Assembly (NCBI GenBank): GCA_904395315.1
Contig: CAJFNT010000090.1
Location: forward strand, 1 to 43,893
Source of the DNA: an uncultured Clostridia bacterium
Lineage (GTDB): Bacteria > Bacillota > Clostridia > UBA1381
Direction of reading: 5' to 3'
DNA: 43,893 nt
Shown in pieces: positions 1 through 43,893 of this stretch. The notes beneath the pieces are model-generated. The model ran no database searches. It saw only the letters and a list, made by a program, of their open reading frames with translations, and was not told the DNA's origin. Within the stretch, counting starts at the first letter, position 1, and each line of letters begins with the position of its first letter. The position numbers and the translations under genes are program-made.

Positions 1-435
1 GCGAACAACGCATACGAACTTATCATTTTTGACCGCTGTCACCTGGAGCTCAATAAGGCCATCATCGATAAGTATACGACTGCCCACCGAAACATCATTG
101 GGCAATTCCGGATATGTTATTGAAACCATCTGATCGTCGCCTTCCACATCATTTGTGCAAAGCGTAAAAGTCTGCCCCGCTTTAAGCGTCACTTTGCCGT
201 TTTTAAATGTCTTCAGTCTTATCTCCGGTCCTTTTGTATCGAGAAGAATGGCAACAGGCAGATCCAGCTCATCACGAACCTTCTTGATCCTGTCTACCAT
301 TTCCTTTGCAGCCTCATGCGTGCCATGCGAAAAATTGATCCTTGCAACATCCATTCCGGCAAGCATAAGCTCTCTCAACATATCCTCACTGTTCGTTGCC
401 GGGCCAATCGTACATACAATTTTTGTCTTTCTCAT
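1..435 (-). CDS. pyk: Pyruvate kinase, N-terminal part (truncated by window edge)
   Basis: Reverse-strand translation from ATG at 435: MRKTKIVCTIGPATNSEDMLRELMLAGMDVARINFSHGTHEAAKEMV..., the diagnostic pyruvate kinase N-terminus; runs off the window at base 1. Confidence 0.95.
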   Translation of the reverse strand, partial: MRKTKIVCTIGPATNSEDMLRELMLAGMDVARINFSHGTHEAAKEMVDRIKKVRDELDLPVAILLDTKGPEIRLKTFKNGKVTLKAGQTFTLCTNDVEGDDQMVSITYPELPNDVSVGSRILIDDGLIELQVTAVKNDKFVCVVR

Positions 436-603
436 AAACGTGCTCCTTTAAAAATTATAGCTTAATTTTTCGAAAGATCAACAATACGTTAATATCTCGA
501 AACAGCATCTTCATCTGAATGCATTATAATGATGCTACTGCTTACTTATATAACAAATAAATACAATATTATTAATGTGAATTTCTTACTTTAAACAGAC
601 AAC

Positions 604-630
604 AAGGGGTATCGAAAAACAATACCCCTA
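604..630 (-). terminator. Probable terminator hairpin downstream of pfkA
   Basis: AGGGGTAT-cgaaaaac-AATACCCCT inverted repeat just after the pfkA stop; the U-run on the minus strand is weak. Confidence 0.5.
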
Positions 631-635
631 AATAT

Positions 636-1613
636 TTATACACTGAGCTTACGAGCAAGCTGTATAAGCTCCTCCGATATTTCCTTGTGCATATCAAGAC
701 CTTCATTTATGTCTACATCTGTTATCTCGCCCTTTTGCATACAAACTATCCTGTTTGCTTTTCCCTCTAAGAGCAGCTCTACACATCTCGCACCCATTTG
801 ACTCGCAATCACTCTATCACGTACAGTCGGCGAACCGCCGCGCTGAACATGCCCAAGTATTGTAGCTCTTGACTCGATACCTGTTTTTGCCTCGATCTCT
901 TTTGCCATATCAATAACACCGCCTATGCCCTCGGCAACCACAATTATCGCATGCTTCTTGCCGCGCGTCTTTGCCTCAAGTATAGGTCTTAAAACATCCT
1001 CATCGAAGTCATATTTCTTTTCCGGTATCAATATCACTTCCGCCCCGCACGCAATACCTGCTTCAAGGGCTATATATCCTGCTGCGCGTCCCATAACTTC
1101 GATCACAGAGCAACGTTCATGGCTTGATGCAGTATCTCTTATCTTGTCCACCGCGTCTTTTACCGTGTTGAGACAAGTATCATAGCCTACTGTATATTCA
1201 GAACAATTTATATCGTTATCTATAGTACCCGGCATTGCAACAGTTGGCAAACCGGCATTCGAAAGATCTCTCGCACCTCTGAATGAACCGTCACCGCCTA
1301 TAACAACAAGTCCGTCAAGCCCGAATACCCTTGCTATCTGACATGCGCGCGCTACGCCTGCCTTTTCTTTAAACTCAAGACATCTGGCTGTCATAAGACA
1401 CGTTCCGCCTCTTTGAAGAGTTTCGGAAACTGACCTTGCATTCATTTCCTCCATTTCTCCATTTATAAGTCCATTATATCCTCTTTTTACTCCCATAACC
1501 TTAAGGCCATGATATGCTCCGGTTCTGACCACAGCTCTTATAGCGGCATTCATTCCGGGCGCATCGCCTCCGCTTGTGAGCACACCAATAGTTCTGATGC
1601 TTCTGTTTTCCAT
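636..1613 (-). CDS. pfkA: ATP-dependent 6-phosphofructokinase
   Basis: 325 aa ORF with IGVLTSGGDAPGMNAAIRAVVR, GGDGSFRGA, GTIDNDI motifs of PfkA. Confidence 0.97.
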   Translation of the reverse strand: MENRSIRTIGVLTSGGDAPGMNAAIRAVVRTGAYHGLKVMGVKRGYNGLINGEMEEMNARSVSETLQRGGTCLMTARCLEFKEKAGVARACQIARVFGLDGLVVIGGDGSFRGARDLSNAGLPTVAMPGTIDNDINCSEYTVGYDTCLNTVKDAVDKIRDTASSHERCSVIEVMGRAAGYIALEAGIACGAEVILIPEKKYDFDEDVLRPILEAKTRGKKHAIIVVAEGIGGVIDMAKEIEAKTGIESRATILGHVQRGGSPTVRDRVIASQMGARCVELLLEGKANRIVCMQKGEITDVDINEGLDMHKEISEELIQLARKLSV

Positions 1614-1710
1614 TGTAGAGCCTCCTACTTTATGTTATTTGCCGCGTCAACGCCGCAGCATAATTTTATCATTATAAAAATCGCTGAACAATATGATCAG
1701 ACTGCTATTC

Positions 1711-1914
1711 CTAACTTTCGGACAGCTCAGTATCGAATATTACATCCTGTGCTTCGTCAAGTTCCGTTTGCGGTACAAGTATCTCATATGCAGAGCACCC
1801 GCCGACTTCATCCACAGCAGATCGCATCATTGTCATAATATCACATTTATTCAAAGCAGATAAAAGCTTATTTATCTTTTCCTTGTCCCGCGATATATAC
1901 ACAACCATCCACAT
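1711..1914 (-). CDS. Small conserved protein (DUF2007-like signal-transducer fold suspected)
   Basis: 67 aa ORF tightly spaced between mtrB and pfkA; MWMVVYISRDKEKINKLLSALNK...YEILVPQTELDEAQDVIFD pattern. Confidence 0.7.
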   Translation of the reverse strand: MWMVVYISRDKEKINKLLSALNKCDIMTMMRSAVDEVGGCSAYEILVPQTELDEAQDVIFDTELSES

Positions 1915-1925
1915 ATAACAACCTC

Positions 1926-2147
1926 TTATTCGGAAAGCACTTTCCCATGCTTTGTGTAGATCTCCGCTTTGCCGGAAATTTTCATTGCTGATGTTATTTC
2001 CGTGAACTGCGCCATATATACCTGTCCCTTCTCCAGATGCTCTGTATGATGGAATCTGGTATCGCGCCCTCTTGTAAGACCTATTATATCCACTCCGTTT
2101 TCCAAAGCTTTTATCACAATATAATCCCCGGATGAATATTCTTCCAT
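1926..2147 (-). CDS. mtrB: Tryptophan RNA-binding attenuation protein (TRAP/MtrB) homologue
   Basis: 73 aa; [55 protein letters not shown] aligns end to end without gaps with B. subtilis TRAP ([55 protein letters not shown]) as recalled from memory. Confidence 0.9.
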
Positions 2148-2411
2148 TTTTAGATTACCTCCGTTTCAACACGTTGCTATCCGCGCTAAGCTGTTTCGGG
2201 TACGATATAAGCTATACATTTACCCACTATTTATATAATATACTATTTCTTCAAAAATTTCAAGCGTTATTTGATATGATAATACTACATTTAATCATAT
2301 CATATTTTGTGTATTTTCACAATTTTTTCGAAAAAGCACCGAAATTTTCATCAATTATTTGAACATTTTATACTAAACAGGGGCATTTATATACAAAAAA
2401 TGTATTTTCGG

Positions 2412-5400
2412 TTAGTTCTTGAATACGACATTCTCCTCGCCAAATTCATATTTCAGCTCTCTCACAGCCGATGCGGATCCGTTAAAATAAAGATCTCTCG
2501 GCACCCTTGATTGTTTTTTTGTATCGGTAAAATACAACCTTACTTCTATATCGCCTCTGAACGGCGCAAGTGCCTCACGCACATCTTCAAGTGATTTCGC
2601 ATCCTTTGTCTCGAGCCTTATATATAAACGTCTGTTCCCTGTATCAGCATCACTGCTATTTCCATTAAATTTCTGCTTTGCAGCGTTTCTTTTTTGAGTG
2701 TTGATAGATTCTCTTTCTATTGCATCCTCAAGCGGTTCCGCCTCATTTAACAGCAATTTCGGAGTTTCATCTTCCCGTATACTTAGCGTTCCCGCAGCAA
2801 GAACAGTTCTTCCTTCCTGCAGCATGCTCGAAAATCTTGCAAGCACTTTCGGAAACACAAGGCATTCCACATAACCGAAAGCATCTTCCAAAGTTACAAA
2901 CGCCATCTGAGATTTCGCCCTTGTGATCTTATTCTTCCTCGCCTCTATAATGCCTCCGATCATCACTCTGTCACCGTCATTTAATCCATTCCCAGAATGC
3001 ACGAATTCACCGTCTTCATTTTTTACTACGCTTTCATTTATATCGGCCGTAGTATTTGCGCCTATCTGCTTAAGTTTGACCGTATATTCATCCATTGGAT
3101 GACCCGAAAAATACATGCCTATAGACTGTTTCTCCATCCTGAGCAGCTCTCTTTGGGGGAATTCATCTATATCAGGCAATGCGATCTCGGGTTTTTCATC
3201 TATTTCATCAAATAGCGACATCTGTCCCGATATATTCTCACGAGCCGCTGCGGCAGAATCACTTATAGCATCCTCATAAACACGCATGAGCTGAGAACGC
3301 TTTATTCCCATAGAATCGAATGCGCCGCACATTATAAGCCCCTCTACCGCGCGTTTATTCATATCGGCACCGCTCATTCTGTCTATAAAATCAGAAAAGG
3401 TTTTAAAACTCCCATTTCTGTCACGCTCCAGCAACATATGATCTATAAACGCTTTTCCGACATTTTTGACAGCGGCAAGACCAAACCTGATCGCATTGTT
3501 TTCCACTGTAAATCCGAGACGGCTTTTATTCACATCTGGCGGCAGACGGTCAATGCCCATCTCCTTACAGTTTATGATATAATGATTGATTTTATCCGTC
3601 TCTTCTATTGTAGAGATCAAAGCAGCCATATATTCTACCGGATAAAAAGTTTTCAGGTATGCCGTTTGATAAGCGACGAAAGCATAGGCAGCAGCATGCG
3701 ACTTATTGAAAGCATAATTTGCAAAATCGTTGATCTCATTAAATATAGATATTGCCGTCTCCTCATCTATGCCGTTTTTAATACATCCCGGAATGGATCC
3801 ATCCTCACTGCCGTAAATAAAATTACGGCGCTCGATCTTCATCTGATCTGCCTTCTTTTTTGAAATCACGCGTCTCAGCTGATCGGCTTTACCGAGTGAA
3901 TACCCCGCAAGTACACGGACTATCTCAAGCACCTGTTCCTGATAAACCATACATCCGTATGTTACATCCAGGATAGGTTCAAGCAGCGGATGCTTATATG
4001 TTACATCCTGAGGATTTCGCTTATTGTGAATATATCTCGGTATCTGCTCCATCGGTCCTGGTCTGTACAGGGATACTCCGGCTATTATATCTTCAAGACT
4101 ATCCGGCTTAAGTTCTGTCATAAATGACTGCATACCGGCGCTTTCAAGCTGGAACACACCATCCGTGTTTCCAGAAGATATAAGTTCAAACACCTCAGGT
4201 CTGTCATAGTCTATTTTCTCTATATCTATGTCAATGCCCCTTGTACTCTTTATTATATCCAAAGCGCTTGAGATCACTGTCAAGTTCCTGAGTCCAAGAA
4301 AATCCATCTTTAAAAGTCCAAGACTTTCCACGGTATCTTTGGGGAACTGAGTAGTTATGAAATTATCCTTGTTTAAAGTAAGCGGTACATAATTTACTAT
4401 TGGCTCACCTGTTATAACCACTCCGGCCGCATGCGTTGACGCATGCCTCGGAAGTCCTTCAAGAACTCTTGAAGTATCTATAAGACGCTTTACCTGCTGA
4501 TCCGAATCATACAGAGCCTTCAGCTCTGGTGATGTTTCCAGAGCCTCATCCAAAGTTATTTTCAGAGTTGTAGGCACAAGTTTTGCCACTCTGTCCACAT
4601 CCGCATATGGCATATTAAGAGCTCTTCCCACATCTCTTATCGCCAATTTTGCCTTCATTGTTCCAAATGTAACGATCTGCGCCACATTGTCCGCTCCGTA
4701 TTTTTCAACAACATACTCTATGACTTTCTGCCGTCCCTCCGGCTCAAAGTCAATATCTATATCAGGCATACTTACTCGTTCAGGGTTCAAAAAACGCTCA
4801 AAAATAAGAGAATATCTTATCGGATCTATACTTGTTATCCCTAATGTATATGAAACAAGACTTCCCGCCGCGCTTCCTCTTCCGGGGCCAACGCTAACAC
4901 CGTGCGTCTTTGCAAAATGTATAAAATCACGAACTATAAGGAAATAATCAATAAATCCCATACGCTTTATAACGCCCAGCTCATACTCGAGCCTGTCCCT
5001 AAGCTCATCTGTTATATTCTCATAATGCTCTTCCAGCCCTTCAAAGCAAAGAGATGAAAGATACTCAAACGCATCTCTTCCATCCGGCACATCGAACTTC
5101 GGCAGATGCCGAGTCTCAAAATCAAAGTCTACATTACATCTTTTCGCGATCTTCGCCGTGTTATCTATAGCTTCTGGTATATTTGAAAACAGTTCACGCA
5201 TTTGTTCTTCAGACTTCAGATAGAATTCTCTCGTCTCAAATCTCATCCTATCCTCATCATCCACTGTTTTTTCCATCTGAATACACATCAATACATCTTG
5301 ATAGAACGCGTCGTTCTCCGTAAGATAATGTATATCGTTCGTTGCAACAAGTCCGAGATCCAATTCTCTTGCCAGATCAATAAGTTCAGGCAATATTCTT

Positions 5401-5948
5401 TTTTGATCTGCCAAACCATGATCCTGCAATTCTATAAAAAAGTTATCTCTTCCGAAAATATCTAAATATTCTTCCGCTGCCTTTTTTGCGCCGACATGGT
5501 CGCCATTAACAAGAGCCTTAGGTATCTCTCCGGCCAAACATGCCGAAAGAGCTATTATTCCCTCCGAGTGAGAACGCAAAAGTTCCTTGTCCACTCTCGG
5601 CTTATAATAATAGCCCTCTATACATCCCATGCTTACAAGATATATCAGATTTTTATATCCCGTTTGATTTTCCGCAAGCAAAATAAGATGTGAATATTTA
5701 TTATCCACGCCATACACTTTATCAAACCTTGATCCGGGCGCAACATATACTTCACAGCCTATTATCGGTTTGATACCATTATCTCTGCACTCACGATAAA
5801 AATCCACCACACCGTACATTGTTCCATGGTCGGTTATGGCACAGCTCTCCATTCCAAGCTCCTTTACTCTGGCTACGAGCTTCTTTATGCTTGCCTCACC
5901 GTCCAGCAAACTATATTCGGTATGAGTATGAAGATGGCAAAATGCCAT
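2412..5948 (-). CDS. dnaE: DNA polymerase III subunit alpha
   Basis: 1178 aa; N-terminal PHP domain (FCHLHTHTEYSLLDG), GPGRGSAAGSLVSY, PDIDIDFEPEGR, YRPGPMEQIP motifs. Confidence 0.97.
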   Translation of the reverse strand: MAFCHLHTHTEYSLLDGEASIKKLVARVKELGMESCAITDHGTMYGVVDFYRECRDNGIKPIIGCEVYVAPGSRFDKVYGVDNKYSHLILLAENQTGYKNLIYLVSMGCIEGYYYKPRVDKELLRSHSEGIIALSACLAGEIPKALVNGDHVGAKKAAEEYLDIFGRDNFFIELQDHGLADQKRILPELIDLARELDLGLVATNDIHYLTENDAFYQDVLMCIQMEKTVDDEDRMRFETREFYLKSEEQMRELFSNIPEAIDNTAKIAKRCNVDFDFETRHLPKFDVPDGRDAFEYLSSLCFEGLEEHYENITDELRDRLEYELGVIKRMGFIDYFLIVRDFIHFAKTHGVSVGPGRGSAAGSLVSYTLGITSIDPIRYSLIFERFLNPERVSMPDIDIDFEPEGRQKVIEYVVEKYGADNVAQIVTFGTMKAKLAIRDVGRALNMPYADVDRVAKLVPTTLKITLDEALETSPELKALYDSDQQVKRLIDTSRVLEGLPRHASTHAAGVVITGEPIVNYVPLTLNKDNFITTQFPKDTVESLGLLKMDFLGLRNLTVISSALDIIKSTRGIDIDIEKIDYDRPEVFELISSGNTDGVFQLESAGMQSFMTELKPDSLEDIIAGVSLYRPGPMEQIPRYIHNKRNPQDVTYKHPLLEPILDVTYGCMVYQEQVLEIVRVLAGYSLGKADQLRRVISKKKADQMKIERRNFIYGSEDGSIPGCIKNGIDEETAISIFNEINDFANYAFNKSHAAAYAFVAYQTAYLKTFYPVEYMAALISTIEETDKINHYIINCKEMGIDRLPPDVNKSRLGFTVENNAIRFGLAAVKNVGKAFIDHMLLERDRNGSFKTFSDFIDRMSGADMNKRAVEGLIMCGAFDSMGIKRSQLMRVYEDAISDSAAAARENISGQMSLFDEIDEKPEIALPDIDEFPQRELLRMEKQSIGMYFSGHPMDEYTVKLKQIGANTTADINESVVKNEDGEFVHSGNGLNDGDRVMIGGIIEARKNKITRAKSQMAFVTLEDAFGYVECLVFPKVLARFSSMLQEGRTVLAAGTLSIREDETPKLLLNEAEPLEDAIERESINTQKRNAAKQKFNGNSSDADTGNRRLYIRLETKDAKSLEDVREALAPFRGDIEVRLYFTDTKKQSRVPRDLYFNGSASAVRELKYEFGEENVVFKN

Positions 5949-6050
5949 GATATACCCTCCTCTATATATTTACACAAAAGTATATACGCCATAAAAACAA
6001 ACTTGTCACAGCGTATATTCTCTGATCATCTTCTGAATTGCTAAATATCC

Positions 6051-6920
6051 TCAATTTTCAGCTTCTGTCCGCGTATCTATACTTTCCGCGTATCTGATTA
6101 TGCGGCTCAGTCTATGATTTACACCTGATTTCCCTATCCCCTGACTCGTCATTTTGCCAAGCTCCTCCATGCTGACATCCGGATATTTTAATCTAAGCTC
6201 GCCTATCTCTCTAAGGACATCAGGCAATGTCTGCCATTTACGTGCTGATTTAATTTTCTTTATCGCTGCGATCTGTTTCGAGCTTGCCTTAGCCTGCTTA
6301 TTCAGATTTGCACTGTCACAATTGACCTGACGTATGATCGAGTTCTTCATCTCTTTTTCAACCTGTGCTGATATTATCTCAAGTCCGGCTCTTCCGCCGC
6401 TCATATATCCTAAAATATCGGCTATATTGCCGCTTTCTTTTATATATACTATCTCCCTGCCTTTTCTGACAGTTCTTTTAGCTTTCACTTCTAACTTCTG
6501 CAAACAATCTATGAGTATAAATGCCCCGCGTTCGGATTTTGTGTCGAATTCCATATGATATTCCTTTTTGGGGTCACTTACAGAACCTCCGCCAAGAAAC
6601 GCACCGCGAATATATGCTCTCACGCAACATAAATTTTTCGGAATATATCCTATCAGTTCATCCCTCATTTTTGTCAACAGATACTCATTATCTATAACGA
6701 TTTTTCCGTCATAACTGATATCCGTTCCGAATTCTTCAAAAATAGATTTACATACACGTTTTAACACAAAATCGGATGATGAGTTAAATCTTGGAGTGTC
6801 ATCCTCGATACGTCCGGTAAAGTCAAACACTCCCGCCAATTCAGCCTTGCGGCATTCTTCACATTCATACGCTGTTTCACACAAACACTGTTTAATTTCC
6901 GATGAAAAAGACATTTTCAC
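6051..6920 (-). CDS. whiA: DNA-binding protein WhiA
   Basis: 289 aa; LAGlIDADG-like N-domain (RAYIRGAFLGGGSVSDPKKEYHMEF) plus C-terminal HTH (LRLKYPDVSMEELGKMTSQGIGKSGVNHRLSRI); next to yvcK and rapZ. Confidence 0.93.
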   Translation of the reverse strand: MKMSFSSEIKQCLCETAYECEECRKAELAGVFDFTGRIEDDTPRFNSSSDFVLKRVCKSIFEEFGTDISYDGKIVIDNEYLLTKMRDELIGYIPKNLCCVRAYIRGAFLGGGSVSDPKKEYHMEFDTKSERGAFILIDCLQKLEVKAKRTVRKGREIVYIKESGNIADILGYMSGGRAGLEIISAQVEKEMKNSIIRQVNCDSANLNKQAKASSKQIAAIKKIKSARKWQTLPDVLREIGELRLKYPDVSMEELGKMTSQGIGKSGVNHRLSRIIRYAESIDTRTEAEN

Positions 6921-6939
6921 CTATCCTTCCATAAAAGAA

Positions 6940-7890
6940 CTATTCTCCGAGTCTTGCGATACCTCTCGCAAGTCTTATAAAATTATGGCGTATCTGTCCG
7001 TTTTTCACCAAAAACATATTGCCATGCAGAACATTCACTCGCTTTGCAAGCTCATCTATACCGGCCTCTACAGGGACAGAGCCTTCCGCCGCGTATGTCT
7101 CTTTAACGCTGTCAGGTATCGGCGCATCATTCACAACTATGTAATCTGCAATACCCTTATACGAATGCTTTTCAACAGCATCAAGATGATCCGCGGCAGA
7201 CATTCCGTCTGTCTCACCCGGCTCAGTCATTATATTACAAACATATACCTTCTTTGCGCTGCTGTCCGAAATAGCCTGTATTATACCGTCAACAAGAAGA
7301 TTAGGTATCACACTCGTATAAAGACTTCCCGGACCAAGCACAACTATATCAGCCTCTTTGATCGCGTTTACCGCGCTCTCAACAGGTCTCGCCCAGGCCG
7401 GATTTATAAATACGCGCTCTATAGGCGCAGCTCCCGCCGGTCTTTCTCCTATATTTGATTCGCCATATATAATATTTCCGTCTGTCAGTTCGGCCCCGAG
7501 AGTTATCGAATCATTCGATACGGGAATAACCTTTCCCGATATCCCTACCAATCGACTAAGCTTAGATACCGCCTCGTCAAAATTCTCAGAATTCTCATTG
7601 ATAGCCGCAAGCAGCATATTACCTACTGTATGCCCTTCGAACACACCCTCGCGAAATCTGTAATTCAACAGATCGGCATATTGTTCATCCATGTCGATAA
7701 GCGCCGCGATACAATTTCTCACATCTCCCGGAGGGAGCATCCCCATATCGCTGCGCAGAACACCGGACGAGCCTCCGTCATCGGCCACGGAAACTATGGC
7801 AGTTATCTGCCTTGTATGAAGCTTTAAACCTTTAAGCATAGTCGAAAGACCTGTGCCTCCGCCTATAGCTGCAATTTTCAATTCACTCAT
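6940..7890 (-). CDS. yvcK: Gluconeogenesis factor YvcK/CofD-like
   Basis: 316 aa; AAIGGGTGLSTMLKGLK, VADDGGSSGVLRSD, LGPGSLYTSVIPNLLV motifs. Confidence 0.95.
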   Translation of the reverse strand: MSELKIAAIGGGTGLSTMLKGLKLHTRQITAIVSVADDGGSSGVLRSDMGMLPPGDVRNCIAALIDMDEQYADLLNYRFREGVFEGHTVGNMLLAAINENSENFDEAVSKLSRLVGISGKVIPVSNDSITLGAELTDGNIIYGESNIGERPAGAAPIERVFINPAWARPVESAVNAIKEADIVVLGPGSLYTSVIPNLLVDGIIQAISDSSAKKVYVCNIMTEPGETDGMSAADHLDAVEKHSYKGIADYIVVNDAPIPDSVKETYAAEGSVPVEAGIDELAKRVNVLHGNMFLVKNGQIRHNFIRLARGIARLGE

Positions 7891-8738
7891 ATTTTTATAT
7901 CTCTGTGAACGGTATCCACCGTATACCCCAACCCTTTGAGAAACTCCGCCAACTTGTTTGCCATTGTAACACTTCTATGATGTCCGCCGGTACATCCTAT
8001 AGCTATCATAAGAGAACGTCTTCCTTCCTCAACGTACAGCGGCACAAGGAACTCCATCATATCAGTGAGTTTATCAAAAAATTTCTGTGACGACGGAAAC
8101 TTCATAACATAATCCTGTACTTCCTTATCATTTCCGGTCTTATGCTTGAGATCCGGCTCATAAAAAGGATTTGGGAAACACCGCACATCAAAGACCAGAT
8201 CCGCATCCGTCGGTATCCCATGCTTGAATCCGAATGATACGACCTTTATCTCAAACATGGAATTCACAGCAGTCAGATTGTAAATATCCATAAATCGATC
8301 ACGCAGCTGACTGCTTGTCATATACGATGTATCTATTACATAATCTGAACATTCCCTAAGTTTGTACAGCATCTTCCTCTCCTCTTGGATCGACGCAAGC
8401 AATCCATCAGGATTATTGAGAGGATGATTTCGACGTGTCTCCTTATATCTGCTCACAAGTGTATTGTCATTTGTATCAAGAAAAATAAGCCTTACATTAT
8501 ACTTCTCCCTGAGCTGCTCTACCTGTCCGAGCAGCTCATTTATCATATCTCCGACCCTTATATCTATAACAAGAGCTACGTTCCTGAACTTATCCTTCAC
8601 TGATGTAAGCATATTTGCAAGCATCGGGATAAGCGCAGGCGGCATATTATCTATGCAAAAATATCCGAGATCTTCAAAAAAATGTATAGCCTGCGTCTTT
8701 CCTGAGCCCGACATTCCGGTTAAAATAGTAAAATCCAT
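7887..8738 (-). CDS. rapZ: RNase adapter protein RapZ (YvcJ)
   Basis: 283 aa; Walker A GMSGSGKTQAIHFFEDLGYFCIDNMPP, C-terminal IGCTGGHHRSVTMANKLAE. Confidence 0.96.
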   Translation of the reverse strand: MDFTILTGMSGSGKTQAIHFFEDLGYFCIDNMPPALIPMLANMLTSVKDKFRNVALVIDIRVGDMINELLGQVEQLREKYNVRLIFLDTNDNTLVSRYKETRRNHPLNNPDGLLASIQEERKMLYKLRECSDYVIDTSYMTSSQLRDRFMDIYNLTAVNSMFEIKVVSFGFKHGIPTDADLVFDVRCFPNPFYEPDLKHKTGNDKEVQDYVMKFPSSQKFFDKLTDMMEFLVPLYVEEGRRSLMIAIGCTGGHHRSVTMANKLAEFLKGLGYTVDTVHRDIKI

Positions 8739-8766
8739 AAACGCACCTCCTTTATCGGCAGAAATG

Positions 8767-9630
8767 CTATCGCATATCCCCGATCAGACGTACCTCCGGC
8801 TCCAGACGCACGCCAAATTTTTTCTCAACTGTGTCCTGTATATATTTTATGAGTTCGACAACATCCGCCGCTGTCGCGCCTCCGTTATTTACAACAAATC
8901 CAGCATGCTTCTCACTGACAGAAGCTCCTCCTATAGAATATCCCATCAAGCCGGCATCCTGAATGAGCTTTCCGGCAAAATACCCTTCCGGTCTTTTAAA
9001 TGTACTGCCTGCAGACGGTTTTGAAAGCGGCTGTTTTTCACTTCTTCGCCTGCTGTACTCATCCATGGCTGATCGTATTTCATCAACATTCCCGTGTTTC
9101 AGGCCAAATGTAACAGAAACTATATATTTTCCTCCGTCCGAGAAAACACTTCTTCTGTAACCGAAACAGCAATCATAACCTTGGATCGTATGCATATCTC
9201 CCTTATCATCAATATATGTTACAGTTTTCACCACATTACCGATCTCTCCGCCATACGCTCCGGCATTCATAAAGACAGCTCCGCCTACAGTTCCCGGGAT
9301 CCCTGAGATCTCTTCAAATCCCGAAAGCGATGCGCGCATCGCCTCCGCTGCGACTTTAGACATCATCGCTCCGGCCTCCGCGGTTATCATATCACCGCTC
9401 ACTGTTATATCGGATAAATTTCTGCCTATCTGTATCACAAGACCGCGTATTCCGCCATCCCCGACAAGCATATTTGAACCGTTGCCCATTATCATATAAG
9501 GAACATCAAGTTCATTTGCAAGCCTTATCAGATCAGCCGCCTCATTTGAACTTTTTACACTTACGAATAGATCCGCAGGTCCGCCTATCTTAAATGACGT
9601 ATGAGCGCTCATCATCTCATTTTCAAGCAA
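8767..9630 (-). CDS. murB: UDP-N-acetylmuramate dehydrogenase (start uncertain, possibly 9675)
   Basis: HTSFKIGGPADLFV, GNGSNMLVGDGGIRG, GIPGTVGGAVFMNAGAYGGE, SAGSTFKRP. The reading frame stays open upstream to 9675 with MurB-like residues. Confidence 0.93.
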   Translation of the reverse strand: MLENEMMSAHTSFKIGGPADLFVSVKSSNEAADLIRLANELDVPYMIMGNGSNMLVGDGGIRGLVIQIGRNLSDITVSGDMITAEAGAMMSKVAAEAMRASLSGFEEISGIPGTVGGAVFMNAGAYGGEIGNVVKTVTYIDDKGDMHTIQGYDCCFGYRRSVFSDGGKYIVSVTFGLKHGNVDEIRSAMDEYSRRRSEKQPLSKPSAGSTFKRPEGYFAGKLIQDAGLMGYSIGGASVSEKHAGFVVNNGGATAADVVELIKYIQDTVEKKFGVRLEPEVRLIGDMR

Positions 9631-9697
9631 TCCATCCGAAACAGCTCTAAATCTATCGATTATCTCCTTATTAATAGTCGTTTTCCCCTTTCATATA

Positions 9698-10441
9698 TCA
9701 GCAGGTCTCTAATCTATGCTGCCCAAGCTTTTTTCCGCGCGCTGTTTCCATGAACTCTTTAAAAACATCATAAGATCTGTTCATTATCAGCTCATTCGGA
9801 AAATCTATTTCATATAAAAGCTCAAGAGCCTTAGAATAGTTTCCTATGTCCATATAAAAATGAGCATCCGAGCTGACAACGATCCCCGTGCCGTGTTTTT
9901 TACACAGCTCGGCTATACGCCTGCAGTTTGGAACGCTTGCGCTTCTAACAAAAAAAGTATGGTTATTTATCTCTATCAATTTATTATACTCAGCCGCAAG
10001 GCGCACTATATATTCATAATCATACGCAAAATCCGGAGAACCGCTGTGGCAGATTATATCAATATCCGGATTCTTGATAACAGCCTCATAAGCGCTCGTA
10101 TGATCCTTTGCATCACAGTCCTTGTACGCCTGTCTGTGGATACTTACATTTACAACATCAAGCTTTTGCAAAAGCGAAGACTGAAGATCCACATTCCCCT
10201 CAAGATCCAAGATATTGAGTTCAACGCCTGTCAATATCTTCTTTCCAAAAAGTTCGGTCGGCAAATTTTTCAGATTCCTGAAATGCCACTCGTGCGGGGC
10301 ATCCGGAAGTGTCGGAGCATGGTCCGTAACAGCAATACCGTCCATACCGATCTTCGCGGCAAAAGACGCATTTTCAGACACGGTCGAATATGCATGCGTG
10401 CTCGCTATTGTATGCGTGTGTGTGTCAAATTTTATTCTCAT
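9698..10441 (-). CDS. PHP-domain phosphoesterase (YcdX-like)
   Basis: 247 aa; FDTHTHTIASTHAYSTVSENA, GIAVTDHAPTLPDAPH, VVSSDAHFYMDIGNY. Confidence 0.88.
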   Translation of the reverse strand: MRIKFDTHTHTIASTHAYSTVSENASFAAKIGMDGIAVTDHAPTLPDAPHEWHFRNLKNLPTELFGKKILTGVELNILDLEGNVDLQSSLLQKLDVVNVSIHRQAYKDCDAKDHTSAYEAVIKNPDIDIICHSGSPDFAYDYEYIVRLAAEYNKLIEINNHTFFVRSASVPNCRRIAELCKKHGTGIVVSSDAHFYMDIGNYSKALELLYEIDFPNELIMNRSYDVFKEFMETARGKKLGQHRLETC

Positions 10442-10487
10442 GCGCTTCTCCTTTCACTATGAAAGCAGTACGTTTTTAATACGATGA

Positions 10488-11432
10488 TCACTGGAGATTA
10501 AGCTGCTCTTCCATCTGATGCATCAATCTATTGTTAAGCTCGACCGCCGCATTATAACCCATTTTTTTCTGTCTGTTATTCATTGCCGCGACCTCTACTA
10601 TGACCGCTATATTCCTTCCAAGCTTTACTGGTATAGTAAGCGAAGGCACGTTTATTCCCATAATATTTGTATACTCATCCACCATTCCGAGTCGGTCATA
10701 CTGTTTTCCTTTCTCCCATGGTTCAAGGTGGATGACCATGTCGATCGTTTGCTCGTCCTTGATCGCTCCCATACCGAAAATCTCTTTGACATCTATGATG
10801 CCGATCCCTCGCACTTCCACAAAGTGTCGGATGATCTCCGGAGAGGAACCTATAAGTGTTGAATCTGAAATTTTCTTTATCTCGACCGCATCATCTGCAA
10901 CAAGACGATGACCGCGCTTTACCAGCTCAATCGCCGCTTCGCTTTTTCCAACTCCGCTTTCGCCCATTATAAGAATACCCTCACCGTATATCTCGCACAG
11001 CACACCATGGCGGGTCTTTCTCGGAGCAAGCTGCTCGTTTAGATAGCGTATTATCATGCTCATGAACTGTGAAGTCCCAAGCTCTGAACGCAAAAGAGGT
11101 ATCTTGTACTCTTCCGCATATTCAAGCATCTCAGGGAATATTTGTAAGCCGCGAGCTATTACGAGAGCCGGAAATCCCTGTGAAAAATACTGTTCAAGTC
11201 TCTTTTCACGCTCATGCGTAGAAAACTGCTCGAGAAATGTGAACTCCTCCTTGCCCATTATCTGTATACGCTCGCTGTCAAAGAACTTTATAAAACCTAT
11301 CATTTGAAGTCCCGGGCGGTTTATATCCGATTTTGTTACAAAAATCGAGTCCACATTCTTTGGCTCATATATGACCTCAAGGGAAAACTTCTCAATTATT
11401 TTTCCCAACGGCAATTTTGCGGTATTTTCCAT
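10488..11432 (-). CDS. hprK: HPr kinase/phosphorylase
   Basis: 314 aa; GEGILIMGESGVGKSEAAIELVKRGHRLVADDAVEI and EVRGIGIIDVKEIFG signatures. Confidence 0.96.
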   Translation of the reverse strand: MENTAKLPLGKIIEKFSLEVIYEPKNVDSIFVTKSDINRPGLQMIGFIKFFDSERIQIMGKEEFTFLEQFSTHEREKRLEQYFSQGFPALVIARGLQIFPEMLEYAEEYKIPLLRSELGTSQFMSMIIRYLNEQLAPRKTRHGVLCEIYGEGILIMGESGVGKSEAAIELVKRGHRLVADDAVEIKKISDSTLIGSSPEIIRHFVEVRGIGIIDVKEIFGMGAIKDEQTIDMVIHLEPWEKGKQYDRLGMVDEYTNIMGINVPSLTIPVKLGRNIAVIVEVAAMNNRQKKMGYNAAVELNNRLMHQMEEQLNLQ

Positions 11433-11833
11433 AAAAAGAACGACCTTCCTTTCACTCGCAGCCGCGCCGTCGCAAACGGCAGACGATAAAACTTCATTGG
11501 TTATTTTTATATAATAAAATACAATGTATATGGCATTGTTTCACCCTGCTGCAATAATACATCTGTAACAAAGCTGTCTTGCGGCTTTATCTGTTTTTGT
11601 ACCTGAAAACCATAGCACCATTATATATAATGCGCATAAATCATTACAATAAAACATGCGTGACAGCTCTCTAAAACGGCTTTACTGCATTGATTGTATT
11701 TATTATAACATATTTCTTTTGCTATTTCAATATAATTTTGGTGAATATTATATAACAAATAGCCAATAAATCGCTTGAAAATCATATTATTTTTAAAAAA
11801 ATTGAAAAAAAACAAAAAATTCATATAAATCTC

Positions 11834-11862
11834 TTGCAAAATCAGAAATAGTGTGGTAGAAT
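11834..11862 (+). promoter_or_regulatory. Sigma-A-type promoter for rpmB
   Basis: TTGCAA - 17 nt - TAGAAT, about 60 bp upstream of the rpmB start. Confidence 0.6.
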
Positions 11863-11921
11863 AGTCATTGATGTTTGTTTATTACCCGGCGTTAGGCGCC
11901 AGAAACAGGAGGTGTATTGAA

Positions 11922-12110
11922 ATGGCTAAATGTGATATTTGCGGCAAGGGCGTAAGCTTTGGTATAAAGGTTTCGCACTCGCACAGACGTTCAAACAAGA
12001 TGTGGAAACCGAACATAATGAAGGTAAAGGCTGTTGTCAACGGAACTCACAAGACTGTTCACGTTTGCACACGCTGTCTTCGTTCCGGAAAGGTTCAGCG
12101 TGCTGTTTAA
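11922..12110 (+). CDS. rpmB: 50S ribosomal protein L28 (zinc-type)
   Basis: MAKCDICGKGVSFGIKVSHSHRRSNKMWKPNIMKVK...VCTRCLRSGKVQRAV; CxxC...CxxC; SD AGGAGGTG upstream. Confidence 0.95.
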   Translation: MAKCDICGKGVSFGIKVSHSHRRSNKMWKPNIMKVKAVVNGTHKTVHVCTRCLRSGKVQRAV

Positions 12111-12136
12111 TAACAGCAGTTATTCCTATGAACTCA

Positions 12137-12166
12137 AACAGCCTGCAAAAGCGGGCTGTTTTTTTC
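12137..12166 (+). terminator. Rho-independent terminator after rpmB
   Basis: AACAGCCtgcaaaagcgGGCTGTT followed by TTTTT. Confidence 0.85.
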
Positions 12167-12249
12167 ATAAGCGATCGAAAAAGTTGTTACAAAATAATTA
12201 TGTTAATATTACATTTATTTGACAATGTATAAAACCGATAAAAATTGTT

Positions 12250-12278
12250 TTGCAATTTGGAGCTATATATGATATACT
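12250..12278 (+). promoter_or_regulatory. Sigma-A-type promoter for the murA leader
   Basis: TTGCAA - 17 nt - TATACT; places the TSS near 12285, about 290 nt upstream of the murA start. Confidence 0.6.
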
Positions 12279-12577
12279 TAAGTTATGGTCATTTGCGCAA
12301 TGCGCATTGTCCATAATTTTACTTGAACTCTGGTCGATACGCAAACATTCTAAGTCGCATTAAAAGCAGACACTGTCTTGTCTGTATCAGTTGTGTCTGA
12401 CTTTTATGAATGATCCCGGATCTTAAAATGATATCGACTTTTGTTGTACCTTATGCTGCACTACATAATAATACCCAGGCAGCCGGTAATCACAGATCCG
12501 GACATAGTTAGCAACGGGTGATCTCGGAGTTATTTCTTCGCGGTCGTCCGATCAAACGAATTAAAGGGGTGTACCTG

Positions 12578-13858
12578 TTGGAAAAACTCTTGATAAAGGG
12601 CGGAAATAAACTCAACGGCGAAGTTTCCATAAGCGGCGCGAAAAATGCCGCTGTAGCAATACTTCCCGCCTGTATTCTTGTAAATGGCGTATGCAGGATA
12701 GAAAACCTGCCGGATATAAAAGATGTAAAATTATTTCTTAAAATACTTGAAGGACTCAATGCAAAAATAGAATATATAGATCATAACACAGTTGAAGTAG
12801 ACTGCAGAAATGTCGATTCATACGAACCCGACAGCGATCTCACAAGACGTATGCGCGGTTCAAGCTATCTCATGGGCGCGCTCCTCGGAAGATTTCATAA
12901 ATTCAAAGTTGATCCTCCGGGCGGCTGCGATTTCGGCACCAGACCCATAGATATGCACATTAAATGTTTTGAGGCAATGGGCGCAGCTATAGATTCTTCG
13001 CGTGGTATACTTGTAGCCGAAGCTCCTCAGTTAAGCGGCGCTCATATATTTTTTGATATCGTATCCGTGGGCGCGACTGTGAATGCCATCCTGGCATCCG
13101 TGCTTGCGGAAGGAACCACTGTTATCGAAAGCGCTGCAAAAGAACCGCATGTTGTTGATCTCGCAAACTTTCTGAACAACTGCGGTGCCCAGATACGCGG
13201 CGCGGGAACTGACACAATAAAAATAAAAGGTGTAAATTCGCTTCACGGTGGAACATATACTATAATTCCCGATCAGATCGAAGCGGGAACATTTATGATA
13301 GCCGCAGCGGCAACACGCGGAGATGTTACTCTCCGTAATGTCATCCCCCGCCATCTTGAGATAATAGGCTCCAAACTCATCGAAGCAGGCGTAAAAATGG
13401 AGAGCATGACTGACAGTGTGCGTGTATGGGTCGAGGACGATGCAAAGCTTCGCAGTATTAATTTTATAGCTTTGCCATATCCAGGGTTCCCTACAGATAT
13501 GCAGCCTCAGTTAGTAACATTTCTCACCACCATACCCGGCACAAGCACTGCACGTGAAGGCGTCTGGGAAGACAGATTCAGGTATGTGAATCAGCTGAAG
13601 CGTATGGGAGCTAACATAAGAGTCGAAGGCAAACTTGCGATCATTGACGGCGTTCCTCAGCTGAGCGGCGCAAATGTCAAAGCAACCGATCTGAGAGCCG
13701 GCGCGGCTATGATCATAGCCGGTCTCATGGCTGAAGGCACTACTGAAATACGCGATATATATCATATCGATCGCGGCTACGAAAATTTCGAAAACAAATT
13801 CATAGCTCTCGGCGGTGATATCCAACGTGTTCAAGTTATCGAAGATGATTATATTTGA
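12578..13858 (+). CDS. murA: UDP-N-acetylglucosamine 1-carboxyvinyltransferase
   Basis: LEKLLIKGGNKLNGEVSISGAKNAAVAILPA; RMRGSSYLMGALLGRF; LRAGAAMIIAGLMAEG. Probable TTG start at 12578 preceded by AAAGGGG; the ORF track extends upstream to 12518. Confidence 0.94.
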   Translation: MEKLLIKGGNKLNGEVSISGAKNAAVAILPACILVNGVCRIENLPDIKDVKLFLKILEGLNAKIEYIDHNTVEVDCRNVDSYEPDSDLTRRMRGSSYLMGALLGRFHKFKVDPPGGCDFGTRPIDMHIKCFEAMGAAIDSSRGILVAEAPQLSGAHIFFDIVSVGATVNAILASVLAEGTTVIESAAKEPHVVDLANFLNNCGAQIRGAGTDTIKIKGVNSLHGGTYTIIPDQIEAGTFMIAAAATRGDVTLRNVIPRHLEIIGSKLIEAGVKMESMTDSVRVWVEDDAKLRSINFIALPYPGFPTDMQPQLVTFLTTIPGTSTAREGVWEDRFRYVNQLKRMGANIRVEGKLAIIDGVPQLSGANVKATDLRAGAAMIIAGLMAEGTTEIRDIYHIDRGYENFENKFIALGGDIQRVQVIEDDYI

Positions 13859-13877
13859 TGATATAGATACATCAATT

Positions 13878-13907
13878 GGGGCAGCGTCTCGGCTGCCCCA
13901 TTTTATT
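13878..13907 (+). terminator. Rho-independent terminator after murA
   Basis: GGGGCAGC-gtctcg-GCTGCCCC followed by ATTTTATTT. Confidence 0.85.
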
Positions 13908-13953
13908 TATGGCTTTATCCAGCCGTTAACAAACTTTGAAAGGCAGACATATT

Positions 13954-14736
13954 ATGTTTGAAATGTATTCTCTGATAAGCGGCTCCTCCGGGAACGCCTC
14001 TCTTGTCACTAATGGAAATATAAATATCCTTGTTGACTGCGGCACATCCGGGAAACGCGCATTTGAGCTTATAAAAGAAGCAGGTATATCACCGGAAAGC
14101 ATAAGCGCCATTCTTGTCACACACGAACACAGTGACCATACAAAAGGGGTCGGTATAGCGGCAAGGAAACTTAAAGTCCCTATATACGCTACCGCAGGAA
14201 CGCACGGAGCTATGAGCATCGGCAAAATAGATGATAACGCCAGGGTAATAATATCCCCCGGCCATGACTTTGAGATAGGAAACATAGGTGTTATACCGTT
14301 TTCGATCCCGCACGATGCAGCTCAGCCTTGCGGTTACAGCTTTATCTTTGAAAACACAAAATTCACCATAGCCACTGATATAGGACACATGACTGATAAT
14401 CTGATCGATTCTATAAAAGGGAGTAAAAGTATAATACTCGAATCGAACCATGACATCGACATGCTTAGATACGGCGAATACCCTTATCCATTAAAGCAGC
14501 GCATACTCGGTGACAACGGTCATCTTTCAAACTCGACAGCCGCCGATACGGCATTGGAACTCGTAAAAAGCGGAACGAAACATATAATACTCGGTCATTT
14601 GAGCGATAAGAACAATCTGCCAGAAATTGCGATGATGGAAACGTACAACAAATTGACGGATAACGGAGTCAACGTCGGCTCCGATATGACCTTGCAAGTT
14701 GCCGGAAGATATACTTTAACAAAATTCGAAATGTGA
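13954..14736 (+). CDS. MBL-fold metallo-hydrolase (YycJ/WalJ-like)
   Basis: MFEMYSLISGSSGNASLVTNGNINILVDCGTSGKRAFE; metal motif VTHEHSDHTKG; ILESNHDIDML; ILGHLSDKNN. Confidence 0.9.
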   Translation: MFEMYSLISGSSGNASLVTNGNINILVDCGTSGKRAFELIKEAGISPESISAILVTHEHSDHTKGVGIAARKLKVPIYATAGTHGAMSIGKIDDNARVIISPGHDFEIGNIGVIPFSIPHDAAQPCGYSFIFENTKFTIATDIGHMTDNLIDSIKGSKSIILESNHDIDMLRYGEYPYPLKQRILGDNGHLSNSTAADTALELVKSGTKHIILGHLSDKNNLPEIAMMETYNKLTDNGVNVGSDMTLQVAGRYTLTKFEM

Positions 14737-14752
14737 TTTAATGGTGATAACA

Positions 14753-15229
14753 ATGAATGTAACTGTATTATGTGTAGGCAAGATAAAAGAAAAATTTTTC
14801 ACAGACGCGATCAAAGAATATTCAAAAAGGCTCGGCAGATTTGGAACATTTGAGATCATGGAGATACCTGATGAAAGCATACCACAGAACGCGTCTGAAA
14901 AGCAAATAGAACAGATAAAAGACCGAGAGGGAAAAAAACTTCTTGCCAAGATCAGACCGCAGAGTTTTGTGATCTCAATGTGCATCGAAGGCAAAGAGGT
15001 GAGCAGCACAGAGCTTGCAAATATAATAAATACCGCGGCGCTGAGATCAGGCCGCATTGTATTTATTATAGGCGGTTCACTCGGTCTTTCAGATGAGGTG
15101 AAATCGCGTTCAGATCTTCGTCTTTCATTTGGAAGGATAACTCTTCCCCATCAGCTGATGCGCGTGGTATTATCTGAACAGATATACAGAGCTTTCATGA
15201 TCAACTCCGGTTCATCATATCATAAATAA
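14753..15229 (+). CDS. rlmH: 23S rRNA (pseudouridine1915-N3)-methyltransferase RlmH
   Basis: MNVTVLCVGKIKEKFFTDAIKEYSKRL...FIIGGSLGLSDEVKSRSDLRLSFGRITLPHQLMRVVLSEQIYRAFMI. Confidence 0.95.
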   Translation: MNVTVLCVGKIKEKFFTDAIKEYSKRLGRFGTFEIMEIPDESIPQNASEKQIEQIKDREGKKLLAKIRPQSFVISMCIEGKEVSSTELANIINTAALRSGRIVFIIGGSLGLSDEVKSRSDLRLSFGRITLPHQLMRVVLSEQIYRAFMINSGSSYHK

Positions 15230-15291
15230 TATTTGTTTATCATCCGGACATAAATTGACTGTTTTTTTGTGAATTTTCCATGAAAAAATAA

Positions 15292-15320
15292 TTGACTATT
15301 AGTAAATTCAATGATAGAAT
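15292..15320 (+). promoter_or_regulatory. Sigma-A-type promoter for the L,D-transpeptidase
   Basis: TTGACT - 17 nt - TAGAAT. Confidence 0.6.
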
Positions 15321-15401
15321 GTATATATAATTATATATGATGAGCTTTTTCATTCAGAGAGAAACAGTCAATTAAATATCAACACAGAAAGGGATGATAA
15401 A

Positions 15402-16733
15402 ATGCTACACTCAAAAAAATTAATGTCAATTTTGATCTCAGCGACAATGCTTCTGTCTGCATTTCCTGTTTTTGCATCAGAAACCGATGAACCGGTAGTG
15501 ACCGTAAACGGCGCTGAAATCTCAGATAATGACAATGATTTCGATATAACGATAACCGATCCATCTTCTGAAAACATACCTGTGGACAGTTCATCAATGA
15601 GATCCACAAGAATAACGGTACATATCTCAATGCTTCAGCAACCGTATACGATAGACTCATTTGCAAAACTTGAGCTATATTCGTCGGACGGACAGCTTCT
15701 CGACTATGACTCTCTTTGGGTGGGCGGAGTTACCACCGATCTTACATATGTATTCGATGTGCCTGAATACACGATCGGAGAAAGCTTTACATTAAAATTG
15801 GCCGAAGGTCTTTCGAGCCTTCAATTTTATAACGATGTATATTACGAGGGACAATCTATCCCTTTAAACACGTATACATATGAAAACGAATACGGTGATC
15901 TAATTGCCGCAAACTCTTTTGAAATGAGCGCTTATCCTTATTTTCAAAAGAGTGTCTCGCTAAGCTATGACGGCGTGCCTGTTTCATTGTCACCGGGGCC
16001 GCGTGTGGTCGATGGCGTGACAATGGTCCCGATCGCCCAGCTTGCGCAATATATCGGACTGGACGCCGAATATAATTCCGCATACAATGTCGAGATACTC
16101 TCGCTCGGCGAAAGCGATATATATTTCAACCTTGGCACTGCATATACGACCGTTTTCGGAACTGATGTCAACGCGCCGCATCCAACTGTATGGATAGATG
16201 GAAGCGTATTCGCATCGCTTCGGACATTTGCAGATGCGCTTGGATGCACACTGAATGTTACAGACAACTATACATCGCTCAATATAAATATGACTTCTTC
16301 TCCGACTGTCAATAATTATTATAACGGTATGTTCGTAAACAATCACGGTATATCCAGCCGAACTGACTATCTTGTCTGGATATCGCTGAATGAATACAAA
16401 GTCAGAGTATACCTTGGCAAACAATATCAATGGAAGCCAATACGCGAAATGACCTGCACGATAGGCGCTCCCGAAAGTCCTACCATAACCGGTTCATTTG
16501 AATATGAATACAGCATGCCAAGATGGGACTACGGCACATACTATGTCGGTCCATGTTTAGTATTCTATGGAAACTACGCCATCCATTCGGTATTCCTGTA
16601 TCAAGACGGTTCGGAATATGACGGCAGAGTCGGAATGCAGCTTTCACACGGCTGTGTCCGTCTTAAAAAGAACGATATAGACTGGATGTACAGTATGATC
16701 CCGGTAGGGACAAGGATCTATATAACCCCGTAA
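15402..16733 (+). CDS. Secreted L,D-transpeptidase (YkuD) with copper amine oxidase N-terminal-like domain
   Basis: Signal peptide (KKLMSILISATMLLSAFPVFASE); VDGVTMVPIAQLAQYIGLDAEYNSAYNVEIL...WIDGSVFASLRTFADALGC stalk-type domain; catalytic GVMQ-type QLSHGCVRLKKNDIDWMY. Confidence 0.88.
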   Translation: MLHSKKLMSILISATMLLSAFPVFASETDEPVVTVNGAEISDNDNDFDITITDPSSENIPVDSSSMRSTRITVHISMLQQPYTIDSFAKLELYSSDGQLLDYDSLWVGGVTTDLTYVFDVPEYTIGESFTLKLAEGLSSLQFYNDVYYEGQSIPLNTYTYENEYGDLIAANSFEMSAYPYFQKSVSLSYDGVPVSLSPGPRVVDGVTMVPIAQLAQYIGLDAEYNSAYNVEILSLGESDIYFNLGTAYTTVFGTDVNAPHPTVWIDGSVFASLRTFADALGCTLNVTDNYTSLNINMTSSPTVNNYYNGMFVNNHGISSRTDYLVWISLNEYKVRVYLGKQYQWKPIREMTCTIGAPESPTITGSFEYEYSMPRWDYGTYYVGPCLVFYGNYAIHSVFLYQDGSEYDGRVGMQLSHGCVRLKKNDIDWMYSMIPVGTRIYITP

Positions 16734-16807
16734 GTTATTCAATACCTGTGTACATCCGCAACAGGCAGAAACAGTCACATAACAAATCAACTATTATATT
16801 TTGATAT

Positions 16808-16848
16808 AAAGAGCCTTATTCCTGATGTAAAGGAGTAAGGCTCTTTTA
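16808..16848. terminator. Bidirectional intrinsic terminator between convergent genes
   Basis: AAAGAGCCTTATTCC...GGAGTAAGGCTCTTTT, about 15 bp stem. Confidence 0.85.
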
Positions 16849-16876
16849 ATATTAATCAGATAATCTTCTCAACTTT

Positions 16877-19261
16877 TCATTCCAAAATCACCTTATTGCC
16901 ATTCAGCATGCTAAGATATTCCTCCCTACAGGTAAGAAATATCACTTGATGCCGTTCAGCGCATTCGGTTATCAGCTTACAGGACTGTGCGACACGCTCA
17001 TCATCCATATCATTAAACGGATCATCAAAGACGATAACGCCGCCGCCATCAGGGAACAGATGATCAAGCACTGCAAGCCGGAATGCCAATGATACTGTTT
17101 CCTTAGTCCCTTCTGAAAGTTTTTCGTAATCCAGCAAACGGTCATCGCTGTATATATTCATGTTCAATTTATCCGTTTCCGGGAACTCGGAAGAGACCTT
17201 CCCGCTCGATATCACCCCAAGATAATGAGTAAACTGTTCGGCAATATCCTGCATAGGATCATTGTGAATACTTTCTTTTTGCGCATTAAATACATCTAAA
17301 ATATGTCGCCAATGATGAAGCAACGATTCTTGCTCTTCATAGATCCTTTTGGCTTTTTCGACTCTTTCAAGAGGATCAACTGAGATATTTTCTTTATAAT
17401 TCTCCAGTTTGCTCACAGAAGCGGTTTTAGCGTTAAGGGCTTTCTCTCGTATTTCCTGCTTGAGTTTCCAATCCTTCTGTAATTTCTCAAGATGCTCCTC
17501 CGGATCTTTAACTGATTGGTATTCTACGGGGATCTCTTCTGATAGCGATGCCGCTTCTCTTGCTTTTCCACGTTCGTTTTCCAGATCATACGCATGCGCT
17601 TTCAATTCACCAATACTACCGTAATCCGCTGTATATCCATTGATTATGGTTTTCTTTTGTGTTATAAAATTATCGAGTCCAAGATCACCACAGATCCTGC
17701 TTATATCTTCATCTATCTCCTCTTTTAAGCGTACAACTGCATTAATATTTTTTACCTGTTCTTCCAGTTCCTCAAAAACCGTATCCCCCAAAATCATAGA
17801 AAGACGATTTTCGGCAAATTCGATCTTTTCTTTTTCGTTAGTGATCTTCTTTGCGAGGAACTCAAGCTCTTCAATATTATCCGCCTTATACTTGCTTATA
17901 ACAGATTTAATGGCCTCCTTCTGCTCTGAAATACGAGTCTCAACTTCTGCGACATCTATGTTCGCCGGAAACAGCTGCATTTCCATTACACCTGGCACTG
18001 TGATATTGACAGCCTCATTTATCTCTGTCTTTCCGTCGTCTATTCGTATCTCCTCTCCTGTTATAAGCGAAGTGATCTTTACCTTATTATCACCAAACAT
18101 TTTGATAGCGGCACTAAGATTCATGCCGCAAAGTTCATTTTCCAATTTTGTTACGGTACTTTGAGCTTTCTTGATCTGAATGATCTCACTGTCATCAGGA
18201 CATGGAAGAGCTGCCGTATCACTGTCCAGTCCATTCAATTCATCAACGATCTTCTTCGCTTCAGCGTATTTATCCATTGCTTCTCGATCCGATTTTTCTG
18301 TCTTCAAAATTTTCGCTTTCTCGAGGCCATCTTCTATTTCAGGCCATAACGCAAGAATTTTTTCTATCTTACGCAGTTCATCATCCAATCTTTTAATATT
18401 TTTCCGGCTTTCATTCTGCAGTATCAATTGTGTTGCAAAAGTATTGAATTTATTATATGCATCTTCAGCGTCACTTGCGGCTTTATCTTTCTCGTCAAAA
18501 TCCGCCTCAGCACTGTCAACATCTCTTTGCATTTGAGATATTTTTTCCAACTCTGCTTTTGCATCCTCAAGGTCATAATAAGCCTTTAGGATAGTTCCGA
18601 CCCCCTTGGACCATCGCTCCCCTTTACGGTTTCGCGCAGGAGCCTCCCGCTCAACATCCCAGTGTTTCCCTATGATCTCTTCTATTTTCAAATTCAGCGC
18701 CTGCTCAACAGCATCTACAGATATGCCGCCGCTTTCTGCGAATGCCTGTGAAACAACATCGATGATCTCCTGCTTTGCATCGGTATTTTTTGAATCGTCA
18801 AGAATAGTCTGCAAGGAAATATCAGTATTGCGCTGAGAAGAAAACAGCATATCAGAATAAACACCTTCACCGTAACGCAAAGCGTCCTTCAAAACAGTGT
18901 TGATCGACTTCTCATCACGAATGATCCCATCAGGCGTGGATAACGTACAGCGCGGATCAACTCCCCATTCCTTTGAAAGAATATATGTGCCATTTTCGGT
19001 TTCAAACGTTAATTTGCCATTTACAAAATCGCCTGTCAATACTTTTCCCTTAAGAGCTCCGGGAAAATACAGTTCACGAAACCCTTTGTCACGCCTGCCG
19101 TCTATACGTGAATTTTGAAAAAGGATCCGTGAAATAAGATTTACAAGTGTGCTTTTTCCACTTTCATTTTTTCCGTAAACAATATTTATACCGTCAGAAA
19201 AAGAAATTTTCCTGTCTCGAATACCGGCAAACTGTTCACATGATACCTCGCGCAATTTCAT
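16877..19261 (-). CDS. AAA/SMC-like ATPase (YhaN/SbcC-like)
   Basis: 794 aa; Walker A GKNESGKSTLVNLIS, long coiled coils, C-terminal LSEGTKETVSLAFRLAVLDHLFPDGGGVIVFDDPFNDMDDERV; overlaps the downstream end of the metallophosphoesterase gene. Confidence 0.88.
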   Translation of the reverse strand: MKLREVSCEQFAGIRDRKISFSDGINIVYGKNESGKSTLVNLISRILFQNSRIDGRRDKGFRELYFPGALKGKVLTGDFVNGKLTFETENGTYILSKEWGVDPRCTLSTPDGIIRDEKSINTVLKDALRYGEGVYSDMLFSSQRNTDISLQTILDDSKNTDAKQEIIDVVSQAFAESGGISVDAVEQALNLKIEEIIGKHWDVEREAPARNRKGERWSKGVGTILKAYYDLEDAKAELEKISQMQRDVDSAEADFDEKDKAASDAEDAYNKFNTFATQLILQNESRKNIKRLDDELRKIEKILALWPEIEDGLEKAKILKTEKSDREAMDKYAEAKKIVDELNGLDSDTAALPCPDDSEIIQIKKAQSTVTKLENELCGMNLSAAIKMFGDNKVKITSLITGEEIRIDDGKTEINEAVNITVPGVMEMQLFPANIDVAEVETRISEQKEAIKSVISKYKADNIEELEFLAKKITNEKEKIEFAENRLSMILGDTVFEELEEQVKNINAVVRLKEEIDEDISRICGDLGLDNFITQKKTIINGYTADYGSIGELKAHAYDLENERGKAREAASLSEEIPVEYQSVKDPEEHLEKLQKDWKLKQEIREKALNAKTASVSKLENYKENISVDPLERVEKAKRIYEEQESLLHHWRHILDVFNAQKESIHNDPMQDIAEQFTHYLGVISSGKVSSEFPETDKLNMNIYSDDRLLDYEKLSEGTKETVSLAFRLAVLDHLFPDGGGVIVFDDPFNDMDDERVAQSCKLITECAERHQVIFLTCREEYLSMLNGNKVILE

Positions 19262-20391
19262 TTTGATTTGCCCTCCTTTAAAGATCTCAGCAGTTCATAA
19301 GCAAGCTGTGCCTCTTTAGGCTCCTCCAGCAGCGCCGATAAGAACTTTGCAGAAAAGGATGTTTCCGGGAACTCTGCGTCAATAGTCTCTTTTGAGAGCA
19401 ATTTGCTCAGAGAATAATCGTCATATGTATATTCAATAAAACGCGAAAGTCTGTCCTCAATAATGTCAGCTCTGTTATCATATTCTTCCGCCGTGACCGC
19501 TCCCGAAAGGATGATATCTACCACACTGTTATCATCAATACCCGATAACTCACGATCCAGCACATTCTCCATTTCTCCCGCGGAAAGTGTGATATTTTTT
19601 CGATAAAAACGAAGGTTTCCCGATATGAATCTCTTAGCTCGAACCATTTTGTTGTCATCAACTTCAACAATAAAGCACTGCCCTTCTGTATTGCAAGAAA
19701 CATCCGTCTGCACATGAGTTCCCGCGTTTAATATATTTTCACAAGCGGTAAATTCATCTGTTAAATTATTCGGGAAAGGAACATGTGTATGACCGATCAG
19801 CCAGACATCAACAGGAATAGCCTCCAATTCTTCTCTCTTCATAAGGAAATATTGACCTTCATTATCAATAGTTTCACCTTCAACAGCGCCATGCGCAATT
19901 CCGACACGATAAGTATCGTCTTGAATAATATTTTCATCTTTTATCCATCCAAGGTTATTTTTGCCCTGAGCGGAATGCATAGAGGTACAAAGCGCAGGAT
20001 ATAAAACGACATCCTCACCATTTGCATTAACATTATAAGGTCTGTAATCGGTCAGCAACATAATATTATCATAGGTTTCCATCACATCTTTAAAATACAG
20101 CCAGACTTTGACTTCCTTGCTATAATAATCATGATTTCCCGGCAGCACAACAACTGTTCCTTTAAAGCGTGATAGCATATCTAAAAGTAACTTGATATCC
20201 TTCTTAGATATACCGTAAGTATTTTCGAACAGATCCCCTGTGATCACAAAAAGGTCACAGTTTTCCCTGTTCGCAGCCCGGACCATAGACTCAAACGCGG
20301 ACATTCTTCTTTCCGAAAGCACAGACGCCTTTTCATGACTGGCATATTTTAAACCTATATGATTATCACCGGTCACAAAAATTTTCAACAT
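19258..20391 (-). CDS. Metallophosphoesterase / DNA repair exonuclease (YhaO/SbcD-like)
   Basis: 377 aa; FVTGDNHIGLKYAS, VITGDLFEN, VLPGNHDYYSKE, GIAHGAVEG, LIGHTHVP motifs. Confidence 0.9.
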   Translation of the reverse strand: MLKIFVTGDNHIGLKYASHEKASVLSERRMSAFESMVRAANRENCDLFVITGDLFENTYGISKKDIKLLLDMLSRFKGTVVVLPGNHDYYSKEVKVWLYFKDVMETYDNIMLLTDYRPYNVNANGEDVVLYPALCTSMHSAQGKNNLGWIKDENIIQDDTYRVGIAHGAVEGETIDNEGQYFLMKREELEAIPVDVWLIGHTHVPFPNNLTDEFTACENILNAGTHVQTDVSCNTEGQCFIVEVDDNKMVRAKRFISGNLRFYRKNITLSAGEMENVLDRELSGIDDNSVVDIILSGAVTAEEYDNRADIIEDRLSRFIEYTYDDYSLSKLLSKETIDAEFPETSFSAKFLSALLEEPKEAQLAYELLRSLKEGKSK

Positions 20392-20471
20392 AACTTCATC
20401 ACCTCGATGTATTTTTATCTATTTATTTATAACTATATTAGAAACATACACTTACCCAATTATTACTACAG

Positions 20472-20494
20472 TATAAATTGTAACACAATTTATA
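20472..20494. promoter_or_regulatory. Operator-like perfect palindrome in a divergent intergenic region
   Basis: TATAAATTGT-AAC-ACAATTTATA, 10+3+10 perfect inverted repeat overlapping a minus-strand TTGATT-N17-TACAAT promoter for the YhaO/YhaN pair. Confidence 0.55.
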
Positions 20495-20552
20495 TAAAAA
20501 ATCAATGATTTTAGTAGTATTGCAAAAAAACTCTAAAAATCAAAAATTTCTC

Positions 20553-20581
20553 TTGACAAACAGGTTAGTTTATGCTAATAT
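20553..20581 (+). promoter_or_regulatory. Consensus promoter of the putative ncRNA
   Basis: TTGACA - 17 nt - TAATAT. Confidence 0.7.
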
Positions 20582-20587
20582 ATATTA

Positions 20588-20940
20588 TGTAATTGATATA
20601 TAAATAAGTTTTATGGAACGTATATTATACACATCCTACTACTTGTTTTATGCAATTCTCCCCATAGCGGTGCTGAAGACGAAAATTTAAACGCAAGCAT
20701 TTTGAGGCAGATGTTCACTCCCTTTTATATCCATGTACTGTAACGCGTGACATATGTCCCAACAAATTTTCGCTTCAAAGGAATACGGAAAAGTCAGCGA
20801 AGGGTATCATTCAGCATATATTTATCGAGCCTCTTGCCATGGCGGTTCTTCCGAAAGCCTAAACTCCTATTCCGTTTTCCATCATACCGCAATCGAATAT
20901 CTAACATCCCGGATATAATGATGCCGGGATGTTTTTTTAT
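20588..20940 (+). ncRNA. Putative structured noncoding RNA with three-way junction
   Basis: Promoter upstream, no convincing ORF; helices GCGGT(20667-20671):ACCGC(20886-20890), GAAGaCGAAAATTT(20675-20688):AAATTTTCGCTTC(20764-20776), GGAATACGGAA(20780-20790):TTCCGTTTTCC(20870-20880); ends in an intrinsic terminator. Confidence 0.6.
20904..20939 (+). terminator. Rho-independent terminator of the putative ncRNA
   Basis: ACATCCCGG-atataatgatg-CCGGGATGT followed by TTTTTT. Confidence 0.9.
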
Positions 20941-21089
20941 TTAGGACGGCTTTCTAATCGTATTTTAATCTGTATGATATAAACTAAGTTTAAACTAAAT
21001 AATAATACACGGTAAACATACCGCTATTTACTTTTCCGAAAATTTATGATAATATAATTTAAAGTTTCACAGAAAGGCGGAGGATATTT

Positions 21090-21764
21090 ATGCGTCTGCT
21101 CGTTGTTGAAGACGAAAGGGCTTTGAACAGGGTAATAAGTAAGAGGCTTGAAAAAGAGGGATACAGTGTAGACAGCTGCTTCGACGGAGAGGAATCGCTG
21201 CACTTTATCAAAATGGGTGAATTTGATGCTATAATCATGGATATAATGATGCCAAAACTCAATGGGATCGAAGTTATTAAGAGACTCCGTTCCAACGGGA
21301 TCGACACTCCGGTGATATTTCTCACCGCAAAGGACAGCATCTCCGACAGAGTTACAGGGTTGGATGCGGGCGCGGAGGACTACCTTGTAAAGCCGTTTGC
21401 ATTCGAGGAGCTTCTGGCAAGGATACGTGTGATGACCCGAAAGCACGCGGGCAACAGAACAAACGTGTTCACCGTGGGTGATCTCACGCTCGATACGGCA
21501 TCGCACACGGTAAAACGCGGCGATAAGGAGATAAGCCTTTCGGCAAAGGAGTACGAGATACTCGAATATATGATGTATAACAAGGGACTGATCTTGTCGC
21601 GCGAAAAAATAGAGAATCACGTCTGGAATTTCGATTACAGCGGCGGCACGAATGTTGTGGACGTATATATCCGTTACCTGCGGAAGAAGATCGATGACGG
21701 CAATGAGCGCAAGCTCATCCACACCGTACGAGGCGCGGGATACGTTATCAAGGAGGAAAACTGA
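21090..21764 (+). CDS. OmpR-family response regulator
   Basis: 224 aa; MRLLVVEDERALNRV...DAIIMDIMMPKLNG...IFLTAKD...GAEDYLVKPF; winged-helix C-terminus VVDVYIRYLRKKID; SD GGCGGAGG. Confidence 0.95.
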   Translation: MRLLVVEDERALNRVISKRLEKEGYSVDSCFDGEESLHFIKMGEFDAIIMDIMMPKLNGIEVIKRLRSNGIDTPVIFLTAKDSISDRVTGLDAGAEDYLVKPFAFEELLARIRVMTRKHAGNRTNVFTVGDLTLDTASHTVKRGDKEISLSAKEYEILEYMMYNKGLILSREKIENHVWNFDYSGGTNVVDVYIRYLRKKIDDGNERKLIHTVRGAGYVIKEEN

Positions 21765-21767
21765 TAT

Positions 21768-23111
21768 ATGTCGGTAAAACTGAAAATAACGCTGTGGTAC
21801 ACGATAGTGATAATGATCCTGTCCGGAGTTGTGCTGACGGTCATAACGTCCATTGGCGAGGACATGCTCGAACGTGATATATCGGGACGTATAACGAGGA
21901 CAGTCGACGATTTCTCGCGCCGGATCACCGCCCCGCCCTCGCGCGGCGGAACGCCGCGGCTGAACTTCTACGAGCAGGGCGTGCATATGGCTGTGTATAG
22001 CGGAGACCATGAGCTCACGGAAGGCAGCATTCCGTTCGATCTCGATGAGGAACCGAAATTTGAAGACGGAGCGCTTAGGACGATAGAGCAGGATGGCGAT
22101 AAATACTATGTATACACCAAGGCTCTGCGCGGCAGGGGCAGCGACGGCTATTGGCTGATGGGCGTAGTTTCGGTATCTGACGAAAGCTATGCGCTGCGCT
22201 CGGCGGCAAGGACTAACGTGATCTTTACCCTGATATTGATAATAATAGCTTCTGCGGGCGGATATTTCATCCTGCGCCGCGCACTCTCCCCCGTCAAAAA
22301 GATCACCGCAGCAGCCAGAGAGATAAGCGAAGGCAGCGATCTCTCAAAAAGGATACGCATAGGCGCCGGCACGGACGAGATACATGAGCTTGCCAACACC
22401 TTTGACGCAATGCTCGACAAGATAGAACAGACCGTTGAACGGGAAAAGCAGTTCACCTCCGACGCGTCACACGAGCTCAGGACACCGGTCGCTGTCGTTC
22501 TATCTGAATGCGAATACATGACCGACTGCGCAAAAACTCCGGAGGAATTCCGCGAGTCGGCATACTCTATAAAGGATCAGGCAGAAAGGATGGCAAAGCT
22601 CATATCAGAGCTTTTGATCATCTCGCGTATGGACAGAAATACGATCAAAACCGAATTTGAGGAAGTGGACATATCGGAACTTCTCACCTTCGTCTGCGAC
22701 GAACAGGAGGAGATACAGCAGAGCGATATCACGCTGATAAGGCAGATACCCGATGGGATAAGGGCAAACGCCGACAGGTTCCTTCTCGCGCGTCTTTTTA
22801 TAAATCTTATCTCCAACGCCTACAGCTACGGAAATCCGGGAGGCCACGTCGCAGTAACGCTCACAGAAACAGCGGATACCGTAACAACAGCAGTGGAAGA
22901 CGACGGCATAGGGATAAACGAGGAGGATCTTCCGAAGATCTGGGAGCGTTTCTATCAAGCGGATCCGTCAAGGACCTCAGGCGGTAACATGGGGCTCGGA
23001 CTTTCTATGGTAAAATGGATAGCTGCCTGCCACGGCGGCGAAGTGACCGTGGAAAGCGAGCCAGGTCGAGGCAGCACTTTCACCTTTACCATGCCTAAAG
23101 ACGCGTCATAA
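21768..23111 (+). CDS. Sensor histidine kinase
   Basis: 447 aa; two TM segments, HAMP, H-box FTSDASHELRTPVAVV, N/G boxes ISNAYSYGN, DDGIGI, GGNMGLGLSMVKWI. Confidence 0.95.
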   Translation: MSVKLKITLWYTIVIMILSGVVLTVITSIGEDMLERDISGRITRTVDDFSRRITAPPSRGGTPRLNFYEQGVHMAVYSGDHELTEGSIPFDLDEEPKFEDGALRTIEQDGDKYYVYTKALRGRGSDGYWLMGVVSVSDESYALRSAARTNVIFTLILIIIASAGGYFILRRALSPVKKITAAAREISEGSDLSKRIRIGAGTDEIHELANTFDAMLDKIEQTVEREKQFTSDASHELRTPVAVVLSECEYMTDCAKTPEEFRESAYSIKDQAERMAKLISELLIISRMDRNTIKTEFEEVDISELLTFVCDEQEEIQQSDITLIRQIPDGIRANADRFLLARLFINLISNAYSYGNPGGHVAVTLTETADTVTTAVEDDGIGINEEDLPKIWERFYQADPSRTSGGNMGLGLSMVKWIAACHGGEVTVESEPGRGSTFTFTMPKDAS

Positions 23112-23144
23112 ACTGTGCGTGCTGCACAAATTTAAATAAATCTA

Positions 23145-23173
23145 TTGACAATTGAATCTATATGCTGTATACT
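23145..23173 (+). promoter_or_regulatory. Consensus promoter for a short leader/sRNA upstream of the ABC exporter
   Basis: TTGACA - 17 nt - TATACT. Confidence 0.75.
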
Positions 23174-23246
23174 CGACAATACAAACAAGAAACCAGTCAT
23201 CGGCGGACTTGCGGCCGCTGCCGCAATGGTCAGGTAAGATGTCGGG

Positions 23247-23282
23247 AGCGCCCGGTTATTTTTATAACCGGGCGCTTTTTTG
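23247..23282 (+). terminator. Strong intrinsic terminator in the ABC exporter leader
   Basis: AGCGCCCGGTTAT-TTTT-ATAACCGGGCGCT, 13-bp perfect stem followed by a T-run. Confidence 0.93.
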
Positions 23283-23366
23283 TTTGAAAACAGCCGTATA
23301 CCCGGGAACCAGGCTGATGGGGACGCTCCCCAATTTCAGAAAAAATCGAAGAAGGAGTAATAACAC

Positions 23367-25099
23367 ATGAAGCTTATTCTGCAATTTCTTAAACCGCATC
23401 GGCGTCTTTTCGCCCTTACGGTCATATTAATGATCATAGATGTTGCCGGAGCTCTGTACATACCCACACTGGCAGCCGAGCTGCTCAACGAAGGCACCTC
23501 AGGCAGCTCGTTTAACGATCTGATAAACACCGGAATAAAAATGGCTGCCGCATCGATCGCCTCCGGCGCCAGCGCGATACTCGGCGGATACGCGTGTTCA
23601 AGGCTTTCAGCAGAGCTCGGAAAGGATATGCGAGTAGCTCTTTACAAAAAATCATTAAAGCTCTCCGTATACGATTTCCGTCAGTTCGGAACAGCCTCTG
23701 TTACTACAAGAACTATATCGGATATAACGAACATACAGTTCGCGTTCATAAGCTGTATCCAGATGGTCCTGCCGGTACCTGTCATCTTTATCATTGCGGT
23801 CACGCTCTCATTCAAACTGAATATAACGATGGCATCGATACTTGTCGCCGTCCTCGCTATCGTGCTGATAATCGCATTTTTCGTGATGCGCAGCGCGGCG
23901 CCGCAGTTCAAAAGGCTGCAAAAACTTCTTGACCGCATGACTGCGGTGCTTCTTGAAAACATAACCGGAGTGCGTGTCGTGCGCGCATTCAATAATGAAG
24001 AACGAGAAGAAGCAAGACTGGACAAATCATTTTCGAATTATGCCGAAACAGCGATCAAAGTAAACAGAAAATTCGCTCATCTCGACGGTATATCATTCAT
24101 GTTTATAAACGCGTTCGTCGTTGCCGTATACTGGCTCAGCGGAGGACAGATAAGCGCAGGCAAATTCCAGATCGGAGACATCACTGCGATCATACAATAT
24201 GCGATGCTGGTCCTGTTCTTCCTTATGATGGCGCAAATGGTCATACTGACACTGCCCCGAGCACTTGAGTGCTGCAACAGAGTAAGCGAAGTTTTAGAGC
24301 ATTCACCTGAAATACGTGATCTTGTTGCGGAAAAAACATTTGACAAGACAAAGAAGAAAGACAATGTACTGGAATTTAAAAACGTCTCGTTCCGCTTTGC
24401 AGATGCCGAAGAATATGCGCTCAGCGATCTTAGCTTTGTCTGCCGCCGCGGTCAGACGACGGCGGTTATAGGCGGCACCGGAAGCGGAAAATCGACCGTT
24501 GCCTCGCTTGCGATGAGATTTCATGACGTTACAAAGGGCGCCGTTCTCTTAAACGGAAGGGATATACGGAAGATCACGCAGCACGAGCTGAGAGACTGTC
24601 TCGCCTACGTTCAGCAGAAAGCATGGCTCTTCTCCGGAACGATAGCCGAAAATCTGCGTTACGGAAATCCCGATGCGACCGATGAGGACTCATGCACGCA
24701 GCCGACATTGCGATGGCTGGAGACTTTATCCGGTCCCTGCCCGACGGGCTGAACTCATGAGTCGCACAGGGCGGCTCAAACTTTTCGGGCGGACAGAAGC
24801 AGAGGCTTTCGATAGCCCGCGCGCTCGTTAAAAAGCCTGAGCTGTACATATTCGACGACAGCTTCTCCGCGCCCGACTTCAAGACCGACGCGGCACTGCG
24901 CAAGGCTCTCAAATCAGAAACGAAGGATGCGGCAGTGCTCATAATCGCGCAGCATGTAAGCACGATCAGAAACGCCGACTGCATCGTTGTCCTTGACGAG
25001 GGCAGACCCGCAGGCATCGGAACTCATGACGAGCTCATGAAAACCTGTCCTATCTACCGCGAAATAACGGAATCTCAAACAAAGGAGACGGAAGATGAA
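23367..25099 (+). pseudogene. ABC exporter half-transporter 1 (TMD-NBD), disrupted by a frameshift and an in-frame TGA
   Basis: Intact TMD and Walker A (GGTGSGKST) to 24685; 1-nt deletion near 24688; corrected frame reads [59 protein letters not shown]...; TGA at 24758-24760. Confidence 0.85.
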
Positions 25100-26904
25100 T
25101 AAGAAAAAAGATATTCGCAAGACAGCATACGACGCTCCGAAAAACACACGAAGCACTATGATACGCCTGTTTTCGCAGCTGAAAAGCCAGCGCATACGGC
25201 TCATTTTTGTCGCTGTCTGTATCATAATATATACGCTTTTAAGCATCTACAACCCTATATTCAGCGCCGAGGTCATTGACCGCCTCTGGAACAGTATAAA
25301 GGCCTCACTTTCCTCCGGAGCTCCGTTTACAATAACATGGCACGGCATAGGCGCATCGCTTGTACAGCTTTCGCTCCAGTATCTGCTTACAGGACTGTTT
25401 TATTACCTTCAGTCCTACCTGATGGCAAGCGTTGCAGAGAGTCTCACGCTTTCGCTGCGCGATCAGATAGCCGCAAAGCTGAACCGCCTGCCGCTGAGCT
25501 TTTTCGACCGCAACAAAGCAGGCGAAATACTCAGCCGTGTTACCACCGACCTCGACAAGATTTCGGAAACGCTTCAAACAGGACTCTTAAAGCTGCTTAC
25601 GGCAATAGGCACGGTCATAGGCTCACTTATAGTCATGTTTTACTATGATGTGCTTTTGACCTGCATATTCCTCGTTTCCATGCTGATAAGCATTGTGATC
25701 ACAAAGATCGTATCCGCAAAGAGTCTCAGTTCTGCTTCTCTCAGACAGGAGACCCTGGCGAACCTGACAGGTATAGCGGAAGAATATTATCAGGGCAGAA
25801 ACGTTATAAAGGCATATAACCACGAAAAAGAAAGCATCGAACAGATCACGCAGGCAGCGGACGAGGCGCGCGATGCGATGCAGAAGGCGGACTTCCTCAC
25901 TAACTGTGTGAACCCGCTTATACGAATGATCACAAGACTGGCACATGTGGCGGTCGCAGTCATCGCCGGACGCGCAATGCTCAACGGCACCATGACGATA
26001 GGTATCGTGCAGGCATTTTTCCAGTACGTAAACCAAACAGCCGAGCCGCTTACCGAGGCTTCATATATGATAAACTCAATGCAGTCCGCTCTCGCATCTG
26101 CAGAAAGGACCTTCGAGCTGCTCGACGAGGAAGAGGAGCTCCCGGATCCTGTCTCCCCTGCCATGCTTGAGAACACCCGCGGAGAAATAAGGTTCGAGCA
26201 TGTGAGCTTCGGCTACACGCCCGAACGTATTCTAATGAAGGATATAAGCTTTGAAGCGCTGCCCGGACAGAAGATCGCCGTAGTCGGCTCCACAGGTGCC
26301 GGAAAGACGACACTTATAAATCTTCTGATGCGCTTTTACAAGGTAAACGGGCGGCAGCATTAAAATAGACGGAGTGAGATCGTCAGATATGACCCGCAGC
26401 GGACTAAGACGCAATTTCGGCATGGTCCTTCAGGACACATGGCTGTTCGGCGGAACAATAGCCGAAAACATAGCATACGGCAAGCCCGACGCGTCACGCA
26501 AGGAGATAATCGCCGCCGCAAAGGCAGCAATGACTGATTATTTTATCCGGACCATGCCCGACGGCTACGACACTGTCATAGACAATGAGGCGTCGAACCT
26601 CTCAGCGGGACAGAAGCAGCTTCTGACTATCGCCAGAGTATTCCTCTGCGATCCGCCGGTACTGATCCTCGATGAAGCCACCTCCAGCGTCGATACGCGC
26701 ACGGAAAAGGAGATCGGCAAGGCGATGAAAAAGCTCATGGACGGCAGAACAAGCTTTATTATCGCGCACAGGCTCTCCACGATACGCGACGCCGACAACA
26801 TCCTGTTCATGGAACACGGCAATATAATTGAGCAGGGAAATCATAAAGAGCTGCTTAAAAAGAAAGGCGCATATGCATCGCTCTACTACAGTCAGTTTGC
26901 ATAA
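25095..26904 (+). pseudogene. ABC exporter half-transporter 2 (TMD-NBD), disrupted by a single frameshift
   Basis: ORF 25095-26363 ends ...GAGKTTLINLLMRFYKVNGRQH*; removing one G at about 26349-26351 restores NGGSIKIDGVRSSDMTRSGLRRNFGMVLQDTWLFGG... which continues to 26904 (LSAGQKQLLTIARVF, ILDEATSSVD). Confidence 0.85.
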
Positions 26905-26914
26905 TATTTTCACA

Positions 26915-26962
26915 TATAAAAAGCTCCTCTATTTATCATAGAGCGACTCTGCTTTTTCTATG
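26915..26962 (+). terminator. Possible terminator after the ABC exporter
   Basis: AAAAAGC tc CTCTAT ttatc ATAGAG cgactct GCTTTTT. Confidence 0.45.
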
Positions 26963-27012
26963 TTTGTGCGTATTTACCTGTTTTATCATCTTATTTTTGT
27001 CGTCTATGACGA

Positions 27013-27041
27013 TTGAAATATTCCTGTTGGAATGGTATCAT
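27013..27041 (+). promoter_or_regulatory. Promoter of the GH13 gene with an operator-like repeat in its spacer
   Basis: TTGAAA - 17 nt - TATCAT; spacer holds ATTCC-tgtt-GGAAT. Confidence 0.55.
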
Positions 27042-27080
27042 ATAAAAAAAATAACATTGATCATACGGAGGTAACAGGAT

Positions 27081-28634
27081 ATGAAAGAATGGTTAAGGGA
27101 TGCGATCTTCTATGAGATATATCCGCAGAGCTTTTATGACACTAACGGTGACGGCATTGGAGATCTCAACGGGATCATCGAAAAGCTCGGCTATATAAAG
27201 TCTATCGGATTTAACGCGCTCTGGATAAATCCCTGTTTTGAGTCGCCTTTTGGCGACGCGGGATATGATGTTGCAAATTACTATAAGATAGCCCCGCGCT
27301 ATGGCACCAACGAAGACGCCAAACGGCTTTTTGCCGAGGCGCACCGGCTCGGTATGCGTGTGATACTGGATCTTGTGCCGGGCCACACGTCCGTTGAATG
27401 CGAATGGTTCAAAAAATCGTGCCTTGCGGAGCCGAATGAGTACAGTGGCAGATATGTATGGACTGACAGCGTATGGACTGGATTTGACGGGATATCCGGC
27501 ATAAGCGGCACCTTGAGCGGGATAAGCAACCGCGACGGGAGTTGCGGCGTGAACTTTTTCTCATGCCAGCCGGCGCTGAATTATGGCTTTGCCGAAAGAA
27601 CGGCACCGTGGCAGTCAGCTGTGGATTCAGCCGAAGCGCTCGCAACGCGCAAAGCTATGCTTGATGTGATCCGGTTCTGGCTCGGATTGGGCTGTGACGG
27701 CTTCCGTGTGGATATGGCGGGTTCGCTCGTAAAAAATGATCCCGGGCAAAAGGAAACGATAAAGGTATGGCAAGACATACTGGGCAAAGTGTCATCGGAA
27801 TTTCCCGAGGCTGTGTTTGTCTCCGAATGGGGAGAACCGGACAAAGCGCTCATAGCAGGCTTTGATATGGACTTTCTGCTCCATTTCGGTCCGTCACACT
27901 ACCTTGATCTTTTCCGTGAGGAACCTTATTTTTCATCTGCGGCGCACGGCGATCTCACTGCATTCTTTGAAACGTATATGAAAAACTACGCACTCACAAG
28001 CGGCAGGGGCTATATCTGTATCCCCTCCGGGAATCATGACATGACGAGGATAAGGCATTTTCTCACGGATAATGAGCTAAAGCTCGCATATGCCTTTATC
28101 ATGTCTATGCCAGGGATCCCGTTCGTCTACTACGGCGATGAGATTGGCATGGGCTTCATAGAGGGTCTCATCTCCGTTGAGGGCGGCTACAACCGCACTG
28201 GCTCGCGCACGCCGATGCAGTGGGACGGCACTCCCAACGCCGGATTTTCATCAGCGACTCCCGACTCGCTCTATATCCCACAGCGCCTCAGAGCTGACAG
28301 TCCCACCGTCAAAGCACAATTGTCGGATGAAGCCTCGCTTCTGAACGAGCTGAAACGGATCATGGCAATAAGGCGCTCGCTCCCGGAGCTTTCGCCGGAC
28401 GCCGGATTCGAGCTCATAAGCGCGGGTGACGCATCGCATCCGCTCGTATATATCCGCGGCGAAAAACTGCTTATCGCAATAAACCCGTCAGTCGAAGCAA
28501 AAACATGCGAATGTAACGTAACTCTGGAAAAAACAGCATATAAAAACGGTGGAACAATATCCGCCGAAAACGGCATGCTGACTGTCCCCCCGAGATCCGT
28601 TTCATTTGCATATATATCCAAACAGAAAATATGA
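27081..28634 (+). CDS. Glycoside hydrolase family 13 (alpha-glucosidase/alpha-amylase type)
   Basis: 517 aa; WLRDAIFYEIYPQSFYDTNGDGIGDLNGI, VILDLVPGHTS, GFRVDMAG, VFVSEWG, GNHDMTR motifs. Confidence 0.93.
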   Translation: MKEWLRDAIFYEIYPQSFYDTNGDGIGDLNGIIEKLGYIKSIGFNALWINPCFESPFGDAGYDVANYYKIAPRYGTNEDAKRLFAEAHRLGMRVILDLVPGHTSVECEWFKKSCLAEPNEYSGRYVWTDSVWTGFDGISGISGTLSGISNRDGSCGVNFFSCQPALNYGFAERTAPWQSAVDSAEALATRKAMLDVIRFWLGLGCDGFRVDMAGSLVKNDPGQKETIKVWQDILGKVSSEFPEAVFVSEWGEPDKALIAGFDMDFLLHFGPSHYLDLFREEPYFSSAAHGDLTAFFETYMKNYALTSGRGYICIPSGNHDMTRIRHFLTDNELKLAYAFIMSMPGIPFVYYGDEIGMGFIEGLISVEGGYNRTGSRTPMQWDGTPNAGFSSATPDSLYIPQRLRADSPTVKAQLSDEASLLNELKRIMAIRRSLPELSPDAGFELISAGDASHPLVYIRGEKLLIAINPSVEAKTCECNVTLEKTAYKNGGTISAENGMLTVPPRSVSFAYISKQKI

Positions 28635-28651
28635 CCGTTCTCTTGTCATTG

Positions 28652-28680
28652 ACTTTTCTCAGATACCGTGTTATACTAAT
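28652..28680 (+). promoter_or_regulatory. Promoter for the Y-family polymerase gene
   Basis: TTGACT - 17 nt - TATACT about 30-60 bp upstream of the start codon; positions approximate. Confidence 0.5.
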
Positions 28681-28709
28681 TAAAAGGATAATAACAGGAT
28701 GAAAACGAT

Positions 28710-30227
28710 ATGGATACAAATAAAAAATCATATGTTTGTATAGATCTCAAAAGCTTTTATGCTTCGGTGGAATGCGCCGAGCGCGGGCTTGACCCTATGT
28801 TGACCAATCTTGTAGTGGCGGACGAAAGCAGGACCGAAAAAACTATCTGTCTCGCTGTTTCTCCCTCGCTTAAATCTTATGGGATACCCGGAAGGACAAG
28901 ACTTTTCGAGGTCATACAAAAAGTAAAAAACATAAACATAGCGCGCGAAAAAAAAGCCGGCAGGAAGCTTGAAGGTTCCTCCTGTAATGACGCCGAACTC
29001 AAAGCAAACGATTCTCTTGCGCTCGACTATCTGACCGCAGCTCCGCGCATGGCTCTTTATATGGAATACAGTACAAAGATCTACAGCATATACATGAGAT
29101 ATATCGCTCCGGAAGATATACATGTTTACTCCATAGACGAGGTGTTTATAGACTTGACCGGATATCTTGATACATATAAAACCAATGCCCGGGATCTCAG
29201 CGCAAAATTGATACGCGAGATATATAACAAGACCGGGATCACCGCGGCGGCCGGAATAGGCGACAATCTCTATCTTGCCAAAGTAGCTATGGATATTGTC
29301 GCTAAGCACGTTGAACCGGACGAAAACGGCGCGCGTATAGCGGAGCTTGACGAAATAAGCTACCGCCGTATGCTTTGGTCACACCGCCCTATTACAGATT
29401 TCTGGCGCGTGGGCAGAGGCTACGCTAAAAAGCTTGCTGAACTGGGGATATATACAATGGGCGATATAGCGCGCTGTTCAATAGGCAGCAGTTCTGACTA
29501 CTATAATGAAGATCTGCTCTACGATATGTTCGGGATAAACGCTGAACTGCTCATAGACCACGCTTGGGGATATGAGCCTTGCACGATCGCGGATATAAAA
29601 GCATACAAACCGCAGTCAAACAGCATCGGCTCCGGACAAGTACTGCAATGTCCTTATGATTTTCAGAAAGCCAAGCTTATTGCAAGAGAAATGGCTGACG
29701 CTTTGACGCTTGATCTCGCTGAAAAAAAGCTTGTAACAGATCAAATAGTTCTTACAGTCGGCTATGATTCGGAAAATCTGAAAAAAGGCAGCGCTTACAG
29801 AGGCGTAACTTCAACTGACAGATACGGAAGAAAAATACCCAAACACGCTCACGGAACATTAAATCTCGGAAAATATACATCGTCAACAAAACTCATAACG
29901 GGAGCTGTAACGGAGCTGTTTGACAAGATAGTAAAAAAAGATCTGACTGTTCGCAGGATATATCTCACAGTTAATCATGTCAAAGATGAATCATCCGCTT
30001 TTGAGAGGCCTGTATTCGAGCAGCTTGATCTTTTCACCGATCCTGCAGAATCACAGAACAAGCATAAAGCCGAAGAAGCAGAGCTTGCGAAAGAAAAAAA
30101 TATACAGCACGCCCTGCTCGAGATCAAAAACCGTTACGGAAAGAATGCAGTGATAAAGGGAATGGATCTGCGTGACGGCGCTACCGCTCTTGACCGGAAC
30201 AAACAAATAGGCGGACATAAAGCATAA
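28710..30227 (+). CDS. Y-family DNA polymerase (UvrX/UmuC-like)
   Basis: 505 aa; YVCIDLKSFYASVECAERGLDP, VYSIDEVFIDLTGYL, AAAGIGDNLYLAKVAMDIVAKH, FWRVGRGYAKKLAELGIYTMGDIA. Confidence 0.93.
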   Translation: MDTNKKSYVCIDLKSFYASVECAERGLDPMLTNLVVADESRTEKTICLAVSPSLKSYGIPGRTRLFEVIQKVKNINIAREKKAGRKLEGSSCNDAELKANDSLALDYLTAAPRMALYMEYSTKIYSIYMRYIAPEDIHVYSIDEVFIDLTGYLDTYKTNARDLSAKLIREIYNKTGITAAAGIGDNLYLAKVAMDIVAKHVEPDENGARIAELDEISYRRMLWSHRPITDFWRVGRGYAKKLAELGIYTMGDIARCSIGSSSDYYNEDLLYDMFGINAELLIDHAWGYEPCTIADIKAYKPQSNSIGSGQVLQCPYDFQKAKLIAREMADALTLDLAEKKLVTDQIVLTVGYDSENLKKGSAYRGVTSTDRYGRKIPKHAHGTLNLGKYTSSTKLITGAVTELFDKIVKKDLTVRRIYLTVNHVKDESSAFERPVFEQLDLFTDPAESQNKHKAEEAELAKEKNIQHALLEIKNRYGKNAVIKGMDLRDGATALDRNKQIGGHKA

Positions 30228-30232
30228 GGGGT

Positions 30233-30649
30233 ATGAGCTATATGAATGATACTATGTACGATGATATGATCTATCTGCCGCACCATGTTTCAAAAAATCA
30301 TCCAAGGATGTCTGCGCAAGACCGAGCAGCGCAGTTCTCGCCTTTCGCCGCGCTCACCGGATACGGTGACGCAATAAAAGAAACAGCGAGAATAACAGAA
30401 AAAAAGCGTGTATTGGATGATGAGCAAAAACTGATCCTCAATGAAAAACTCATGCATATAAAAAGCAGCATAGCGTCTCTTACGGAAACGGTGTTTACAT
30501 ATTTTGCTCCCGATAAAAAGAAAGACGGCGGTTCTTATTTGACTGTAAAAGGCAAGGTAAAAAAAATCGATGAATACCAACGCACCGTTGTTTTAGAAGA
30601 CGGCACATCGATCCCTATAGATGATATAATATCTATAGAATATAAATAA
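30233..30649 (+). CDS. YolD-like family protein
   Basis: MSAQDRAAQFSPFAALTGYGDAIKETARITEKKRVLDDEQKLILNEKL is the YolD-like signature; directly follows the Y-family polymerase. Confidence 0.88.
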   Translation: MSYMNDTMYDDMIYLPHHVSKNHPRMSAQDRAAQFSPFAALTGYGDAIKETARITEKKRVLDDEQKLILNEKLMHIKSSIASLTETVFTYFAPDKKKDGGSYLTVKGKVKKIDEYQRTVVLEDGTSIPIDDIISIEYK

Positions 30650-30708
30650 CCGCGTTGCCGATACAACACTCGGCAGTCCGGCCGTTCAAGGCTGTCCAAA
30701 ATCCTAAA

Positions 30709-30748
30709 AAAGCTTCGGAACCGCTCAACGCGGCCGAAGCTTCTTTTA
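30709..30748. terminator. Intrinsic terminator between convergent genes
   Basis: AAGCTTCGG-aaccgctcaacgcgg-CCGAAGCTT followed by CTTTTATT. Confidence 0.8.
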
Positions 30749-30754
30749 TTCTGT

Positions 30755-32272
30755 TCAAGCATACATTAAGAATACCCAAACGCAGTATGCAGCGACCAAA
30801 CACTTTCCGCCTGTTACAAGCCAATTTACCTTTACCGACGACATACCGTCACATATCGCATATCCCTTGGCCAGATATACTATCCCTGCGACTAAAGTAA
30901 GCGGAATATATCTCATATCAGCAGTACATGAAAACGGGTATGATATATTAAACACAATATATGAAACAAATATGATCACCCAGAGCGCTGCCATTGAAAA
31001 TCTCGAGAATAGATCCGTTCCTTTTTCTTTGATGCAAACATAAACCGCCGAAACCAAAGAAAGCGCGATCATGATCAAATTAATGTAATATAATGTTACA
31101 CTCACGATATTTGAAACATTCTCATAATCCCATTCACCGAATATTGCCGTCCTTGTTACGATCATAAATATACTGTAATCCTCTCCGGGATCCATGAATT
31201 GCTGATCAAATTCCTCAAACAACGGGACCGTAAAAAATCTGTCTATCGCCGGGATATTGCCGGTATATACAAATGATCCTGTGCCGAGATAATGCACAAA
31301 ATTCAACTCTTGACCGAACAATATATAATTTCTTATCGGATACCACAGCGCTATCGGAAAACATATGACCGCAAACACCGCAAGCTGTTTTATTATTGAC
31401 ACAAGCTCCTTATTTTTATATCCCATATACAGCTTATAAAGCATTATCGGAGCTATGAATATCGCTACCGTTCCGCATGATACTTTCGTCATCATTCCCA
31501 AACCTACCGAAAGAGCTATGCCTATTATATTTTTCACATCGGTCTTATAATACCAGCGCACTGTGAAATATACAGACAATATCATAAACATAGTTACGAG
31601 AGAATCATTATTGACACGCCCGCCCATCAGGATAAAGTTTGGGAAAAATGCAGCGATCGCCACCGCCGGGATCTGATATTTTCTCTCTATCTTCAATTCG
31701 TCCATCAATCGTTGGATAATAACAAGAGACACACAAGACGCCGCGCACGATACACTCATCGCATATTTTATGAGCGATGCATAATCTGAATTCCCGGTGA
31801 ATATCGAGATCACTTTTATCGCCAATCCGGACAGCATATAATAGAGCGGCGGATGATAAAACTGATAATCGTTCGAATCCGGCAGATGTCCCTGCAAAAT
31901 ATTATTTACTATATAAGCGCCATGTCCATTACCGGTTTCATCGAGGAATCCGACATCATGTGTCCTCTGTGTCCAGTTTGTATACAGCATATATCCCACT
32001 CTCATGATAAGCCCGGCAGCTATTATAAGCATAAGTATTTTTTCGGTCGAAAGTTTCCCCTTATATGCCCGCAGAAGCGCGACACCGGCACATGCCGCAA
32101 TTGATAATTTTATAAGCGGACGTATCGATGTTTCATTATCGGTTATTTTAAAAACATAACTGAATATGATCGCTATAAGCGGTATAAAAGCTATAAACGC
32201 AAGCTGTGCGCCGGATATAAGGTTTTCCTCTCCCGCCGTCAAAACATTAATTTCTCTTTTACTTTTCTTCAT
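30755..32272 (-). CDS. Polytopic membrane glycosyltransferase (GT39/ArnT-like)
   Basis: About 505 aa from [11 protein letters not shown]; many TM segments, [12 protein letters not shown]...[27 protein letters not shown] features of dolichyl-phosphate-mannose-type transferases. Confidence 0.8.
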
Positions 32273-33806
32273 GATAATCCTTCTCCGCATTGACATTCCA
32301 TATTTTCGACTTATCATACACAACTCGTCCGGATGTTATTTCATCCACTGTTTCAAATGCCGTAAGCATCGAATGATCCATATTGTTATACCTGTGCTGA
32401 CCATTCCTTCCGATACAAAACAGATTGTTGAATCCGTCAAGATATGCTTTTATATCATCCATTCTGTCATATGTGTCAAAATACGCAGGATATGCCTTTT
32501 TTACATGTTCGATATGCGTATCGAGGATGTCTGAAATATCAATAACACCGATCTTCGCAAGCTCACCGGACGCAAACTCGATAAATTTTTGATCCTCCAT
32601 ATTCCACATATCATCATTTTCATTACAGAAATATTCAAGACCTATCCATACGGTGTTCTTGAAATCTTTGACCATGTACGGGGACCAGTTATTGAATATC
32701 TGGATACGCCCAAGCTTTACATTGCAATCCTGAACGTATATCCAGCAATCCGGAACGAGTCCGTTGAAATTAGGTATATCCGTATTATTTTTGAGCTTCA
32801 GCTTATCCACCAAAAGTCCTACTGTTATGAAATCTCTGTAGGGCAGCCCCTGCGCCGCTTCAGCGATTTCCTTGGGCACAGGCGCGTCCAGCTCAGCAAT
32901 AAGATCCTTGACCGGCATCGATGATATCACAATATCCGCATTGATGGTCTGCTCCGCTCCGTTTTCAATATATGTAACACCGGTCACGCGTCCTTTATCC
33001 GTATTTATGCGTACCACACGTGAATCGGTCTTTAACTTGACACCCGCATCCACCGCGTCCTTAAGCGCTGTTTCCCACAGCTGTCCCGGTCCGAACTTTG
33101 GATAATAAAATTCCTCGATAAGAGAAGTTTCTTTCTCAGTATCTTTCCCTGTGAACTTAGAAAACACATCTTTCAAAACTGCCTTAACAGATAGTCCCTT
33201 TACTCTCTGAGATCCCCAGTCTGCAGAGATCTTCGATGGATGTCTTCCCCATACTTTCTCTGTATAACCCTCAAAAAACATTGAGTACAATTTTTTTCCG
33301 AATCGATTTATATAGAAATTCTCAAGAGAGTTATCTTCAAGCCTGTGTATACACGAATAAAGATAAGAAAAACCGGCGCTCATCGTTGTAACAAACCCCA
33401 TGTTTTTTATTGTCTCGGCTTTCATCGTGACAGGATAATCAAAGAATTTGTTATTATAATATATTCGTGACACCCTGTGCCGCTTCAGCATGACCCTATC
33501 GCTTGTCTCAGGATCAGCGCCGCCTGCCGTATATTCCTTTTCGCGTCCGAGCAGCTTGTCATCCACGGATGGAGCGCCCTGCGGTGCCAATATTTCATAC
33601 CACCAGTCTGTAACACGCTTGCTTTTTGAAAAGAAACGGTGACCGCCTATGTCCATACGATTCCCATCATACTCAACGGTCTGAGATATACCTCCTATGC
33701 GATCCGTCTCTTCAAGAACAGTCACATCGTATCCGCTGTGCTTTTTTACAAGCTCATACGCGGCGGTTATCCCCGCCGGTCCCGCGCCGATTATAACGAC
33801 CTTCAT
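32259..33806 (-). CDS. FAD-dependent protoporphyrinogen oxidase/UDP-galactopyranose mutase-like oxidoreductase
   Basis: 515 aa; [22 protein letters not shown] dinucleotide fold, [27 protein letters not shown]. Confidence 0.85.
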
Positions 33807-33811
33807 CCTAT

Positions 33812-34225
33812 TTACCTCCTATACAAAATAAACTTACGCGCCGCAAAATTCCACATAAGAACTATAACAGCGCTTATCACTTTCGACAACATATAATGTA
33901 TCCCGGCAGCTTCGGTGAACAAAAACATCAAAACTTCTGTAAGCCCCAAACCTATGACACCTATTATTCCATATGCTATGAATTCTTTGACCTTGCTCTC
34001 CTTCTGTTGTTTGAATACAAACAGCTTGGATAAAACATAGTTTACAAACAATCCAAAAATAAACGCCACAGCCGCCGCTATCAGGTAATGTATATGCAGC
34101 AGATCGCTCACCAGCCAAAGAGCCCCTGCATCCGCCACAAACGCCGCAGCCCCGACAAACACATATCGTATAAGCTGCACAAGTATATTGTCATCGATCT
34201 TGGTATTGCTTTTTACCTCCGGCAT
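33812..34225 (-). CDS. GtrA family membrane protein
   Basis: 137 aa; [22 protein letters not shown]...[17 protein letters not shown]..., four TM segments. Confidence 0.88.
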
Positions 34226-34514
34226 CTTTATACCTTCTCCCGAATTTTATTTTATCATATGCTTACAGTCTTAATGTGATAGAGCGCCGCATTTACAAAA
34301 TCACAAAACTGCTGCGAATGCGGGAACCTCCATATTACCGACACTATTCGACCCGTACCGGCAAATTATAACACCGGCGCATACATATCTATATAATTAT
34401 AACACACATCCACTTCACAAACAAGCATATATTTTCGCTAATATTTAATTGTTCTTTTATGCAACATATATAAATCTTATACAACACCATTGAACTACAC
34501 TCATTGTATTTATA

Positions 34515-34556
34515 TAAAAAAACTGTGTTGGCGAAATAAATATCCCGCCAACACAG
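34515..34556 (-). terminator. Intrinsic terminator of the minus-strand TCS-ABC operon
   Basis: CTGTGTTGGCG...CGCCAACACAG stem with an A-run on the plus strand (U-run on the minus transcript). Confidence 0.85.
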
Positions 34557-34604
34557 CTGTTTGAACATATAGAATATTCAGTTCTGTAATTTTCCTATAT
34601 ATTT

Positions 34605-36992
34605 TTACAGTTCGTTTATATTATCCGTTACTGCCATATTCTTGATCCGCTTTGCCGGAAAGTACACTGCAGCAGCCGAAGCAGCAAAAACGAACATCAA
34701 TATCACTGCGATCAAGACAAACGGTATTTCCCAAGTATAATATCCAAAGTGAGACGTTATGAGATATCCGTATAGGAATCTGCTTAAAGGTAGTCCCAAC
34801 GCGCATCCGACAGCGAACCCCGATACAGCATATACTGCCGTTTCAGCAGCGATCATACGCGTTGTCTGACGCAAATCCATACCCACTGCACGCATTGCTC
34901 CGTATTGCTTGATCCGCGCGGAAACACTCATGGATATGCTGTTTATGATATTGAAAGCGCTTATCAACGCTATCACCGCTAAGAATCCGTATACAAAAAG
35001 CCTGAACGCCCAATACATGCTTTTGTCTGCCTCGCTTCGCCTGTCCCTAAATTCAAACTTACCGTATGTCAGTTCACGTATCGCGCTGACATCCTCATCT
35101 GTTGCATCCGGTGAAAGCTGGATATCAAGTATCGCGCTGCCGGATTCTCCTGTAATATCCGCGAAGATATCCTCGGAGCATATCAGATCTATCTCACCGC
35201 CTGTGGTCCCGTCATTGCTGAACGGACTGCTCTTTAACATCCCGGCGATCTCAAGCTCTGTGCCGTTTACCGTTATCCTGTCTCCTATATTGAGCGGATT
35301 TTTTTCATCGTATATCGTAAGCACATAACCGCCGCCACCATACAATTTTTCTATATCACTTCCGCGCCTCAGCGCGTCATCTTTTTCAAGCAAAGTCAAT
35401 TGATATCCATCGTACGATATGATATTGACCGTATCCTGCTCTGCATTATTTTCGATATCCGCCGGAACATCCAGCACTGTGCCTCTGCTCAGCACATGAC
35501 TGACACCATGCATTGCTTCAATATCCTTCCGAAAATCACAGTCTATTGTGTTTGACGTGTCTGCAGTAGATATCTCCAGATCAGGCGCTGCCGAACTCTG
35601 AGGTATGAGACAGCCGACAAGCTCTACGAGTACCGAAAAACATAAAAACAAAATAATACTTAAAGCAAAGGAGCTTGTCATGAGCGCCAGATTCTTTTTT
35701 GCCGATACAGCATGACGTATTCCAAGCGCTGTTTCAATCTTGAAAAAACGATTATTTACAGCACGCCGCACATTATCGTTGTTCACCGTATTCCCTGATG
35801 CCGCAGTAATAGGCGGTACCTTTGACGCCCGTTTAGCCGGAGCATGAGCGGCAAACAGCACTGTAAGTATCCCGACTAAAACTCCGCAGATCATTCCTAC
35901 TGCACTTATCCCGAATACCGGCATATCGGAAAACTCTCCTCCTACCACATACCGAAGCACAGCACACAGTCCCCACGAAATAATGATCCCGGAACCTACC
36001 CCGATAGGCACAGCCGTCTTGCACCAGTTCAAAGCCTCAAGTCTTACAAAATTGATTATCTGCCGTTTCCCGGCTCCGATACATCTAAGCATGCCGAAAA
36101 ATTCTGTTCTCTCCGCTATATTACTGTTCATACTTCCGGATATCATGAACACACCCGCCATAAGTATCAGCACGAACAACACTGCCGCTGCAATATAAAA
36201 TCCATTGATATACGCATTATCACTGAGTCCCATGGACGCCATAACGATCGTATTGAATTCTATATTTTCATCAGGCAGTCCGTATTCCTCCTTGATATCA
36301 GATATTGCTCTTTTTACTGATCCGGATCCTCCATCAAATCTTACATAATAAACCGTCTCTGCAGCTTCGTCATTGTCTCTGCAGATCTCACGGAACGTTT
36401 CTGTAGTCATAAACGCCCCAAGCTCATTCTCTCCAACAAGCAGCGCGCTTGTTTCACCCCCGTTGCTGTTCACATATCTGTCGTCGTCGCTCCTGAATCC
36501 GGTGACCGTGAAGTCCCGTCTTCCGGACGGCGTTTCCAAAACAACATGGTCTCCCGAGCTCACGTCCAAAAGCATTTTCGCATTTTCCGTAAGTATTATT
36601 TCGTCATTACTTTTCAGCTGTGAATCTTTCATAAAATAATTCATAATATCAGAGATGAACGGTTCATCTACCCCACATAATGCTGTTTTTATACCATTAA
36701 TGCTATAATCTTTTGTCATATCAAGATTCGTCACAGCATATTCGGAAATAGCGTCTATATCCTTACGGGAACCTATCTTTTTTGCGGTATCCTCCGGTAT
36801 ATTCATGATCCGTATATGCCAATTCCCATGGCTCTCCATAGAATGCATTGTTTCCATTCTAACTCCCATATCTGCCAATGAAAATACTGCCGTGACAAGT
36901 AGCACAGCTATAATAATGCAAAAAAGTGTCATTCTGTTATGTTTTTTACGGATGCGGGCAGAAATAGGTATGAGACTCAGATAACTTTTCAT
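34605..36992 (-). CDS. ABC transporter permease with two FtsX/MacB-type domains
   Basis: About 795 aa; FFGMLRCIGAGKRQIINFVRLEALNW and KQYGAMRAVGMDLRQTTRMIAAETAVYA FtsX motifs. Confidence 0.92.
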   Translation of the reverse strand: MKSYLSLIPISARIRKKHNRMTLFCIIIAVLLVTAVFSLADMGVRMETMHSMESHGNWHIRIMNIPEDTAKKIGSRKDIDAISEYAVTNLDMTKDYSINGIKTALCGVDEPFISDIMNYFMKDSQLKSNDEIILTENAKMLLDVSSGDHVVLETPSGRRDFTVTGFRSDDDRYVNSNGGETSALLVGENELGAFMTTETFREICRDNDEAAETVYYVRFDGGSGSVKRAISDIKEEYGLPDENIEFNTIVMASMGLSDNAYINGFYIAAAVLFVLILMAGVFMISGSMNSNIAERTEFFGMLRCIGAGKRQIINFVRLEALNWCKTAVPIGVGSGIIISWGLCAVLRYVVGGEFSDMPVFGISAVGMICGVLVGILTVLFAAHAPAKRASKVPPITAASGNTVNNDNVRRAVNNRFFKIETALGIRHAVSAKKNLALMTSSFALSIILFLCFSVLVELVGCLIPQSSAAPDLEISTADTSNTIDCDFRKDIEAMHGVSHVLSRGTVLDVPADIENNAEQDTVNIISYDGYQLTLLEKDDALRRGSDIEKLYGGGGYVLTIYDEKNPLNIGDRITVNGTELEIAGMLKSSPFSNDGTTGGEIDLICSEDIFADITGESGSAILDIQLSPDATDEDVSAIRELTYGKFEFRDRRSEADKSMYWAFRLFVYGFLAVIALISAFNIINSISMSVSARIKQYGAMRAVGMDLRQTTRMIAAETAVYAVSGFAVGCALGLPLSRFLYGYLITSHFGYYTWEIPFVLIAVILMFVFAASAAAVYFPAKRIKNMAVTDNINEL

Positions 36993-37672
36993 CCACGGCA
37001 CCTCCCAAAATCGGTCAACACACCGTCCGAAACACGAAGGACCCTGTCTGCAGCTCCCGCAATACCGCTGTTATGTGTGATCATTATTATCGTTTGCTCA
37101 TATTTTTTCGAAGCTTCCTTTAAGAGTGCTATTACCTCCCCGCTGTTCTTCGAATCAAGATTTCCAGTCGGCTCATCAGCAAGTATCAAAGACGGACGCG
37201 TTATCAGCGCTCGTCCTATAGCCGCTCTTTGCTGCTGACCTCCCGATAACTGTCCCGGCAAATGCGCGCGTCTGTCACTTAAGTCAAGCACCGAAAGCAA
37301 TTCCTCCAAATATCCATTATCAGGCTTCCTATAATCAAGAAGCAGAGGGAATATTATATTCTGCTCAACATTGAGTTCCGGGATCAAGTTGAACGCCTGA
37401 AAAACAAATCCTATATTTCTCCTGCGGAATATAGTAAGCTTGCTTTCCTTCATAGAAAGAATATCTTTACCATCTATAATTACCTTTCCGCTGTCTGGTG
37501 TATCAAGCCCGCCTATAATGTTTAAAAGCGTGCTCTTTCCCGAACCGGATTCTCCTACTACTGCAACAAACTCTCCCTTTGGCACCGAAAAACTCACATC
37601 TCTAAGCGCTTTGACCGAAGTGTTTCCGGAACCGTATGTTTTATTTATCGATCTTACCTCCAGCAGATCCAT
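36989..37672 (-). CDS. ABC transporter ATP-binding protein (LolD/MacB type)
   Basis: VVGESGSGKSTLLNIIGGLD, LSGGQQQRAAIGRALITRPSLILADEPTGNLDSKN. Confidence 0.95.
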   Translation of the reverse strand: MDLLEVRSINKTYGSGNTSVKALRDVSFSVPKGEFVAVVGESGSGKSTLLNIIGGLDTPDSGKVIIDGKDILSMKESKLTIFRRRNIGFVFQAFNLIPELNVEQNIIFPLLLDYRKPDNGYLEELLSVLDLSDRRAHLPGQLSGGQQQRAAIGRALITRPSLILADEPTGNLDSKNSGEVIALLKEASKKYEQTIIMITHNSGIAGAADRVLRVSDGVLTDFGRCRG

Positions 37673-37769
37673 AATATAAACATCTCCCTTCAATAGATAA
37701 TCGGACTATTCTTTTTCCGTCCGTGACTAAAGAATATCACACGGTCCTTACTGCAACATGAATTTAATC

Positions 37770-38816
37770 CTACAAATTTGTAGTAATAAGAAAATTCAAT
37801 GTAAATACTGTGCCTCTTGCAACCTCGCTTGATACTTCGATCGTTCCCCCATGCGCCTCAATGATGGATTTTGCTATCGGCAGACCGAGTCCGGCGCCCT
37901 GTGTGTCACTTGAATTTCTGCTCCGGTAAAACCTTTCAAAAATATGATACAGATCCTCCGACACTATGCCTCGGCCATTATCACGTATATATATCCTGAT
38001 CGATGATGCTATTTTTATCCATTCTATCTCGATGATACCGCCCTTGCCGGTATGATCAATGGCATTCTTTACTATGTTTCCTATCGCATCCTGCATACGC
38101 CATCGGTCGCAAATAAGTTCCATATCGTTTCCTTTCAAACGTATTTCCTTTCCCTCTTGCTCTGCGCGAAACAAAAAACGTTTTTTTACACTCTCCATCA
38201 TCTCCGCTATATTTTCCGCTCTCTTTTTCAATACAACTGTTCCCGCATCAAATTTTGCGAGCTCCAAAAGATCACGCACCAAATTCTCTGTTCTGTCAAG
38301 CTCACTTTCCGAAAGCTCGGCATATTCCCGTACTTCCCCGATATCCTCCGCATCGGTTATCAAGCCGTTATAGATATTGAGCGCCGTCAGCGGAGTTTTG
38401 AGCTGATGCGATATATCGGAGATCGCATCCTTTAAAAACAGCTTTGCCTTAAGCTCATTTTCCGCATGCGCATTTAATATAGAGGCAAGCGAGTTCACTT
38501 TATGAAATAGCTTATACAGTGCTCCGTCAAGCTCACATTCTATACGTGCGTCTTTATTCCCCGAAATATATTCAGAGATCTTATTGTCTGCATTTTCAAT
38601 AACATCATTCTGAGCCTTAAAGAACAATATAAGACTTACGACCTCTGCCGCTGCAAACACAAGCGCAGATATAAAAATCAAAATCGCCGCTTTCTCCGGT
38701 ACAGATCCCAGAAAAAGCAGCGACACGATCATAAAGACCGCAATAATTAACATGTTCACGCAAAAAAGCCTTCTGATATTTTTATCTGTGAAAATCACAG
38801 CTGTTCTGTGTTCCAT
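37770..38816 (-). CDS. Sensor histidine kinase
   Basis: 348 aa; H-box ISDISHQLKTPLTALNIY, NAIDHTGKGG, DNGRGI, GLGLPIAKSIIEAHGG. Confidence 0.93.
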   Translation of the reverse strand: MEHRTAVIFTDKNIRRLFCVNMLIIAVFMIVSLLFLGSVPEKAAILIFISALVFAAAEVVSLILFFKAQNDVIENADNKISEYISGNKDARIECELDGALYKLFHKVNSLASILNAHAENELKAKLFLKDAISDISHQLKTPLTALNIYNGLITDAEDIGEVREYAELSESELDRTENLVRDLLELAKFDAGTVVLKKRAENIAEMMESVKKRFLFRAEQEGKEIRLKGNDMELICDRWRMQDAIGNIVKNAIDHTGKGGIIEIEWIKIASSIRIYIRDNGRGIVSEDLYHIFERFYRSRNSSDTQGAGLGLPIAKSIIEAHGGTIEVSSEVARGTVFTLNFLITTNL

Positions 38817-39481
38817 TTATATCCCATCCTCCGAACTGTAACTATCCTTTTCGGGCTGCCCGGATCATCCTCGATCTTTGAGCGGAGCCTTCGTATATAT
38901 ACCGTGAGCGTGTTATTGTCGACATAATTCTCATTGCAGTCCCAAAGGCGTCCCAATAACTGCTCAGATGAAAGAATTATATCCGGATTCTCCATAAACA
39001 TGCACAAAAGTTTATATTCACTCGCTGTGAGGCTTACAGGCTCATCGTTTTTATACACCCGCCCCTGCAGCTTATTGACGCTTATCCCATTTGAATCGAT
39101 CTGTGTCGCCTCTCCGCCAAAATTTCCGCTTCTCCTTAAAAGAGCATTTATCCTTGACATCAGGACCGCCAGTTTGAACGGCTTCGTTATATAATCATCA
39201 CCGCCCATATCAAGCCCCATTATTATATCTGTTTCCTCATCCGCGGCAGTCAGAAAAATTATCGGGATCTTTGAAACACAACGTATATTTTCACATATAT
39301 CAAATCCGGAGCCATCCGGGAGCTCAACATCAATTATTACAAGCCCGTATTTTCCGTCATGCCACATGTCATGAGCCTCAGTTTTTGATCGCGCCACATC
39401 AAGCTCATAGCCTTGTTTTTTCATTGCGAATGACAGGCCCTTTGTAAGACTCGGATCATCTTCTATCATAAGTATCCTCAT
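38795..39481 (-). CDS. OmpR-family response regulator
   Basis: 228 aa; MRILMIEDDPSLTKGL...LVIIDVELPDGSG...FLTAADEE...GGDDYITKPF; C-terminal TVYIRRLRSKIEDDP. Confidence 0.94.
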   Translation of the reverse strand: MRILMIEDDPSLTKGLSFAMKKQGYELDVARSKTEAHDMWHDGKYGLVIIDVELPDGSGFDICENIRCVSKIPIIFLTAADEETDIIMGLDMGGDDYITKPFKLAVLMSRINALLRRSGNFGGEATQIDSNGISVNKLQGRVYKNDEPVSLTASEYKLLCMFMENPDIILSSEQLLGRLWDCNENYVDNNTLTVYIRRLRSKIEDDPGSPKRIVTVRRMGYKWNTEQL

Positions 39482-39531
39482 AATTTCGCTTCCTTTACTA
39501 ACGGGATAATAATCTACTTTCTTTATATTAG

Positions 39532-39560
39532 ATTATATCATTGATATATCTATCCGTCAA
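39532..39560 (-). promoter_or_regulatory. Consensus promoter of the RR-HK-ABC operon
   Basis: Minus strand TTGACG - 17 nt - TATAAT. Confidence 0.7.
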
Positions 39561-39797
39561 GAAAAACACTATATCATTCACGATGATTTTTACAGAAAAA
39601 AAGCTGCCGCAAAACAAATAAGCATCCAATCCCATTCAGCCAATGGAGTGATCACCGCTTTCAGCTGATAAAAACCACCGAAAGGCAATATGGGGATAGA
39701 CCTATATCATTTTACAACAGCCATTTTTCCGATATACTCATTATTTTAAACAATAATGTATCATATCAATATAAACTCCTGTTACGGTTTTCGAAGA

Positions 39798-40550
39798 TCA
39801 TTCACCCGCAGGATACTGATCGTCACTTACCGGCTCAAGCCACTCGTTTGAAGTATTCTCTCCGGGGCACTCTACCGCAAGATGGCTGAACCAACTGTCA
39901 GCCTTTGCTCCATGCCAGTGCTTTACTCCGGCAGGTATCATGACAACATCTCCGGCTTTCAAGCTCTGAGGCTCTTTGCCTTCTTCCTGATACCATCCTT
40001 CACCATCAACACATAGCAGAAGCTGTCCGCCGCCCTTATCTGCATGATGTATATGCCAATTGTTCCTGCAGCCCGGTTCAAACGTGACATTTGCGATAAA
40101 CACAGTCTCCTTCGGGTCTGTCAATGGCTTCAAATAACTGTTCCCTATAAAATACTGTGCGAACGCGTCATTCGGTTGCCCAAGCCCGAACATACCGCCG
40201 TGCTCAATTTCTTCATTTTCACCATCAGCATACACATCTTTTACAACTCTGAATGCAGCCCAAGCATTCGGCCAACCTGCATAAAATGCCAGATGCGTCA
40301 ATATCTCTGCCATCTCAGTCTTTGTTACACCGTTCTTTTTAGCGGTCTGCGCATGATACTGGAAAGAGCTGTCTATAAGTCCCTTGCATACCAATGCACT
40401 GACCGTAAGTATCGATCTCATTTTAAGTGAGAGCTTATCATCTCTTGACCATACCTCTCCGAAAAGCACATCGTCGTTCAGCTCTGCAAACTTAGGAGCG
40501 AACTCACCGAGCGAATCTCTTCCAGCTGTTTGTTTAACCTTGTTTCCCAT
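39798..40550 (-). CDS. Carboxymuconolactone decarboxylase-like / cupin fusion protein
   Basis: N-terminal CMD domain (LKMRSILTVSALVCKGLIDSSFQYHAQTAKKNGVTKTEMAEILTHLAFYAGWPNAWAAF), C-terminal cupin (NNWHIHHADKGGGQLLLCVDGEGWYQEEGKEPQSLKAGDVVMIPAGVKHWHGA). Confidence 0.9.
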   Translation of the reverse strand: MGNKVKQTAGRDSLGEFAPKFAELNDDVLFGEVWSRDDKLSLKMRSILTVSALVCKGLIDSSFQYHAQTAKKNGVTKTEMAEILTHLAFYAGWPNAWAAFRVVKDVYADGENEEIEHGGMFGLGQPNDAFAQYFIGNSYLKPLTDPKETVFIANVTFEPGCRNNWHIHHADKGGGQLLLCVDGEGWYQEEGKEPQSLKAGDVVMIPAGVKHWHGAKADSWFSHLAVECPGENTSNEWLEPVSDDQYPAGE

Positions 40551-40707
40551 GATCGTTTCCTCCTGATTCATAAATTTAATATCACTATTATTTATTACAT
40601 GCAATATTTACGTCGGCCCTGCGCTTAAGGCATCTTACAATACTATTTATATTAATATTATATCACAGTTAAATAATAATGTCTAATACTTATACCGTAT
40701 CTTTAAT

Positions 40708-40724
40708 AATGCTTAATAAGCATT
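40708..40724. promoter_or_regulatory. Operator-like palindrome between divergent promoters
   Basis: AATGCTTA-A-TAAGCATT, with an additional AGCATT half-site directly adjacent. Confidence 0.45.
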
Positions 40725-40845
40725 AGCATTCGATACATATTAATTGTGCTGCATATAAAATTCTTGATTAACTTAGATCCATGTGTTATAATTGACATAA
40801 CGGTCATGTTATACCGTAAACCCGGATTTCAATGGAGGAATACAT

Positions 40846-41451
40846 ATGATACACACCATAATATTTGATATAGGAAATGTGCTTATAGGTTTTGATTGGG
40901 GGGAATATATATATGATCTTTTTGACGATAAAGATACCTGCGCCAAAGTAAGGGACGCTCTTTTCGGAAGTGATTTCTGGAATGAGCTCGACCGCGGAGT
41001 GCTAAGCCGTGAAGAAATGCTGAACGGCTTCTGTAAACGTGCTCCCGGATATGAAAACGAGATACAAATAGCATTTGATTCTGTGGGCGCAGCGCTCTCG
41101 AGCCGTGAATATACTATCCCCCTCATACAAGAGCTAAAAGAACGCGGATACTGCGTCCTCTATCTTTCAAACTATTCCCGACACGTCATGAATGCGAATC
41201 CGGATATTCTCAGCTTTATCAAAGATATGGACGGTGGAGTGTTCTCGTGCGATGTAAAGCTCATAAAGCCTGATCCCGAAATATTCAAAGTTATCTGTGA
41301 TAAATACAGTCTCGACCCCAAAGAATGTGTATTTATCGATGACAATGCGGCAAATATTTCCGCAGCATCCGAATTCGGTATGAAAACAGTACGATTTAAA
41401 GATTATGATTCCGCATACAAAAATTTAAACAAGATACTAACCTATAACTAA
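40846..41451 (+). CDS. HAD-superfamily hydrolase (HAD-IA)
   Basis: 201 aa; IIFDIGNVLIGFDW, LYLSNYS, KPDPEIFKVICDKYSLDPKECVFIDDNAANISAA. Confidence 0.92.
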   Translation: MIHTIIFDIGNVLIGFDWGEYIYDLFDDKDTCAKVRDALFGSDFWNELDRGVLSREEMLNGFCKRAPGYENEIQIAFDSVGAALSSREYTIPLIQELKERGYCVLYLSNYSRHVMNANPDILSFIKDMDGGVFSCDVKLIKPDPEIFKVICDKYSLDPKECVFIDDNAANISAASEFGMKTVRFKDYDSAYKNLNKILTYN

Positions 41452-42231
41452 TGTTGCCTTACAGTGCTGATTTCTGTAAACCCTGGGACTGCAATTCATT
41501 TCGTTAACAAAGATCCTATTAAATGTGCGTACAGAATTAAACCCGGTAGCAAAAGCAATATCAGTTATCGATCTATCAGTATTTTCAAGCAATAGGCAAG
41601 CCTTTTTGAGCCTTTTTTTGTTTAAATATTGACTAAAAGATACCCCTAACTTGTTTCGCATAGTGTGAGCTATATGAGATCTGCTCAAATTTAATTTTTC
41701 GGCAACATCTGATATTGTAATAGGCTCATCATAATGACAATCACAAAAGATCAATATTGATTTTATGGTACTCATTAGACAACAATCTTGTTTTTTTAGT
41801 TCCAGACTTTCTATCATGATCCCCATGATCGCCATAATAATCCCTTTTTGCGCATCATGGGGAAGTCTAAAAGCTTTGTTGCCCAACATAGAAAACAAAT
41901 CTCTTGCATAATCCATATACTTGTTTATCACCGGGACCTCCGGAACAAAATCTCGAAATATTTTTTCATATTCATTAAAGAGTTCAGCTGAAAATATTAC
42001 CATCTCTGCATCTACTTCCTCAGAGTTCTCATAGCTATGTATAATATTAGGGAACACGCAAAACAAATCATTTTGCTTCAGTTCGAAATCTCTATTTTCC
42101 GTTTTTAGCAGTGCCGATCCAGAAAATACAAATCCAAGCTCAACATGATCGTGCAAATGGGGTTCAAAATCCAAATTTCTGCTTCTGTATACTTCAAATA
42201 GATCATTTTTATCTTCAAAAAAAAATTCCAT
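41437..42231 (-). CDS. AraC-family transcriptional regulator
   Basis: N-terminal cupin-type sensor (LHDHVELGFVFSGSALL), C-terminal double HTH (ISDVAEKLNLSRSHIAHTMRNKLGVSFSQYLNKKRLKKACLLLENTDRSITDIAFATGFNSVRTFNRIFVNEMNCSPRVYR). Confidence 0.92.
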   Translation of the reverse strand: MEFFFEDKNDLFEVYRSRNLDFEPHLHDHVELGFVFSGSALLKTENRDFELKQNDLFCVFPNIIHSYENSEEVDAEMVIFSAELFNEYEKIFRDFVPEVPVINKYMDYARDLFSMLGNKAFRLPHDAQKGIIMAIMGIMIESLELKKQDCCLMSTIKSILIFCDCHYDEPITISDVAEKLNLSRSHIAHTMRNKLGVSFSQYLNKKRLKKACLLLENTDRSITDIAFATGFNSVRTFNRIFVNEMNCSPRVYRNQHCKATLVIG

Positions 42232-42412
42232 TAAATCCACCTCAAAAATAAAGCACACAAATTGTCTTATTTTTATATCATCTTGTCTTGAATTATAGCA
42301 CAAAATAGTATAAAATACAAGTATAAATTTTAATAAAAAATATGCTTAACAACATTCACAGCAACCAATATTATTTTATAATATAAATTATATGCAAAGG
42401 AGCAATAAAAAC

Positions 42413-43893
42413 ATGAACAAATGGTCAAGACTACGATATTCCCCTTGTCTGCCAATGGGCGAAGACGGAAGACGGATAACAGGCTCGGACGAACATATAC
42501 GTCTTTCCAGAGAGGCCGCGGCAGAAGGCATGGTTCTTTTGAAAAATGAGAATGATCTTTTGCCTCTCAGAGACGGCAAACGCATCGCAGTTTTCGGCAA
42601 GGCACAGTACGATTATGTAAAAGGCGGCGGCGGAAGCGGTTATGTTACAGCAGATCATGTAACAAATATATATGAAGGTCTTAAAATAAAAGAATCCGAA
42701 GGTAAGATCAGTGTATATGACGGTCTGATCGGTTTTTATAAAAACGAATGTGAAAAGCAGTATTCCTGCGGTACACACAATGGAATGACCTCGGAACCTG
42801 AACTCCCTCAGGATCTATTAGACAAAGCGGCAGCTTATACAGATACCGCGCTGATCACTATATGTCGTTTTTCCGGTGAAGGCTGGGACCGCAAAGGCAA
42901 ACCGCAAGACGGAGATTTTTACCTAAGCGCTCAAGAAGAAAAAATGATAGACTCGGTACTCGAAAGATTCAAAAATATCATCGTTGTTATAAACGCAGGC
43001 GCTCAAACAGACAGTGAATGGTATCATTCAAATGATAAGATATCATCCGTTCTGTACTCATGGCAAGGCGGAATGGAAGGAGGTCTCGCGATCGCGGACA
43101 TCATCTGCGGTGATGTCACGCCTTCAGGCAAGCTCGCGGATACATTCGCAAAACGTTTCTCCGATTATCCTTCATCGGACAGCTTTGAGGAATCAGAGGA
43201 CTATGTTAAATATTACGAAGATATTTATGTTGGCTACAGATATTTTGAAACTATTCCGGGAGCTGATAAAAAAGTAAATTATCCGTTCGGATTCGGACTT
43301 TCATACACTAATTTTGAGATATCCGATATAGATGTACGCAGCAATAAAAATACGATCAGTGTAAGCGCTTCGGTAACAAACATCGGAAAAGCATACGGTA
43401 AAGAAGTCGTTCAAGTCTATTACAGCGCGCCGCAGGGCAAGCTTGGCAAACCGTCACGAGGACTTGCGGCTTTCAAAAAGACCGATCTTTTAGCCCCTGG
43501 CGAAATGCGAAAGTTATATATGTCATTCCCTGTCTCCGACATGGCAAGCTATGACGACACCGGCAAGATAAAAATGTCATCTTATATACTTGAAAAAGGC
43601 AGCTATAGCTTTTATGTCGGGAACTCCGTTCGCAATACTATAAAGGCTGATTTTGAATATATTATTGACAATGATATTGTAACCGAACAGCTTACACAGC
43701 AGGCAGCCCCGTGCAACCTTGAAAAACGAATGCTTTCCGATGGCAGCTTCGAAAATATGCCGTCATATAAAAACAACACTAAACGGTCAGAGCCGGAACC
43801 ATTGGCAGCCGAAGTGCCGAATAGCCCGGCGATGCTAATTGACGTATGTGAAGGCAAAGTTTCTCTTGACTCGTTTATAAAACAACTCACTGA
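42413..43893 (+). CDS. Glycoside hydrolase family 3 beta-glucosidase-like, C-terminal domain first (truncated by window edge)
   Basis: ATG at 42413 with SD AAAGGAG; SREAAAEGMVLLKNENDLLPL, KGGGGSGYV, SWQGGMEGGLAIADIICGDVTPSGKLADTF, YPFGFGLSYTNFEI then FnIII (VSASVTNIGKAYGKEVVQVYYSAP) ; open at the window end, so absent from the ORF track. Confidence 0.9.
   Translation, partial: MNKWSRLRYSPCLPMGEDGRRITGSDEHIRLSREAAAEGMVLLKNENDLLPLRDGKRIAVFGKAQYDYVKGGGGSGYVTADHVTNIYEGLKIKESEGKISVYDGLIGFYKNECEKQYSCGTHNGMTSEPELPQDLLDKAAAYTDTALITICRFSGEGWDRKGKPQDGDFYLSAQEEKMIDSVLERFKNIIVVINAGAQTDSEWYHSNDKISSVLYSWQGGMEGGLAIADIICGDVTPSGKLADTFAKRFSDYPSSDSFEESEDYVKYYEDIYVGYRYFETIPGADKKVNYPFGFGLSYTNFEISDIDVRSNKNTISVSASVTNIGKAYGKEVVQVYYSAPQGKLGKPSRGLAAFKKTDLLAPGEMRKLYMSFPVSDMASYDDTGKIKMSSYILEKGSYSFYVGNSVRNTIKADFEYIIDNDIVTEQLTQQAAPCNLEKRMLSDGSFENMPSYKNNTKRSEPEPLAAEVPNSPAMLIDVCEGKVSLDSFIKQLT

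Follow-up and report, generated by a model that had tools for sequence, protein, structure and literature searches.

A structured RNA behind a putative DtxR-type promoter box that may spare iron in uncultured gut Clostridia

We identified a conserved, folded RNA gene of about 350 nucleotides, here called RNA A, in a 43,893-nucleotide stretch of DNA (the window) from an uncultured gut Clostridia bacterium. RNA A may be a trans-acting small RNA (sRNA) that is repressed by a DtxR-family protein, induced by metal starvation and able to block translation of iron-using proteins, a reading to which we assign a probability of roughly 0.6. It probably belongs to a small set of RNAs produced under iron scarcity to switch off iron-hungry proteins, because its switch is the DNA box of iron-uptake genes. 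Iron sparing is thus the most likely function, though not an established one. Our computational analyses revealed the structure of RNA A, a homologue, the promoter box, membership in a regulon and several sibling RNAs. An earlier note on this DNA had proposed a candidate structured RNA, which stands; its regulation through a DtxR-type promoter box, the sibling RNAs and a mechanism were missing from that account.

RNA A lies in a 700-bp gap between a phosphoesterase gene on the minus strand (start at 20391) and a downstream gene for an OmpR-type response regulator (21090). The gap holds one complete transcription unit and, as had been claimed, no credible open reading frame: promoter and terminator are both present, and the longest frame encodes only 65 amino acids. 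We rejected this frame as a gene; its GTG start has no Shine-Dalgarno sequence, lies beside the P2 arm described below and is not kept in a related genome (G014). The plus-strand sigma-70 promoter (TTGACA-N17-TAATAT, 20553–20581) consists of a −35 element TTGACA (20553–20558), a 17-nucleotide spacer and a −10 element TAATAT (20576–20581) with an extended −10 TG, and the same promoter also stands before feo genes and the sibling RNAs. RNA A (20588–20938, plus strand) has a start placed from the −10 element and ends in the T-run of an intrinsic terminator (20903–20938, plus strand), which has a 10-bp GC-rich stem (20903–20912 with 20924–20933). Elsewhere in the window, two adjacent ABC exporter genes (23367–24752 and 25095–26363) both seem to end early in the ATP-binding domain, possibly because they are frameshifted by assembly error or decay.

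The minimum-energy fold of 20590–20940 (−80.7 kcal/mol) includes helices P1, P2 and P3, a 5′ hairpin and the terminator; shuffled sequences average −69.5 kcal/mol (z −2.0), with 1 of 100 equally stable. P1 pairs GCGGT (20667–20671) with ACCGC (20886–20890), P2 pairs 20675–20688 with 20764–20776 and P3 pairs 20780–20790 with 20870–20880, all on the plus strand. These positions, like those of the promoter and terminator, had been reported before and were all correct on rechecking. The long helices had been judged unlikely to arise by chance, and shuffled strands indeed pair equally well in just 3 of 2000 trials for P2 and 8 of 2000 for P3. The long 5′ hairpin (about 20591–20657), which the earlier list of helices did not include, has an outer stem AATTG...CAATT and an inner stem AAATAAGT...ACTTGTTTT, and is nearly unchanged in G014. 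It is separated from P1 by CTCCCC (20658–20663), a C-rich unpaired segment of the anti-Shine-Dalgarno type. A second C/U-rich segment, CTCCCTTTT (20718–20726), occupies the apical region of P2 within a 22-nucleotide block that is identical in G014. The apical region of P3 contains CCATGGCGGTTC (20837–20848), which bears a CCAT-N3-RGTTC motif in the alignment of the RNAs.

Among 61 genomes of the order, we found one true homologue of RNA A, in Ca. Ornithomonoglobus merdipullorum (G014). It is 77% identical over 290 nucleotides and adjoins the same response regulator, and an exact-pattern scan of genome contigs found only this species. Letters are identical in both species across the promoter, along the hairpin's 3′ side together with CAATTCTCCCCATAGCGGT, in CTCCCTTTTATATCCATGTACT and over most of TCATTCAGCATATA..TATCGA.CCTCTTGCCATGGCGGTTCTTCCGAAAGCC. 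P1 is unchanged. Where the window has GAAGACGAAAATTT:AAATTTTCGCTTC as P2, G014 has TATGAGCGTAAGTCT:AGACTCTCGCTCATA; the letters differ and the long helix stays, and none of 2000 shuffles was as stable as the G014 helix. Letters have likewise changed in P3 and in the terminator stem, where pairing is nonetheless retained. The compensatory change that was to be sought among homologues is thus seen in P2 between two A-type sequences, too few for a formal covariation test, and the pattern is the one expected of a conserved structure. Since a related species carries RNA A at the matching locus, where P1 has not changed and the P2 strands differ yet stay complementary, we conclude from sequence comparison that the gap contains a genuine, conserved, folded RNA gene of about 350 nucleotides. 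The same-locus homologue, the retained fold and the rebuilt P2 together support the view of a stand-alone, structured RNA outside Rfam with a multi-arm junction.

RNA A matches no known RNA family in Rfam, in line with what had been proposed: no Rfam covariance model matches it at the curated (gathering) score, and a relaxed threshold yielded only chance-level matches (best E 4.3). On the former basis, RyhB, 6S RNA, tmRNA, RNase P and SRP RNA were rejected as its identity. In the papers we searched, no RNA of this kind had been described for Clostridia. RNA A is a new RNA outside Rfam; its probable functional kind is a known one, but its switch differs and its multi-arm architecture is much larger.

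The promoter spacer of RNA A, GGTTAGTTTATGCTAA, carries the palindrome TTAG-N6-CTAA. This 14-bp operator, TTAGTTTATGCTAA (20565–20578), lies between the −35 and −10 elements, extends into the latter and is a putative DtxR-family box. We detected the combined promoter and box pattern at 19 places in 16 genomes of the genus (0 with a reversed-pattern control). A near-exact pattern, searched across 95 genomes of the order, was confined to this genus apart from one match at a dtxR-family gene in a sister genus. The box mainly precedes three groups of genes. First, it precedes feoA-feoA-feoB in the window's own genome (G000) and four others, a FeoB gene in a further genome (G002) and two genes for FeoB-associated Cys-rich proteins (named from sequence). 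Second, it precedes a DtxR-family repressor gene in 13 genomes; the repressor genes behind the box include those of G000 and of two sister genera. FeoA and DtxR proteins were assigned using Pfam. Finally, it precedes noncoding RNAs with terminators.

A few weak matches stand before other genes. On contig C87 of G000, a tRNA gene (anticodon read by eye as CAT) lies immediately behind a weak box and promoter copy with 2–3 mismatches. A weak promoter pattern in genome G010 (contig C83) precedes a gene for a Ser/Ala-rich secreted protein and is probably a chance match.

The classical DtxR box is TTAGGTTAGCCTAACCTAA (PMC7762939), which has TTAG/CTAA ends in common with the box of RNA A. We regard the latter as DtxR-type because it accompanies an autoregulated DtxR-type gene and control of feo, and its control of RNA A is well supported by these sequence associations. 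RNA A thus has, in silico, an operator in common with feoA-feoA-feoB and a dtxR-family gene, as expected of an iron-sparing sRNA. The control of feo points to iron rather than manganese as the probable metal. We assume that the metal-bound protein represses, on the basis of the repressor family and of a box that covers the promoter spacer.

We identified eight RNAs behind the box: A, B and C types plus two single forms. RNA A occurs in the window and G014, RNA B in the same two genomes, and C-type RNAs in two others (G004 and G007). The single forms are L054 (436 nucleotides, genome G003, contig C49) and L049 (186 nucleotides, G013). RNA A and its siblings share the promoter, a 5′ leader and, by alignment, the CCAT-N3-RGTTC motif. 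P1 begins with GCG and ends with CGC in every RNA except the shortest, L049. RNAs B and C, L054 and L049 bear UAUUUCUC within or beside a small hairpin. L054 has several UUUCUCC/UUUCCC-type repeats and a GCCATGGTGGTTCCC motif as in RNA A, and appears to be an enlarged sibling rich in anti-Shine-Dalgarno loops. We built a covariance model (R1) from the B- and C-type RNAs after excising the C-type inserts from the two C sequences before alignment. In a search of 70 genomes of the family, whose first pass scores few candidates, R1 returned only its own members; it does not detect RNA A, L054 or L049. By sequence, the box-driven RNAs are not one tight family, and RNA A may be a sibling that has diverged or else an RNA that arose independently and uses the same promoter.

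Several observations bear on how these RNAs might act. First, CTCCCC has an unpaired probability of about 0.7–1.0 in both species and an identical sequence in both, and CTCCCTTTT is largely unpaired and likewise identical. RNA A thus carries, in two species, the exposed and conserved anti-Shine-Dalgarno segments that characterise iron-sparing sRNAs. Second, RNAs B and C carry an anti-Shine-Dalgarno sequence, UAUUUCUCCUUUC; in RNA B it is predicted to be mostly paired inside its own hairpin and would therefore have to open. Finally, the genome of the window contains a 21-nucleotide perfect complement to RNA B, TTTTATGTGAAAGGAGAAATA, which spans the Shine-Dalgarno sequence of an aldo/keto reductase gene. 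This candidate target has a C-terminal 4Fe-4S dicluster domain (2x[4Fe-4S]). Of 564 start regions sampled, this one offers RNA B the best site (−28.8 kcal/mol); shuffled seeds reach −21.2 kcal/mol on average at their best site, and 1 of 200 did as well. In G014 the match shrinks to 9 nucleotides. The second-best of the 564 is leuD, the small subunit of isopropylmalate dehydratase, with a 17-nucleotide run, G-U pairs included, that occurs in G014 as well as in G000. Because the leuC coding sequence extends into this site, conservation of the site does not count as independent evidence. A likeness of the leuC start region to RNA B was not counted, since G007 shows it too although that segment is missing from its RNA. 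With the reductase gene excluded, the class of Fe-S proteins pairs no better with RNA B than other proteins do (134 of 200 shuffles as good). As sequence matches, the two sites are only suggestive of RNA B targeting the aldo/keto reductase and leuD.

Pairing searches yielded no convincing target for RNA A, and an extended target pattern matched only its own gene. Contig C95 of G000 (about 3600–11100) carries a microcompartment operon for shell proteins, PduL and an RnfC-like Fe-S protein, all named by eye; against segments of RNA A, several start regions in this operon are among the high-ranking ones, though without significance. The CCAT-N3-RGTTC motif is present in all eight otherwise divergent RNAs, has no obvious anti-Shine-Dalgarno character and might be a protein site. 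This motif, the long rigid arms and the lack of clear RNA A targets would fit a structured RNA under metal control that, instead of pairing with mRNA, works via a protein bound to it or serves another RNA as a sponge. We consider such a role unlikely, given that the C/U-rich segments are conserved and mostly unpaired and that RNA B has a 21-nucleotide match at a start site.

From the features above, we infer a metal, a direction of regulation, a pairing mechanism and targets for an iron-sparing RNA A. When metal (likely ferrous iron) is plentiful, the metal-bound DtxR-family repressor would occupy TTAG-N6-CTAA and silence RNA A along with feoA-feoA-feoB and the repressor's own gene. When metal is scarce, RNA A would be transcribed, and its folded arms would hold the conserved C/U-rich segments CTCCCC, CTCCCTTTT and TTCTTCC largely exposed. 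These segments would pair with Shine-Dalgarno and start regions and lower translation, chiefly of iron-containing proteins. RNA B would pair with the aldo/keto reductase and leuD start regions through its segment UCUCCUUU.

The same circuit could instead serve manganese, with an MntR-like repressor and a manganese-sparing sRNA such as RsaC of Staphylococcus aureus, a known MntR-linked sRNA. Manganese is conceivable because the regulator of G000 is short (123 amino acids; PF01325 plus PF02742) and has no SH3 domain, and DtxR proteins of this kind are, according to a review, not iron-responsive in vivo (PMC7762939). This reading is nevertheless improbable: the regulon consists of ferrous-iron uptake genes (feoA-feoA-feoB and FeoB-associated proteins), no manganese transporter was noticed among the box matches inspected, and the best predicted targets of RNA B are Fe-S enzymes.

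Because RNA A precedes the OmpR-type response regulator/kinase pair in both G000 and G014, it might also be a cis-acting leader of that pair. To this we give very little credence, as a strong terminator and then about 150 nucleotides separate it from the regulator gene, no such RNA stands before the orthologous regulators of G007 and G001, and the sibling RNAs are followed by other genes, among them pdxS, judged by sequence, in three genomes. A riboswitch or cis-leader, for which a fixed position before one gene family and read-through control would be expected, was rejected on the same grounds. It is most improbable that RNA A is an mRNA for a small basic protein, since the 65-amino-acid frame (20747–20944), although open, basic and partly open in G014 too, starts at a GTG without a Shine-Dalgarno sequence, has an N-terminal part that is not homologous in G014 and terminates within the terminator, and the P2 strands change compensatorily.

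Iron-rationing small RNAs have been described in a few model bacteria, where Fur usually controls them. We see about even odds that this genus of uncultured gut Clostridia meets metal starvation with several parallel, long (about 190–440 nucleotides), multi-arm RNAs that share one DtxR-type box and each display anti-Shine-Dalgarno loops, which would be a new architecture for an sRNA family. If so, they would possibly be the first iron-sparing RNAs under DtxR control to be found in Clostridia, and iron rationing by RNA would have been invented independently once more, here with unrelated, much longer molecules in an uncultured gut lineage.

RsaC is released from the mntABC mRNA and spares manganese; RNA A, in contrast, is transcribed from a promoter of its own and has a box common to iron-uptake genes. 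RsaC resembles RNA A in being tied to a DtxR-family repressor, MntR (PMC9294342); this 2022 review lists no iron-rationing sRNA for iron-sensing DtxR. A precedent nonetheless exists in Mycobacterium tuberculosis MrsI, whose promoter has a box for the DtxR-family repressor IdeR (PMC8628891), although MrsI is about 100 nucleotides long, uses a six-nucleotide seed and belongs to Actinobacteria. IsrR of S. aureus is iron-repressed and, like RNA A, has several exposed C-rich regions, which pair with the Shine-Dalgarno sequences of iron-protein mRNAs (PMC9410917); it has three hairpins and is Fur-controlled, whereas RNA A has a P1-closed multi-arm junction. Bacillus subtilis FsrA is likewise a stand-alone RNA under a metal repressor, with C-rich segments that also bind Shine-Dalgarno sequences in mRNAs for iron proteins, and its targets include gltA and leuCD, the latter corresponding to leuD, the predicted target of RNA B (PMC8464778). 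FsrA is 84 nucleotides long and controlled by Fur, in contrast to the roughly 350 nucleotides, DtxR-type box and absent Rfam match of RNA A. By analogy, RNA A may work like FsrA, IsrR or MrsI, although it shares no sequence relationship with them and is about four times their length.
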